58,364 bases of DNA from contig NTJT01000005.1 in the NCBI GenBank assembly GCA_002457605.1, positions 1 through 58,364 on the forward strand, given 5' to 3'. Both the position numbers and the translations under genes were made by a program. Positions 1 to 58,364 of this stretch are shown in pieces (the first letter of the stretch is position 1; the number at the start of each line of letters is the position of its first letter). Below the pieces are notes generated by a model. That model was not told the origin of the DNA. It made no database searches and worked only from the letters and a program-made list of their open reading frames with translations. This DNA is from Marine Group II euryarchaeote MED-G34 (GTDB taxonomy: Archaea; Thermoplasmatota; Poseidoniia; Poseidoniales; Thalassarchaeaceae).

Positions 1-2
1 GG

Positions 3-1907
3 ACTGTAGGAAACTTCACCGACGGCAACAATGGTTACCAGATGTCGGATGTCGATGGAATCGCCACTCTAGCTCTCGATGACATAACAGCAGAAGTAAT
101 GACTTTCGACTTCTTCCTACAGGACACCGGATACGAGACCTCAACCCCCGTGGACTACCTAGTCATCAGATTCATCGGCGCGAACAACGATATCGAAATC
201 ATCAACACCACGGGCTACGACATCGACACTGACAACTCGTCATGGCTCGGCACGTGGACGACGATGACGGTGATGATAGGAGCAGCCGGGCACGGTCATC
301 TAGAAGTTGAATTCGCCTCGAACTCTGCTATGGAAGCCCTGTATCTAGACAACATACAGTTCACCTCGACAGTGGTGCTCAATGCCGACTTGGATGATGA
401 CGGCGACGGCTGGCTCGATGTCGATGAGACCGACTGCGGCACCGACCCCCTAGACGGCAATGATGTTCCAGTTGATACTGATTCTAACGGAATCTGTGAC
501 GCCCTTGAGGGTGGTGACTTCGATGGTGACGGGATACCCAATGACAGCGATCCCGACGACGACAACGACGGCTGGGATGATACCGATGAGACTTCATGCA
601 ACACTAATCCGTTGAATTCGGACTCAACTCCGACAGACACGGACGGTGATGGAATATGCGACTACCTCGACTCTGACGATGATGGTGATGGTGTCGAGGA
701 TGGTAACGACTGCGATCCTCTCGACCCCGACGAATCCACTGACAACGACATGGATGGAATCTGCGATGGAGCGGATGATGATGATGACAATGACGGGGTT
801 TTGGACGATGATGATGCGTTCCCAGAAGACCCCTCGGAGTGGTCGGATACCGATGGAGATGGCAAGGGGGACAACTCCGATGACGATGATGACAATGATG
901 GTATCTCCGATCTGATGGAGGAAATGTGCTTCTCGGACTCGCTCGATGCCAACTCGGTCCCGACGGACACCGATGGCGATGGTGAATGCGATCCCATAGA
1001 CTACGACGACGACGGTGATGGCTACTTCGATGATATCGAGCAGAACTGCCAGTCTGACGAGCTAGACCCTAACTCGGTCCCAGTGGACTCAGATGGGGAT
1101 GGCGTATGCGACCTTCTGGACAGCGATTCTGACAACGACGGAGTGGATGATGCGGATGATGCGTTTCCTGATGATGCAAATGAGTGGGTTGACACAGACA
1201 TGGACGGCTGGGGGGACAACGCTGACGTCGATGACGACGGAGATGGCTGGCTGGATGTTGACGAGGACTCCTGTGGAAGCGACTCAATGGATTCGGGTTC
1301 CGTCCCTGCAGACTTAGACGGCGATGGCGATTGCGATGGTGAGGATTACGACATAGATGGCGATGGAGTCATGAACCCTGACGATGATTTCCCGGATGAT
1401 TCCAGCGAGTGGTTTGATCTCGATGGTGACGGAACTGGGAACAATGCTGACACCGACGATGACGGCGATGGATGGACCGACTCTGATGAGGAGGAATGTG
1501 CCGCGGCTGGCGGGGATGGCGACTCAATGAACGGCAACGTGCAGCCTAATGACAACGATATCGACGGTAATTGCGACGCCCTCGACCCTGACGACGACGG
1601 GGACGGGGTCGCCGATGGGGACGATGCGCTCCCGAACGATGGATCGGAGTGGGATGATACCGACGGCGACGGAATCGGGGACAACGCCGACCTAGACGAC
1701 GACAATGACGGCTGGTCCGATGCTGAAGAGGATGAATGCGGCACTGACCAGTACGACAGCGACAGCACGCCTGTGGACTACGACAGCAACGGGGTGTGCG
1801 ATGCGAACGACCCGATTGTAGAGCCGGAGCCCGAAGGCACCCCTGGGTTTGGCCTGCTATCTGCACTAACGGTGCTCGCTCTCGCAGCTATCGCACGCAG
1901 GGATTGA
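3..1907 (+). CDS. Secreted Asp-rich (thrombospondin type 3-like Ca-binding repeats) surface protein with C-terminal PGF-CTERM sorting signal; 5' end truncated by window edge
   Basis: Tandem DxDGDGxxD units throughout; C-terminus EPEGTPGFGLLSALTVLALAAIARRD (PGF + TM + Arg tail). Frame stays open upstream of the ATG at 42 to the window edge. Confidence 0.85.
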   Translation, partial: TVGNFTDGNNGYQMSDVDGIATLALDDITAEVMTFDFFLQDTGYETSTPVDYLVIRFIGANNDIEIINTTGYDIDTDNSSWLGTWTTMTVMIGAAGHGHLEVEFASNSAMEALYLDNIQFTSTVVLNADLDDDGDGWLDVDETDCGTDPLDGNDVPVDTDSNGICDALEGGDFDGDGIPNDSDPDDDNDGWDDTDETSCNTNPLNSDSTPTDTDGDGICDYLDSDDDGDGVEDGNDCDPLDPDESTDNDMDGICDGADDDDDNDGVLDDDDAFPEDPSEWSDTDGDGKGDNSDDDDDNDGISDLMEEMCFSDSLDANSVPTDTDGDGECDPIDYDDDGDGYFDDIEQNCQSDELDPNSVPVDSDGDGVCDLLDSDSDNDGVDDADDAFPDDANEWVDTDMDGWGDNADVDDDGDGWLDVDEDSCGSDSMDSGSVPADLDGDGDCDGEDYDIDGDGVMNPDDDFPDDSSEWFDLDGDGTGNNADTDDDGDGWTDSDEEECAAAGGDGDSMNGNVQPNDNDIDGNCDALDPDDDGDGVADGDDALPNDGSEWDDTDGDGIGDNADLDDDNDGWSDAEEDECGTDQYDSDSTPVDYDSNGVCDANDPIVEPEPEGTPGFGLLSALTVLALAAIARRD

Positions 1908-1983
1908 TGGCGCCGACAGCAGGACTCGAACCTGCGACCTGTGGATTAACAGTCCACCGCTCCACCAACTAAGCTATGTCGGC
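1908..1983 (-). tRNA. tRNA-Asn(GUU), CCA encoded
   Basis: Cloverleaf on minus strand: acceptor GCCGACA/TGTCGGC, anticodon loop CTGTTAA, TPsiC GGTTCGAGTCC, 3' GCCA. Confidence 0.95.
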
Positions 1984-2023
1984 CTGACTCGCGGCTGGCC
2001 CCATCCTTCATCAAAGAATCGGA

Positions 2024-2971
2024 TTATTCCCACTCAATTGTTCCGGGTGGTTTGTGAGTGACATCATAGACTACCCGGTTCACTTGTCCCTTGAGGGAAT
2101 TGGTAATCTCTGTACTTATTTCAGCCAGTAAATCATGCGGTATCTCTGAGAACTTGGCACTCATACCGTCTAGACTCGTCACTGCTCTGACTACTACTGT
2201 CTCTCCGTGCACGCGCGCGTCACCGTGCACGCCTACGCTCCTGACTGGGAGCAGGGCTGCAAAATACTGCCAGGGTAGCTCGCACCTTCCCTCTGCCGCC
2301 GCAGCCTGCAGGCGAGTCTCGACAATGTAGCAGGCCTCGCGGCAAGCCGCTACCCTATCTGGTGTGATATCACCGAGTACCCGGACTGCGAGGCCCGGGC
2401 CGGGAAACGGCTGTCGTTCGCTCGACGGGATACCGAGATCGCGGGCGATGGCCCGAACCTCGTCCTTGTAGAACTCGCGCAGTGGCTCGACTATGATTAG
2501 GTCGACATCCTCAGGGAGTCCACCGACGTTGTGGTGCGACTTGATGACATCACGATTTCCACCACCCGACTCTATCCAGTCGGGCGCTATGGTGCCCTGG
2601 ACTAGGAATTTTGCTCCGCATCCTTCCTGTTCGCCTTCGAAGACTCGAATGAATTGCTCACCAATGACCTTGCGCTTCTCCTCTGGGTCAGTGACTCCTG
2701 AAAGATTGTTCAAGAAGCGCTCCGAGGCGTCCACTACCTTGAGTTCAATGCCGAGGTCAGAGAACATATGTGCGACCTCGTCTGACTCGTTCTTGCGCAT
2801 CAGTCCGGTATCGACGTAGACACAGTGCAAGAGACTCCCCACGGCACGGTGGGCTAACACTGCGGCCACCGTGCTGTCTATGCCTCCGGAGCAGGCGATG
2901 ATTGTAGTGTCATCAATCTGAGATTGCAGGGCCTCGACTGCTTCGTCTACCAGCATCTGAGTCTGCATCAA
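2024..2971 (-). CDS. guaA: GMP synthase (glutamine-hydrolysing), ATP-pyrophosphatase subunit (archaeal B subunit)
   Basis: PP-loop ACSGGIDSTVAA; C-terminal KPPGTIEWE typical of GMPS; stand-alone without the amidotransferase domain. Confidence 0.93.
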   Translation of the reverse strand: MMQTQMLVDEAVEALQSQIDDTTIIACSGGIDSTVAAVLAHRAVGSLLHCVYVDTGLMRKNESDEVAHMFSDLGIELKVVDASERFLNNLSGVTDPEEKRKVIGEQFIRVFEGEQEGCGAKFLVQGTIAPDWIESGGGNRDVIKSHHNVGGLPEDVDLIIVEPLREFYKDEVRAIARDLGIPSSERQPFPGPGLAVRVLGDITPDRVAACREACYIVETRLQAAAAEGRCELPWQYFAALLPVRSVGVHGDARVHGETVVVRAVTSLDGMSAKFSEIPHDLLAEISTEITNSLKGQVNRVVYDVTHKPPGTIEWE

Positions 2972-2975
2972 GTGC

Positions 2976-3449
2976 TCACTCCCTCAGCGACTCGTCGTCC
3001 GCAATGACTCTCGCAGTGCGTGACTTTCTCCACTCGGCAAATCTGGAAGAAAGATCAGTGTCGCTCATAGCGAGCATCTGGATGGCTAGCACAGCGGCGT
3101 TATCGCCACGGTCAACGCCTACGGTTGCCACGGGCATCCCAGGTGGCATTTGGACTATTGAAAGCAGACTATCCAGTGGCACCTTACCTCCAACGGGAAC
3201 GCCGATTACCGGCAAGGTAGTCATCGCTGCGACTACCCCTGGAAGGGCTGCTGCCATCCCTGCCATCCCAATGAAAATCTGGCATCCGTCTTCGATGGCA
3301 GTGGTGACAACGTCCTCTAGATATTTAGGAGCTCGATGGGCCGAAGCAACCCTAACTTCGTGTGAGATGTCGAACTCAGAGAGTACGGCAGTGCATTTGT
3401 TGGCGACCGGAAGGTCAGTCTTGGACCCAAGCAGTATGCAGACGTCCAT
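2976..3449 (-). CDS. purE: 5-(carboxyamino)imidazole ribonucleotide mutase PurE
   Basis: MDVCILLGSKTDLPVANK...VRVASAHRAPKYL...GMAGMAAALPGVVAAMTTLPVIGVPV. Start placed at internal Met (track ORF runs to 3548). Confidence 0.92.
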   Translation of the reverse strand: MDVCILLGSKTDLPVANKCTAVLSEFDISHEVRVASAHRAPKYLEDVVTTAIEDGCQIFIGMAGMAAALPGVVAAMTTLPVIGVPVGGKVPLDSLLSIVQMPPGMPVATVGVDRGDNAAVLAIQMLAMSDTDLSSRFAEWRKSRTARVIADDESLRE

Positions 3450-3471
3450 GTACTGCCGGGACGTAGTCGGT

Positions 3472-4455
3472 TCAAATGCCTGCCGTCGAATCAGCGTCGT
3501 TGCTCTGCGCGTCGCTGACGAGTAGTCTCTCCGGCCACTCCAGCCCAAGGTCGGCTACCGGCGGCTGGGACAGTAGACTGATGGCCAGAGCCTTTCCGAC
3601 TGATCCGTCGGAGAAGGGGTCGTGAACGAAGCCGACGCCATCGAGCAGCGCAAGGGCGATGAAACGGTCACTACCACGACTGGCCCCTGCAATCACCAAG
3701 TGCCCATACTCACAGCTCATCCTAGCGATTGAACCAGTGGTCCATCTCTCGGAAATCACTTGCCACTCAGAAGATAACTGAGATGAAGATTCCCAAGCCG
3801 ACTGATCGATAGGCAGAAGCCACCTCGCTGCCGGGATTTGCAATATTTTCCCAATTTGGCGGAACGAGCGGAACCATGCGACCCAAAACAGAGTGTAAGC
3901 AATCCAACCAAGAATCGGGCTCAATAGTATGTGAAGAGCAAAAATTGCCGACGCACCAGCAAAGGTCACCCAGTCGAGAGGGAGAGACAAGAGTGTACCC
4001 TCAGACATCGGCTGTGCAGAACGGACTAGGTAGAGCGGTAACAGAATCAGTATCCATGTCAGGGCGAAGAATAGTGCTGCTACGCTCTGATCGTCGGCAG
4101 GGAGACGATCGGGGAGAATGAGGGGGATAGCGGAGAGTAACAGGAACAGCGGTGACCATGCGAGGGGAAACAGTATCGAGGGGGCAACGGGTTGCAGGCG
4201 CTGCCTAGCCCATCCTTTACCGCCCTCCTGAGCAGTTGTGCTCAGCCAAGACTCTGGCGGAGTCAACTCGCCCTCCTTGGCATCTTGCTGCGAGGAGTCG
4301 TCGGGAAGCCTTCTCCACCTAGGTTCGCCCACCAGCCACTGGCGGTCCAGCCCCGCTTCCATGGAGTCCGCAAGGGTCGTTAGGTATTGTCCGCTTCGGC
4401 CATCACTCAGGACCGGGATGTCTGAGAACCAAATTACGGGCTGCCCATACCTCAT
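3472..4455 (-). CDS. Multi-TM membrane protein of unknown function
   Basis: Open frame with several hydrophobic segments; slightly overlaps the 3' end of gcvPB. Confidence 0.6.
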   Translation of the reverse strand: MRYGQPVIWFSDIPVLSDGRSGQYLTTLADSMEAGLDRQWLVGEPRWRRLPDDSSQQDAKEGELTPPESWLSTTAQEGGKGWARQRLQPVAPSILFPLAWSPLFLLLSAIPLILPDRLPADDQSVAALFFALTWILILLPLYLVRSAQPMSEGTLLSLPLDWVTFAGASAIFALHILLSPILGWIAYTLFWVAWFRSFRQIGKILQIPAARWLLPIDQSAWESSSQLSSEWQVISERWTTGSIARMSCEYGHLVIAGASRGSDRFIALALLDGVGFVHDPFSDGSVGKALAISLLSQPPVADLGLEWPERLLVSDAQSNDADSTAGI

Positions 4456-5914
4456 CCACCCTCCTGACGTCAGTGGAGTGAGGCGCGGTGGTCACGATCT
4501 CTGGGTCCTCACCCAGTATCGTGTGAAAGTCAGCGGCGAAACGGTCCATGACCTCCTTCGATTCGGTCTCAGTGGGTTCAATCATCAGACATTCAGGGAC
4601 AATCATAGGGAAATATAGAGTTGGAGCCATGACACCGTAGTCTAGCAACCTCTTGGCCACATCCCTACCAGTGACGCCGACTGCATCCTTCAGAGCGCTC
4701 ATAGACAGAGTAAATTCGTGCTTCACCACCTCGGCAGGAGCTCCGTCTAGCGGCATCGCGTGCATCCTCGCTGCAGTATCCGAATCGGGATTCATGATGC
4801 GGTGACGTAGGTAGTTGGCGTTCAAGACAGCGTGTTCGCTCATCCGCTCTAATTCTCTGCCATACCTGCGGTAGAACGCCCATGCACGGACCACAGCAGC
4901 TGAGTTGCCGTGCCACTGCTGGACCTTACCGATACTGGACTCGCCTACCTCTTTCCAGACATACCAGTAGCCGTCGCCCACTCCAATAGGATCATCTTCG
5001 ACTCGCTCCCTGCGATTGGCTATCGGACTGGGCAGGAAGGCTGCGAGATGAGATTTCACTCCAATTGGGCCGCTACCCGGGCCGCCACCACCGTGTGGCT
5101 GACTGAAGGTCTTGTGGAGATTGTAGTGGACTGCATCGAAACCCATCCGACCAGGGTCAGTCTTGCCTAGGATAGCATTGAAGTTGGCACCATCATAGTA
5201 CATCTGGCCACCGGCTGTGTGAACCATCTCGGCGGCCCGAGAGATGTCGGGCTCGAAGACACCGAGTGTAGAAGGGTTGGTGATCATCATCGCCGCGGTA
5301 TCATCGCCCACTGCTTCCTTGAGTGCAGCAAGATCGATTCTGCCGTCGGCCGCGCTCGGGATTTCTATGATGTCATAGCCGCACATCGCTGCCGAAGCGG
5401 GGTTGGTGCCATGTGCGGAATCTGGGACGATGACTTTGTCACGGTGGTCTTGACCAATGCTGCGATGGTACTCCTGAATGCAGCGCATGGCTGTGAACTC
5501 TCCCTGCGCTCCTGCAACCGGTTGCAGCGTCACCTCGTCCATTCCCGAACAGATTGCGAGCATCTCCTGCATCTCGAAGAATATCGCTAGAAGCCCCTGT
5601 ATCTGGTGCTCTGGTTGCAGAGGGTGGATACGGTCTATTCCTGGCAGTTGGACGATTCTCTCGTTAAGTCGGGGGTTATGTTTCATAGTGCACGAACCCA
5701 GAGGATAGAATCCGGTATCAATGCCGAAGTTCCTTCTCGACAACCAAGTATAATGGCGAACCAGTTCCGGCTCGCTGGCTCTGGGCCAACCAGGAGGAGA
5801 GGCGCGTCGTAGAGGCTCTGGGACTGTGGACCATGATTCATCGACACCTAGCGAAGGGAGTGGCTGAGACCATCCTGCGCCCTCGGCGCCGTTGAAAGCG
5901 AACAAATCGCTCAT
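4403..5914 (-). CDS. gcvPB: Glycine dehydrogenase (decarboxylating) subunit 2
   Basis: FYPLGSCTMKHNPRLNE; PLP-lysine region YNLHKTFSQPHGGGGPGSGPIGV. Confidence 0.95.
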   Translation of the reverse strand: MSDLFAFNGAEGAGWSQPLPSLGVDESWSTVPEPLRRASPPGWPRASEPELVRHYTWLSRRNFGIDTGFYPLGSCTMKHNPRLNERIVQLPGIDRIHPLQPEHQIQGLLAIFFEMQEMLAICSGMDEVTLQPVAGAQGEFTAMRCIQEYHRSIGQDHRDKVIVPDSAHGTNPASAAMCGYDIIEIPSAADGRIDLAALKEAVGDDTAAMMITNPSTLGVFEPDISRAAEMVHTAGGQMYYDGANFNAILGKTDPGRMGFDAVHYNLHKTFSQPHGGGGPGSGPIGVKSHLAAFLPSPIANRRERVEDDPIGVGDGYWYVWKEVGESSIGKVQQWHGNSAAVVRAWAFYRRYGRELERMSEHAVLNANYLRHRIMNPDSDTAARMHAMPLDGAPAEVVKHEFTLSMSALKDAVGVTGRDVAKRLLDYGVMAPTLYFPMIVPECLMIEPTETESKEVMDRFAADFHTILGEDPEIVTTAPHSTDVRRVDEVWAARNLVLRHPGPE

Positions 5915-7278
5915 GAATCAGCCTCCTCAAGCCATGAAGAAAGTCCAGCTGCGAGCGCTTCGATATCAGACTCGCTAGTGCGCTCGTCGGCACCTATGAG
6001 AAGGCAATTAGACATGCCATCCCACCAGACTCCTAAATCGAATCCGCCAAGCACCCCATTAGTGTCTAGGTAGGCCAGAGCGTCTGAAGCCTGTCCAGGA
6101 AGCTTGACGGCGAACTCCCTGAAGTTGTATGCCTGAGGATCGACCAGCTCGATACCATCGATTGAGGTCACCATTCTCTTCGTGGCCTCGGTGGCTGAGG
6201 CCACGCGCAGAGCCAGTCTCTCGATACCTCGTGGACCAAGAAGCGCCATGTGCATGGCCCCCATCAGTGCAATCAGGGTCTCGTTAGAGCAGATGTTCGA
6301 GGTCGCGCGGTGCCTGCGGATGTGCTGTTCACGTGTCGATAACGTAAGTGTGAATGCGCGTTTTCCATCAACATCACTTGTCAGACCGACGATTCTTCCT
6401 GGCATCTGTCTAGTGTATCTCTCGCCGCAGGCAAAGATACCGTAGATTGGCCCGCCGGCTGTCGGGCCTATACCGAACGGTTGACCTTCGCCGACAACAA
6501 TGTCTGCACCCCATTCACCTGGAGGCGCGACAATGCCGAGAGACACGACGTCTACACCAACGATGAGTGCCGTCTCCTCTCCAATAATCTCCTTCAGATT
6601 CATTAGGCCGGGGTCAAGGATACCGAAGGCACTTGGTTGCTCCACATAGACAGCGCAACAGCCAGCAGCCTCGGCAGCAGAGTCCATGTCTATGTGACCG
6701 TCTTCGAGGTGCTCCAGAATCCTAATCTCTAGACCGCTGCCCTGAGTGTAGTTCCTGATAACTTCAAGCCTTTGTGGAGGTACAAACATGGAGACGTAGA
6801 CGACGTTATTCTGTGACGATTTGCGTCGGTGGACGCGTACTGCACAAGTGATGGCCTCGGCCGCTGCAGTCGATGCATCGTACATCGAGACGTTAGCCAC
6901 CGGCAGACCGACCAGTTCGCTCACCATCGTTTGAAATTCCCACATCGCCTGCAGCATCCCTTGACTAACCTCAGGCTGATATGGAGTGTAAGACGTCAGG
7001 AACTCTCCGCGGGTTGCGAGCATTCCGACCATCGTGGGGACGAAATTCCTAGCAAGTCCGGCTGCGAGGAAGCTTGGTCTGTCGTCAAGGCTCACATTAG
7101 CCCCCAACAGTCGCTGGGCATCCGCCCATATCTCCTCCTCTGACTGTGGACCTCGAAGGGGCAGAGGGGTGTCTCTTCGGATATCTTCGGGAATGTCTGA
7201 GAACAACTCGTCGAGCGAACTCATTCCCATTTCAGTGAGCATCTCTTGCTCTCTTCCGAGATTTGGCAATTGGTCCAC
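5911..7278 (-). CDS. gcvPA: Glycine dehydrogenase (decarboxylating) subunit 1
   Basis: YTPYQPEVSQGMLQAMWEFQTMVSELVGLPVANVSMYD signature; GTG start; overlaps the gcvPB start by 4 nt. Confidence 0.95.
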   Translation of the reverse strand: MDQLPNLGREQEMLTEMGMSSLDELFSDIPEDIRRDTPLPLRGPQSEEEIWADAQRLLGANVSLDDRPSFLAAGLARNFVPTMVGMLATRGEFLTSYTPYQPEVSQGMLQAMWEFQTMVSELVGLPVANVSMYDASTAAAEAITCAVRVHRRKSSQNNVVYVSMFVPPQRLEVIRNYTQGSGLEIRILEHLEDGHIDMDSAAEAAGCCAVYVEQPSAFGILDPGLMNLKEIIGEETALIVGVDVVSLGIVAPPGEWGADIVVGEGQPFGIGPTAGGPIYGIFACGERYTRQMPGRIVGLTSDVDGKRAFTLTLSTREQHIRRHRATSNICSNETLIALMGAMHMALLGPRGIERLALRVASATEATKRMVTSIDGIELVDPQAYNFREFAVKLPGQASDALAYLDTNGVLGGFDLGVWWDGMSNCLLIGADERTSESDIEALAAGLSSWLEEADS

Positions 7279-7400
7279 TGTGGCATTCTCCCGCCTCTCG
7301 GCGCATCGAGGAGAATAGCGAGAGTCTTCAATGTTCGTCGGTGGCCTAGTCGGACCACCGACACACTCTTAATCGCCCTAAGGGAGTCCGTCTCGATAGC

Positions 7401-8246
7401 ATGAAGGTTGCAATCTCGGCATCTGATGCGTTCGTCGCGCCTTACATCGCTGAAATGCTCGGTGACTCCGCTGTAGTGGTGCCTGATGAAGCGCTTTCTG
7501 ATGCCACCTCTCTCGATGCTATGCTAACTCCTTGCCGTGCCCTCATACACATCAATTCACGCCCCATCGACACCTCGGTAGGGCGTACCGACAGGGAGGC
7601 CTACATCTCGATGAGAGAGGCCTCCAGACCAATCCTAGATGCAGTCGATAGACACGGCGGGATGCACCTGGTAATCCTAGGGACCCTGCGTGTACACCCT
7701 CAGTCGAACCCCGGGGATTCGTACTACGGACTCGAGTCCACACTAGCTCCTCGTGACATCGCAGCCGAGGGGCAATTGTGGGTAGAGGAGAATGCGTTGG
7801 AACGGGCCGAGGCAGAACGACCCGTGAGTATCATCAGGGCATCGAATGTCCAAGGAGTACCTCTGGAAGGCCCACCGGGAAACGGTCTGCTCCATAGATG
7901 GGCCGAGGAGTCTCAGATTGGTTGGATCAATATCCCAGGAGATGGATCCGATCTCAAGGACTTCATACATGTCCAAGACCTAGTCAGAGTGGTTGATGCG
8001 GTTCTTTCAAACCCACCTCCAACCAGAGAGAGCATTGCAGTCGGCTCGGGTAAAGGAATCACAATGGAGGACTTAGCGTCTTCCTACAAGCAGAGGACAG
8101 GTTGCGACCCCGAGTTCGGACAGAGCGATGAGGGAGAGGTCTTCGGAATCGTCGACGCATGGGTGCTCGAGGAAAGGTTTGGTTTCAGACCACAGATTAG
8201 CCTTGAAGAGATGATTGCTGAGGCCTTCGAGGCCGCAGGTCACTGA
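7401..8246 (+). CDS. NAD-dependent epimerase/dehydratase (extended SDR) family protein
   Basis: SDR-like organisation: LVILGTLRVHP, IIRASNVQGVP, FIHVQDLVRVVDAVL. Confidence 0.75.
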   Translation: MKVAISASDAFVAPYIAEMLGDSAVVVPDEALSDATSLDAMLTPCRALIHINSRPIDTSVGRTDREAYISMREASRPILDAVDRHGGMHLVILGTLRVHPQSNPGDSYYGLESTLAPRDIAAEGQLWVEENALERAEAERPVSIIRASNVQGVPLEGPPGNGLLHRWAEESQIGWINIPGDGSDLKDFIHVQDLVRVVDAVLSNPPPTRESIAVGSGKGITMEDLASSYKQRTGCDPEFGQSDEGEVFGIVDAWVLEERFGFRPQISLEEMIAEAFEAAGH

Positions 8247-10240
8247 GCGCTCAGTATCAGTCGCTTGCGAATACCATTCCACCCAGAAAGAGAAGTATTC
8301 AGCGAATGCTCAGAGCCGCTTCGGAATATGCCTGAATCGGCATCGTTTCGAAGTCGGATTTCGACCTCGCCGACTCCAATAATCTCGGCAATAACAGTGC
8401 TTCCGCCCCTATAAGCATCATCCACACCTATTCCGAAGGTGCGTTCGGGGGCGGTTGTGATCTTTATGGAAACGTTGTGGGATTGTCCCTCGACGGAGTC
8501 AGCGAGTCTTCTCTGATCTGAAAGCATCCTAGCTTCGGAAAATGCAGCAACGAGGTCAGAGAGACTATCGGGAGTAGTTGCAACATTTGCGTCGGCCAGA
8601 GGTGCTGTGGCTGGTGCAGCGACTTCTGGAGTCTCAATCCTGCTACGAGAAGGGGGAGCCCTCCTACGTGTGCCAACTTCGACTCTATCTGGAACAGATA
8701 CTCTATCAGAGTTGGTGACGCGGTGAACGTCGTGCCAACTTGAACCGCGTTGTTCGCGAACGTCGACCTGTTCAGGGATGTCAACTTGATCAGGGATGTC
8801 AACTTGATCAGGGATGTCAACTTGATCAGGGGCCTCGATATGGCGCTCCTCGTGCCATGTATCGTGGCTGTCATACACTCCATCTGAAGGCGCGGGAGGC
8901 GTTACTTCTACGTACTCTTCCTCAACTGGTTTTTCCTCTGCGTTTTCCTGCACACCAGCAGCGACTACACCGGCAACACCCACTGCAGCTGCTCCAGCAG
9001 CGACGACCTCGGGGCTTGGCATTCTCGAGATGATTTGTTCCTGCATAGAGTTGGCACGAATTCTCCAAATTCTTCGGGCGGCGGATTGTACGGAGAAAGG
9101 CAGTTTATCGATCTCCTTATTGACCTCCGAATCAGCAATTGCTCTTGCCTGTTCGACCGACATATTTCCCTCATTGATGGATTGCCCCATATTGGACGCC
9201 AACTCGATGAAATTTTCTGTTACCATATCAAATTCTGATTTATCTGTCTCAGAATCTGGAAGAGGAGTTAGGGGCGTTTCATGGCCTACGACCTTGAACG
9301 GTACGTAGGCTAACTCGCGCCCATTGTTGTCCGTGTCATGGAGCCTCAAAGTCCACTCTCCCAGTCCCGGGCTGGGCATAGAGAATGCACCGCTGGTCTT
9401 GCCACTCAGGTACTCGAAGCTGGTATCGTGCTGGTCGTTGACCGCCTCATCGCCATGAGGGACCTCTGCCGGTACTATCCCTATCCAGGCGTCATCCGGA
9501 AGTTCGGGCGAGGTGAAGGAGAAAACTATCGATTCATCTCTCTCAAACGAAGACCGTGACAGAGAGATTTTGATTTGTTCATCGCCGGGGGGTTTTGTAG
9601 CGACTCTGGAAGCGGTATCATCGGCAGTTGTTTCGTTCGATTCACCAGCAACGGAGATGGTGATCTTTCCCACTCCGACCCATCTTCTGGTTCCCGTGGG
9701 TAGTGATCCATCACCCTTTGGTCGCGACCAGCCACCTCTGTACCAGTCATTGCTGCCGTCCTGCTCTCTGTCGTCGAGACTCCACGAGGGTGCGCCACCA
9801 CTGTTGGCGTTGTAGAAGTAAAGGCGATTTCCCCCGGCGCCGTAGATCTTGTACCAAGTCTTACCGTTAATCTGAATATCCTGTGGACCGTACTCTCCGT
9901 TGTAGGATTCGTTGGGATGGCCGGAGATTGAAACGCCTCCTCCAGAAGGAATAGTTTCAGTCGGGCCCCCGTCCATCATGGCCAAAATCTCAGAGAGATC
10001 TACCGAGCCGTCTGAATTGGTATCAAGGGCCCCGAACACTGCTCCCAATATAGCCGCAGGTGCCTGCTGGCCGGTAATCGACTCGAGTGCATTCGTGAAC
10101 TCGTTCTCGGAAAGATTGCCGTTACCATCTAAGTCGTATTTTGAGAACAAGGCCTCCGCGCTTATGCCCCTCTTACGGAGAACTTCCTGCAGATTCTTGA
10201 TTGCTACGGCCTCAATAGTTCCTCGGGCGCCCTCCATCAT
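8240..10240 (-). CDS. Large multidomain protein: N-terminal EF-hand pair, central Tyr/Trp-rich and beta-rich regions, Ala-rich hydrophobic segment, hexapeptide tandem repeat
   Basis: EF-hand loops DLDGNGNLSENE and DTNSDGSVDLSE; hydrophobic VVAAGAAAVGVAGVVAAGV; (DIPDQV)x3. Start at internal MMEGARGTI. Confidence 0.75.
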   Translation of the reverse strand: MMEGARGTIEAVAIKNLQEVLRKRGISAEALFSKYDLDGNGNLSENEFTNALESITGQQAPAAILGAVFGALDTNSDGSVDLSEILAMMDGGPTETIPSGGGVSISGHPNESYNGEYGPQDIQINGKTWYKIYGAGGNRLYFYNANSGGAPSWSLDDREQDGSNDWYRGGWSRPKGDGSLPTGTRRWVGVGKITISVAGESNETTADDTASRVATKPPGDEQIKISLSRSSFERDESIVFSFTSPELPDDAWIGIVPAEVPHGDEAVNDQHDTSFEYLSGKTSGAFSMPSPGLGEWTLRLHDTDNNGRELAYVPFKVVGHETPLTPLPDSETDKSEFDMVTENFIELASNMGQSINEGNMSVEQARAIADSEVNKEIDKLPFSVQSAARRIWRIRANSMQEQIISRMPSPEVVAAGAAAVGVAGVVAAGVQENAEEKPVEEEYVEVTPPAPSDGVYDSHDTWHEERHIEAPDQVDIPDQVDIPDQVDIPEQVDVREQRGSSWHDVHRVTNSDRVSVPDRVEVGTRRRAPPSRSRIETPEVAAPATAPLADANVATTPDSLSDLVAAFSEARMLSDQRRLADSVEGQSHNVSIKITTAPERTFGIGVDDAYRGGSTVIAEIIGVGEVEIRLRNDADSGIFRSGSEHSLNTSLSGWNGIRKRLILSAQ
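8773..8826. repeat. Three perfect tandem copies of an 18-bp unit (cagggatgtcaacttgat) inside the EF-hand protein CDS
   Basis: Direct reading: 8773-8790, 8791-8808 and 8809-8826 identical. Confidence 0.97.
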
Positions 10241-10305
10241 GGCCCGTGAAAAGGGCGAACAGCAATGAGGATTTGCCCGGCGGGCCCCTCTGCTTTTCGT
10301 GTAAA

Positions 10306-11457
10306 TCACACGAATGGTGGCCTTCTAATGCTCGCCTTGACCCTTTTTCGCGGGCTCGACTGTATCCAGACCTCCTGACCGAGACTAGATAGCTGCAGGT
10401 ATGCCATCGCAATTCCTGTTCGCCCCAGACTCGGTGAGGGGCCTCCACTGGTGACATAGCCGAGTATGCTCGCACCCTCTTCATCAGCCGAGAGCACCGC
10501 GTGACCTGGTCTTGGCGAGGGACCCCTCTCCAAGCACTCTAGCCCATGCCACTTAGCTCCAGACTTGAGTGATTCGATTACACGATGCTTTCCGACAAAG
10601 TCATGCTCAGTGTCGAGACCGTACGGCACCGCAGTCTCCCCAGTGTCCCTGGCTAGGAAGCCATCGGGCAGATTGGCCTCCGGTTCGACGCCAAGGCCGG
10701 GCCAGAGAAAATCCTGACCAGATAGCAAGTAGCCCTTCTCGAGACGCAGGGTGTCCCTAGCACCTAGTCCGACCGGAACCAGTCCCAAATCGGCGCCTGC
10801 TTCGAGTAAAGCAGCCCAGAGACGTGGTGCGTCAGTGTTGCTCAGAAAGATCTCGACCCCCGGCTCTCCAGTGTATCCGGTACCTTGTATCCATCCAGAG
10901 ATTTCGAGTTCGTTGCTGGCTATTTCTTGGCATCGGAATCTGCCAATAGTATTGGCCTCACCAAGCACCTCTCTGAGCACGGAGGTTGACGATGGGCCTT
11001 GCAGGGCAAGTATACTAGTCTCATCCGAAATATCATCGATTGTAATCGAGTCGTCGTCTGGAAGAAGTGAAGAAAACCAATCAAGCATTACTTCGACCAT
11101 TGAGGCATTAGGAACTCCAAGGACTTCGTTCTCAGACTTCACTGCGAAAATCATGTCGTCGATGATATACCCATCGTAATCAAGGAAGTGGGTGTATCCA
11201 CACCTGCCACTTGCGAAGTTCAAATACTCTTGAGTCGAAATGCTGCTCAGCCATGAAAGAACACCGTCGCCAGAGAACCGGAGGAAGCCCATGTGGGACA
11301 CGTCGAACAAGCCGGCGCCAGCCCTCGTCGCTAGATGCTCATCCTGAATCGAAGAGTACCAGATTGGCAGTTCGAAACCATGGAATTCAACCATCTTCGC
11401 ACCTGCATCGAGATGGGCCTCGTACAGCGCTGTCCTGGTCAGCCCGTCTTCAGACAC
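10306..11457 (-). CDS. gcvT: Aminomethyltransferase (glycine cleavage T protein)
   Basis: TALYEAHLDAGAKMVEFHGFELPIWYSS; GLFDVSHMGFLRFSG; likely GTG start at 11457 (track ORF runs to 11553). Confidence 0.93.
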   Translation of the reverse strand: MSEDGLTRTALYEAHLDAGAKMVEFHGFELPIWYSSIQDEHLATRAGAGLFDVSHMGFLRFSGDGVLSWLSSISTQEYLNFASGRCGYTHFLDYDGYIIDDMIFAVKSENEVLGVPNASMVEVMLDWFSSLLPDDDSITIDDISDETSILALQGPSSTSVLREVLGEANTIGRFRCQEIASNELEISGWIQGTGYTGEPGVEIFLSNTDAPRLWAALLEAGADLGLVPVGLGARDTLRLEKGYLLSGQDFLWPGLGVEPEANLPDGFLARDTGETAVPYGLDTEHDFVGKHRVIESLKSGAKWHGLECLERGPSPRPGHAVLSADEEGASILGYVTSGGPSPSLGRTGIAMAYLQLSSLGQEVWIQSSPRKRVKASIRRPPFV

Positions 11458-11556
11458 ATGTCGAAGGGGGGTCGAGGGGTGCAAGAAGTTACGGGAAAGC
11501 GGTCCCCCATGAAGAGACTTGCAAGTGGAGAGAGAACAATGAGCACCGAACACGAA

Positions 11557-11570
11557 GGCTTAAATAATAA
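11557..11570 (+). promoter_or_regulatory. Putative archaeal TATA element (cttaaataata) upstream of TFB
   Basis: AT-rich TTAAATAAT about 35-40 nt upstream of the proposed TFB ATG at 11602, in the gcvT/TFB divergent region. Confidence 0.45.
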
Positions 11571-11601
11571 GGACCCTACTATACAACTGCGAGTTGAGAA
11601 G

Positions 11602-12615
11602 ATGGAACGAGACACTGCTAGGCAGGCCGGCGAATCTGAGCGTGCTTCACAGAAGCGAAGCCGTACAAAGCCGATTCGCCCTGCACGACGCCCATCTAAG
11701 GAGCGTAGCACGGAATCTATGGCAGGCCCTTGCCGAGTGTGCGGGGCTAATTCATGGGACACCGACGACATCAGGGGCGAGACCTCTTGCTCAGAGTGCG
11801 GCTATGTTGCAGCCGAGAATATGATCGACCCTGGAGCAGAGTGGATTAACCACTCTGACGGCGACGACAGGAGTCGTGTGGGCGCACCTACAACACTTAC
11901 CTTGTCCGACAAGGGACTTTCTACCGAGATTCGTCGCTCGGATCTCACTGCAGGCGGTGCCAAGCGACATGGTATGTCCGGCAAGGCACTGCGTGAATGG
12001 AGGCGTCGACAGCGTATAGACCAGCGTAGTAAGACTCGTGACAGCCGCAGCCGCAATCTCTCGAAGGCAATGCAATTTATTCGCGACCGCGGAGATTTGC
12101 CGTCTCAGATAGAACAAGAGGCGGCTTCTCTATACAGGCACTCAGTCGAACGCGGTCTTGTCACCGGACGTAGTATCCGTGGCGTTTCCGCAGCCTGCGT
12201 CTACATCGCCGCAAGGGAGGCCAAGATACCCCGTAAGATAGAGGATGTTGCAGAGGCCTTCGACATGATCAAGGCGGTCGAAGAAAAGGAGCTCAAGCGA
12301 ACCATCAGACTAGTTGCCAGGATGCTAGGCACGCACCACATCACTGGGCCGGAGGAGTACTTTGAGAAGTTCCATTCAGACCTCGGCCTGCCGCCTCACG
12401 TTCTAGGTGACGTCAGAAGCCTTTGGGACTCCGTCAAGGACAATCTAGACTGGCAGGGTAAGAAGCCCTCAGGCATCGCCGGAGTAATCATCTACAAGGC
12501 TTCACAGGAAAGCTCCTCACCAAGGACTCAAAGCGAAGTCTGCAAGGTCTCGGGAATCAGTGAGGTAACCCTCAGGGGCCTACTGAAGATATTGGCTCAA
12601 CTAACTACAGAGTAG
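11602..12615 (+). CDS. tfb: Transcription initiation factor IIB (TFB)
   Basis: Zn ribbon CRVCGANSW...CSECGYVAAENMIDPGAEW; two cyclin-like repeats (RSIRGVSAACVYIAARE, PSGIAGVIIYKAS). Track ORF begins at 11335 but ATG 11602 fits the promoter. Confidence 0.93.
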   Translation: MERDTARQAGESERASQKRSRTKPIRPARRPSKERSTESMAGPCRVCGANSWDTDDIRGETSCSECGYVAAENMIDPGAEWINHSDGDDRSRVGAPTTLTLSDKGLSTEIRRSDLTAGGAKRHGMSGKALREWRRRQRIDQRSKTRDSRSRNLSKAMQFIRDRGDLPSQIEQEAASLYRHSVERGLVTGRSIRGVSAACVYIAAREAKIPRKIEDVAEAFDMIKAVEEKELKRTIRLVARMLGTHHITGPEEYFEKFHSDLGLPPHVLGDVRSLWDSVKDNLDWQGKKPSGIAGVIIYKASQESSSPRTQSEVCKVSGISEVTLRGLLKILAQLTTE

Positions 12616-12648
12616 ACACATTGAATGCCTGAACCCCATAGCTGAGGC

Positions 12649-12813
12649 GTGCCTCTAACACCGATAGAAGAATTGGGTGTAGTTGTAGCTGACGGACTTG
12701 AGGAGCAGTTTGCAGAGAGAAGTTGGTGGAATTCACTCAAGGTCATTCTTTTCTACGGGCCGGCAGTTCTGGTTGCGATATACCTAATTGGCTTCGTATT
12801 GGGTATTTTCTGA
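12649..12813 (+). CDS. Small (54 aa) single-TM protein, not in the ORF track
   Basis: GTG start; (M)PLTPIEELGVVVADGLEEQFAERSWWNSLKVILFYGPAVLVAIYLIGFVLGIF*; C-terminal TM helix; followed by T-rich tract. Confidence 0.5.
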   Translation: MPLTPIEELGVVVADGLEEQFAERSWWNSLKVILFYGPAVLVAIYLIGFVLGIF

Positions 12814-12822
12814 TTTTTATTT
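12810..12822 (+). terminator. Possible T-rich archaeal terminator after the small TM ORF
   Basis: ctgatttttattt directly after the stop codon. Confidence 0.35.
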
Positions 12823-12898
12823 GGTGGACGCTGGGGGATTTGAACCCCCGGCCACCTGGTTGCAAACCAGGTGCTCTTCCAAGCTGAGCTAAGCGCCC
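12822..12898 (-). tRNA. tRNA-Ala(UGC), CCA encoded
   Basis: Acceptor GGGCGCT/AGCGTCC with the diagnostic G3:U70; anticodon loop TTTGCAA; 3' ACCA. Confidence 0.95.
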
Positions 12899-12948
12899 TT
12901 GGCAGTTCGAATCGGCTGGAGTTCTTGAGTGCGACCGTCGTCCGAGAC

Positions 12949-13527
12949 TCACTCGTCATCGGTTGAGCCCATCAGCCTAGGCAGGAGGATTACTATCCCT
13001 GCCAATGAAGTCATCAGGACCAGTGCGAGGAGGTCGTTGTCCCCTGACTGCTCCCCTTCAGGCCCGATCGGAAGATTGTCCAGTACCATGTGTTGGTCTA
13101 CAGAGAAACTGACGGTGAAGGCAAACTCGACCATGGACTGGTTGTGCTCGATTTGATGCAACATCGAGATATTACCGGGCAGCAGGCCGTTCGATGGGTC
13201 GAGCAATACCAGCTCGGTCACCTCGCAATCGGGATCTGCCCTGTCACCGGTCTCGTTCAGCTCGCACGAGGGGGAGAGCCAGGCCGTGGCCATGTCATCC
13301 ACGCCCTCGAACACCCCGTCCCCATCGGCATCGATTAGTACTCTGTGAATAGCCTCTGCGCGGCTGTCAACATTGTAGAAAAACAGCGAGTCTGTGGAGA
13401 CCAAAACACCTGAAGAAACTCCGTCTGGAGTCACGCCATCCTCCTTTAGAAGCATGGTGTACTCCTTGGTGTCGTGAGCAGTGGCCGGGGTGGCCAGCAG
13501 TAGTAGTGACAGCCCGACTGTCAACAT
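12949..13527 (-). CDS. Exported membrane-anchored protein (signal peptide, about 130 aa domain, C-terminal TM)
   Basis: MLTVGLSLLLLATPATAHDT signal; C-terminal DLLALVLMTSLAGIVILLPRL. Similar architecture and motifs to 17366-17923. Confidence 0.65.
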   Translation of the reverse strand: MLTVGLSLLLLATPATAHDTKEYTMLLKEDGVTPDGVSSGVLVSTDSLFFYNVDSRAEAIHRVLIDADGDGVFEGVDDMATAWLSPSCELNETGDRADPDCEVTELVLLDPSNGLLPGNISMLHQIEHNQSMVEFAFTVSFSVDQHMVLDNLPIGPEGEQSGDNDLLALVLMTSLAGIVILLPRLMGSTDDE

Positions 13528-13541
13528 ACAGACTCCACGCA

Positions 13542-13561
13542 CGCCCCGCCGTAGCGGGGCG
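13542..13561. other. Perfect 8-bp stem hairpin CGCCCCGC-CGTA-GCGGGGCG
   Basis: Read directly; in divergent intergenic region. Confidence 0.9.
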
Positions 13562-13597
13562 ATGGCTTCAACATGACCGGCAGGCTCGCGACGACCA

Positions 13598-15343
13598 GTG
13601 GATTCGCAACGCACCATTCTGGCCATCGGACTTGCTGTCTGCGTAGTAGCAGCTGCAACTGCTGTGATGATGATGTCAGACGTGGCAGATGATGGCGGTG
13701 AGAGTTCTGACATGATGCTCGATCCACTGATGCAGGAAGAGGATCATGACCACAGGAATGCAAGCCAACACATGATGTACACCGATAATATCCAGCCTGT
13801 CTCATTCAACGAACTGACAGCCCCGGGTAACGCCGAAATTCAGGTCGCAGAATCTCCTGATGGCAAGACCTACGCCTACATCGCCGGATGGACTGAGATG
13901 CATATCGTCGATGTCACCGATCCCTCAAACACCACGGTTACTGGCGTGTACTATGACCCGAATACACAAGTCCTTGATGTCAAGTACCTCGAGTACAACG
14001 GACGAGAGTACGTCATAGTGCAGAACCAGATAGTTGACCCAGGGGCTGCGGATCCAAATGTGGGCAACTGGGAGGACCCTGCACAAGTCACTGTTACCCT
14101 AGTGGATGTCACCGACAAGACTGATCCTAGTTTCGTTGATGCGTGGTACGACGTCGACCACCCAAGTGGGCCGCACAACCTCTACGCTCACATGATAGAC
14201 AACGAGTGGTACATCTTCGTCGCCAACCCTGACTACGAATCCTGTGACGTTGGCCAAGGTGATGCTTGCGGAGGCATCACTGTTGCCCACCTGAACTTCG
14301 CTGGCTACGGCGACCTGCCGCGAATTGTCAAGGTAGGTGAGGCTGAAGTAAGTTGGGAGTCTACTCTGGGCGGTTGGATATACATCCATGACATGACCGT
14401 GCAGACCTGGCCGGGAGAAGATTCCAACGACCCGCGCTTCGGTAGAACCTACGTCTACGGAGCTTACTGGGAGGCCGGCCTGAGGATCTTCGACGTCTCT
14501 GATGTCCCACACCCCAACAAAGATCTCGTCGAGTACATGTGGCACGGATCACTATGCAGACTCTCAGGAGGCACACAGGCTGGTTGTACTTGGAGAGCTC
14601 CAGAAGTAGGGCAGTGGATGGAGTTTGAGGACTTCGACGGCGACGGCGAGATTGACTGCGGCTGCACTGGCAACGAAAACGGCGGCCGGGCGTCCTACAT
14701 ACACTACGCCGAGCCGATTGACGACATGGTCGACGCCTCGCACCTCGGATATCCTCCGGGCAAGATGCACCTGACCATTCTCGCTACTGAGGTCCTTGAG
14801 ACCACTGTTGGCACCGGCATGGCCTATTTGCTTGACACGACTCCGTATGAGGAGGTAAACGGAAACGTTCGCTTCATGCCTCAACTAATCCATGGATGGG
14901 AGAACCCGTTCGCACTCGATCACCACATCCCTGGGGGAGAGGAGTGGTTGCTATTCAGTCCCCATAATGCCGACACTCAGATCTTCCAGACCGGATTGCC
15001 TGGATTGCCCGATAACAGCCATGGTGGAGCTTGGGACGGTAGAATCTACCTCAGTAGCTACCATGCGGGGCTCTGGGTTATGGATATCGAGACGTTGATG
15101 GCAAAGGGACTTGAGGACGGTAACAAGTCCGATGTTCACATGTCTGCGACCGTTGGCTACCACCTGTCTCACGGAGCTGACGGCGAGCCGTTAGATAGCG
15201 CGTACTACGACTTCGGATGGACTCCATTCATCTGGGCCGCTGAGTACCACAAAGGCTACACTTACCTGTCATGCATCACCACGGGACTTTACATCGTTCA
15301 ACTGGACATTGACCGGCCATACGGCATTCCATTGGACCAATAA
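13598..15343 (+). CDS. Membrane-anchored LVIVD-repeat / beta-propeller protein
   Basis: GTG start; N-terminal TM RTILAIGLAVCVVAAATAVMM; repeats MHIVDVTDPSN, VTLVDVTDKTDP, LRIFDVSDVPHP, GLWVMDIETL. Confidence 0.8.
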   Translation: MDSQRTILAIGLAVCVVAAATAVMMMSDVADDGGESSDMMLDPLMQEEDHDHRNASQHMMYTDNIQPVSFNELTAPGNAEIQVAESPDGKTYAYIAGWTEMHIVDVTDPSNTTVTGVYYDPNTQVLDVKYLEYNGREYVIVQNQIVDPGAADPNVGNWEDPAQVTVTLVDVTDKTDPSFVDAWYDVDHPSGPHNLYAHMIDNEWYIFVANPDYESCDVGQGDACGGITVAHLNFAGYGDLPRIVKVGEAEVSWESTLGGWIYIHDMTVQTWPGEDSNDPRFGRTYVYGAYWEAGLRIFDVSDVPHPNKDLVEYMWHGSLCRLSGGTQAGCTWRAPEVGQWMEFEDFDGDGEIDCGCTGNENGGRASYIHYAEPIDDMVDASHLGYPPGKMHLTILATEVLETTVGTGMAYLLDTTPYEEVNGNVRFMPQLIHGWENPFALDHHIPGGEEWLLFSPHNADTQIFQTGLPGLPDNSHGGAWDGRIYLSSYHAGLWVMDIETLMAKGLEDGNKSDVHMSATVGYHLSHGADGEPLDSAYYDFGWTPFIWAAEYHKGYTYLSCITTGLYIVQLDIDRPYGIPLDQ

Positions 15344-15368
15344 CGCCCAAGCGCGTAGCGCTCGGGCG
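15344..15368. other. 11-bp stem (1 mismatch) GTA-loop hairpin immediately after stop codon
   Basis: CGCCCAAGCGC-GTA-GCGCTCGGGCG. Confidence 0.85.
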
Positions 15369-15420
15369 ACCGGTGCATTGAACAACCGGCCGTATTCGTC
15401 GGCGATTGCGAGGCTTGCCC

Positions 15421-17373
15421 ATGTCCGGACTGAGAAACACTCCGATGTTGATGATGGTCGCGCTGATGGTGCTAGCGCCACTGTCTGGATGCCTCTCATT
15501 CATCACCGGAGACGATTCGGTCGATGATGGATACACTTGGGTCGACCCTGTAATCGAGATTGAGGACGCCAATCACTCGCACAACGACTTGTTGGCCCAC
15601 AGACTGTATACTCCTAATGCCAATCTGATAGACTATCACAATCTCAACTGCGATGGCGAGGTCAAACCTCCTGCAGACTTGGATAACACGGCCGGTCGAC
15701 CTTGCTATCCAGAATGGAAGAACGTCGCGCCAACTCCCGGAGACAACTCGGAGATAGCCATCGAGGGCAACTTCCTCGAGGACTGCGAGATCTACGCTGA
15801 CGGTAGTGGCGGTTGCTACGCTTATGTCTCTAGTTACAATCAGTTTGAGATTCTCGACATCAGCAGCCCTAACAACATACAATTGCTCTCAACATACTAC
15901 GCAGAGATTGCCCGGATGATAGACATCAAAGTCACTCCCGACAACAACTGGGTGCTGGTGAACCATGAGCTTACCAACAGCGAGCTCGACCCAATACCTA
16001 ACGACGACGACGCCAATAGTGGGACGAATCGCCTCGACGTCATCTATGTAGGAGACAAAACCAGTCCAATCAAGGTCGCTGAGTGGAACAATCCTCCGGC
16101 CGGCTTCCACAATCAGGATGTACACGTCTATTGCGACTGGGATCCTGCCAATCCACTGTGGTCCGGAGAGGAGTGTCACCTATTCCTGTTCGGTGCTGAC
16201 CCCTATCCAGAAATGGTTGCAGGCGGAGGTCCTGTCAAAGGCACTCAGGTATTCTACGTCCCTCTTGGATTTGAATCATGGAATCCAACTTCTAATGACG
16301 AGCAGCAAAACTCGAGTCGTGAGATTCTCCGTTGGGGAGCCTATACTCCCGAAGGACAGACCACCTGCGGCGGCTCGGTTTTCAATCATGACCACGTCTT
16401 CTTCGTCCACCCTGTGACCAAGCAGAAACTTCTGATTGCATCTTACTGGGATGCTGGTCTGAGGATTGTGGACGTCACTGAACCACCGCAAGTGGCTGAC
16501 GCGATGGGTATTACTTGGCCACAGGAGATAGGTCGGTGGTTGGGGTGCTCATCTGATGACAGCGGATGGTACGGTCCTGACGGAGGAGGTCATGCCGACA
16601 TGTCCGCCGAAGAGTGGCTCGACGCTGGCCAGGGCAACGGCAACATCCACTATGCAATTCCGTTCAAGAATCTGGTCTGCGATGGTATCAGCGAATATGA
16701 TCCTATGTCAGAATGGCCTGCCAGCTGTGGAACCGGGCCCGAAGATGCGAGCTATGGTCAGAACTGGAGGCATTACACAATCATCGCCCCTGAGTACGGC
16801 TCCAACGACAATCATACAGGATACCTATGGACTATTGATACGACCGATCCGACCAAGCCGTTCCTCGTTTCCAAATGGAGGCTTCCGGGCCAAGGCATGC
16901 TTGCCAACGGTAGCAGCCATCCTCAGCACTACATCCCTGGCGGCTACATCTACAGCCCGCACAATGGTGACGTCGGTCTCAACGGTCACGCCTATTGGAC
17001 TCACTATCATGCAGGTGCTTGGGTAACTGATCATGGTCATTCATGGGACGAGTTGGTCTGGGAGAACGGCTACCCTGAGCCTGATCGAGGATACACGGCG
17101 ATAGTTGAACTCGCCCCCACTCATACAATCGGATACTACCTTCCTTCAGGGCCCGAATGGACTGACAACGCGAGTGAGTCGATGGGGTATGACATGGCCG
17201 ACTGCTGGGCATCATGTATGATACCGTTCGACTGGGGCCTCCAATACGATCCCCGGGGGTTCGTTCTAATCTCAGAGATGGTCAGTGGAATCTACGTCGT
17301 GCAGTTCGACGAGGACTACGACCCTCGCTACAACTACCCGGCCCTCTGGCAGGCCGAGGCGAGTGATGACTGA
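15421..17373 (+). CDS. LVIVD-repeat / beta-propeller lipoprotein, tandem paralog of the preceding gene
   Basis: Lipobox-like LAPLSGC; QFEILDISSPNN, GLRIVDVTEPPQ, YWDAGLRI, HYHAGAWV. Confidence 0.8.
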   Translation: MSGLRNTPMLMMVALMVLAPLSGCLSFITGDDSVDDGYTWVDPVIEIEDANHSHNDLLAHRLYTPNANLIDYHNLNCDGEVKPPADLDNTAGRPCYPEWKNVAPTPGDNSEIAIEGNFLEDCEIYADGSGGCYAYVSSYNQFEILDISSPNNIQLLSTYYAEIARMIDIKVTPDNNWVLVNHELTNSELDPIPNDDDANSGTNRLDVIYVGDKTSPIKVAEWNNPPAGFHNQDVHVYCDWDPANPLWSGEECHLFLFGADPYPEMVAGGGPVKGTQVFYVPLGFESWNPTSNDEQQNSSREILRWGAYTPEGQTTCGGSVFNHDHVFFVHPVTKQKLLIASYWDAGLRIVDVTEPPQVADAMGITWPQEIGRWLGCSSDDSGWYGPDGGGHADMSAEEWLDAGQGNGNIHYAIPFKNLVCDGISEYDPMSEWPASCGTGPEDASYGQNWRHYTIIAPEYGSNDNHTGYLWTIDTTDPTKPFLVSKWRLPGQGMLANGSSHPQHYIPGGYIYSPHNGDVGLNGHAYWTHYHAGAWVTDHGHSWDELVWENGYPEPDRGYTAIVELAPTHTIGYYLPSGPEWTDNASESMGYDMADCWASCMIPFDWGLQYDPRGFVLISEMVSGIYVVQFDEDYDPRYNYPALWQAEASDD

Positions 17374-17923
17374 GTTGATTCAGATGCGCGTGAAGGCGCT
17401 TGCCGCTATTCTCGTTCTGATTCTGATGATGCCAACCGCAGCAGCTCATGGGGCCGATACATTCTCGTTCATCATGCGAAACGAGTCGATCCAGCCAGAC
17501 ACTGCGCAAGTCATACAGAACGATACTATGATTTTCATCAACACAGCTGACTATGATCGAAGAGTGGCCATCGACAGCGATGGAGACGGTACGGAAGAGA
17601 TGGACTGCGTCGCTGGCCCCTCAAATTCATCATCCACTGAAGACGAGTGCCATCTATGGTTGGAGCCTGCCAACTGGAGCGAAGGAAGTTACGAGGTCAG
17701 AGTCTATTCGAATGGCAGCCTCTGGCAGAGCATCGACCTTACCATAATACTAGACAACCACACTGAGACCTTGCCCCCTGAAGGCTTTGTATTCGGACCG
17801 GATCCGGGTGAGCCTGAAGAGGATGATATGTCGAGCATGCTTCTGAGTGCCGCCGTGCTAATGGCTGGTGCCGCTGCGATTGTTTGGGTTATTCGTAATG
17901 TGAAGGAGGATGAGGAAGAGTGA
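17366..17923 (+). CDS. Exported membrane-anchored small protein (cupredoxin-like beta-sandwich suspected), C-terminal TM
   Basis: Signal ALAAILVLILMMPTAAAHG; NDTMIFINTADYDRRVAIDSDGDG; C-terminal TM then acidic tail. Confidence 0.7.
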   Translation: MTELIQMRVKALAAILVLILMMPTAAAHGADTFSFIMRNESIQPDTAQVIQNDTMIFINTADYDRRVAIDSDGDGTEEMDCVAGPSNSSSTEDECHLWLEPANWSEGSYEVRVYSNGSLWQSIDLTIILDNHTETLPPEGFVFGPDPGEPEEDDMSSMLLSAAVLMAGAAAIVWVIRNVKEDEEE

Positions 17924-18651
17924 GCCGAGTCCTAGCTATTCTGATGACCGCCAGTGTCGTTCTGGCAGGATGCCTTGGAAATGCTGAGTCTGACGTGTTC
18001 TACGGCGAGGACATCAACCCACCGATGCATGTCGATGACTTTGTGTTGATGGACGAGAATGGTGACAACTACTCGCTGTCTCAATTGCAAGGTAAAGTGA
18101 TTGTAGTCGCCTTCCTGTTCACACGCTGCCCCGACATCTGTCCCATCGTCAGTGCCAATCTCGACTTCATCTCCGAGCAGCTCGGTGACAGTTACGGCTC
18201 TGAGGTCGCAATCTTATCGATTACTGTGGACCCTTGGACTGACAACTCCTCGGTTCTAGCGAACTATGCCGAGCAGAGGGGATTGGACTGGCCTCATCTT
18301 ACAACTTCCAATGCCAGCGATATCTCCGATTTAACTGAGGTCTGGTCTAACTTCGATGTCGGCCTAGAGACTTATGCCTCAGACGAGGACTCCGATGGAG
18401 TGGCAGATGGCTTCGATATCTGCTCTGGTACTCCTGAGGGAGAGCCAGTAGATGACAACGGTTGCGGCCTAGAGACTCAGCAGTCCAATGGTGATGTCAA
18501 GATAATGCACCATCCGCTTAACTACTGGGTAGATCACACGACCGGGACTATCATCGTGGACAAGCAGATGCGTCAGAGGGTCTGGTGGGGCGACACTGAC
18601 TGGAATGCGGAGATGGTCCTCGAAGACATCTACATGTTGCTGGAGGAATGA
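17920..18651 (+). CDS. SCO1/SenC family lipoprotein (copper chaperone / thiol-disulfide)
   Basis: Lipobox VLAGC; FLFTRCPDICPIVSANLDFI; VDHTTGTIIVDK; GTG start overlapping the previous stop (GTGA). Confidence 0.9.
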   Translation: MSRVLAILMTASVVLAGCLGNAESDVFYGEDINPPMHVDDFVLMDENGDNYSLSQLQGKVIVVAFLFTRCPDICPIVSANLDFISEQLGDSYGSEVAILSITVDPWTDNSSVLANYAEQRGLDWPHLTTSNASDISDLTEVWSNFDVGLETYASDEDSDGVADGFDICSGTPEGEPVDDNGCGLETQQSNGDVKIMHHPLNYWVDHTTGTIIVDKQMRQRVWWGDTDWNAEMVLEDIYMLLEE

Positions 18652-19739
18652 GGATGCGCGAGGAAACGGTCGCCCTCCTACTTGCGTTTATCCTGCTCCT
18701 ACCGGGATGTGTTGCATCTGAGGACGAAGTGGATTTATTCGGGGTCGAGTATAGGGAACCTCCTGAAGCGCCCGACTTTACTCTCTTTGATCAGGATGGA
18801 GAGTTGTTCACACTCTCCGAATACGAAGGTAAAGTCGTAGTCGTTGCATTCGTCTACACCTCTTGCCCCGATATATGCCTAGTCATTTCAGCCAACCTAG
18901 ACTACATCGACCAAAACCTCGATGGTTATTCCGATGAAGTCGTAATTATCTCAGTCACAATAGATCCAGCTCGAGACACAATCAACCATCTCGCTGAGTG
19001 GACCGATCTGATGGGCTACGATTGGCATCACCTGACTGGACCTACATCCACCCTCCAAGATACTTACAGATTATGGAATGTGATAGTGGATAACGAGCAC
19101 ATAAACGCCAGTCAGCCGCCCGAGGATGAGTCAAACCGAATTGCAGTTCTATACCCCGACAATTCAACATTCCACCATGACGAAAACGGAGTGGGGCTGA
19201 GCGGGAGTGATTTCGCAATGCGGGTTTTCAACGAGTCTAACATCAGTTATGACATGGCTGAAGGAATTATCGGGGACTGGCAATCAGATGGCGAATGGTC
19301 GTGGGTTCTGCACGCATGGGATGTAGAGAACGAATCTTGGACAGTGACCCAAGAGAGTGTCTCATCCATTATCCTCAGTACTGGCACTCACCTTGCTTGG
19401 GCTGCCAGTAACGCTGATCTTGACAACCTTCCTCCAGGCGTGGACTGCGATGGTCGTGGCTGGGTAATGGGCTCCGGAGGCGGGGCTCACTGCATGTGTG
19501 ATGACGGCTATGAGAGGCCGGAAGGAGATTGGTTATCTTGCATAGCCGAGGGCACGGGCAGTAGTGATAGTGACGACGAGGTAGATCCACACGAGGAGTC
19601 CTTGGGAGAATACGAGGTTGGCCACTCGACGGTGACCTTTATCCTCGACAAACAGTTGCGAAAGCGTGTCGCCTACTCAGGAATTTACTGGGAGGCGGAT
19701 GAGTTCATTCACGATCTGAAAGCACTGGCGGACGAGTAA
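18648..19739 (+). CDS. SCO1/SenC family lipoprotein with a long insertion including a Cys-rich EGF-like stretch
   Basis: Lipobox LLPGC; FVYTSCPDICLVISANLDYI; HSTVTFILDK; insertion with CDGRGWVMGSGGGAHCMCDDGYERPEGDWLSC; ATGA overlap. Confidence 0.88.
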   Translation: MRMREETVALLLAFILLLPGCVASEDEVDLFGVEYREPPEAPDFTLFDQDGELFTLSEYEGKVVVVAFVYTSCPDICLVISANLDYIDQNLDGYSDEVVIISVTIDPARDTINHLAEWTDLMGYDWHHLTGPTSTLQDTYRLWNVIVDNEHINASQPPEDESNRIAVLYPDNSTFHHDENGVGLSGSDFAMRVFNESNISYDMAEGIIGDWQSDGEWSWVLHAWDVENESWTVTQESVSSIILSTGTHLAWAASNADLDNLPPGVDCDGRGWVMGSGGGAHCMCDDGYERPEGDWLSCIAEGTGSSDSDDEVDPHEESLGEYEVGHSTVTFILDKQLRKRVAYSGIYWEADEFIHDLKALADE

Positions 19740-19848
19740 GAAATGGCTGTATTTTAATCATAGAAACTGCTAACTGACAGCAAGTAACGATTCTTGACGA
19801 GCGCGATAACCCACGTCTTTGATATACCATAGATTCTGTATTTTAGGC

Positions 19849-20628
19849 ATGGCAGATGAGGATGGGGTGCCTCGCTCATTGTTCCTCGCGGGACTGATGA
19901 TTACCAGCGTGATGGTTGGAGTGCTGTTCTTTGATATCCAAAAAGAGGGTGAGAACTTAGCTCCAGTGATTGAAGGAGATATCCCGACCAACATCCTCAT
20001 CGGCAGCATCGATTCACTGAGTCTGAACATCACAGACGAGATGATGAACGAATTGACTTTGTCCGTTTCTCTCAGCGGTAACGAGATTCAGCATCAGATG
20101 GATGCTGATGGCATTCTAATCATCGACATCTCCCAACTTGGAATCGGGAGCCATGTAGTCAAGATAGTGGCCACTGACAGCATCGGCCAAGAATCAAAGT
20201 GGTCAGCCGCATTCATGATTGAATACCCTGATGAGGGGTACACGGTAATCGTAGTCAGCAGCAACGAGATAACTGTCGAGCGAGGGAACAGTACCACGGC
20301 CTCAGGAGTCTTAGTCCACCAGAGTATGAATACCTGCAATCTAGAGTGGTCTGACGGCGACATAGACGAGTTCAGCCTCAACCTGCCATACGACGAGGAG
20401 GGCAGGTTCGATCTAGGGTTCTCAAACATCCAAGAGAACTTGACCATCACGGTCAGGGGGACCTGCGGTACCTGGGTCGACTCAAGTGAAACTGAAGTAT
20501 TCAACATCACAGTCACTGAGCCAGCGGCAGAACCAGAGCCTACTCGCGGATGCACCGACTCGGAGGCCAACAACTACGACGAGGCCGCTGAGGAAGACGA
20601 TGGTTCATGCGAGTATGACGAACAGTAA
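19849..20628 (+). CDS. Exported/membrane-anchored protein with C-terminal GCTDxxAxNYDxxAxxDDGSC motif
   Basis: N-terminal TM SLFLAGLMITSVMVGVLFF; C-terminal TRGCTDSEANNYDEAAEEDDGSCEYDEQ. Confidence 0.75.
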   Translation: MADEDGVPRSLFLAGLMITSVMVGVLFFDIQKEGENLAPVIEGDIPTNILIGSIDSLSLNITDEMMNELTLSVSLSGNEIQHQMDADGILIIDISQLGIGSHVVKIVATDSIGQESKWSAAFMIEYPDEGYTVIVVSSNEITVERGNSTTASGVLVHQSMNTCNLEWSDGDIDEFSLNLPYDEEGRFDLGFSNIQENLTITVRGTCGTWVDSSETEVFNITVTEPAAEPEPTRGCTDSEANNYDEAAEEDDGSCEYDEQ

Positions 20629-20634
20629 TTGTGA

Positions 20635-22158
20635 TTAGAGGATTGGCATCCGTCGAAGTCGCTCTAGATCGGGTTGGTACAACTCGCGGATATCATCCAA
20701 CTCCAGAATGAGCATCGCTAAGCGCTCTAGTCCTAGACCCCAAGCACAAACAGGCCACTCAGTTCCGAGTGGTTCTGTAACTTCGGGTCGGAATATACCG
20801 GAGCCACCGAGTTCGAGCCATTCCCCTCTCCACATAACGTCTACCTCAACACTTGGCTCAGTGTAAGGGAAGTAGGCAGGGCGTACCCTGACGTCTGGGA
20901 AACCCATCTTGGAGTAGAATGTCTTGAGCGTCGAAATTAGCATCGGCAGGTTGGCCTCGGACTCGTGGATTATACCTTCAATCTGGTAGAACTCAGGAAG
21001 ATGAGTTCGATCTATCGACTCTTGGCGGAACACCCTACCGATTCCAAATACTCGGCATGGTTCGTGCGGGTTCTCGGCGATGTGACGGACGGTGTTGACC
21101 GTAGTATGGGTCCTGAGAAGGGCCTTCTTCGCCTCCTCCTGATTGAAGGGAGTCCCCCAGCCCCTGCTGCCGGTGTCGTGCCCATGCTCGTGCACTCTGG
21201 CCCACAAATCGAGGTACTCCTGTTCGACCTCGACCTGCTTTGGCTCGGAGAGGTAGAAGGTGTCCTGCATGGTTCGAGCTGGATGGGACTGAGGGATGAA
21301 CAGTGAATCCATGTTCCAGCCTGCCGACTGGACGAAGTCACCCTCGATCTCGGAGAATCCCATCTCGAGGAAGACCGAGCGAATCATCTCGATTAGTGCC
21401 TGCATAGGATGAGGTCTGCCTCCAGCGGGAGTAGGAGTGGGGGCGTTGACATCGAACGGCTTGAATCTTGCATCCCTCCAGTCATCTCCTTGGAGCAATT
21501 CGGGAGTTACATCTCCAATCAAATCGACTTCTTCAAGCATTGATGCATCGACCGAAGATCCTGCTTCAGTGAGGGCCCAATTCCGTGAAACACGCTCCTC
21601 CACTACAATCAGACCCTTACGGGATGAGAAGTGACTCACCATGTCGGCATCCAGTGTGGACTGCTTGAGAGGACCGGCCGATAGAGATTCGATGAATGCG
21701 GACCTCTGCTCGATGACAGAACTCACCGAGCCCTCGTCCTCAGCCACCATGGAGCCTGCCTCGAGCCTGACTCCCAAGGCCTTGAGCAATCCGACTCCCG
21801 GGCCGGCCTCGTGCCGCTCGAACTCAGATGACAGTGCAGCCATCGTCCTGTCGTTTGGCTGCTGCTCGCTAATCCATCCCCACAGACGGGCCTCAAGCAA
21901 CCCTACAGATACGGCCGAGGAACCCTCTTCACCTAGTGAGACAGAGTTGACTCTTTCCTCAAAGACCTCGACTAGTCCGGCTTCTGTGAGGCCTGCTCCA
22001 GCTCCGGCTACGTGGACCTGATCATCCCAGCCCGTCGCCGACAGCAGTTGTTCTAGCGACCACGAATGGTCAGGTTTTGACAGCATCACACGCAGCATCC
22101 GGCGCTCGTTATTGCCTAGATCCATCGTACTACCTCGGACCTTGACGAATTGAGCCAT
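20635..22158 (-). CDS. pheS: Phenylalanyl-tRNA synthetase alpha subunit
   Basis: HPARTMQDTFYL; RTHTTVNTVRHI; VFRQESIDRTHLPEFYQIEG; GLGLERLAMLILELDDIRELYQPDL. Confidence 0.95.
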   Translation of the reverse strand: MAQFVKVRGSTMDLGNNERRMLRVMLSKPDHSWSLEQLLSATGWDDQVHVAGAGAGLTEAGLVEVFEERVNSVSLGEEGSSAVSVGLLEARLWGWISEQQPNDRTMAALSSEFERHEAGPGVGLLKALGVRLEAGSMVAEDEGSVSSVIEQRSAFIESLSAGPLKQSTLDADMVSHFSSRKGLIVVEERVSRNWALTEAGSSVDASMLEEVDLIGDVTPELLQGDDWRDARFKPFDVNAPTPTPAGGRPHPMQALIEMIRSVFLEMGFSEIEGDFVQSAGWNMDSLFIPQSHPARTMQDTFYLSEPKQVEVEQEYLDLWARVHEHGHDTGSRGWGTPFNQEEAKKALLRTHTTVNTVRHIAENPHEPCRVFGIGRVFRQESIDRTHLPEFYQIEGIIHESEANLPMLISTLKTFYSKMGFPDVRVRPAYFPYTEPSVEVDVMWRGEWLELGGSGIFRPEVTEPLGTEWPVCAWGLGLERLAMLILELDDIRELYQPDLERLRRMPIL

Positions 22159-22178
22159 CCACTTGATGCTTGCCGATG

Positions 22179-22198
22179 CGCCGCCCTAAGGGGCGGCG
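22179..22198. other. Perfect 8-bp hairpin CGCCGCCC-TAAG-GGGCGGCG
   Basis: Between pheS and the downstream minus-strand ORF stop. Confidence 0.9.
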
Positions 22199-22199
22199 G

Positions 22200-22607
22200 T
22201 TACTCCTCCTCAGACTCCCAGAGGAGAGTCGAACATGAGTTGCAAGAGTGGGCCTTCGGCTTTGGTCCATCGACCCAATCGAGATTACCACACCTCCCAC
22301 ATAGAACAGAGGTCCTGATTGGTGGCTCCAAAGTAGTATCAATCCGGTACATCACCCGACCAGCATCTGGCATCTTGGTGGAATCGGGCTCCCATGCGGC
22401 GACCTTCTCGGGATCTGCATTCTCCTCAATAGCCATCCCTAGCCCGACGACCAAGAGCACGATTCCAGCAATTGCAAGTGGGGCGGCTATGGCTAGGGCA
22501 AAAGCGGAGACGCCTGATGTTAGAATGATGCCGCTGCCGAGTGCAATGCATACCCACGCAGCGAGGACCGTGTTGGTCCTGAGGTTGCTCTCAGGCGCTA
22601 ACTGCAC
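22200..22607 (-). CDS. Small membrane protein with C-terminal zinc ribbon
   Basis: Two hydrophobic helices; CGRCGNLDW...HSCNSCSTLLW. Confidence 0.65.
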   Translation of the reverse strand: MQLAPESNLRTNTVLAAWVCIALGSGIILTSGVSAFALAIAAPLAIAGIVLLVVGLGMAIEENADPEKVAAWEPDSTKMPDAGRVMYRIDTTLEPPIRTSVLCGRCGNLDWVDGPKPKAHSCNSCSTLLWESEEE

Positions 22608-22703
22608 GGGCCTTCGAGAGGTCCCGGGTGCATGAAGATGGCCCTGAGACCATCGGTTCTAGGATGTAGGGTTCAAGAGTCTGAGTCTGTCGTCTTGGAG
22701 CGC

Positions 22704-22780
22704 GCCTCAGTAGCTCAGCCCGGTAGAGCATCTGATTTGTAATCAGACGGTCGGGGGTTCGACTCCCTCCTGGGGCTCCA
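22704..22780 (+). tRNA. tRNA-Thr(UGU), CCA encoded
   Basis: Acceptor GCCTCAG/CTGGGGC; anticodon loop TTTGTAA; GGTTCGACTCC; 3' TCCA. Confidence 0.95.
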
Positions 22781-22828
22781 AAATTCCACTGTGAAAGGTC
22801 AAAGGGCGAGTCGCCCCGGGAGGCTGAC

Positions 22829-23680
22829 ATGAGTGCACTGATAGTAGACGGTAAGGCGCTTGCACTCAGTCTCGAGAAGGAGTTGCGCGAGCGAGTAGAG
22901 ACTCTCAAGGAGAAGGGGGTGTCCCCTCATCTTGCAGTGGTAATCGCCGGGGATGATCCGGCCAGTCATGTCTATGTCCGCAACAAGCAGCGAGCCTGTG
23001 AGAGGTGTAGTATCCTGAGTAGCCGTATTGACCTACCTTCCAACACTACACTAGAAGATATTCTCGAAGTGGTCGCAGAACTGAATGCCGATTCATCGGT
23101 GCACGGGATTCTAGTTCAGAGTCCGGCTCCCGAAGGAGTTGACGAACTCGTCATCGCATCAGCTATTTCGCCAAAGAAAGATGTCGATGGATTCCACCCC
23201 GCTAACCTCGGCAAACTGGTGCAGGGCGATACCAGTGGGCTGCTACCTTGTACTCCCTCTGGTGTGCTGATGATGCTCGAGAAGAAAAGTACTGGGCTCA
23301 GTGGTGCGAAAGCGGTCGTGCTCGGGCGCTCGAGGATAGTAGGTATGCCGATGGCACTGATGTTGGCTCAACGAGGAGTGGATGCAACAGTGACCATTGC
23401 GCATTCACGAACCGAGGATGCAGTGGCGCTGTGTCGCGAAGCTGACATCGTGGTGGCAGCAATCGGCAGACCTCACACTGTGAAAGCTGATTGGATTAAG
23501 CCCGGAGCCTTCGTAGTCGATGTCGGCATTTCGAGGACAGGTGACGGTGGACTAGCCGGAGATGTAGATCCTGGAGTTGAGGAAGTCGCTGGTTGGTTGA
23601 CCCCGGTCCCGGGGGGTGTCGGACCCATGACCATAGCCATGCTGATGGCCAACACAGTGAGTGCAGCCGAGTCCCTTTAG
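22829..23680 (+). CDS. folD: Methylenetetrahydrofolate dehydrogenase / cyclohydrolase FolD
   Basis: VHGILVQSPAP; PKKDVDGFHPANLGKL; VVLGRSRIVGMPMALML; TPVPGGVGPMTIAMLMANT. Confidence 0.96.
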   Translation: MSALIVDGKALALSLEKELRERVETLKEKGVSPHLAVVIAGDDPASHVYVRNKQRACERCSILSSRIDLPSNTTLEDILEVVAELNADSSVHGILVQSPAPEGVDELVIASAISPKKDVDGFHPANLGKLVQGDTSGLLPCTPSGVLMMLEKKSTGLSGAKAVVLGRSRIVGMPMALMLAQRGVDATVTIAHSRTEDAVALCREADIVVAAIGRPHTVKADWIKPGAFVVDVGISRTGDGGLAGDVDPGVEEVAGWLTPVPGGVGPMTIAMLMANTVSAAESL

Positions 23681-23991
23681 AACACGCCTAAATCAAATCT
23701 CGCGTCTTCAGTTGCGTGAATTCGAGGGTCCCAGGGCGGAGAGAATGTGAGATTCACATGGACACTGTCCACTCCTTCAGTAGATAGTGCTGAGCGATGC
23801 ACTGCGGCCATAATCTCAGGTGCAACTGGACAACCTGGACTAGTCAAGGTCATGTCAATCTCTGCGTGTACTCCCTCGTCTCCCTCCTCTATTCTGATGG
23901 CGTAGATTAGCCCCAGCTCGATGACTGACATCTTCATCTCAGGATCTTGTACCTCTCCTAGTGAATCAGTGATATCGGACTCTTCTACCAT
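23677..23991 (-). CDS. MIP18/PaaD/SufT-like (DUF59) Fe-S assembly protein
   Basis: DPEMKMSVIELGLIY; MTLTSPGCPVAPEI; VNLTFSPPWDP. Confidence 0.88.
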   Translation of the reverse strand: MVEESDITDSLGEVQDPEMKMSVIELGLIYAIRIEEGDEGVHAEIDMTLTSPGCPVAPEIMAAVHRSALSTEGVDSVHVNLTFSPPWDPRIHATEDARFDLGVF

Positions 23992-24000
23992 GGTGATGCC

Positions 24001-24429
24001 TCACTGAAGCAGGACTGCCTCCTCGCAGACCCGTTTGAACATGTTTAGGAAGCCATTGGCCCTACTTGGAGTGAGTGAGGAGCGGATACCCATCGCCTCG
24101 GCATAATCAGGCTCCATCTCAGCCACCTCGGAAGGATTCATGCCGTTTACGGCGATCGCCGTCACCGCCATCAGACCCTGTACAATCTGGGCATCAGCAC
24201 CTCCTCTCAGGAGAAACCCTCCATTTTCATCGACTGAGCATATGATGTGAGCTCTAGACTGACAACCGTGGACTTGGTTGCCGTCATTCCACTCTTCCTG
24301 TGGGAGCGGTGAGGGATGCAATTTGGCATATCCGAACAATAGCTCGTATCTCTCCATCGCATCGAAGCAGGCGCGGAACTCCTCAACCACAGGGTCGAGG
24401 TGCACGGGCCACTTCCTGTCCTCTGCCAT
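24001..24429 (-). CDS. sufE: SufE-like sulfur acceptor
   Basis: NQVHGCQSRAHI; SLTPSRANGFLNM; adjacent to sufS. Confidence 0.88.
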   Translation of the reverse strand: MAEDRKWPVHLDPVVEEFRACFDAMERYELLFGYAKLHPSPLPQEEWNDGNQVHGCQSRAHIICSVDENGGFLLRGGADAQIVQGLMAVTAIAVNGMNPSEVAEMEPDYAEAMGIRSSLTPSRANGFLNMFKRVCEEAVLLQ

Positions 24430-24471
24430 ACTACTGCGTCCTAGAGGCCAGCCTTGAACGTGACTAGGCGG

Positions 24472-25698
24472 TTAGGCGAATCTCTGCACCACTTCGCCTA
24501 GGTACTCTACGAAGGACTCCGCTTCTCCCATGGTATTGTAGATCCAGAACGAGGCGCGGTTTGTAGAAGGGACCCCCAAGGCGTCCATTAGAGGTTGGGC
24601 GCAGTGATGGCCGGTCCTGACGGCGAAACCACCCTCGTCGAGAAGTAGTGCGAGGTCCTGAGACTGGATGCTCTCGTGCAAGAAAGAGACAGCTCCACTG
24701 CTGTCTTCTCTCTCGGGGTCGCCATAAATTCTGATTCCAGGGATTTCTCTCATCCTAGCTGCAGTCCAAGAGGCGATGTCATTGATGTGAGCGTGGACCT
24801 CGCTCATGTCGAACTGGTCGAGCCATTCCACAGCGGCACCCCATCCTATCGCCTCAGCAATCCGAGGAGTCCCGGTCTCAAACATGGCGTGGCCCTCTTG
24901 GAACGTCGAGCCCTCGATGGTGACTCTCTTAATCATCGAGCCCCCCGTCATGAACGGACCCATCTCGGCCATCGCATCTCGCTTCACCAGTATGCACCCT
25001 ATTCCCGTGGGTCCGGCCATTTTGTGAGCCGAGATGGCGACGAAGTCGGCTCCCAGAGAGTCGAAGTCGATCCTCTCGTGAGGCGCGCCCTGCGCGCAGT
25101 CAATCAACACCCGAGCACCAACGGAGTGTGACATCTCTACGATTTCTTCTACAGGATTGCGCACCCCCAAGACATTGCTAGTGTGTACGACGCAGACCAA
25201 TGAGGCCCCATCCAGAGCTACTTCGAAGGCATCCATGTCGAGAGTGAATGACTCGGTGTCTATCGGCACGTACCTGACTTCGACGCCCTTGTCAATCGAC
25301 ATCTGCTGCCACGGCACGATATCAGCATGGTGCTCCATCTCGGTCAGAACGACGACATCTCCCTCGCTGAGATTTTCCCGTGCCCAACCGTAGGCGACTA
25401 AGTTGATTGCCTCGGTGGCGCCGCTGGTGTAGATCATCTGATCGGGCGAAGTTCCAAAGTAGGATGATATTCGCTCCCGGGCGCTCTCAAGAGCGGTGGT
25501 AGCCTCGTCTGCAAGAGTGTGGTTGGCGCGGTGGGCATTAGAGTTGTACTCCTCGTAGTATCGTGACATGGCGTCGATAACGCACTGCGGCTTCTGTGAG
25601 GTTGCGGCGTTGTCGAAGTATACGAGTTTCTTGCCGTTAGGCAGAGTGCGTCCCAGAATAGGGAAATCCCCCCTTATAGCCTCAATATCCAGAGCCAT
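24472..25698 (-). CDS. sufS: Cysteine desulfurase SufS (group II)
   Basis: VYFDNAATSQKP; SAHKMAGPTGIGCILVK; VRTGHHCAQPLMDALGV. Confidence 0.95.
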   Translation of the reverse strand: MALDIEAIRGDFPILGRTLPNGKKLVYFDNAATSQKPQCVIDAMSRYYEEYNSNAHRANHTLADEATTALESARERISSYFGTSPDQMIYTSGATEAINLVAYGWARENLSEGDVVVLTEMEHHADIVPWQQMSIDKGVEVRYVPIDTESFTLDMDAFEVALDGASLVCVVHTSNVLGVRNPVEEIVEMSHSVGARVLIDCAQGAPHERIDFDSLGADFVAISAHKMAGPTGIGCILVKRDAMAEMGPFMTGGSMIKRVTIEGSTFQEGHAMFETGTPRIAEAIGWGAAVEWLDQFDMSEVHAHINDIASWTAARMREIPGIRIYGDPEREDSSGAVSFLHESIQSQDLALLLDEGGFAVRTGHHCAQPLMDALGVPSTNRASFWIYNTMGEAESFVEYLGEVVQRFA

Positions 25699-25849
25699 TG
25701 CTGTTCCTCGGACATTTCGAACAGACGGTCCGATATCAACTCGCGCTCGGGTATTCCGGTGATTATGGGTAGGATTCTGCTTACCTTATTCCCTAGAAGA
25801 AGAAAAAATTCAGAAAACGACTGAATCGCACATTGACAGGGGATGTTTA

Positions 25850-26326
25850 TTGTTCACAACCCCCATCGGCCGGTCCATGGCGGGCCATGCTGGACAAGAC
25901 ACGGTCGAGCGGCTCGGGAGCCGCGACCTCAATCTGGATGGGGAAATTATCAATCTCGCTATCGTTGGATCGAGTAGGTTCTATGACTTCATGGCCTTTG
26001 AGATAGCCGTTGAATCTTGGGTAGATGATAACGGCTATCCGGACATGATTATCGTTGGTGGTGCGAGCGGTGTCGATTACATGGCCGAGCGCTGGGCCGA
26101 CAACAACTCAGTTCCGATAGCTGTATTCGCTGAGGAGTGGAGTGACCCCAATAGAAGTCTAGTTGACAGGGGCAGAGCCGAGGCCGCTAACACCCTGACC
26201 GAGAAGATTCTGAGTGGGGCCTCGCATATCCTAGCAATGCCATCTCCAACTAGCAAATGGACGAGAATAGTGATTGAACAGGCAGCTTCCAGGGGCATCC
26301 CCACGGATGTTCATGAAGTGGAATGA
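25850..26326 (+). CDS. DUF2493 / SLOG (YspA-like, cpYpsA-related) family protein
   Basis: NLAIVGSSRFYDF; IIVGGASGVDYMAERWADNNSVPIAVFAEEW. Confidence 0.75.
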   Translation: MFTTPIGRSMAGHAGQDTVERLGSRDLNLDGEIINLAIVGSSRFYDFMAFEIAVESWVDDNGYPDMIIVGGASGVDYMAERWADNNSVPIAVFAEEWSDPNRSLVDRGRAEAANTLTEKILSGASHILAMPSPTSKWTRIVIEQAASRGIPTDVHEVE

Positions 26327-26327
26327 T

Positions 26328-26405
26328 TGGTGCTCCTGTCGGGATTCGAACCCGAGTCGCCGGGATGAAAACCCGGAATGATGGGCCGTGCTACACCACA
26401 GGAGC
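26328..26405 (-). tRNA. tRNA-Glu(UUC), CCA encoded
   Basis: Acceptor GCTCCTG/CAGGAGC; anticodon loop TTTTCAT; GGTTCGAATCC; 3' ACCA. Confidence 0.95.
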
Positions 26406-26443
26406 GACGAGGTGACGACAGACGTCCCCCCCATAACGATTCG

Positions 26444-29425
26444 TCACGGAGGGTTGCCCGATCCCGCGGTGGTGATGGTTTGCGATTCGGGCGTGCCGTC
26501 CTGGTCGGAATCTATGGTGATGACCGTGACGATGAGGCCTTGGGATGTGCCGGCGACGTAGTCAATTTGGAATCCGATCCAAGTGCTGTTGGTGTGGTAA
26601 GCATGTCCCTGAGGACTGATGTTCCACTCAAATACGGAGTGTGAGAGATAGCCTTCCTGCAGTACCTCGATGCTACCGGTGGAAGAGAGCGAGAGGTTTC
26701 TCGCATGCCAGATGTTGTTATTGGCCGCGGAAGTCACGTTGCCGTCAGCGTTGTCGTCCCTCTGCCCCATGTAGTGACGGTGGAACACCCTACGGTTGAG
26801 GAAGTCGTCGTTGTTGGTGTCAGTTGCCTGCCAGGTCCGACTTAGATAGTGGTAGGTATCAGGACTGCCATCTGAGTTGTTATCCCACGCTGTCAAGGTG
26901 GCCACTCCGATACGGATGGTATGCGGCTGCTGCCATGAGTTGCGCCATATCTCCATCGAACGCGTCTCCTCGGAGACATACGTCCATCCGTGGGCGTGCT
27001 CATCGAGGTACAACGTCTCCCTAACCCGTCTGAAGACATGCTCCTCAGAGCCGTCCTCATTGGGGTCCCACCATGTCAGGGTAGCAGTGTATGACTCGCG
27101 CTGCTCTAGGTGGTGGTCGAAGTCCCAGTCGGTCGCATTGGACATGTGTATGATTCTCTGCTTCCACTCAAGCATCCCATCCGCATCGTCATCGACCATG
27201 CGAGTCAGTGCGAACCGGTGGATGTGGTGCTCCACCATCCCCCAGTCCCAGTGCTGGTGCCAGCCTCGCATTCGGGCGGTGTAGTCAAGGTCGCCGTCGT
27301 GGTCAGTGTCGACCTTGAGGACCCCTGCTCGCCATGTCCACTGCAATTCGATGATGCCGTTGGAGTCGTTGTCGAACTGAGCGGTGTTCTGCTGAAGCGC
27401 GCGGACCACATCGACATTGCCGTCTGAGTTAGTGTCCCTAACTACAACTGCTCGCAGGTTGTCACGATGGCGGTCGGCATTGCCGTCCTCAGTAGGGTCC
27501 CATATCCACGAAGTGTGGTCGATTGCCATCCAGCGCTCTGGCGTGCCGTCATCGTTGCCATCGATGCGATGGATGAGTCGAGAGTGCGAGAAGTAGGCGG
27601 TCAGGACCGAGCCGATGCCCTGATCGACCATCCTCTGGTCCCGATTCAGGATAACCCTGCGCTCCAGATTGCCATCTTGGTCGGCATCGGTCCGGGCATG
27701 AACGAACAGGTGTATGTTGACATCCTCATAGGTGCCATTGTCCCAAGTCCACACGGTCCTGGTCAGGACGTCGTGTCGCTCGGGTATACCATCTGAGTTC
27801 TGATCGACGAGGTCCATCCCCCTGAAGCGTGTGAAAAAGAGGTCATCTTGCCCGTCGCCGTCGCGGTCGTGCGAGCATTGGGTGTTGCGAACTAGGATGA
27901 TGCGTTCGGGACCTGGGATGCCGTCCGAGTCAAACCAGAACACGCCTACCGTCCTGTGGCAGAGGGTCTCTGCGACCCCGTCGTTATCCCAGTCCTCCCA
28001 GAAGCTATCGTTCCACCACGTGGCCGTTACTTGCGAGATGGAACGCGAGTAGGTCTGCTCTTGCATAGAGGAGTCGTCGATTTCCCCCCATGCCTCGTCG
28101 AACACGGGTTCGACTATCTCAGTCCTCGCTGCGTTTTCGAGAGGGTTTGGGACGAGTTCGTCCTCAGAGGGAGCCTCGTCCTCGTTGACGACGCTGCTCT
28201 GAATCATCAGGGGGTCACTCGGGATGGTGTCGGTCTCTTCCTCGTCGCCAACCTCGTCGCGCACTGATTCCTCATCGGTAGTCACCCAGTCATCGACCTC
28301 TTGGTCATCATCGTAGTATCCATCTCCATCTGGGTCGAAATCAGACTGCCAATCATACTCAGAGTCGCTCTGGGCCTCGGTAACCTCGTCGACATTACCA
28401 TCGCCGTCAGCGTCGAGCCCTTGCTCGACTTCGTTTTCCAACTGCTCCTCGGCCTCGCCCTCCAATTCATCCTGGAGCTGCGCAGCCTCTAGATCGTCGG
28501 CGACTGAAACCACTTCGACGTGGAACACGCGCTCAGTGGTAATTCCAGTGGGCCCTGTGGCAGTCACACGGACCACGTAGATTCCTTCTTCGGAGTACTG
28601 ATGCGATTCATCGGCCATAGCCGGGTCGGATGTGGAGTCGTCGCCCCAGTCGATCGAGACAGAGGTTGGCCCTAATGGATCCTCTGCTACAGTGGCGATG
28701 CTGAGTTCACCGGCCAGATTGAGGTGTATGCGCCCCTGAGGGGAGGGATTGGTTGAGACGGTGAGCAATGGGGCGTTCGCGTCGTCTATTCTTATCGATT
28801 CCTGCACAGTGGCTAGGAAGCCCGAGGTGTCCGTGACCGATACACGGACCGAGTAGGTTCCCGGCTCACCCCAAATATGCTGACCAGCGAGGTCGCGCAG
28901 AGTGGCACCATCTGAGAAGTCCACCTCTACCACTAGATTGTCGCCATCAGGATCGGTAGCGTCCACGGACCAAGCAATGGGGACTCCTGCAATGCCCTCG
29001 GAAGGAAGTTCAAGTGAGACAGTAGGCGCCCTGTTAGGCTCAATCAGTGTGAATATGACCGCTGACACAGTAGAAGCACCCATTGAATCAGTCAACTCTA
29101 CCTCAATGGTGTGAGTCCCAACTGAGAGGAATCCCGCATCGTAGGCCAAGCTGTTGGATGTCTGGACGAGTACACCATCGAGGCGCCAGTTGGCGATGAA
29201 AGGGGCGGTTCCTTCCTCAATGACAGCGTTTGCGATGATCAGATCGCTTGCCGAGGTCGGTGAGCCTTCGATAGTCACACTTGCAGTCACTACCGACGGC
29301 TCTGGCTGCTCAACAATCTCATCGGTGGCACCCAAGCATCCAGAACCCAGCATCAGGGCAACTAGGAAAAGACCAGTATGGATTCGGTGACGGTTGTTTC
29401 TTTCTCGGTAAGTCCTGTACATCAA
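26444..29425 (-). CDS. Large lipoprotein with N-terminal PKD-like domains and about 15+ DxDxDGxxE Ca-binding repeat units
   Basis: Lipobox LMLGSGC; PKD-like VEVDFSDGATLRDLAGQHIWGEPGTYSVRVSVTD; repeats DRDGDGQDD, DQNSDGIPE, DADQDGNLE, DTNSDGNVD, DTDHDGDLD, DDDADGMLE, DNNSDGSPD, DSDQDGTPE. Confidence 0.85.
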   Translation of the reverse strand: MMYRTYRERNNRHRIHTGLFLVALMLGSGCLGATDEIVEQPEPSVVTASVTIEGSPTSASDLIIANAVIEEGTAPFIANWRLDGVLVQTSNSLAYDAGFLSVGTHTIEVELTDSMGASTVSAVIFTLIEPNRAPTVSLELPSEGIAGVPIAWSVDATDPDGDNLVVEVDFSDGATLRDLAGQHIWGEPGTYSVRVSVTDTSGFLATVQESIRIDDANAPLLTVSTNPSPQGRIHLNLAGELSIATVAEDPLGPTSVSIDWGDDSTSDPAMADESHQYSEEGIYVVRVTATGPTGITTERVFHVEVVSVADDLEAAQLQDELEGEAEEQLENEVEQGLDADGDGNVDEVTEAQSDSEYDWQSDFDPDGDGYYDDDQEVDDWVTTDEESVRDEVGDEEETDTIPSDPLMIQSSVVNEDEAPSEDELVPNPLENAARTEIVEPVFDEAWGEIDDSSMQEQTYSRSISQVTATWWNDSFWEDWDNDGVAETLCHRTVGVFWFDSDGIPGPERIILVRNTQCSHDRDGDGQDDLFFTRFRGMDLVDQNSDGIPERHDVLTRTVWTWDNGTYEDVNIHLFVHARTDADQDGNLERRVILNRDQRMVDQGIGSVLTAYFSHSRLIHRIDGNDDGTPERWMAIDHTSWIWDPTEDGNADRHRDNLRAVVVRDTNSDGNVDVVRALQQNTAQFDNDSNGIIELQWTWRAGVLKVDTDHDGDLDYTARMRGWHQHWDWGMVEHHIHRFALTRMVDDDADGMLEWKQRIIHMSNATDWDFDHHLEQRESYTATLTWWDPNEDGSEEHVFRRVRETLYLDEHAHGWTYVSEETRSMEIWRNSWQQPHTIRIGVATLTAWDNNSDGSPDTYHYLSRTWQATDTNNDDFLNRRVFHRHYMGQRDDNADGNVTSAANNNIWHARNLSLSSTGSIEVLQEGYLSHSVFEWNISPQGHAYHTNSTWIGFQIDYVAGTSQGLIVTVITIDSDQDGTPESQTITTAGSGNPP

Positions 29426-29474
29426 TCAGAGGGCGCCTCTTTCCACCTTAAAGGAAAGTGGGTCATTGGATTTG

Positions 29475-30467
29475 TCAAAGCCTCGAAGAGAGAGGTTCTA
29501 CGAGCGTCGACCATAGCCTCATACCCTCTTCTGTAAGCTGTCGATTGGTGCGCAATCCACTCCTTTTGCGGGTGATTAGTCCCTGCGATTCAAGTCTCTT
29601 CAGGTGGTGTCCCACCAGTTGCTGACTAGTCTCAAGTCTCGATGCTAATTCCCTCTGTGTCGGGGAGGGTTGTCCATCCTCTTGCTCGGCTATCGAGCGA
29701 AGCACCATCAGAGCCACATCACTGAGTTGATTGGCATCGACCGGACGAGGCAGGTTGGATAACTCTGCGGCGCGGTCGACTGCCGAAGTATAGTAACGCA
29801 GTAGACGACCGTCGCGCCTGCACCAGACACGGCCCTCGTTCTCGAGAATTCTGAGATGGTGCACTGCCTGATGATTACCCATCTCAAGAGCACGAATTAT
29901 GCCAGAGAGGTGGCAGCCGGGATGTGCAGTAAGAAAGCCCTCGAGTCGCCCTCTCTGGTAGGTTCCGGCCAGTGTGCCGGAACCCTCAGTGACCCTGAGT
30001 TGCGAGAAGCGGCCCATGGACCTAACCATCTTCGCCCTTGTCGGCTCATCTCCCGCTGAAACCAAAGCGAGAGAGAAAAGGATGACTGCGAGGAATGCGG
30101 AGAAATATGGAACGACTGGCAGTGAGAAATCTAGGATCGTTTCTCTACCTTGGGAATCAGGGGTTTCCGGCTGGAATTCTTGCTGACCATATGAGAGGAT
30201 TCCATTGATGGACCATGTCCCGGCCGTCGAACCGCTCACTGAAACACCTACCAACTCTCCCATGACAGGGCTGAGGAACAGTCCTGCCTCAGGATGTGGT
30301 TCGTGCAGCAGGCCCTGAGAGTCCTCCAGCATCCACACACCAGGTGATGTTCGCACCCAGGTGGCCTCCTGATCTGCGGCAACGGAGGGAGCGGAAACAA
30401 TGAGCAGGGTAGTCAGCACTGCAATGATGGAAACCGTGCGTGTTGCACACGCTGGCGCCCTTGCCAT
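29475..30467 (-). CDS. Membrane-anchored transcriptional regulator with two winged-HTH domains
   Basis: N-terminal signal/TM, short ectodomain, TM PYFSAFLAVILFSLALVSA, then wHTH HPGCHLSGIIRALEMGNHQAVHHLRILENEGRV and wHTH PTQRELASRLETSQQLVGHHLKRLESQGLI. Confidence 0.82.
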   Translation of the reverse strand: MARAPACATRTVSIIAVLTTLLIVSAPSVAADQEATWVRTSPGVWMLEDSQGLLHEPHPEAGLFLSPVMGELVGVSVSGSTAGTWSINGILSYGQQEFQPETPDSQGRETILDFSLPVVPYFSAFLAVILFSLALVSAGDEPTRAKMVRSMGRFSQLRVTEGSGTLAGTYQRGRLEGFLTAHPGCHLSGIIRALEMGNHQAVHHLRILENEGRVWCRRDGRLLRYYTSAVDRAAELSNLPRPVDANQLSDVALMVLRSIAEQEDGQPSPTQRELASRLETSQQLVGHHLKRLESQGLITRKRSGLRTNRQLTEEGMRLWSTLVEPLSSRL

Positions 30468-30518
30468 GCGAAATCGGAGATGCTTGCAGGGGTTAAGGGT
30501 CGTGGGTTGTCGCGTTTG

Positions 30519-31172
30519 TCAGGAGTCGTTCTCGCTGTCAACTGCTTCCGCTAGTCCTGTCCACCAGCCTATCAAAGGCAAAATCAGCAACAGTCCCAAT
30601 AATCCACCGACCAACCAGGCTAACGGGTTCTCAATTAGACTGAGAAACTCGTCACCCCAAATCCCAAGCACTATTCCCTCCATACCGAACCTTATGCCTC
30701 GACCGAAGAGACCCGCTGCGATGAACAGCCTGAGGTCCATCCTACCAGCCCCCGCTGCCCAAGCCAGAGCCTTGTAAGGAATTGGGGAGACTGCTGCGAG
30801 GAAGATACCAGCAGACCCGTATCTAATCATCAGGGCATCGAGTCTGGTAACTGTAGCATCGCTGGCGAAACGCTCGAGTATCGGTCTACCAGCATAGGCA
30901 CCGATTCCATATCCCCCTACTGCTCCAACTACGCTAGATAAGGTAGCCACTAGGACAATGGCTAGGATATCGAGAGAGCTATCGGCCCCGAGGACCATAG
31001 GGATGACCAGCAAGTCAGGAGGTGCTGGTTGGAAGGCTGCTTCAGAGGCCGAAACAACGGCCAGGCCAAGTAGGCCCCATTCGCCCGCCCAATCGATTAT
31101 CGAGCTTACAACACCCTCTAACACGTACCCTCGTCCCTCCTTTTCGGGATGAACGTTGCTTCCCGTGGTCAC
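30519..31172 (-). CDS. VTT/DedA-like (YqaA-type) membrane protein
   Basis: PPDLLVIPMVLG; VGAVGGYGIGAYAGRPILERF; AVSPIPYKALAWAAG. Confidence 0.75.
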   Translation of the reverse strand: MTTGSNVHPEKEGRGYVLEGVVSSIIDWAGEWGLLGLAVVSASEAAFQPAPPDLLVIPMVLGADSSLDILAIVLVATLSSVVGAVGGYGIGAYAGRPILERFASDATVTRLDALMIRYGSAGIFLAAVSPIPYKALAWAAGAGRMDLRLFIAAGLFGRGIRFGMEGIVLGIWGDEFLSLIENPLAWLVGGLLGLLLILPLIGWWTGLAEAVDSENDS

Positions 31173-31223
31173 CGACTAGGCGCGGAGGCGACCCCTGAAA
31201 GCGCAGCCAGCCTCCGCCTGAGC

Positions 31224-31721
31224 ATGGCGGCGGGTGAGGTCTTAGACACCGCTGCGCTAATCGCGTGGCCCCTGGAGAGGATGCGTGGCAGCCTTGTTGT
31301 CCATTCCCAGAGAGCAGAGCTCTCCCGAATATCGCCTGATCGTGAGATTATACTCGACGCAGCAGGGCTAGAATGGGCATCTCCGAGTTCTTCTGCGATT
31401 ACTCGAGCCAGTGACCTAGCCACTGCCACAGGAGACATGGCTGGCCTATCACCTGTCGACCTCGAATTGCTGGCGCTGACCATCGAGAGGACCGCAACTC
31501 TGGCAACCGACGATTACAGGCTGCAGAATTTGTGTGAGTTAGGAGGGGTGCCTTGGCTCTCTGTGACCATGGAAGGAATAAGCTCACTTTGGTCCTGGGA
31601 ATTGCGCTGTACGGGATGCGGGGCGGTTTTTCCCTCTCCCGGCACACCTAGTTCTCATCGAGAGTTGGGAACCTGTTCTGATTGCGGTTCCATTCTCAAA
31701 CTGAGTCGCAAGAGGGACTGA
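31224..31721 (+). CDS. nob1: Nob1-like rRNA maturation endonuclease (PIN domain + zinc ribbon)
   Basis: VLDTAALIAWPLE; LSPVDLELLALTIE; TLATDDYRLQNL; CTGCGAVFP...CSDCGSILKL. Confidence 0.82.
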   Translation: MAAGEVLDTAALIAWPLERMRGSLVVHSQRAELSRISPDREIILDAAGLEWASPSSSAITRASDLATATGDMAGLSPVDLELLALTIERTATLATDDYRLQNLCELGGVPWLSVTMEGISSLWSWELRCTGCGAVFPSPGTPSSHRELGTCSDCGSILKLSRKRD

Positions 31722-31931
31722 TTATTCAGCCTCGTCAGCGACATCCTCAGTCATACCGCCTCTGTCCATGTCGCGCTCGGCTTCTGATGGGCTTCTGACC
31801 TCATTAACTGCCATTTCATACTCGCCCTTAGCCAATCCAAGACTGCGGGCCAACTCTGGTATCCTCTTAGCGCCGAAGAATAGTACTGCGATTCCAATCA
31901 GAAACGCCATCTCTGTGGGTCCTATTGCCAT
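31722..31931 (-). CDS. tatA: Sec-independent translocase TatA-like protein
   Basis: EMAFLIGIAVLFFGAKRIPELARSLGLAKGEYE. Confidence 0.88.
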   Translation of the reverse strand: MAIGPTEMAFLIGIAVLFFGAKRIPELARSLGLAKGEYEMAVNEVRSPSEAERDMDRGGMTEDVADEAE

Positions 31932-31986
31932 GCTATCGCCCCTAGGTGAGAGTGTTCTCGTTCAAATGCTTCGGCTCAGTAGTCCA

Positions 31987-32244
31987 TCAACCGCCAGAAA
32001 CAGGAGGAAGGAAGGCTATCTCAGAAGAGTCGGCTAGTGGGGCATCGAGAGATGCCCCTATCTGGCCGTCGATTGCCACTCTGAGGCCCGAATCGAGGTA
32101 TTCCGAGAGTTCGAACCTGTCAATTAGTTGCTCAGCGGTGGTCCCAAACTTGAGTGCGACCTCAATCTCACGTTCGCCCAGTCTCTCGGCTAGAGGTCCG
32201 AAGAACAGCATTCTAACCTTGACGGCCTTCTCTGTGTCGGTCAC
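31987..32244 (-). CDS. MoaD/ThiS-like ubiquitin-fold sulfur carrier
   Basis: VRMLFFGPLAERLGEREIEV; C-terminal AFLPPVSGG. Confidence 0.85.
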   Translation of the reverse strand: MTDTEKAVKVRMLFFGPLAERLGEREIEVALKFGTTAEQLIDRFELSEYLDSGLRVAIDGQIGASLDAPLADSSEIAFLPPVSGG

Positions 32245-32321
32245 GGGCCACCGAACTCAGCGGCTCCCATCAACCCATCTCCCTCGCAGGGACTATACCG
32301 CCCGCGCACCGCGAAGGGACG

Positions 32322-33014
32322 ATGAGCGAACTCGGGGCCGTGGTCTTCGACTGCGATGGTGTACTCACTGACAACGGCTCCTCTTGGCAGAACATTCACG
32401 ATTACTTCGGGACTGAAAACCTTGAGACACTGGAGCGTTTCCTCAATCGTGAAATCAGCGATGATGAGTTCATGGCAGAAGACATACGCCTGTGGACAGC
32501 GGTGCAGTCCCGCATCCATCGTGACGATATCATGCGATGCTATTCTGGCATCACCCTGATGACAGGGGCACGTGATGTCGTGCGCGAGCTGCAGGAGAGG
32601 GGGGTTTTCGTGGCCATAGTCTCCGCAGGCGTAGATGTCTTCGTCGCGAGCATAGCATCGATGCTCAAGGTCGATGACTGGATCGCCAATGGCTTCGACT
32701 GGGATGACGACGGTTGGCTGCGTGGTCCCGCGCCCTCACTCGTCAACTCGCACGAGAAGGGTTTGTTGGTAGAGAAAATAGCTAGGATCGAAGGGATTGA
32801 TCCGTCGGGAATCGTCTCAGTTGGAGATTCCAGCACGGACTTGTCGATGATGATACCTGGCTCTAGGTTCATCGGCTTCAACCCTGCCCGGCAGAGGGCT
32901 GTGGATGCCTTCAGAGAGGCAGGCGTACCGATAGTGGAAGGCGATGATCTGCGTGACCTATGGCGGCATCTGTATGGCGGCGAGGACTTTCCCGATTCAG
33001 GCGAAAGGGATTGA
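32322..33014 (+). CDS. HAD-superfamily phosphatase (phosphoserine phosphatase-like)
   Basis: VVFDCDGVLTDNGSSW; VAIVSAGVDVF; VSVGDSSTDLSMM. Confidence 0.85.
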   Translation: MSELGAVVFDCDGVLTDNGSSWQNIHDYFGTENLETLERFLNREISDDEFMAEDIRLWTAVQSRIHRDDIMRCYSGITLMTGARDVVRELQERGVFVAIVSAGVDVFVASIASMLKVDDWIANGFDWDDDGWLRGPAPSLVNSHEKGLLVEKIARIEGIDPSGIVSVGDSSTDLSMMIPGSRFIGFNPARQRAVDAFREAGVPIVEGDDLRDLWRHLYGGEDFPDSGERD

Positions 33015-34619
33015 GGCCGTGGCGTGCGTGTGTAAATTAACGATTGTCAGGATGCAAGGCTTGGGCTGGAACCCCAACATACGTTGGTAGTCGGTCTGAT
33101 CTTGCCAGGTCGAACTGTGTACCATCGTGGTTCCTTTGTGGTTGCCGACGTAGTGCCCATGCACGTGACCAGTCACGAAGATATCGGGGACAGTAGAAAT
33201 AACCATTCGATCCTCTGGCTCAGGAGAAAGCGGGGTCTTTCCGCCCCATGACGGAGCTAGGTGCCTGCGCTCCATCATTGCTCTCATCGCCAATTCAGGA
33301 GATGAGTAAGTCACAGAGCGAAGACCTGCAACGAAGTCGTCGATGCTCTTGCCATGGTACGACAGTATACGAACGCCGTGCAGACTGAAGTCGCACGGAT
33401 TACCCACGAACACTGCGTCCGAGTAGTCCTGTTGGACCTCTGGGTCCAACGCTGGTTGCGGCTCGGCCGGACGAACAGCGTCATGGTTGCCCGGCAGAAT
33501 CATCAAATCGACCCAATCGGGCAGATTCTCCAGCAGCCTTGCCAGCTCGCCGTATTGGTTGAACAGGTCCTTGATGGCGAGGTGTCGCTCCTGGCCCGGG
33601 TAGATACCTACGCCGTCGACACCGTCTCCGCTCAGTACAAAATACTTCACAGTCCGAGCTAGAGGGTCATTTCTGAACCACTCAATCATCTTCTCCCATT
33701 GTGGTGCTAGGAAGGTCTTACTACCGACATGGACATCAGACAGGAAAGCAGCCGAGACGGCCTCAGCCTCGCTGGCAGCGGACTTGGAATGCCTCCCTAA
33801 TGGTGGCATGTGGATGTCGCTCACCGAGAAATATGGGTCCCTGTTCCCTATCACGAAGTGACCACTAACTCCGACTACATCGTCGTTCATCAGACCGTCA
33901 ATTGAAGGGTGGAAATTAGATGCTCCAGAGGGTTCCTTGAGCATACACCTAATCTGCATCGAGTCGTCTTCGATATCGAACCACAGATAGCCTCCTTTGG
34001 ACCATCTATCCACGCTGACAAGACCAACCAAAGTGACTTCGTAGTCACGACTTGAGTGACGTTGCCTGTTGCGCCACGCCTCCGAGACACTGATGGGGCG
34101 GCGCGGCAGAGCTCTGCCTGAGATCATCATCTGGCGAATCTGGCGCAACCTGTCGGAGAAGCACGACCTTATGTCGTTCATCTTGCCCTCTGTAGTCGAG
34201 CGGCCCGTGATATCGAAGTGAATCTCAATCTCCGAGTCGACATCTTTGGCCTGCATTGGGAAGTCGTCGAGACTGTAGTCATCGAGGCCGTGGCGACGCA
34301 CCGGGGGGGCGAGCACTTGGGGCCCTACGGGTGCAAGTGTTCGGCCGATAGCAGATTGACTCTCCGGATCCGGCAGAGTTGCTTGTTCAGACCTCGGGGT
34401 GCCCGGAGGTGCATCGATTACCTCCTCAGTCGGAACCAGTGTCAGCATCTCTTCCACGGTCCTCTCACTGAGCATCACCACATTCGATCTCTGGGCGGCT
34501 TCGATTAGGGATGATATGTCAGGGAGACTCTGAATCCTCTCTTGAGCCGCCTTACCGAGCACGAGCAGCCCCGCAGCGGTCAGTTGACGCTGTCGATTCG
34601 CCCATTCCTCATCGACCAT
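32997..34619 (-). CDS. polB: DNA polymerase II (PolD) small subunit DP1 / 3'-5' exonuclease
   Basis: OB-like region plus phosphoesterase motifs AAFLSDVHVGSKTF, GDGVDGVG, ILPGNHDAVRPAEPQPAL, VTGHVHGHYV. Confidence 0.93.
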   Translation of the reverse strand: MVDEEWANRQRQLTAAGLLVLGKAAQERIQSLPDISSLIEAAQRSNVVMLSERTVEEMLTLVPTEEVIDAPPGTPRSEQATLPDPESQSAIGRTLAPVGPQVLAPPVRRHGLDDYSLDDFPMQAKDVDSEIEIHFDITGRSTTEGKMNDIRSCFSDRLRQIRQMMISGRALPRRPISVSEAWRNRQRHSSRDYEVTLVGLVSVDRWSKGGYLWFDIEDDSMQIRCMLKEPSGASNFHPSIDGLMNDDVVGVSGHFVIGNRDPYFSVSDIHMPPLGRHSKSAASEAEAVSAAFLSDVHVGSKTFLAPQWEKMIEWFRNDPLARTVKYFVLSGDGVDGVGIYPGQERHLAIKDLFNQYGELARLLENLPDWVDLMILPGNHDAVRPAEPQPALDPEVQQDYSDAVFVGNPCDFSLHGVRILSYHGKSIDDFVAGLRSVTYSSPELAMRAMMERRHLAPSWGGKTPLSPEPEDRMVISTVPDIFVTGHVHGHYVGNHKGTTMVHSSTWQDQTDYQRMLGFQPKPCILTIVNLHTHATASIPFA

Positions 34620-34672
34620 CCTCAGCGGGTGTGCCGGGGACGCTCATGATAATATCGCAGGAATTCCAGAGA

Positions 34673-34689
34673 CGGTGCCTTAGGCACCG
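34673..34689. other. Perfect 7-bp TTA-loop hairpin CGGTGCC-TTA-GGCACCG
   Basis: 2 nt beyond the stop of the cinA-like gene on the minus strand. Confidence 0.9.
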
Positions 34690-34691
34690 AT

Positions 34692-35381
34692 TCAGTCTTC
34701 CCAATCTGTAAGGGAAGCGAGGTCGACCTCGGAGATCTCCTCGGCCACAGTCTTCTTGGTGCCCTGCCAACTCATGCTGCCTTCCCACTCTTCGTCAGAC
34801 GGATCCAGCCCGGAAGTGTCTATCTCAGCACTCTCGGCCTGTGCACTTATTGCTTCGGGTTCCGTGTCTTCACTCCCTTCCACTCTGTCCAAAGTCTCAA
34901 GGGCCAGTCTAAGTGCAAAGGCTGCGAAAGAACGTTTGTTGTCTAGTCGGTCGTTATCGCCGTAGTCCATCCTCCTAACTAGGAAGTAATCCTCTGTGAC
35001 CACTGCCACGTGCACTCTGCCAATCTCCTTGTCAGCAGTTGCGCCCCCTGGTCCAGCGATTCCGGTGATGGATATAGCCACGTCAGAGCCTGACTGATAG
35101 CGCGCGCCCTGGGCCATCTGCACTGCAACCTCGTGCGATACAGCTCCTGCCTCACCCTCATCAAACGCAGACTTATCGACGCCGAGCTCGCGCATCTTGG
35201 ACTCATTAGAGTATACTACCCATCCCTGCTTGAACCACTCAGACGCCCCGGAGATATCAGTAATCAAAGAAGCCAGCAGCCCTCCTGTGCAGGACTCGGC
35301 AGTTGATACGGTCCAACCTCGCTTGCGGAGTCGGCGGGTCACTCGGGAGGCCAGTCCCGCTGTCTCTTCGACCACGTTCAC
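34692..35381 (-). CDS. CinA C-terminal-domain protein (NMN amidohydrolase-like) with acidic C-terminal extension
   Basis: VSTAESCTGGLLASLITDISGASEWFKQGWVVYSNESKMRELGV; SITGIAGPGGATADKEIGRVHVAV. Confidence 0.9.
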   Translation of the reverse strand: MNVVEETAGLASRVTRRLRKRGWTVSTAESCTGGLLASLITDISGASEWFKQGWVVYSNESKMRELGVDKSAFDEGEAGAVSHEVAVQMAQGARYQSGSDVAISITGIAGPGGATADKEIGRVHVAVVTEDYFLVRRMDYGDNDRLDNKRSFAAFALRLALETLDRVEGSEDTEPEAISAQAESAEIDTSGLDPSDEEWEGSMSWQGTKKTVAEEISEVDLASLTDWED

Positions 35382-35477
35382 CGGCCATGGCCGACACTCT
35401 TGAGAGTTTCACTCACGCCTCGGAGCAGAATAGAGACCCAGTAGGGCGATTTACAGTGCCTGACGTCGTTTTACGCT

Positions 35478-35553
35478 TGGTGGGTCCGGCAGGAATTGAA
35501 CCTGCGATCTTCGCTTTGTAAGAGCGACGTCATAACCCCTAGACCACGGACCC
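35478..35553 (-). tRNA. tRNA-Val(UAC), CCA encoded
   Basis: Acceptor GGGTCCG/CGGACCC; anticodon loop CTTACAA; GGTTCAATTCC; 3' ACCA. Confidence 0.95.
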
Positions 35554-35612
35554 TAGGAGAGCGCACAAGCGTTGTGTTCAAATCCTCTGCGGCTGAATGA
35601 CAGTACAGAGGA

Positions 35613-36611
35613 GTGTGTGTGGAGGGTATTTCCGACTTAGTCGAACGGCTCAGGGCCGCAGGGGTACCAGTCGATGACAGAACCGCCGAAGCGATGAGTT
35701 CAGTTGATCTTGGATGTTTCACCGACCATGACACTGAGCCGTTCCTGATGGACAGGCCAGTCCCGTTCCTAGTCACTGAGAGTGGTGCGGCCAAGACCAT
35801 CTCTGCACCTCATATGGTAGCAACCCTGTTGCATCACCTTGAGCTCAGAGAGGGGCAGCACGTGCTACTGATAGGTTCGAAAGGAGGGTATCTTGCTTCA
35901 CTCCTCGATTGCATGCTCGGACCAAACGGAGCTGTGACTATCATCGAGCCTCACCCCGAGGTTCTGCAGCACACCAGTGAGAGACTGGAACTGCACAACT
36001 CTATGGGACTGCTGAGGGCATTGCCGCCTGATGCCATAGAGGGTTGGGCAGACTTCAGCCGACGAGTAGACAGAGTACTTGTCACTGGTGCCGTCAGGAG
36101 ACTGGTTCCAGAGGTGGAGTCAATGGTCGAGGATGGCGGTTTTGTGCTAGGACCGTTTGGAGGGCCGCTCCACCAGAGGCTGCTCAAGAGAGAACGGCAG
36201 GGGGATAATTGGATGGATACCGACCTAGGAGGAGTGGTTTTCGGACCTATGGACCTCGCTGAGTCGGAGAGGTCGCCTTTAGATCCGCATTCTCTGGCTG
36301 AACACCTTGAAGATTTACTCGATCTGATGGCTGAAGTAATAGAAATCGAAGAGGAGACTATCGATAGGTTGGAAGGACTAATCCTCTCCCTCAGAGACCT
36401 CCCTACCGACCTGCCTCTCCTAGATGAGGAATCCACTGAGGACGAGATCCTAGAGCACCCGGTGATGGAACTTCTGCTGATGGAGATGGAGTGGCTTGGC
36501 CCCATGTGGCCGCTTTTCGGGGATTATATGTCAGTTGAAATGGCCAATCCTGGATCACCCGAAGATGATGACCAGGATATGTTCGGTGGTCACGAAGATC
36601 TCGTACCTTAG
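35613..36611 (+). CDS. Protein-L-isoaspartate O-methyltransferase-like protein with acidic C-terminal extension
   Basis: TISAPHMVATLLHHLELREGQHVLLIGSKGGYLASLL; GTG start. Confidence 0.82.
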   Translation: MCVEGISDLVERLRAAGVPVDDRTAEAMSSVDLGCFTDHDTEPFLMDRPVPFLVTESGAAKTISAPHMVATLLHHLELREGQHVLLIGSKGGYLASLLDCMLGPNGAVTIIEPHPEVLQHTSERLELHNSMGLLRALPPDAIEGWADFSRRVDRVLVTGAVRRLVPEVESMVEDGGFVLGPFGGPLHQRLLKRERQGDNWMDTDLGGVVFGPMDLAESERSPLDPHSLAEHLEDLLDLMAEVIEIEEETIDRLEGLILSLRDLPTDLPLLDEESTEDEILEHPVMELLLMEMEWLGPMWPLFGDYMSVEMANPGSPEDDDQDMFGGHEDLVP

Positions 36612-36615
36612 ATGA

Positions 36616-37029
36616 TTAATTTCCCATTGCTGGCTGCGAGAGTCTGGACAGCGGTATAGAAATCGGTGGAAGATGATCCGAGAGAAGATGTCTGGATGTC
36701 TTAGGGGGAAACAGTTCGCCGGACAGCGCTGCTTCGACGACCTCTTTCTTCTCTAATGAGTCGCGTCCACAGCGGGGCCAAACGGTCAGTGTCACCCGAT
36801 CGTCTTCGAGATAGTCCACCCGTACGCATGGCAGGCACAGAAGATTCAGTCTATGTGCAACGCTAGTCCGGTGGTGACCATCCAGTATTGTGCCTGTCTT
36901 GCGGTCGACCAGTAGGGGCTTAGTGTAAGCCTTCCAGCGCAGAGTCATCTTCTCCAGATTGTCGACTCTATGTTCCTCCACTTGCTCGTGCGGCAGTAGA
37001 GTTTCGACAGGTACGAGTTCGACCTTCAC
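36616..37029 (-). CDS. ParB/SerK-like (ParB N-terminal fold) protein
   Basis: ETLLPHEQVEEHRVDNL...KPLLVDRKTGTILDGHHRTSVAHRLNLLCLPCVRVDY. Confidence 0.75.
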   Translation of the reverse strand: MKVELVPVETLLPHEQVEEHRVDNLEKMTLRWKAYTKPLLVDRKTGTILDGHHRTSVAHRLNLLCLPCVRVDYLEDDRVTLTVWPRCGRDSLEKKEVVEAALSGELFPPKTSRHLLSDHLPPISIPLSRLSQPAMGN

Positions 37030-37102
37030 ATAGAGCCGAAGGGCTGTTTACCAATATGCCTAACGCCCGAAGCAATCATGTCCGAAAGGCCGTCGGCGCA
37101 AC

Positions 37103-38341
37103 ATGGGACCCGAGTATGAGCACCTCAGTGAAGCCGACGGGCTGGTGTTGGAAGGGCTGCGTTCAGCCGGTAAGGCGTGGATAGTCGGAGGCTGGGTTAG
37201 GGAGGCTGTTTCAGGCCGTCACGAAACTGACATGGATATTGCCACTACACTGTTGCCTGCTAAGGTCAAGGAGTTGTTTCCGCGCTCGCTCATGGTAGGG
37301 GAGGAGTATGGTACAGTGATTGTCCGATTAGAAGAAAATATCTCTGACGGAACTTGGGAGGTGACTACATTGCGAAGCGAAGGTAGTTACGGCGATGGTA
37401 GGAGACCTGACCAAGTAGAGTTTGGCCAGAGCATAGAGGATGATTTGGCCCGACGAGACTTCACGATAAATGCGATGGCCATCGACTCAGATGGCGATCT
37501 GATAGACCCCTATGACGGCATATCGGATCTACGAGCGGGCGTCCTGAGGGCAGTAGGCGAAGCAAGTGAAAGGCTTGGCGAAGATGGTCTTCGGATAATG
37601 AGAGCGTACCGATTCCTAGATTCCGCTGGTGATATGAGGAGCATGGAGGCCTCGTTGAGAACTGCTGTGAGAGGGAATCTCGGTATGCTCGATGTGGTTT
37701 CCAGAGAGCGGATTGGAATGGAGATGGAGAAAATTCTAGGAGGTAGAAATGCTGGAGAGGTAATCTCGCAAATGCATGAAGACGGTGTTCTGAATCATGT
37801 CCTACCTGGGATTACCTGCACCGTATCCCCATCATTCTGTACCGACACTCTGGTCAATCTCGCTCTACTGTGTAGCAGAGATTCGTCCGAGAGAAGTGTC
37901 CTCGCAGACAATCTTCGTAGAGCCCTCATGATGGCAAAAGAACCATTGCGTCAGGTCGCGTTTCTTCATGGAGCCAGGGATACTCCCGTACCGAATGAAA
38001 TCGGTGAACTTCGCCGCTTCCGTGCTGCCCTCCCTCCGGATTGGCAGAATGCTTTCATTGCCTATTCGCAAGGATTGGGACGAGAAACCTCCGAGTTTGT
38101 CGGGGCCCTGGCCTCATTGAGTCCCCTCATTGCAGGTAATGCCCCCTTGATAGACGGGAACACTCTGATTGCCGCCACTGGGCTGGATCCGGGTCCTAGG
38201 ATGGGGCGCCTGAAGGGACTGTTGCACAGAATCCAGATAGAGAGGGACCTGCCTACTGCAGAAAGGGTTCTGTCATTGCTGGATGAGTTGGACTGGAGAG
38301 ACTCAGACTACGAAGAGTGGTCTGCACTCAGTTGGCCCTAA
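37103..38341 (+). CDS. Class II (bacterial/eukaryal-type) CCA tRNA nucleotidyltransferase / poly(A) polymerase family
   Basis: WIVGGWVREAVSGRHETDMDIATTL; ARRDFTINAMAIDSDGDLIDPYDGISDLRAGVLRAVG; EDGLRIMRAYRF. Confidence 0.92.
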   Translation: MGPEYEHLSEADGLVLEGLRSAGKAWIVGGWVREAVSGRHETDMDIATTLLPAKVKELFPRSLMVGEEYGTVIVRLEENISDGTWEVTTLRSEGSYGDGRRPDQVEFGQSIEDDLARRDFTINAMAIDSDGDLIDPYDGISDLRAGVLRAVGEASERLGEDGLRIMRAYRFLDSAGDMRSMEASLRTAVRGNLGMLDVVSRERIGMEMEKILGGRNAGEVISQMHEDGVLNHVLPGITCTVSPSFCTDTLVNLALLCSRDSSERSVLADNLRRALMMAKEPLRQVAFLHGARDTPVPNEIGELRRFRAALPPDWQNAFIAYSQGLGRETSEFVGALASLSPLIAGNAPLIDGNTLIAATGLDPGPRMGRLKGLLHRIQIERDLPTAERVLSLLDELDWRDSDYEEWSALSWP

Positions 38342-38841
38342 GGCAACTCATTCAGCATCTCAATGTACTCTTCTTGATTGAGGAATTGATCCTCGTCGAA
38401 TTCGTGCGGCTCTACTATCACGCACCAACCGTCTCCGTAGGCGTCGTCGTTGAGCAAGTCTGGATTGTCCTCGACCTCTCCATTCAGTTCCATAATCTTG
38501 CAAGGGAATGGGGAATTAATCAGAAGTGTCTCAATCTCGCCGTCATAGCTGGTGGTGACGGTAATCAGCAAATCTTCTGTTCCTACTTCATCACCACTCC
38601 CCATTATTTGAGGAGAGTCGTCATCGATGTCCTCGACATCAGAGTCGCCCTTGAACTCGCTATCGTCCTCAGGTCGGGTGAGTACTACTCTAACGATGTT
38701 GCCGTACTCAGCACGGATGAATTCACTGATTCCAACCTTCACCGTTTCGGCCTTGTCATCCAAGGTTTGGAGCCAAAGGTGCTCCAGTGTGTACTTACGG
38801 TCGTGTGCGATGCTGAACTCGGAGTAGTCGCCGTCTGCCAT
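38338..38841 (-). CDS. Glycine cleavage H-like protein, acidic insertion, canonical lipoyl-lysine absent
   Basis: KYTLEHLWLQ...VKVGISEFIRAEYGNIVRV; C-terminal NGEVEDNPDLLNDDAYGDGWCVIVEP typical of GcvH; DGEIETLLINSP where ESVKAxSxxYSP is expected. Confidence 0.85.
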   Translation of the reverse strand: MADGDYSEFSIAHDRKYTLEHLWLQTLDDKAETVKVGISEFIRAEYGNIVRVVLTRPEDDSEFKGDSDVEDIDDDSPQIMGSGDEVGTEDLLITVTTSYDGEIETLLINSPFPCKIMELNGEVEDNPDLLNDDAYGDGWCVIVEPHEFDEDQFLNQEEYIEMLNELP

Positions 38842-38954
38842 GTTATACCGAACCGCGCGCTCAGATGTGCAATTTGAACTATTCGATTGAGATACCCCTT
38901 AGAAGGCCACGAGGGATTAACAACGAAACCCGCCTCGGTCGCATGGGGAGAGAG

Positions 38955-40133
38955 ATGGATTTCCGCGAGACTGAGGAACAAGGCATGATTCGCGAGATGG
39001 TGCGCGATTTCGCTGAGGGCGTGCTAGCTCCAACTTGCTTGGAGCGAGACAGGGCGCAGCAGGCCCCCCTTGAGGAATGGGCGGCATTCTGCGAGCAATC
39101 CGGTCTACAGGGCATCACGATTCCCGAGGATTATGGAGGCAGTCCCGTCGACGATATCTCGGAAGCGATAATTGTCGAGGAGCTTGCCCGTGTCGATCCA
39201 TCGTTCTCCGTGATGTTTTGTGTACATGTTGGACTATGCTCGAAGACCATAGCCCTGCACGGCAACCACGAGCAGAAACAGAATTACCTTTCAAGACTGG
39301 CTGGAAGCGAGATTGGAGCATATTCGCTATCCGAGGCCGGAGCAGGTACCGACGCTGCTGCACTCGGATGTAAGGCGAAACTGAATGAGGAGGGTAGCCA
39401 CTATATCCTCAATGGTGAGAAAATGTGGGTTACCAACGGCGCGAGCGCCGACATCTACGTGCTGTTCGCCAAGGATGTCGACCATCCAGAATACAATCAA
39501 AAGAAACATGGTGGAACAACGGCATTCATCGTTGAGAGAGGATTCGATGGATTCTCTGTTGGAAAGAAAGAGGATAAACTCGGAATCAGATCTAGTGATA
39601 CCTGTTCGCTTCTTCTTGAGGACTGTAAGGTCCCTGTAGAGAATGTCCTAAAGGACTCTGGTGAAGGATTTCCAATAGCCATGAATGCGCTAGACAACTC
39701 AAGGATAGGAATCGCTGCTCAGGCCCTCGGCATCGCGCAAGGAGCATATGAGTCGGCACTAAACTACGCTCACGAACGAGTCGCCTTTGGCAAACCAATT
39801 GCCCACCACCAGAGCGTCGGCAACTACCTCGCAGACATGGCTACCCAAACTGAAGCGGCCAGAATGATGGTTTACAAGGCGGCTTGGGCCAAGCAGAGGC
39901 ACTACGAAGACGATGCCCCTCGACACACTATGGAAGCGAGCATGGCCAAACTGTTCGCAGGAGACACCGCGATGTGGGTGGCCGAGAGGGCTGTGCAAGT
40001 CCTAGGCGGATATGGTTACACCACCGATTTCCCTGTGGAGCGCTTCTTCCGTGACGCCAAGATTACACAAATCTACGAAGGCACGCAAGAGGTCCAGCGA
40101 ATTGTAATTAATCGCTCCATCGCTCCGGAGTGA
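38955..40133 (+). CDS. Acyl-CoA dehydrogenase
   Basis: YSLSEAGAGTDAAAL; KMWVTNGASADIYV; QALGIAQGAYESALNYAHERVAFGKPI; GGYGYTTDFPVERFFRDAKITQIYEGTQEVQRIVI. Confidence 0.95.
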   Translation: MDFRETEEQGMIREMVRDFAEGVLAPTCLERDRAQQAPLEEWAAFCEQSGLQGITIPEDYGGSPVDDISEAIIVEELARVDPSFSVMFCVHVGLCSKTIALHGNHEQKQNYLSRLAGSEIGAYSLSEAGAGTDAAALGCKAKLNEEGSHYILNGEKMWVTNGASADIYVLFAKDVDHPEYNQKKHGGTTAFIVERGFDGFSVGKKEDKLGIRSSDTCSLLLEDCKVPVENVLKDSGEGFPIAMNALDNSRIGIAAQALGIAQGAYESALNYAHERVAFGKPIAHHQSVGNYLADMATQTEAARMMVYKAAWAKQRHYEDDAPRHTMEASMAKLFAGDTAMWVAERAVQVLGGYGYTTDFPVERFFRDAKITQIYEGTQEVQRIVINRSIAPE

Positions 40134-40137
40134 TGGA

Positions 40138-41391
40138 ATGTCGGATTACCCGATAGCCGAGATTCGTTCTCGGTTTACTGGTTTACAACGTCAGGTCAAT
40201 GGTAATCAGGCTATTTTCTTCGATGGTCCCGGGGGTAGCCAGTCTCCAGAATCCGTAGGAGATGCAGTCAAGCACTACTTGTTGCATCAAAATGCGAATG
40301 TGGGCATGTCGTTCGCGACTTCGAAGGAGACGGATGCGCTAATCGAGGAAACCATGCGAGCCTGTGCCGATTTTGTCGGTTGCGAGGATTATCGAGAGAT
40401 TGTGTTTGGCCAGAATATGACTAGTCTGACGATACAACTGGCTAGTGCTCTGAGTCGAACTTGGGGGCCTGGTGACGAAGTCGTAGTTACGCGCTCAGAC
40501 CACGATGCGAATGTACGACCCTGGGTGCTTGCAGCACAGTGGGCGGGGGCGACTGTGAAATGGATAGACATACACTCGCCACATTGCATTCATGATAACG
40601 ATACTATACATGCGGCTATCAACGAAAACACCGTATTGGTTGCAATAGGTGCTGCATCGAACTTCTCAGGCACGATTAATGATGTCGAGATGATTAGCAG
40701 ATTAGCCCATGAGTGCGGTGCAGAAGTATTCGTGGATGCGGTGCATTATGCTCCACATGGTCTGATTGATGTGCGTGAGTGGGGTTGCGACTACCTAGCT
40801 TGCTCGTCGTACAAGTTCTTCGGAACGCACCAAGGGATCCTATGGGGTAAATTCGACAGGCTGGCTGAACTGCCTGTGGCTAAATTGCGTGTTTCGAGCG
40901 AGGAAGTCCCATTCAGATGGATGACCGGAACTCAGGGGCATGAGTCGATGGCAGGAACACTGGCTGCTATCGAGCATTTGGAATGGCTTGGAAGATTTAT
41001 TTCTGAGGAGAATATTAGTAGTCGCAGAGAGGCCCTGAGAGTGGCGTTCTCTGCAATTGAAGAATACGAGAGAGAGTTGTGCTGGAGGATGATTGAAGGG
41101 CTCAAAAAGATAGAGGGGGTCAAGATTTGGGGCATAACTTCGCCCGAGGAGTTTGAGTGGAGGGCCCCAACTGTCTCCTTCACTCATCATTCGATAACTG
41201 CCGAGGAAATTGGAGGGGCGCTTGCGGAGCATGGAATATTCACATGGGCTGGTAACTTCTACGCACTGGAGCTCTCAGAGGCTCTGGGACTTGAGCCTGA
41301 AGGCGCCCTCAGGGTAGGTCTGCTACACTACAACACCATGGAGGAGGTCGAGAGCTTTCTCAGAGAGCTTTCTTCCATCCTCGCCGGATAG
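40138..41391 (+). CDS. Cysteine desulfurase-like class V aminotransferase
   Basis: IFFDGPGGSQSPESV; VFVDAVHYAPHGLIDV; LACSSYKFFGTHQGILWG. Confidence 0.88.
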   Translation: MSDYPIAEIRSRFTGLQRQVNGNQAIFFDGPGGSQSPESVGDAVKHYLLHQNANVGMSFATSKETDALIEETMRACADFVGCEDYREIVFGQNMTSLTIQLASALSRTWGPGDEVVVTRSDHDANVRPWVLAAQWAGATVKWIDIHSPHCIHDNDTIHAAINENTVLVAIGAASNFSGTINDVEMISRLAHECGAEVFVDAVHYAPHGLIDVREWGCDYLACSSYKFFGTHQGILWGKFDRLAELPVAKLRVSSEEVPFRWMTGTQGHESMAGTLAAIEHLEWLGRFISEENISSRREALRVAFSAIEEYERELCWRMIEGLKKIEGVKIWGITSPEEFEWRAPTVSFTHHSITAEEIGGALAEHGIFTWAGNFYALELSEALGLEPEGALRVGLLHYNTMEEVESFLRELSSILAG

Positions 41392-41392
41392 T

Positions 41393-42943
41393 TTACTCAA
41401 CCCAGCGATACTCGCGCTGTCCCTCAAGATTTCCTTCGGCACCAATACTGACTAGTGCAAACTCGTCGCTTGGCTTGACCACTGAACGCTTGCGGGAGCC
41501 CTTGTGCAGGGCCTCGTAGACCGTCTTGTTGATTGGATGGCGACCGGACAGGCGCTCAAACAGGTGGAACCTTGAGGCAATCTCGCGCCACTGTGGCTGG
41601 ACAGTGCCTTCGAAGACCTTGGCCTTAGCGCCCGAACCATAGCCACATAGCCCAAGTTTCTCCCCCGTCATATCGATGTTCTCGATATAGTCAGACTCCA
41701 TGGTCGACATCAGAGCGAGGAAGATGGAACCAGTGTACTGATTACCAATCAGACTTGATGCGCGGGTGGTTCTCTCAATTCTTTCATCCACGAAGATTCG
41801 GAATGCATCTGTCTTGGATATCAGTCTGCGGTACGAATCATTCGCTCTCTCAAACTCCTCAATCCCCTCGGGTGTGTCAGGGAATTCCTCAGGCATTGGC
41901 TCTGGGCCGATCTGCTCGACAATCTCTGCCCACATCGGCAGGTGTCTCCTGTCGTGACGGAAGACATCCGGGAACATTCTCTTACCTTGGAAAGCATATG
42001 GCAAGTGGACGATGATGCGACTCCATTGGTTGGTCAAAATCTCGTCATTCTCAGGACTATAGCGGCCCTCGCGAATCGCCTTTTCGCGGAAATTGATGAA
42101 TGCCTGCTTGACTGACTCAGAATAGCAGCGGTTGGAGAACTGGCCGTCAAAGACAGGGGTGTCCTTGTGGATCTGTAGCATCGGATTCTCGAACATGACA
42201 TCGTCCTTCTTAGAAGAGCTTGGGAGGTGCTTGAGTATACGCTCAGTGAGTCCGTCCTTGACCTTCTCGCCGCTCTCACGAGCGAGATCGAGAACATTCT
42301 CTACGATGGTCCTGGTGTCAATTTCTCTGCGTGGTTTGAAGAAGTCATGAACGGGCATCGTTGAGACTCCCCAGATATCGGGAATCTCAAGCAGACGTGG
42401 GTTATGGCGTATCAGAATCGCACCGCCGCCAGCACCTTGGGTGTATTCACCTGTCGAACCGATGTCATACTTGGCATTGTCAGCGAATACAACGATGCCG
42501 ATTCTACTCTTCTCCTCGCCCCCCCGAGCGACCCAGTCGAGGGTGTTGTGCATGGCATCCACTGCACCTATGCAAGCGAAGGTCATGTCGACCACGTCAC
42601 AGTTGCGGAAGCAGTCCTTTCCGTGGGTGGAAGCATAGCGCTGCTCGAGCATGTCCATGATGTAAGTCGCAGTCGGCTTGGAGCCGTCTAAGGCCGACTC
42701 GGTCCCGAGGTATATTCTGCCAATGGCATTAGGGTCGAGTCCGTTGCGGTCGAGCAGTCTGCGAACCGCGTTAGCACCCATTGTTGCTGTATCCTCATGG
42801 ACATCAGGAATTGCCATCGCTGCAAGTCCGAGGCCACGGTTCAGCTTACCGAAATCGGCCCCTCTTAGCTTGGCAAAGTCTTCCATGTCAAAGTAGAGAC
42901 GAGGGAAGTGAATCGCGATGTCGTCTATCCCGACTGATGTCAT
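41393..42943 (-). CDS. Hydroxymethylglutaryl-CoA synthase family, long (516 aa) form
   Basis: VGIDDIAIHFPRLYFD; RIYLGTESALDGSKPTATYI; VVDMTFACIGAVDAMHNTLDWV; YGSGAKAKVFEG. Confidence 0.85.
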   Translation of the reverse strand: MTSVGIDDIAIHFPRLYFDMEDFAKLRGADFGKLNRGLGLAAMAIPDVHEDTATMGANAVRRLLDRNGLDPNAIGRIYLGTESALDGSKPTATYIMDMLEQRYASTHGKDCFRNCDVVDMTFACIGAVDAMHNTLDWVARGGEEKSRIGIVVFADNAKYDIGSTGEYTQGAGGGAILIRHNPRLLEIPDIWGVSTMPVHDFFKPRREIDTRTIVENVLDLARESGEKVKDGLTERILKHLPSSSKKDDVMFENPMLQIHKDTPVFDGQFSNRCYSESVKQAFINFREKAIREGRYSPENDEILTNQWSRIIVHLPYAFQGKRMFPDVFRHDRRHLPMWAEIVEQIGPEPMPEEFPDTPEGIEEFERANDSYRRLISKTDAFRIFVDERIERTTRASSLIGNQYTGSIFLALMSTMESDYIENIDMTGEKLGLCGYGSGAKAKVFEGTVQPQWREIASRFHLFERLSGRHPINKTVYEALHKGSRKRSVVKPSDEFALVSIGAEGNLEGQREYRWVE

Positions 42944-42956
42944 TAGTCCACTCTCA

Positions 42957-42970
42957 AGCCCGCGCGGGCT
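42957..42970. other. 14-nt perfect palindrome/hairpin AGCCC-GCGC-GGGCT
   Basis: 14 nt upstream of the HMG-CoA synthase start. Confidence 0.88.
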
Positions 42971-43028
42971 GAGTAGTGTTATGAGTTCTCGCCCTACACA
43001 AAAACCATTAGTTTCAGTAATAAACGTA

Positions 43029-44147
43029 CTACTGAGAGCCGGTGAGTCGATCCATGGCTGATAGGAGCTCTGGTTTTTGCGAGAAGTGCTGCGAAACCGG
43101 GGCTAGAACTTCAGACAGGGCATCTGCTACGGCCATCTTGGCGTCAAGCGGGTGTACAGATCCATCTGAGATGGCTTCGATGAAATTCTGCAGATTATCC
43201 CAATTCGAGGGCTCTCCAAATTTGGGGTCGGGAGTCACTGTGATGGAGTCGAGTTTTGGCAGTACAATGTATTGAGCAATCTCAAAAACCGGAGAGACAG
43301 GGTTACCAATTTCAAGGAATGCTTTCCTCATCTTGGTCCTGACTGAGTCGGGATCGTCGTCAAGCAGAATTGCGTTGCCGGGGTCAGACTTGGACATCTT
43401 GTGATCGAACGAGTCCATCCTCCCTCCTGGCCCCTTCAGACCCGACATCATAGGGGTGTGGATGCACGTGGCCTTGGTCCAATCGTACTTATCGGCAACC
43501 TCTCGCATGTACATGTGCGCCTTGCGTTGATCCATGCCTCCGAAAGCAATGTCAATCTCCAACTCGAAAATGTCCGCTGCCTGTAGGGCTGGGTAGTAAA
43601 ACGCGGCTAGGTCATGATCCGAGGAATCCTCGTCGCGACCCATGATACTGAATGTCCTGCGCACCCTAGAGAGGCTCATGTTCTTCGAGCATCTGAGCAC
43701 CCTCTCCCAGTACTTACCTGAGTCCATCAGCTGTGATGCACTCAGGAATCTGAGTTGACCTGCTCCCTCGCCCTCTGGAGGATTTCCTAGCAGCGCCCTA
43801 AAGACCTCAATCATGTACTCGCCGGCAAGTGTGATTTTGTCCATATCGCGATCGAACTTGTCATTCACCCAAGCGTGCCAGTCGGCGAGTAGGATGATTA
43901 CGTTCACGCCTTCGTCGAGCATATTGCGTATGGTGTCGGCAAGCAGTATCCAGCCCAAGTGTGCCTTGCCACTAGGCTCGAGTCCGATATATGCGACCAG
44001 TTGGTCGTCTCCAGAGTGCGTTGGCCCTCCTGAAACAACAGAGGCGACGTGTCCCACGCCAACGACTTCAACGCAACCAGTGAACATACGGGAGACGCGT
44101 GAACGCCCCTCCTCATCTAGCGACGAGAGGGGGTCATTGTCGTTCAT
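43029..44147 (-). CDS. tyrS: Tyrosyl-tRNA synthetase (archaeal type)
   Basis: VAYIGLEPSGKAHLGWILLADTIRNML; ILLADWHAWVNDKF; GGMDQRKAHMYMRE; DHKMSKSDPGNAILLDD. Confidence 0.93.
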   Translation of the reverse strand: MNDNDPLSSLDEEGRSRVSRMFTGCVEVVGVGHVASVVSGGPTHSGDDQLVAYIGLEPSGKAHLGWILLADTIRNMLDEGVNVIILLADWHAWVNDKFDRDMDKITLAGEYMIEVFRALLGNPPEGEGAGQLRFLSASQLMDSGKYWERVLRCSKNMSLSRVRRTFSIMGRDEDSSDHDLAAFYYPALQAADIFELEIDIAFGGMDQRKAHMYMREVADKYDWTKATCIHTPMMSGLKGPGGRMDSFDHKMSKSDPGNAILLDDDPDSVRTKMRKAFLEIGNPVSPVFEIAQYIVLPKLDSITVTPDPKFGEPSNWDNLQNFIEAISDGSVHPLDAKMAVADALSEVLAPVSQHFSQKPELLSAMDRLTGSQ

Positions 44148-44155
44148 GATTCACC

Positions 44156-44668
44156 TCATTCCAGTAATTTGGCCAGTTTCCCCGCGCGTCCTGCCGCCTT
44201 CGTGTTGTCTCCCTGCTCCAACGCAGCCTCGATTTCCTCAATCATAGACTCTGCCTGTTCGGATATCTCTTCGGAGATGTTTTTCGACATTGACATGAAG
44301 TGTCGCGCTGCAGAAATGCCTGACTTCGCTTTACTGGCCTTCTTGGCCCATTCCTTGGCCTTGTCACCTCTCTGCTTAGAGTTGTATCCGGTGGCAGCGT
44401 CGAGGAACAAGGTCCAATTCTTGCGCGCCTCCATAGCTGATTTCACAGCCTCCGCATCTTCGAAGTCAGGAGGAATATTGGTTACATTCACAATCAGTGC
44501 GCCCTGCTCATTGTAACTGGCTACAATAGAGGTCATTATATCGTGCGAACCATTGAATGAATTGTCACCAGTATCCTCGACATTGTCGAAGTAATCCCGC
44601 GCCAGCACTGCCAATCCTCCATTCGAAGTTACCTGCTTTACCAGTCCGCGCTTGACATCAAATCTCTC
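44156..44668 (-). CDS. Hypothetical protein with alpha-helical Lys/Glu-rich C-terminus
   Basis: Open frame from MERFDVKRGLVKQV; strand-consistent with tyrS downstream. Confidence 0.6.
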   Translation of the reverse strand, partial: ERFDVKRGLVKQVTSNGGLAVLARDYFDNVEDTGDNSFNGSHDIMTSIVASYNEQGALIVNVTNIPPDFEDAEAVKSAMEARKNWTLFLDAATGYNSKQRGDKAKEWAKKASKAKSGISAARHFMSMSKNISEEISEQAESMIEEIEAALEQGDNTKAAGRAGKLAKLLE

Positions 44669-44771
44669 CATGGTCGAGCGCTGGCTGAATCCTTCTTGAA
44701 TGCTATTGCCGCGTAAGCCCAATCAGTGCTTGTGTCGAACGGGCTAAACCGGCATCGCCCGTCGGCGGGAT

Positions 44772-45989
44772 GTGTACCGGAGCAGTAGCGGCGCGCTAGC
44801 AGTGATCTTCGCGATGTTGATGTTGGCCCCCATAGTTAGCGCTGGTTCCGCTGTCGGACTGTACGAGAAAATCAGTCTGGCTGAGCAAGATCTAGGACTA
44901 AATGGGGCTGCAGTGGATCCTCTAGGAGAATGGGCGGTAGTTTTCGGGGCCGACTCATATCTAGAGTTAGTGAAGACCTCTGATCCAGATGACAGAGTGG
45001 AATTAATTTGGAATGGTGGCGAGGATTTGACGTATGGCGACTTCCACCCTGGAGGGCAGACAGCCCTAATCGTAGGGAGTGATGGGCAAGTCCTCAGATA
45101 CGCACGCGAGGATCACTCAATTACCGACGCCGGAGGAGACCTAGAGTTCAATCAAATCAGGTTGACTGCAGTGGCATGGAACTCAGGAGGATCTTGGGCT
45201 TACGTAGGAGGGTCCGATGGCTGGCTGTGGAGAATGAGGGCCGCTGCTGACGGCGGTGCCGAGGTGCATCTGATTCAGGGCCGAGGAGAGAGTGACATCA
45301 CAGGCATAGATTGTCATCCATCGGTAATGGCCTGTGTAGTCACCAGCCTAGTGGATGGCATCGGAGTGATTGACAGAGACCACACTCTGCACTGGCTAGG
45401 TGGCACTGGATATCCGTGGTCCGATGTCGTCTGCCCATCAACCGAGACAGCAGACTGCGTAGCTGTGTCGAGTGACAGGTACATCGCGAGGGTGGCTCTG
45501 GACGCAGAAGTTGCGTCGACCTCCGATGTGAGTTTGGTGCAAATTACCGGTGCCGAGGGCTACTTCACTGGGATATCGCGTCAGAGCGATGGTCGGTCTC
45601 TAATCTTCGTAGCTCCCTTCGGCCTGATTGAGCACGATCTGGGGTTGAATTCATCCTTCCCCTGGCTGGAGAACTCGGATGTGGTGGAATACGATACGGG
45701 CGTCTCAGGTAGTCGGATAGTAGCGACATGGAGCACTGACAGAGACAGTGGGTGGATACTCACCGACCGAGGTGATATGGTGCAATACCACCCACCATAC
45801 TCGAACGCCATCGGAGGCGTGCTAGAGGTTTGGATACTCATTGCCATCCCTGCTGTTACAATACTGGTGTTACTCAGTTTCGCGCTCAGCCTCTCTCCGG
45901 GCCTTCAACAGCGTTTCACCCTGCGATTCGGCACAGTCGAAGAGAAACGGGCGGCACGCCGGGATGCACGCAGGAAGAAGAGTAGATAG
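44772..45989 (+). CDS. Secreted/membrane WD40-like beta-propeller protein with C-terminal TM
   Basis: Signal peptide LAVIFAMLMLAPIVSA; repeated WxxxG units; TM VWILIAIPAVTILVLLSFALSL then basic tail; GTG start. Confidence 0.75.
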   Translation: MYRSSSGALAVIFAMLMLAPIVSAGSAVGLYEKISLAEQDLGLNGAAVDPLGEWAVVFGADSYLELVKTSDPDDRVELIWNGGEDLTYGDFHPGGQTALIVGSDGQVLRYAREDHSITDAGGDLEFNQIRLTAVAWNSGGSWAYVGGSDGWLWRMRAAADGGAEVHLIQGRGESDITGIDCHPSVMACVVTSLVDGIGVIDRDHTLHWLGGTGYPWSDVVCPSTETADCVAVSSDRYIARVALDAEVASTSDVSLVQITGAEGYFTGISRQSDGRSLIFVAPFGLIEHDLGLNSSFPWLENSDVVEYDTGVSGSRIVATWSTDRDSGWILTDRGDMVQYHPPYSNAIGGVLEVWILIAIPAVTILVLLSFALSLSPGLQQRFTLRFGTVEEKRAARRDARRKKSR

Positions 45990-46036
45990 GCGAGCAACGT
46001 TCATTTGCGGCGCACTGTCGCGGAGTGTTGAGTGAG

Positions 46037-47209
46037 ATGGCGTACGAGGCTTTGGACTTCTACGATATCGATTCATTGCTAACCGATGAGGAACGCATGG
46101 TGCGCGACATGGTGCGCGACTGGGTAGATGAGAAAATTCTCCCAAACATCGAGAAGGCCTGTCGTGATGGTGTATTCCCTGATGAATGGCGAGTTGACCT
46201 CGGCGAAATGGGGATTCTCGGCGCCCCCCTGAAGGGCTACGGCTGCCCTGGGCTCTCATACATCGCTTACGGACTAATCTGTCAGGAGTTGGAACGTGGC
46301 GACAGTGGCGTGCGCTCTTTTGCCAGTGTACAAGGCTCGCTAGCCATGTATCCAATCTGGGACTTCGGAAGCGAGGAGCAGAAGAACCACTACCTTCCCA
46401 AGATGACGACTGGCGAGTGGATTGGATGTTTCGGATTGACTGAGCCTGACTATGGCTCAAATCCTGGTGACATGATTACTCGGGCCGAGGACAAGGGAGA
46501 TCATTACCTACTCAACGGAGCAAAGATGTGGATAACCAACGGCACCATCGCGGACCTAGCCGTGGTATGGGCAAAACTAGACGGTGTAATTCGCGGCTTC
46601 ATAGTCGAGAAAAACGACCCTGGATTCACTGCCCCAGAGATGACAGGGAAGCACTCACTGAAGGCCAGTGTGACCAGCGAGTTAGTGTTCCAAGACTGTA
46701 AAATCCCCAAGGATAGGATGCTTCCGCATGTTAAGGGACTTAAGGGGCCTTTCAGCTGCCTCAACAACGCCCGTTTCGGGATATCTTGGGGAGCCGTTGG
46801 GGCTGCTCAATCATGCTTCAATTCGGCTAGAGAATACGCTCTGAGCAGGATACAGTTCGACCACCCGATAGCCTCTTTCCAACTGGTTCAGAACAAGTTG
46901 GCGTGGATGCTGAGAGAGATCACCAAGGCCCAGTTGCTAGCGTATCACCTAGGTAAGAAGAAGGATGAGGGGACTTGGATACCAGAGCATATCTCGTTGG
47001 CCAAAATGAATAACGTCGATATCGCACTCGAGATTGCACGTATGGCTCGAGACATCCACGGTGCCAACGGAATCCTAGACGAGTATCCGGTGATGCGGCA
47101 TATGGCCAACCTAGAGTCAGTCAAGACCTACGAGGGAACTCACGATATCCACAACCTAATTCTCGGTCGCCACATTACCGGGATACAGGCATTCACAAGA
47201 GAGTCTTGA
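46037..47209 (+). CDS. Acyl-CoA dehydrogenase, glutaryl-CoA dehydrogenase-like
   Basis: GVRSFASVQGSLAMYPIWDFGSEEQK; CFGLTEPDYGSNPGDM; YEGTHDIHNLILGRHITG. Start at MAYEALDF. Confidence 0.9.
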   Translation: MAYEALDFYDIDSLLTDEERMVRDMVRDWVDEKILPNIEKACRDGVFPDEWRVDLGEMGILGAPLKGYGCPGLSYIAYGLICQELERGDSGVRSFASVQGSLAMYPIWDFGSEEQKNHYLPKMTTGEWIGCFGLTEPDYGSNPGDMITRAEDKGDHYLLNGAKMWITNGTIADLAVVWAKLDGVIRGFIVEKNDPGFTAPEMTGKHSLKASVTSELVFQDCKIPKDRMLPHVKGLKGPFSCLNNARFGISWGAVGAAQSCFNSAREYALSRIQFDHPIASFQLVQNKLAWMLREITKAQLLAYHLGKKKDEGTWIPEHISLAKMNNVDIALEIARMARDIHGANGILDEYPVMRHMANLESVKTYEGTHDIHNLILGRHITGIQAFTRES

Positions 47210-47225
47210 GGTCTGGATTGGTGTT

Positions 47226-47242
47226 TCCCACCTTCGGTGGGA
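47226..47242. other. Perfect 7-bp TTC-loop hairpin TCCCACC-TTC-GGTGGGA
   Basis: 17 nt after the acyl-CoA dehydrogenase stop, upstream of etfB. Confidence 0.88.
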
Positions 47243-47293
47243 CTGCCGAAAATTCATAGAGGGGGCTTTAGTCGCCGGAGCGCTGGTGTTGAC

Positions 47294-48055
47294 ATGGGAA
47301 TAGCCGTACTACTCAAGCAGGTTCCCGACACCACAGCTAAGATCAGTGTCTCAGGAGGGAGGGTCGACGAATCTGCGGTCAGCAAGTGGTCGATGAGTCC
47401 GTACGACGAGTATGCGCTTGAATCCGCCCTTCAACTCAAAGAGTCCGGAGGAGGCGATTTAGTTGCCATTACCTGCGGTCCGGCTAGGGCCGTCAAGATG
47501 TTGACTGATGCCGCGGCCGTTGGTGCCGACTCGTTAATCCACATACTCGTGGAAGACCTAAGCGCCCTTGACAGCACACAGGTGCAGGCAATACTGGCTG
47601 CTGCCGTTGCCCATTCCGGTTCCGACATCGTGTTCTGTGGTAAGCAGGCCGCTGATACAAACGCGGGCTCAACTGGCCCAGGAGTGGCACACCTGATGGA
47701 TGCATCTTGCGTCACCATGGTCTCTGAGGTAACTCCCGACGGCGGTTCTCTTATGGCCATGCGAGCCAGTCCGAATGGCAACGAGAGAGTCTCTGTTTCG
47801 GCCCCCTGTGTCTTCGCCTTCGATAAGGGCATCATCGAACTGCGTCGGCCTAACGTACGAGGCATCATGATGGCCAAGAAGAAGGTCGCGGAGACTCTGG
47901 GGCCTGCCGATCTCGGCGTGGACATCTCGACCTCATCAGTTTCCATTGTTGGCCACACTCCTCCACCACAGAAACCACCTGGACAGAAGTTTGAGGGTGC
48001 GGATTCCGTAGCAGCAGTAGTGAGCAAACTACGCGACGAGGCGAACGTCATCTGA
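47294..48055 (+). CDS. etfB: Electron transfer flavoprotein beta subunit
   Basis: MGIAVLLKQVPDTTAKI; SPYDEYALESALQLKE; FCGKQAADTNAGSTGPGVAHLM. Confidence 0.95.
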   Translation: MGIAVLLKQVPDTTAKISVSGGRVDESAVSKWSMSPYDEYALESALQLKESGGGDLVAITCGPARAVKMLTDAAAVGADSLIHILVEDLSALDSTQVQAILAAAVAHSGSDIVFCGKQAADTNAGSTGPGVAHLMDASCVTMVSEVTPDGGSLMAMRASPNGNERVSVSAPCVFAFDKGIIELRRPNVRGIMMAKKKVAETLGPADLGVDISTSSVSIVGHTPPPQKPPGQKFEGADSVAAVVSKLRDEANVI

Positions 48056-48056
48056 G

Positions 48057-48986
48057 GTGAGAATAATGGATGTCACAGTGATAGCAGAAACCTCTGGAGG
48101 CGGGCTGCACCCGGTCACCGCCCAACTAGTAGGGGCTGCGGCATCCATAGGCGGCACACCAACAGTGCTGTGCGCTGGGGGAACAGGGGCTACCGAAGCT
48201 GCTTCCATCTCTGGTGTCGTCAAGGTGATCTCAGTAGTTGGAGACTGCTTCGAGACCTTCGACAGTGGCGCATGGGCAAAAGCTCTGAACTCAGTTACAG
48301 GAGGTGACGTGATTATTGCCGCTGCATCTCCCTCGGGTCGCGAGATAGCTGCTACGATGGCTGCAATACGCGGTATCCCGATTGTTCAGGATGCAACCGA
48401 TTTGGCTCCTGGGATATCTGTGACCCGACCCATTTACTCCGGCAAGGCAATCGAGACTTCAACAGTAACCACGCCATGTGCCATCACCCTGCGGGCCAAT
48501 GCTTTCGAATCCGCCGGAGAGGGTGGTTCGGCGGAAGTCAGTACGGTGAATCAGAGCGCTGACGTGGCAGTGGCTGTGAGGGAAGCCATCGCTAAGGCCA
48601 GTGAGAGATTGGATGTCGCAGAAGCTGACATCATTATTTCCGGTGGCAGAGGCATGGGAGACCCTGCCAACTTCTCTCATCTAAACGAGATTTCGGATAT
48701 GATAGGGGCCGCTGTCGGCGCCAGCAGGGCGGCAGTAGACACTTGGGAAGAGATACCTCACGGAATGCAGGTGGGGCAAACTGGGAAGACGGTGACACCG
48801 AGCCTATACATCGCGGTTGGCATCAGCGGAGCGATACAGCATCTCGCAGGTATGAGGACGAGTAAGTACATCGTCGCCATCAACAAAGACCCTGATGCTC
48901 CCATATTCGGCGTGGCTGACTATGGGATAGTAGCTACTTGGGAAGCTGCGCTTCCCGCCCTAAAGGAAGAATTGGGGAAACTCTAA
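48057..48986 (+). CDS. etfA: Electron transfer flavoprotein alpha subunit
   Basis: [84 protein letters not shown]. Confidence 0.95.
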
Positions 48987-50474
48987 TCATCGGACTTGAA
49001 TGGTTATTGTAGACTTGCTAGAGGCCCCTCTATCGTCGGTCACAGTCAGATGAAAAACGTGGACACCGCCAGACAGTCTGACACGAACCTGTGGAGTGTC
49101 GCCTATGACATTCCCTCTACCATCCTCCCAAGCCCATCTTCCGATACTGCCATCCGGATCGTAAGATCGTTCTCCGTCCAGCAGCACTGTTGCCTTGCCC
49201 TCTTCGTCAACGTCTACTGTCCTATCTTCCCCGGCATCTGCAACTGGTGGAAGGTTGATTGCTCGCGCTGCCGCCGAGAGATCTTCGAGCAAATCGCTCT
49301 CTATGGCTGGTGGGCCAACCTCAAGCTCCGTATCCTCGTGCAGAGTATCCAGAATACTTTCAGCCCCCTCAAGCGTATTGGGCCTCATGTCAACCTGCCT
49401 CTGCTCCTCATCAGATAGTGCTCCCGAGTACTCCTCAGAGACCGAGGGATTTTCCACTTCTACAGGCATATCATCGTACCTAGGTGGCGAGTCAGGGTCG
49501 ATTATGACGAGAGGTGGTGGTGTCTTTCCCTTCCTGTCATCTCCCATTAGAGCGACTCTCCCTGCGAGAGGGATGATATGCTCGACGACTCCAATATGCT
49601 CGAAATGCCAGACCACCTCACCCATGGTGGTGATTCGGAACACGTCGAACCACGAGGCGACCAAGATGTCATCGCCCCACTGGATGATTTGAGAGACCTG
49701 ATAGTCCAATCTGGCGATTAATCTAGGGTCCGAATCGCCTATGTCGAGGGAAAGTAGGCTGCCATCGAAGCAACCCACTATTGTCCCGGATTCTGTAGGC
49801 CGCAACACCGTGGCCCTAGAAGGGAGTTCCGAGGTGTTCAGCAACCCATTCTCTGGATGCCAGCACTCGAGTCTGTTCTCAGGCCTGTCGTCGACGGTCA
49901 TCCCGAGAGAGTTTCGTGCCACTAGAAGGACGCCATCATGACGGAATGCCATGCACGATATGGTCTCGACGTCGTCCTCGGCAGCGGGTGAGTCGTGTAA
50001 CACCTCAAGCGCTGGCCCGAGGAGCAGTAGCCTGCCATCTTCAAGGGCGGCGGCGAATACTCCCTCGGGAGAACATGTGAGAGATGTGACGTGTCCGAAC
50101 TCTGCTTGGGCGACTTCGCTTCCGTCATCTGCTAGAGAGATGAGCTGTCCAGTGCCATCAGCCACCACCGTGTGTAACGATGACGCTGTCACCACCTCGC
50201 ACCCGGATTCCAGAGGGCGGTCCCAGAGCGGCTCGTCTTGGAATGCTTGAACACCACCGGTACTGGTGCCGGCAACCAAAACACCGCGTAAGCTCGCGAG
50301 ACCTACTACTCGGCTGTCGAGCGCAGTGGTTCTGATGACTACTCCGTCTGAGCCATAAATATGGAGAGTTCCTGAGTCGAAGCCGGCTGCGAAGTTTCCT
50401 TCAGGGAGCGTGCAGACACAACGGACCACCTCATCCATCTCGATGGTCGCCAGTGCGTCAATGGCCCCCCTCAT
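48987..50474 (-). CDS. Beta-propeller protein with C-terminal PKD domain and no evident signal peptide
   Basis: LPEGNFAAGFDSGTLHIYGSDG and similar blades; C-terminal PPVADAGEDRTVDVDEEGKATVLLDGERSYDPDGSIGRWAWEDGRG...VFHLTVTDDRGASS. Confidence 0.8.
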   Translation of the reverse strand: MRGAIDALATIEMDEVVRCVCTLPEGNFAAGFDSGTLHIYGSDGVVIRTTALDSRVVGLASLRGVLVAGTSTGGVQAFQDEPLWDRPLESGCEVVTASSLHTVVADGTGQLISLADDGSEVAQAEFGHVTSLTCSPEGVFAAALEDGRLLLLGPALEVLHDSPAAEDDVETISCMAFRHDGVLLVARNSLGMTVDDRPENRLECWHPENGLLNTSELPSRATVLRPTESGTIVGCFDGSLLSLDIGDSDPRLIARLDYQVSQIIQWGDDILVASWFDVFRITTMGEVVWHFEHIGVVEHIIPLAGRVALMGDDRKGKTPPPLVIIDPDSPPRYDDMPVEVENPSVSEEYSGALSDEEQRQVDMRPNTLEGAESILDTLHEDTELEVGPPAIESDLLEDLSAAARAINLPPVADAGEDRTVDVDEEGKATVLLDGERSYDPDGSIGRWAWEDGRGNVIGDTPQVRVRLSGGVHVFHLTVTDDRGASSKSTITIQVR

Positions 50475-50499
50475 GGGTTCCTGAGCAATCGCTGCGACT

Positions 50500-52023
50500 T
50501 CATTCTGCCGCGTCTGCGCGCTCAGCCGAATTTTCTCCCTTGGCAGCATCGCTGCGTGCGCCCTCAATCCTCGCTAGGTAATCTTCAGTAATTCCCCCGG
50601 TGACGTACACTCCGTTGAAGCATGAGCAGTCGAAGTTTACCAGATTATGATCCCCCGTCCTCATGCAGGCCTCAACGAGGTCCGGTAGATTCTGATAAAT
50701 CAGCCAATCAGCGCCGATGGCCTCCCTAATCTCATCGACAGTCCTGTCATGGGCGACGTACTCATCGCGAGCCGGCATATCGATGCCATACACGTTAGGA
50801 TGTACGATAGGAGGTGCCGAAGATGCGAAGTATACTTTTTTCGCACCGGCTTCCTTAGCCATCTCGACAATCCTTTGTGACGTATTTCCTCTGACTATGC
50901 TATCGTCAACAATCATCACCGTCCTGCCAGCGAACTCCTCTTCTATTGTGTTGAGTTTTTTCTTAACCGAATCCTTACGGATAGACTGGCCTGGCATAAT
51001 GAATGTCCTGCCTATGTAACGGTTCTTGACGAAGCCTTCTCGGAACGGCACGCCCATCTCAGAAGCCATCTCCATAGCGGCTATTCTGCCACTGTCCGGC
51101 ACTGGAATCACCGCATCGATGCCGTGCTCGGGGCGCTCTTTGAGAGCCCTCCTGGCCAAAGCCGCGCCCATCCTTAGTCTCGCCCCATGTACCGATATGC
51201 CATCAATGGTAGAGTCTGGGCGAGCGAAGTAGACGTGCTCGAAAATGCAGGGAGTGTGGACCGGTTCGGCGTGGCAAATCTTGGATGAGAACGCGCCGTC
51301 CATCTTGGCTATTACCGCCTCTCCGGGGGCGACGTCTCGGTCTGCTTCGAATCCTAAAGCAGAACAGGCCACACTCTCCGAAGCAAATAATCGCTCGGTG
51401 AAGCCGTCGACCTCATTCTTACCCATGAATAGGGGCCTTATCCCGTTGGGGTCGCGGAAGGCCACTATGCCCCAGCCAGTAATCATGGTGACTACGCTGT
51501 AACTGCCCTCAGCCCGGAGGTGTGTGCGCTCTACGGCGCGGAATATATCGTCCTCGGTGAGTGCCTCCATACCTCCTGGTCGGCCATTAACAGAGCGTTG
51601 AATCTCTGCAGAGAAGAGATTCAGCAGGGCCTCGGAATCGGAACTGGTATTGATTCTCCTGTGGTCATACTCAAGTAGACTGTTGATGATGTCAGTAGTA
51701 TTATTCAGATTGCCATTGTGGGCGAGGCTCACTCCAAACGGAGTGTTGGTGTAGAAGGGCTGAGCCTCGCTCGCCGAACCTGAGCCTGCTGTGGGATATC
51801 GAACGTGTCCTATCCCCATCGATCCTACGAGCTTGGACATGTGCTTTGACCTGAATACATCTCTAACTAGCCCATTGGCCCGGCGGTGCGAGATGTTGTC
51901 GGAATCGCTAGTCACTATTCCGGCGGCGTCCTGCCCACGATGCTGTAGTACTATCATGCCGTCGTAGATGCAGCCTGCGACCTGAGAGTCCGGATTCCCT
52001 AAGATCCCGATGATACCGCACAT
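50500..52023 (-). CDS. purF: Amidophosphoribosyltransferase PurF
   Basis: MCGIIGILG; IGHVRYPTAGSG; VIPVPDSGRIAAMEMA; MIVDDSIVRGNTSQRIVEMAKEAGAKKVYF. Confidence 0.96.
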   Translation of the reverse strand: MCGIIGILGNPDSQVAGCIYDGMIVLQHRGQDAAGIVTSDSDNISHRRANGLVRDVFRSKHMSKLVGSMGIGHVRYPTAGSGSASEAQPFYTNTPFGVSLAHNGNLNNTTDIINSLLEYDHRRINTSSDSEALLNLFSAEIQRSVNGRPGGMEALTEDDIFRAVERTHLRAEGSYSVVTMITGWGIVAFRDPNGIRPLFMGKNEVDGFTERLFASESVACSALGFEADRDVAPGEAVIAKMDGAFSSKICHAEPVHTPCIFEHVYFARPDSTIDGISVHGARLRMGAALARRALKERPEHGIDAVIPVPDSGRIAAMEMASEMGVPFREGFVKNRYIGRTFIMPGQSIRKDSVKKKLNTIEEEFAGRTVMIVDDSIVRGNTSQRIVEMAKEAGAKKVYFASSAPPIVHPNVYGIDMPARDEYVAHDRTVDEIREAIGADWLIYQNLPDLVEACMRTGDHNLVNFDCSCFNGVYVTGGITEDYLARIEGARSDAAKGENSAERADAAE

Positions 52024-52069
52024 CGGATACCATTGGGCCCTAGTGGTTCGGGACTTAGCCCTTTCCGGC

Positions 52070-52255
52070 TCACTTGCGTGCTCCCATTAATCGGGAGCGT
52101 TTGTTCCACCGGTACTTGCGTATCCTAGCAGTGGCGCCGTAGCCACAGTGAGCACAGACGCTCTTGGTCTTGTGATACGAGTGCCTGCCACAGCGTCGAC
52201 AACGTATGTGTGTCGACTTCTGCCGCTTGCCCATGCTTGGAGTTCCTTTCGACAT
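52070..52255 (-). CDS. rpl37e: Ribosomal protein L37e
   Basis: [50 protein letters not shown]. Confidence 0.93.
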
Positions 52256-52319
52256 CGTACCACCTAGGACAGCGCGGCGACCGAAGGGAGTGTTATGAGA
52301 GTTGCCCAAGCGAAATGTA

Positions 52320-52682
52320 TCACTCGGAGCCGGGCTCAGACTCCAGCAGGGCCAGTAGAGGGTCCTCAGGGCGTTTGCGTAATGAGGCCTGGAGGAACAT
52401 GAAGGTACACAATAGGAAGGCAATTGGAATTATATCGAGCAAGGCCAACACGCCCTCTGACATTGTTAGTCTAAGGGCGATGCTGTTAGCAGGTATACCG
52501 ACGATATGGGCAAACAAGTAAGTGGAAGCAAAGATGACAATTGAGGCACCAAGCATCGGGATCGCGGGGCGGTGGTATGGGTTCAGCGTGCCTATCAAGG
52601 CGAGTATTACGAACAGCGAGGTTAGTGCGGCTGAGCCCGCAAACGCGGAGATTGCCAATTCGAGATTAGGGTTCATCCGCAA
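52320..52682 (-). CDS. Membrane protein, about 4 TM, unknown function
   Basis: Hydrophobic segments; translationally overlaps the next ORF. Confidence 0.6.
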
Positions 52683-53205
52683 CCTCCAGATGTCTCCTCA
52701 AGACACTCTCAACATACTTCTTCTCCTTCTCAGACAGGGGTTCTGTCTCGGGCTCCTGCGGAGTCATCCTCTCAGCCGTGCGAACACATAGTGCAAACAC
52801 TGCAAGAGCTAGGGTCATTCCAAGCAGAGCGCTTACTCCCCTAAGGGCGTCCGATAGGGCCACATTCATGATTGAATAGTACTGATACCATGCCACTACA
52901 ATCAGAGCCCATCCGGCCAACAGTGGCAATAATCGCGTCCTCCAGTACAACGGCGCCCCAATGAGTACGAGTGTCGAACCCGCCAGAGCCGGCAGAAGCC
53001 ACATGGCAGCGTCCATAGTGGCTGCCACCACTTCTGACTCGGGGTGAGGGGGTTTCTCGACTCGAAATAGCATCACCGCCAATCCAAGAAGGGCCAGGGG
53101 GATTCCGAATGGGTGCCGCCTGAATGCGGGCCCCGTTCTGTGCATGCTGATACCAATGATAGTAATGGCCATGCCGAGCCACACCTGAGCGGCCCATGGT
53201 GACAT
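52666..53205 (-). CDS. Membrane protein, unknown function
   Basis: Several hydrophobic helices; charged C-terminus [17 protein letters not shown]. Confidence 0.6.
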   Translation of the reverse strand: MSPWAAQVWLGMAITIIGISMHRTGPAFRRHPFGIPLALLGLAVMLFRVEKPPHPESEVVAATMDAAMWLLPALAGSTLVLIGAPLYWRTRLLPLLAGWALIVVAWYQYYSIMNVALSDALRGVSALLGMTLALAVFALCVRTAERMTPQEPETEPLSEKEKKYVESVLRRHLEVADEP

Positions 53206-53260
53206 GGTCCGCTACGCGTTGACGCATTACATCGTATTTGTGTAATCGGCCTATCGTGGG

Positions 53261-53281
53261 GATTCCTGCTACGCAGGAGTC
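53261..53281. other. 9-bp stem (one G-T wobble) TAC-loop hairpin upstream of rpl44e
   Basis: GATTCCTGC-TAC-GCAGGAGTC. Confidence 0.85.
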
Positions 53282-53343
53282 TTGATAGAGTTCATAAACG
53301 GGTCATCGGTGGCCGCGACGTCGCAAGACGCTGAGGTGGAGAC

Positions 53344-53625
53344 ATGGTGAAGATGCCGCGGATAGTGAAGCGCTACAGTCCCGCGGCTGGCAAGCATACC
53401 GAACACACAGTCGAGCGTGTCAAGAAGCGACGTGCTAGTGAACTGAAATGGGGTCAGCGCCGCTTCCGTCGTGTTACTGCTGGATACCGTGGTTTCCCGC
53501 GACCGAAGCCGTCCGGAGAGAAGCCGACCAAGCGCGTGAACCTAATATTCAGGTGTCAAGAGACCGGAAAGGCACACTCCCCCGCTGGGAAGCGTGCTAG
53601 GAAATTCGAACTAGTCGACAAGTGA
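53344..53625 (+). CDS. rpl44e: Ribosomal protein L44e, Zn-ligand-depleted variant
   Basis: KHTEHTVERVKKRRASELKWGQRRFRRVTAGYRGFPRPKP...GEKPTKRVNLIFRCQETGKAHSPAGKRARKFELVDK. Confidence 0.93.
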   Translation: MVKMPRIVKRYSPAAGKHTEHTVERVKKRRASELKWGQRRFRRVTAGYRGFPRPKPSGEKPTKRVNLIFRCQETGKAHSPAGKRARKFELVDK

Positions 53626-53638
53626 TTGAGGTGGAATG

Positions 53639-53809
53639 ATGAGTGGAAGGTTCCTTCGTGTGAACTGCCGTGACTGTGGTCACGAGGCCATCATCTTTGA
53701 GAGGGCGTCAACCTCGATTGCCTGCTCCATCTGCGGTGCGACACTGGCTCGTCCCGCAGGAGGCAGGGCGGACTTGTCAGGCAGCACGATTGTAGACGTC
53801 CTCGAGTAA
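53639..53809 (+). CDS. rps27e: Ribosomal protein S27e (not in the ORF track)
   Basis: MSGRFLRVNCRDCGHEAIIFERASTSIACSICGATLARPAGGRADLSGSTIVDVLE*; between rpl44e and aIF2-alpha as in many archaea. Confidence 0.93.
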   Translation: MSGRFLRVNCRDCGHEAIIFERASTSIACSICGATLARPAGGRADLSGSTIVDVLE

Positions 53810-53822
53810 AGGGGGCGTTTAG

Positions 53823-54605
53823 GTGAGTTCTGCTGCTTGGCCCGAAGAGGGGGAACTGCTGATTTGTACGGTCAGAAGCGTCAAGGAAAACGGTGCCTAC
53901 CTCAATCTTGAGGGATACGAGGGCAGAACCGGTTTCGTCTTCATCGGAGAAGTCGCCTCTGGCTGGGTCAAGAACATCGGCAGTCACCTGAGAGAAGGCC
54001 AGCGAGTGGTCGCCAAGACGATTCAAGTGAAGCGTGCCAAGGAACGTATCGAGCTCTCGATAAAATCCGTCTCAGACGAGCGTAGGAGAGATACTCTACA
54101 GGCTTGGAAGAACCGTAAGCGGGCTAGCCAGATCATGCGAGTCGCGGCCGAAAGAGTCGGCTGGGATGAACAGAAGACAGTCGAAGTCTGCGATGAGATG
54201 CGTGAGGTCTTCGGGACTCTGTATGGGGCTCTCGAGGAGTGCGCCATGAGTGAGAATGTTCTGAGTGAATCCGGATTCACCGGAGATTGGATAACCGTGG
54301 TCACCGAACTCGCAGTAGAGAACATCGTACCTCCATTCGTCGAGATTCGTGGCGAGTTCGACCTACAGGTCTGGGGGCCTGAAGGCGTCAGTGCAATTCG
54401 GGAGGCGTTGCAGGCCGCAGAATCCTGTGCCGTAGGACTCGAGGAGGTCACGCTGACCTGTCACTACGACGGAGCCCCCCACTACAGGGTGGACATTCGA
54501 GCCCCGGACTATCGAGCAGCGGAGTCCGTATGGGAAGCCGCACAGAAGGCAGTCTCGGAGCGCATGTCCTCGGTCGAGGGCTCAATCTCCGTCGAACGCC
54601 TCTGA
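53823..54605 (+). CDS. eif2a: Translation initiation factor 2 subunit alpha
   Basis: S1 domain LLICTVRSVKENGAYLNLEGYEGRTGFVFIGEVASGWVKNIGSHLREGQRVVAKTIQV; GTG start. Confidence 0.93.
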   Translation: MSSAAWPEEGELLICTVRSVKENGAYLNLEGYEGRTGFVFIGEVASGWVKNIGSHLREGQRVVAKTIQVKRAKERIELSIKSVSDERRRDTLQAWKNRKRASQIMRVAAERVGWDEQKTVEVCDEMREVFGTLYGALEECAMSENVLSESGFTGDWITVVTELAVENIVPPFVEIRGEFDLQVWGPEGVSAIREALQAAESCAVGLEEVTLTCHYDGAPHYRVDIRAPDYRAAESVWEAAQKAVSERMSSVEGSISVERL

Positions 54606-54666
54606 GAGGTACAAACGAAGCACAGACTTCATTGACTCTTCCTAGCGGACGCTGATTGAGGATAGG

Positions 54667-54885
54667 ATGGTTCGCACCAGATTACAGCGCTGCAGTGCCT
54701 GCGGCGAGTATGGCTTGGCTACAAGGTGCAAGAAGTGCGGGGCTGCTATGGTAGCCGTATCACCGATGAAATACTCGCCGGAGGACCCGCAGGGAGCAAG
54801 GCGCAGGAAGAGGCTTGATGTCGGCAGCGAGGAGTGGCTCGAATCCCTCCCGACACCTAGAGATAATGGGAGTGAAGAGGAATGA
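54667..54885 (+). CDS. nop10: H/ACA RNP protein Nop10
   Basis: CSACGEYGLATRCKKCGAAMVAVSPMKYSPEDPQGARRRK. Confidence 0.9.
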   Translation: MVRTRLQRCSACGEYGLATRCKKCGAAMVAVSPMKYSPEDPQGARRRKRLDVGSEEWLESLPTPRDNGSEEE

Positions 54886-55646
54886 ATCGCACGAGGATTC
54901 ACTGGCTCGTAGGCGAAGGTTTACCTGAGCACGCGGCGATACTTGAGGCGGTGCCTGGTGTGGGCAACGTCGGCAAGATAGTGGTCGACTCTCTAGTGGA
55001 TAAACACCCCTCGCGGGCCATAGGGTGGATTCTACATCCTGACTTCCCCCCGCATTCAACACTAGACGATAATGGGCTCGTCTCACCTCCTCGCATCAAC
55101 ATCAATTCGATCTTACTCCCCGACGGTAGGACGGTAATCACAGTTGGAGGACCATTGCAGCCGATGACAGCTGCCGGACAGCACGAGGTCTCCGAGGCAA
55201 TTCTTGAGATGGCTTCGGAATCAGGCACCCCTCAACTGCTAGTGTTGGCTGGTCTCGCAGCAGGTACTGATGACAGGGAGATTCACGTAATCTGCGCCGA
55301 TGCCGAAGTCAGAAAGAATCTCGAGGGCAATGACATCCCAGTTAGCAGGGAGCACCCTAAGGCAGGCATGATAGGAATAGCAGGTTTGCTGATATCCCTC
55401 TCACCCCTATATGGTGTTCCCGCGGTTGGCCTTGTGGCAGAGACCATAGGAGCCAGCACCGATGTGCTAGCAGCCGACCGTCTGGCTTCGTGGATAGGAG
55501 CAGGGTTGGACCTCCCTCTGGACCTAGATCTCGATTCAACTGAAGAGACAGCTAGGAAACTGATGGAAACTATGGAAGTCGGTGGCACAATAGAGGAGAC
55601 ACTCGGTGCATCAGAGACTGAAGGTTCGAGGGACTTTTACGTCTAA
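54882..55646 (+). CDS. PAC2-family proteasome assembly chaperone-like protein
   Basis: LEAVPGVGNVGKIVVDSLVDK; follows Nop10 as in other archaea. Confidence 0.85.
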   Translation: MNRTRIHWLVGEGLPEHAAILEAVPGVGNVGKIVVDSLVDKHPSRAIGWILHPDFPPHSTLDDNGLVSPPRININSILLPDGRTVITVGGPLQPMTAAGQHEVSEAILEMASESGTPQLLVLAGLAAGTDDREIHVICADAEVRKNLEGNDIPVSREHPKAGMIGIAGLLISLSPLYGVPAVGLVAETIGASTDVLAADRLASWIGAGLDLPLDLDLDSTEETARKLMETMEVGGTIEETLGASETEGSRDFYV

Positions 55647-55658
55647 GATTGACTCAAG

Positions 55659-55859
55659 TCAACCGCCAGATGAGACCACAATCAACTCTAGACTGATATC
55701 GGACTCAATACGGGATGTGTGAGGTACGATTGTATCTCCGTGAACCGCAAGAACAGTAGATGCCGGTATGCCTAGTTTCTCAAGTAGCTCTGATATTGTG
55801 ATTGGCCCCTCTGATTCGACCGGGAGCACTTCTCCATCATGGCTGACCTCGATTCGCAT
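55659..55859 (-). CDS. Ubiquitin-like (SAMP/ThiS/MoaD-type) small modifier protein
   Basis: MRIEVSHDGEVLPVESEGPITISELLEKLGIPASTVLAVHGDTIVPHTSRIESDISLELIVVSSGG; C-terminal GG. Start trimmed from the track ORF that reads through a tRNA. Confidence 0.82.
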   Translation of the reverse strand: MRIEVSHDGEVLPVESEGPITISELLEKLGIPASTVLAVHGDTIVPHTSRIESDISLELIVVSSGG

Positions 55860-55913
55860 GGCCCTTGCGTATCGGGTCATGCTTATCTCTAATCCGTAGG
55901 TGGCTGGACCGCT

Positions 55914-55999
55914 GCCGAGATCGCATAGCCCGGTATTGCGGTGGATTCGAAATCCACTGTCCATTGGACGCGGGGGTTCAAATCCCTCTCTCGGCGCCA
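55914..55999 (+). tRNA. tRNA-Ser(CGA), long variable arm, CCA encoded
   Basis: Acceptor GCCGAGA/TCTCGGC; anticodon stem-loop GTGGA-TTCGAAA-TCCAC; variable arm GTCCATTGGAC; 3' GCCA. Confidence 0.95.
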
Positions 56000-57850
56000 C
56001 TAAAACTCTGGGACTTCTGAGGCGTTTCGAAGAATGACTAGGCGACCGCCTGGGCCAATCCTAACTTGCGGCTGTCCGTTGAACTCCCCTATCTCCCCGT
56101 TCAACACCGCTATCTCATCGCCCCTCGCCACCCCTGCTGCCGCTAAGGGGATGAACTGCCTGAATGCGACTACTCCGGCAGAACCAGTCTGGTCGACCAT
56201 CGTCACTGACCACCTTGTCACCCCCTCTCCATCCGGGAAGGCGTTTACCGACCACACCCTGCCGATTGCATTGACCTTGGTCTCTATGTCTACGATGGGG
56301 GCGGATTCGGACTCGCCCGCGATTGCCACCGAGGACTTCTCGTCGAGATCGAGAACAACCTCTCCCTTCCACACCGATGCCATAGCATTCTCGATGCGCA
56401 CCCTGCTGCCATTGGAAATAGAGCGGGTCACTTCCTTCGGAGTGCCATAGCGTGAGGGTTGGACCTTGGCACGATCGTAGCCCTCCTGCAGCATGAATGA
56501 AAGTTCCACCGAGCCGTCAGCCATTAGGTTAGGTCCACGCAAACCTGAGACATCTCCGACGACGTTGACACGAGTCACTATTTCTCCGAGCGGAGTTACG
56601 GGCCAGCGGTGGCCAAAGCGCTCAATGCTACGCTCGAGAGGAAGTTCGAGTTCGTGGTTGCTACCCTCACATACGCCTCGCAACTGACAGCGTTTGCAAC
56701 GCGCTCTGGGGTCAGAGTCAATGGGTGTTTCAGAAGGTATGCCTCCTTCGTCGAAATATCGTAGCGGTGCCGGATCGGGTCGGCACTCGTCAATCGAGGG
56801 GTTGCGAGCGTGAATAGTCTGATACAGATCTTCAAGCTCCACACTGAGAGTCTGCATCTCCTCCTGATTCGGCTTAGGCACATCCTTGATAGTGCCAGTT
56901 CCAAGATACCAGATTTCTAGTGCTTCAACCTCATCTGCCCTGCCATGAGTCTCCCACCACAGCCAACAATACAGGCGCAGTTGGTCGATGTAACCACCTG
57001 AGCGGTCGCCCCTTCCTATCGAAGCCTTGAGGTCGATAATCCGGATGGCGCCTGTCCAGTAGTACACCATATCGTATTCTCCCTGAAACCACTCTTCGGG
57101 ATGTGAAGTGGTCTGCTTCCACTGCCCGGCATCGGGGTCAACGAACCACGGTCTGGCTACCTCCCATGCCTCACACCAAGTGATGTCGCCCGAGTCAAGT
57201 GCGGCAGGGTGCTTCTCAATCCAAGTACGTGGGAAGCCATCTGGGGCAGGCCACTGACCCCTGATTCCACCTGCACGCCACTGAGTGAACCTTGGTCCAC
57301 CTCCGGCCTCTAAACAGGCTTCAACCTGGTCGAGGTGCATCCTGATGCCAGCCCGTGTCATCTCGAGTGCTTCTTCAGGATCAGCATCTGCAACCGAGCC
57401 GGAGCGGTTGGGAGATGATTCCCAATCTGCGACGGCCGCCTCCCAGCAGACATCGAAGTGAACCTCAACACGGGACAATGCCCAAGCCTCGAGGGATTGC
57501 CTGTCAGAGGGCCACTGCTCCTCAGGCAACTCAGACATTGCAGGACCGGGCCATGCATTCTGATTGTCATAGTCGAGTGAGCCATCATCGAGCAAAGGGG
57601 ATGTCATTTCGTCGGCTGAATCGGCTGAAACTAGAACGGGAGAGTCCCTGAGAACGCGGCAGACGCATTCCTCTGCAGCGTTACCGCGGATGATCTGAGG
57701 TGGTAAGGGGCTCTTCAGCCGCTCTATGTAAGTGTAGTACCAGAGCCTGTTACAGGACTTCCAAGTGATTACTTGCGAGGCTGAAAGTCTGCGGAACGGA
57801 TTAACTCCGGCGGCTTGAGGCTCCCCTATCCTAACCGGCATGACTGGCAA
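56000..57850 (-). CDS. PD-(D/E)XK (RecB/Cas4-like) Fe-S nuclease fused to C-terminal OB-fold domain(s)
   Basis: SQVITWKSCNRLWYYTYIE; GEYDMVYYWTGAIRIIDLKASIG; YIDQLRLYCWLW; ARCKRCQLRGVC; RPA-like VTMVDQTGSAGVVAFRQF...GDEIAVLNGEIGEFNGQPQVRIGPGGRLVI. Confidence 0.82.
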   Translation of the reverse strand: MPVMPVRIGEPQAAGVNPFRRLSASQVITWKSCNRLWYYTYIERLKSPLPPQIIRGNAAEECVCRVLRDSPVLVSADSADEMTSPLLDDGSLDYDNQNAWPGPAMSELPEEQWPSDRQSLEAWALSRVEVHFDVCWEAAVADWESSPNRSGSVADADPEEALEMTRAGIRMHLDQVEACLEAGGGPRFTQWRAGGIRGQWPAPDGFPRTWIEKHPAALDSGDITWCEAWEVARPWFVDPDAGQWKQTTSHPEEWFQGEYDMVYYWTGAIRIIDLKASIGRGDRSGGYIDQLRLYCWLWWETHGRADEVEALEIWYLGTGTIKDVPKPNQEEMQTLSVELEDLYQTIHARNPSIDECRPDPAPLRYFDEGGIPSETPIDSDPRARCKRCQLRGVCEGSNHELELPLERSIERFGHRWPVTPLGEIVTRVNVVGDVSGLRGPNLMADGSVELSFMLQEGYDRAKVQPSRYGTPKEVTRSISNGSRVRIENAMASVWKGEVVLDLDEKSSVAIAGESESAPIVDIETKVNAIGRVWSVNAFPDGEGVTRWSVTMVDQTGSAGVVAFRQFIPLAAAGVARGDEIAVLNGEIGEFNGQPQVRIGPGGRLVILRNASEVPEF

Positions 57851-57891
57851 CGAAAGTCGAGGCTCTATGAACCCAACGAGAAGGGTTTGCT

Positions 57892-58329
57892 CTATCTATT
57901 GTCATTGAGCCAGACCACCGTGACCTCCATCCTCTCAAAGGTCGGTGTGACTTCCACCATGGCGACTGGAGCATCGACGTGTTCGGCTATCAACTCAGCC
58001 ACGACAAGTGGAAGTTCGATGCGCTGGTTATCTGGGTCCCACAACATGAACCTATGCGGTAGGTCGGTCTGCTCGGCTATCTCCTCTATCCACAATTCTT
58101 GGTCCCCATCGGTAGCGTATACAGCACCGAACATCAGAGTCGAGTCCTCAGTCAGCGTCTCATGAGGTGCTATGGTCGCTTCGCCACGACGATGGAATCT
58201 CCTTCGCAATTGCCCGGCGTCCTTGTAAACGGCGGTGCAGAACTTCAAGTGGTAGCCATACGGGTCTCGCGTCTCTCCGTCGGTTGGATCAGGGAGGCCG
58301 CTCGCTGCGGCATTTACACGATTACGCAT
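57892..58329 (-). CDS. Hypothetical protein; reading frame open to the right window edge so the start may be missing
   Basis: Long ORF; no in-frame stop between 58330 and 58364 on the minus strand. Confidence 0.55.
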   Translation of the reverse strand: MRNRVNAAASGLPDPTDGETRDPYGYHLKFCTAVYKDAGQLRRRFHRRGEATIAPHETLTEDSTLMFGAVYATDGDQELWIEEIAEQTDLPHRFMLWDPDNQRIELPLVVAELIAEHVDAPVAMVEVTPTFERMEVTVVWLNDNR

Positions 58330-58364
58330 TACGTGCGCCAGTTCGGCTGAACCTGCAGCGCCAG

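Follow-up and report, generated by a model that had tools for sequence, protein, structure and literature searches.

A gene cluster for propellers, N-terminal-histidine proteins and SCO proteins in marine Poseidoniia that looks like a cell-surface copper system

Background

Uncultured archaea of marine group II abound in the ocean. A locus from one of their genomes encodes six exported proteins, i.e. two LVIVD-type propellers, two small anchored proteins and two SCO1/SenC proteins, and raises the question of what such a set may do together at the cell surface. The original prediction treated it as one module for copper or respiratory assembly. Judged from its sequences, the cluster has the appearance of a hitherto undescribed copper system of the cell surface, for which we infer both the metal and the reaction.

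Gene content of the locus

The window (the whole stretch of DNA that was analysed, 58,364 nucleotides) belongs to a Candidatus Thalassarchaeum-like member of marine group II, and its source assembly is 66% complete in 31 contigs. Among named relatives, those whose B is 97-99% identical are assemblies of uncultured Euryarchaeota, followed at a slightly greater distance by Candidatus Thalassarchaeum. Gene A diverges from the other five genes, which follow one another as B-C-D-S1-S2. All six ORFs were present where the original prediction had placed them, and its statement that everything is exported agrees with the export signals detected in all six. The features are as follows:

12949-13527, minus strand: gene A, exported protein with a C-terminal transmembrane anchor and a beta-sandwich fold; probable ATG start at 13527, stop at 12949.
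13474-13476, minus strand: His codon at the start of mature A; the signal peptide ends in ATA directly before this His.
13090-13098, minus strand: D-x-H of A, from the family alignment; A also has two conserved Cys.
13598-15343, plus strand: gene B, LVIVD-type propeller, apparently seven-bladed, with an N-terminal transmembrane anchor.
13745-13771, plus strand: H-x-H-x5-H of B (H50, H52, H58; HDHRNASQH), from the homologue alignment.
14174-14176, plus strand: putative axial His H193 of B (inner strand), from the alignment and AlphaFold2 strands.
14387-14389, plus strand: putative axial His H264 of B, on the same basis.
14702-14704, plus strand: putative axial His H369 of B, on the same basis.
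14963-14965, plus strand: putative axial His H456 of B, on the same basis.
15406-17373, plus strand: gene C, LVIVD-type propeller lipoprotein (lipobox LSGC), paralogue of B; start TTG, or ATG at 15421. Its H235, H328, H415 and H519 are counterparts of the putative axial set of B by the B/C alignment.
15574-15600, plus strand: HxHx5H of C (HSHNDLLAH), a motif common to B and C.
17384-17923, plus strand: gene D, paralogue of A; His codon of the mature N-terminus at 17447-17449, a DNH close to the C-terminal end of the domain, and a C-terminal transmembrane segment.
17920-18651, plus strand: gene S1, SCO1/SenC lipoprotein of the propeller-linked clade, with CPDIC and the conserved His (YWVDHTTGTIIVD).
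18648-19739, plus strand: gene S2, SCO1/SenC lipoprotein of the cytochrome-oxidase-linked clade, with CPDIC and the conserved His (YEVGHSTVTFILD).

The signal sequences of S1 and S2 terminate in a lipobox-type Cys. Both 4-nt overlaps described earlier are real, namely GTGA between D and S1 (17920-17923) and ATGA between S1 and S2 (18648-18651).

Two further elements of the locus were observed. Immediately 3' of the B stop codon, the B-C intergenic region contains a strong GC-rich hairpin (15344-15368), and several other Thalassarchaeaceae carry a hairpin of different sequence in the same spacer (homologous spacers of L142-L180); the sequences suggest a transcript-processing or attenuation element. 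Adjoining S2, an ORF at 19819-20628 encodes an exported, transmembrane-anchored protein that weakly matches an Ig-like domain (Big_13). Its orthologue lies 3' of S2 in many Thalassarchaeaceae loci, and it may belong to the cluster.

Conservation of gene order

The exact order of A on the opposite strand followed by B, C, D and two SCO genes was found in 51 of 80 named-genome loci, which is far beyond chance. Six of the 51 intact loci came from the AG-/AH- isolate series; as we take these records to be single cells, binning artefacts are an unlikely explanation of the gene order. Within the order, 94 of 116 genomes have B; so do four of the five from a third family of the class, presumably marine group III. 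Elsewhere in the phylum sample only short generic LVIVD matches were obtained. Outside archaea, the search covered plasmids, where neither B nor C had a match, the PDB and a pattern-based scan of GTDB contigs.

Within the class, 37 of 40 loci, marine group III among them, had a gene of the A/D family next to B in divergent orientation. Conservation of the LVIVD-SCO linkage in relatives had been set beforehand as the test of the original prediction, and the linkage was indeed conserved: a SCO gene lay 3' of B in at least 27 of 39 loci by an automatic count that misses overlapping neighbours, and the gene-order lists added three loci in which the two genes are adjacent by overlap (L053, L056 and L067). 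No such linkage was found in L048, L051, L052, L054, L058 and the marine group III genus g23, from which it follows that B does not strictly require S1 as a neighbour.

The sister family (f2) carries the unit in two separate places, A-B-SCO at one locus and A'-C at another. Marine group III kept A-B, and one of its genera has a SCO gene between the two. The position of A beside the propeller is the oldest linkage, reaching marine group III, and from the split in the sister family together with A-B in marine group III, the six-gene cluster is most simply explained by modules with shared parts that came together later.

Other neighbours were also recorded. Exported lipoproteins flank A-B-SCO in the sister-family loci L057 and L062, and both flanking proteins in L057 are M28 peptidases. 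In marine group III (L126, positions 1-4351; L127, 10785-11321), A is followed by an unknown transmembrane protein of 172-178 amino acids; beyond it, L126 encodes two unknown exported proteins and a redoxin-like protein.

The A/D family

That the second anchored protein resembles the first had been noticed before, and A and D indeed share 25% identity (pairwise E 6e-8). What had gone unnoticed is their CopC-like combination of an N-terminal His with DxH, and judging by sequence these anchored-domain proteins are the most informative part of the cluster. The A/D family was without a Pfam match, none of its 55 members matching CopC (for D, PF13473 reached E 0.17 only), and the sequence search of solved structures with A/D returned no homologue.

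Across the alignment of 55 mature sequences the mean column identity was 34%, and only H1, C71, C84, G101, D127 and H129 were conserved in at least 90% of them. His directly follows the A-x-A-like signal-peptide site in 57 of 59 A/D proteins, while it occupied this position in none of the 159 other ORFs of these loci with an AxA-like site, a control made with a crude regular-expression test. CopC binds Cu(II) by His1, Asp83 and His85 (PMC7529816). His1 and D-x-H of the A/D proteins represent the same ligand set; the residues are present, and copper binding is predicted.

The AlphaFold2 model of A was a confident beta-sandwich (pLDDT 92.7). Its Foldseek matches were weak and fell on various beta-sandwich proteins, cupredoxin domains of laccase and EfeO among them, and CopC was absent among the 50 best. 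We conclude that A and D constitute one new family, which has the ligand signature of CopC but is not itself a CopC. A type-1 blue copper (cupredoxin) identity was also considered and rejected: the His-Cys-His-Met ligand set is missing, and the conserved Cys pair, 13 residues apart, has no conserved His or Met pattern nearby.

The propellers B and C

The LVIVD family (PF08309, gathering cut-off 20.2 bits) matched B with 34.0 bits (E 1.8e-8) and C with 26.3 bits (E 4.5e-6), which together with the SCO matches given below confirms the identities originally assigned; 32 of 33 B homologues matched as well. Homologues across the order are 57-97% identical to B of the window, and those of C 68-94% identical to its C. 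The two propellers align with each other as profiles (E 2.5e-38), and nine His are matched between them, H50, H52, H58, H193, H264, H369, H391, H456 and H489 in B numbering. C has in addition 12 invariant Cys. The His/Met-rich stretch pointed out earlier in B is real; across homologues H-x-H-x5-H is its conserved part, which recurs in C, and its Met residues are not conserved.

The AlphaFold2 model of B was a propeller (pTM 0.80), apparently with seven blades by our own count from the predicted strand list. According to our reading of the strand order, H193, H264, H369 and H456 each start the innermost strand of a blade, pointing to convergence of the four on the axis and to a putative metal site there. 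HxHx5H and the four inner-strand positions are also kept in a distantly related LVIVD protein (L134) from a different lineage of Thermoplasmatota, and therefore the His site of the propellers is probably older than the cluster. With this, metal-site signatures were found in A/D, B, C and both SCO proteins, in support of the original prediction.

Foldseek of B returned generic propellers, with LGI1 EPTP on top and a Sphingobium phosphotriesterase (5hrm) as the third-ranked solved match; a copper enzyme was not among the best structural matches. The enzyme 5hrm is a propeller whose metal centre is binuclear. Sequence searches of solved structures with B and with C gave no homologue, and the open-licence literature on LVIVD with copper or archaea contained no such system and no copper link.

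The propellers might be metallo-hydrolases or binding proteins without copper, with S1 acting as a thiol-disulfide oxidoreductase that folds Cys-rich exported proteins and A/D binding nickel, zinc or the like. The rank of the phosphotriesterase speaks for this, as do the 12 invariant Cys of C, the Cys pair of A/D and the exported lipoproteins around sister-family loci with their M28 peptidases in L057; moreover, N-terminal-His proteins can prefer nickel (DUF4198, PMC12537917). We nevertheless find this explanation rather unlikely, for the match to 5hrm reaches only TM 0.46/0.53 at 12% identity, the A/D ligand set equals that of CopC, and the B-linked SCO proteins keep the His that SCO proteins use for copper.

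Two branches of SCO proteins

The SCO1/SenC family (PF02630) recognised S1 with 75.5 bits (E 5e-21) and S2 with 88 bits (E 7e-25). Both proteins possess CxxxC, as CPDIC, and the downstream His (VDHTTG and VGHSTV, respectively), and CxxxC with a His of the copper-ligand type is retained in B-linked SCO proteins too. SCO genes were found in 32 of 33 genomes. In a tree of 71 SCO sequences, S1 grouped with the B-linked proteins (86%) and S2 with those of the oxidase (93-94%), the supports being SH-aLRT values from a quick search. The His motif differs correspondingly, D/N-H-x-T-G-T being typical of S1 and the B-linked proteins, and G-H-S-T-x-T/x of S2 and the oxidase-linked ones.

One of the SCO genes is located 4-6 kb from COX2 both in the sister family and in some genera of Thalassarchaeaceae. 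The sister family has COX2 (with the CuA motif) and its own SCO about 4.5 kb away, and a second SCO behind B. By comparison, the one Thalassarchaeaceae COX operon that was read (L096) is without SCO; since S2 belongs to the oxidase clade, it was most likely transferred here from the operon of the oxidase.

Taken by themselves, some of these observations would also suit a cluster that as a whole serves cytochrome oxidase, in which A/D collect copper, both SCO proteins pass it to CuA and the propellers are respiratory-assembly scaffolds or copper stores. Most Thalassarchaeaceae have both SCO genes inside the cluster and the operon of L096 has none, S2 is of the oxidase clade, and COX2 proteins retain the CuA motif. 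However, the oxidase-linked SCO and the A-B-SCO locus are separate in the sister family and some Thalassarchaeaceae genera, C of the sister family resides at another locus with its own A', marine group III retains A-B also where no SCO gene adjoins it, and conservation of nine His at the level of an enzyme in two paralogues is unexpected for scaffolds. We regard service to the oxidase by the entire cluster as unlikely. Thus, of the single copper or respiratory module proposed originally, the respiratory part stands for S2, which is the oxidase branch, while A/D, the propeller and S1 are a separate system, as the sister-family loci and the SCO tree indicate.

Some other SCO genes deserve mention. 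The SCO near COX2 in L081 (G030:C16) is almost identical to a marine group III copy (G244) although G030 is assigned to Thalassarchaeaceae; bin contamination or very recent transfer is probable, and as likely contamination this oxidase SCO was left out as evidence for f1. Several SCO proteins of the sister family are without Pro of CPxxC (CLDIC, CIDIC and CYDIC). In its genus g15 (L086, L087 and L088), a tandem SCO-like pair with CDxxC motifs forms a third SCO clade and sits away from both the propeller and the oxidase loci.

That B and C are SBP56/methanethiol oxidase members and the cluster an mtoX operon is highly improbable: the outline architecture of a propeller with conserved His and an adjoining SCO1/SenC is shared (PMC5739008), but SBP56 membership was rejected because PF05694 matched neither C nor any of 33 B sequences, nor anything in 60 genomes from the order or in a phylum-wide sample of 194 (the Sulfolobus control was positive), the HH and HxxH motifs of SBP56 (PMC10362175) differ from the conserved His pattern of B and C, and no MauG gene was recognised among the scanned neighbours.

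Proposed model

In the best reading, a propeller enzyme at the surface would receive its metal from a SCO protein and a histidine-brace protein, resembling the mtoX-SCO operon in function without being a member of SBP56. According to this model, the membrane-tethered A/D proteins would catch Cu(II) at the surface through the N-terminal His and D-x-H in the fashion of CopC. S1, with CxxxC and His, would reduce or relay copper towards the propellers, or set their thiol/redox state. The four inner-strand His of B and C would hold copper as the catalytic centre, probably assisted by HxHx5H and the two further shared His, and both propellers would act as extracellular oxidoreductases. S2 would deliver to CuA of cytochrome oxidase, and its relocation into the operon of most Thalassarchaeaceae would have gathered the SCO-dependent copper delivery of the cell in one place. 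The sequences establish homology, export signals, conserved ligand residues, gene linkage and the SCO clades, while we infer copper, the direction of its transfer, the oxidoreductase chemistry and any substrate.

We give an even chance to the central proposition, that A/D, the propeller and S1 are a dedicated surface metalloenzyme system of the class Poseidoniia and S2 serves CuA. The more specific proposition is doubtful, if possible: that B and C represent a new class of copper oxidoreductases, axial poly-His seven-bladed LVIVD proteins metallated by a new histidine-brace A/D family with a dedicated SCO, conserved throughout the planktonic marine groups II and III. A class-wide surface metalloprotein system, conserved as enzymes are, would indicate unrecognised copper-dependent extracellular chemistry and would tell what LVIVD propellers may do. 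Because A/D are paired with propellers, the model lends itself to a concrete test.

Comparison with known systems

Each part of the cluster has a known counterpart from which it departs. Like SCO1/SenC chaperones, S1 and S2 combine PF02630, CxxxC and a conserved His, but the propeller-linked clade to which S1 belongs is distinct from that of the oxidase. As for the LVIVD or choice-of-anchor B propellers (PF08309, TIGR04312), the LVIVD repeats of B and C exceed the Pfam cut-off and TIGR04312 has weak matches in B and in 9 of 25 C sequences; these stay far below the threshold of that family, however, B scoring 20.4 bits against a curated cut-off of 100 and C homologues reaching E 4.8e-4 at best. 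B and C also differ from such propellers in the fixed set of nine His, in HxHx5H and in the conserved A/D and SCO neighbours.

A/D share with CopC and other histidine-brace copper proteins the N-terminal His after signal cleavage, the internal D-x-H and the small beta-sandwich, and differ in their C-terminal transmembrane anchor, conserved Cys pair, weak fold matches and lack of the Pfam CopC match. The bacterial anglerases Ang-1 and Ang-2 are small membrane-tethered N-terminal-His sandwiches that bind copper, and anglerase has been proposed to catch metal ions (PMC12537917). A/D likewise have an N-terminal His on a tethered beta-sandwich; unlike anglerases, which are fused to a HupE/UreJ-2 permease, they have a single transmembrane segment with a short tail and pair with propellers.

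The closest precedent in function concerns SBP56 methanethiol oxidase, a copper-dependent protein with a proposed four-His copper site, whose gene adjoins SCO1/SenC in the operon mtoX-SCO1/SenC-mauG (PMC5739008). The Poseidoniia cluster departs from it in the extra N-terminal-His protein, in the missing PF05694 match and in the other His motifs. Common to both is a propeller-type protein with conserved His encoded beside a SCO gene, and if copper is confirmed, the two would work in a similar way.
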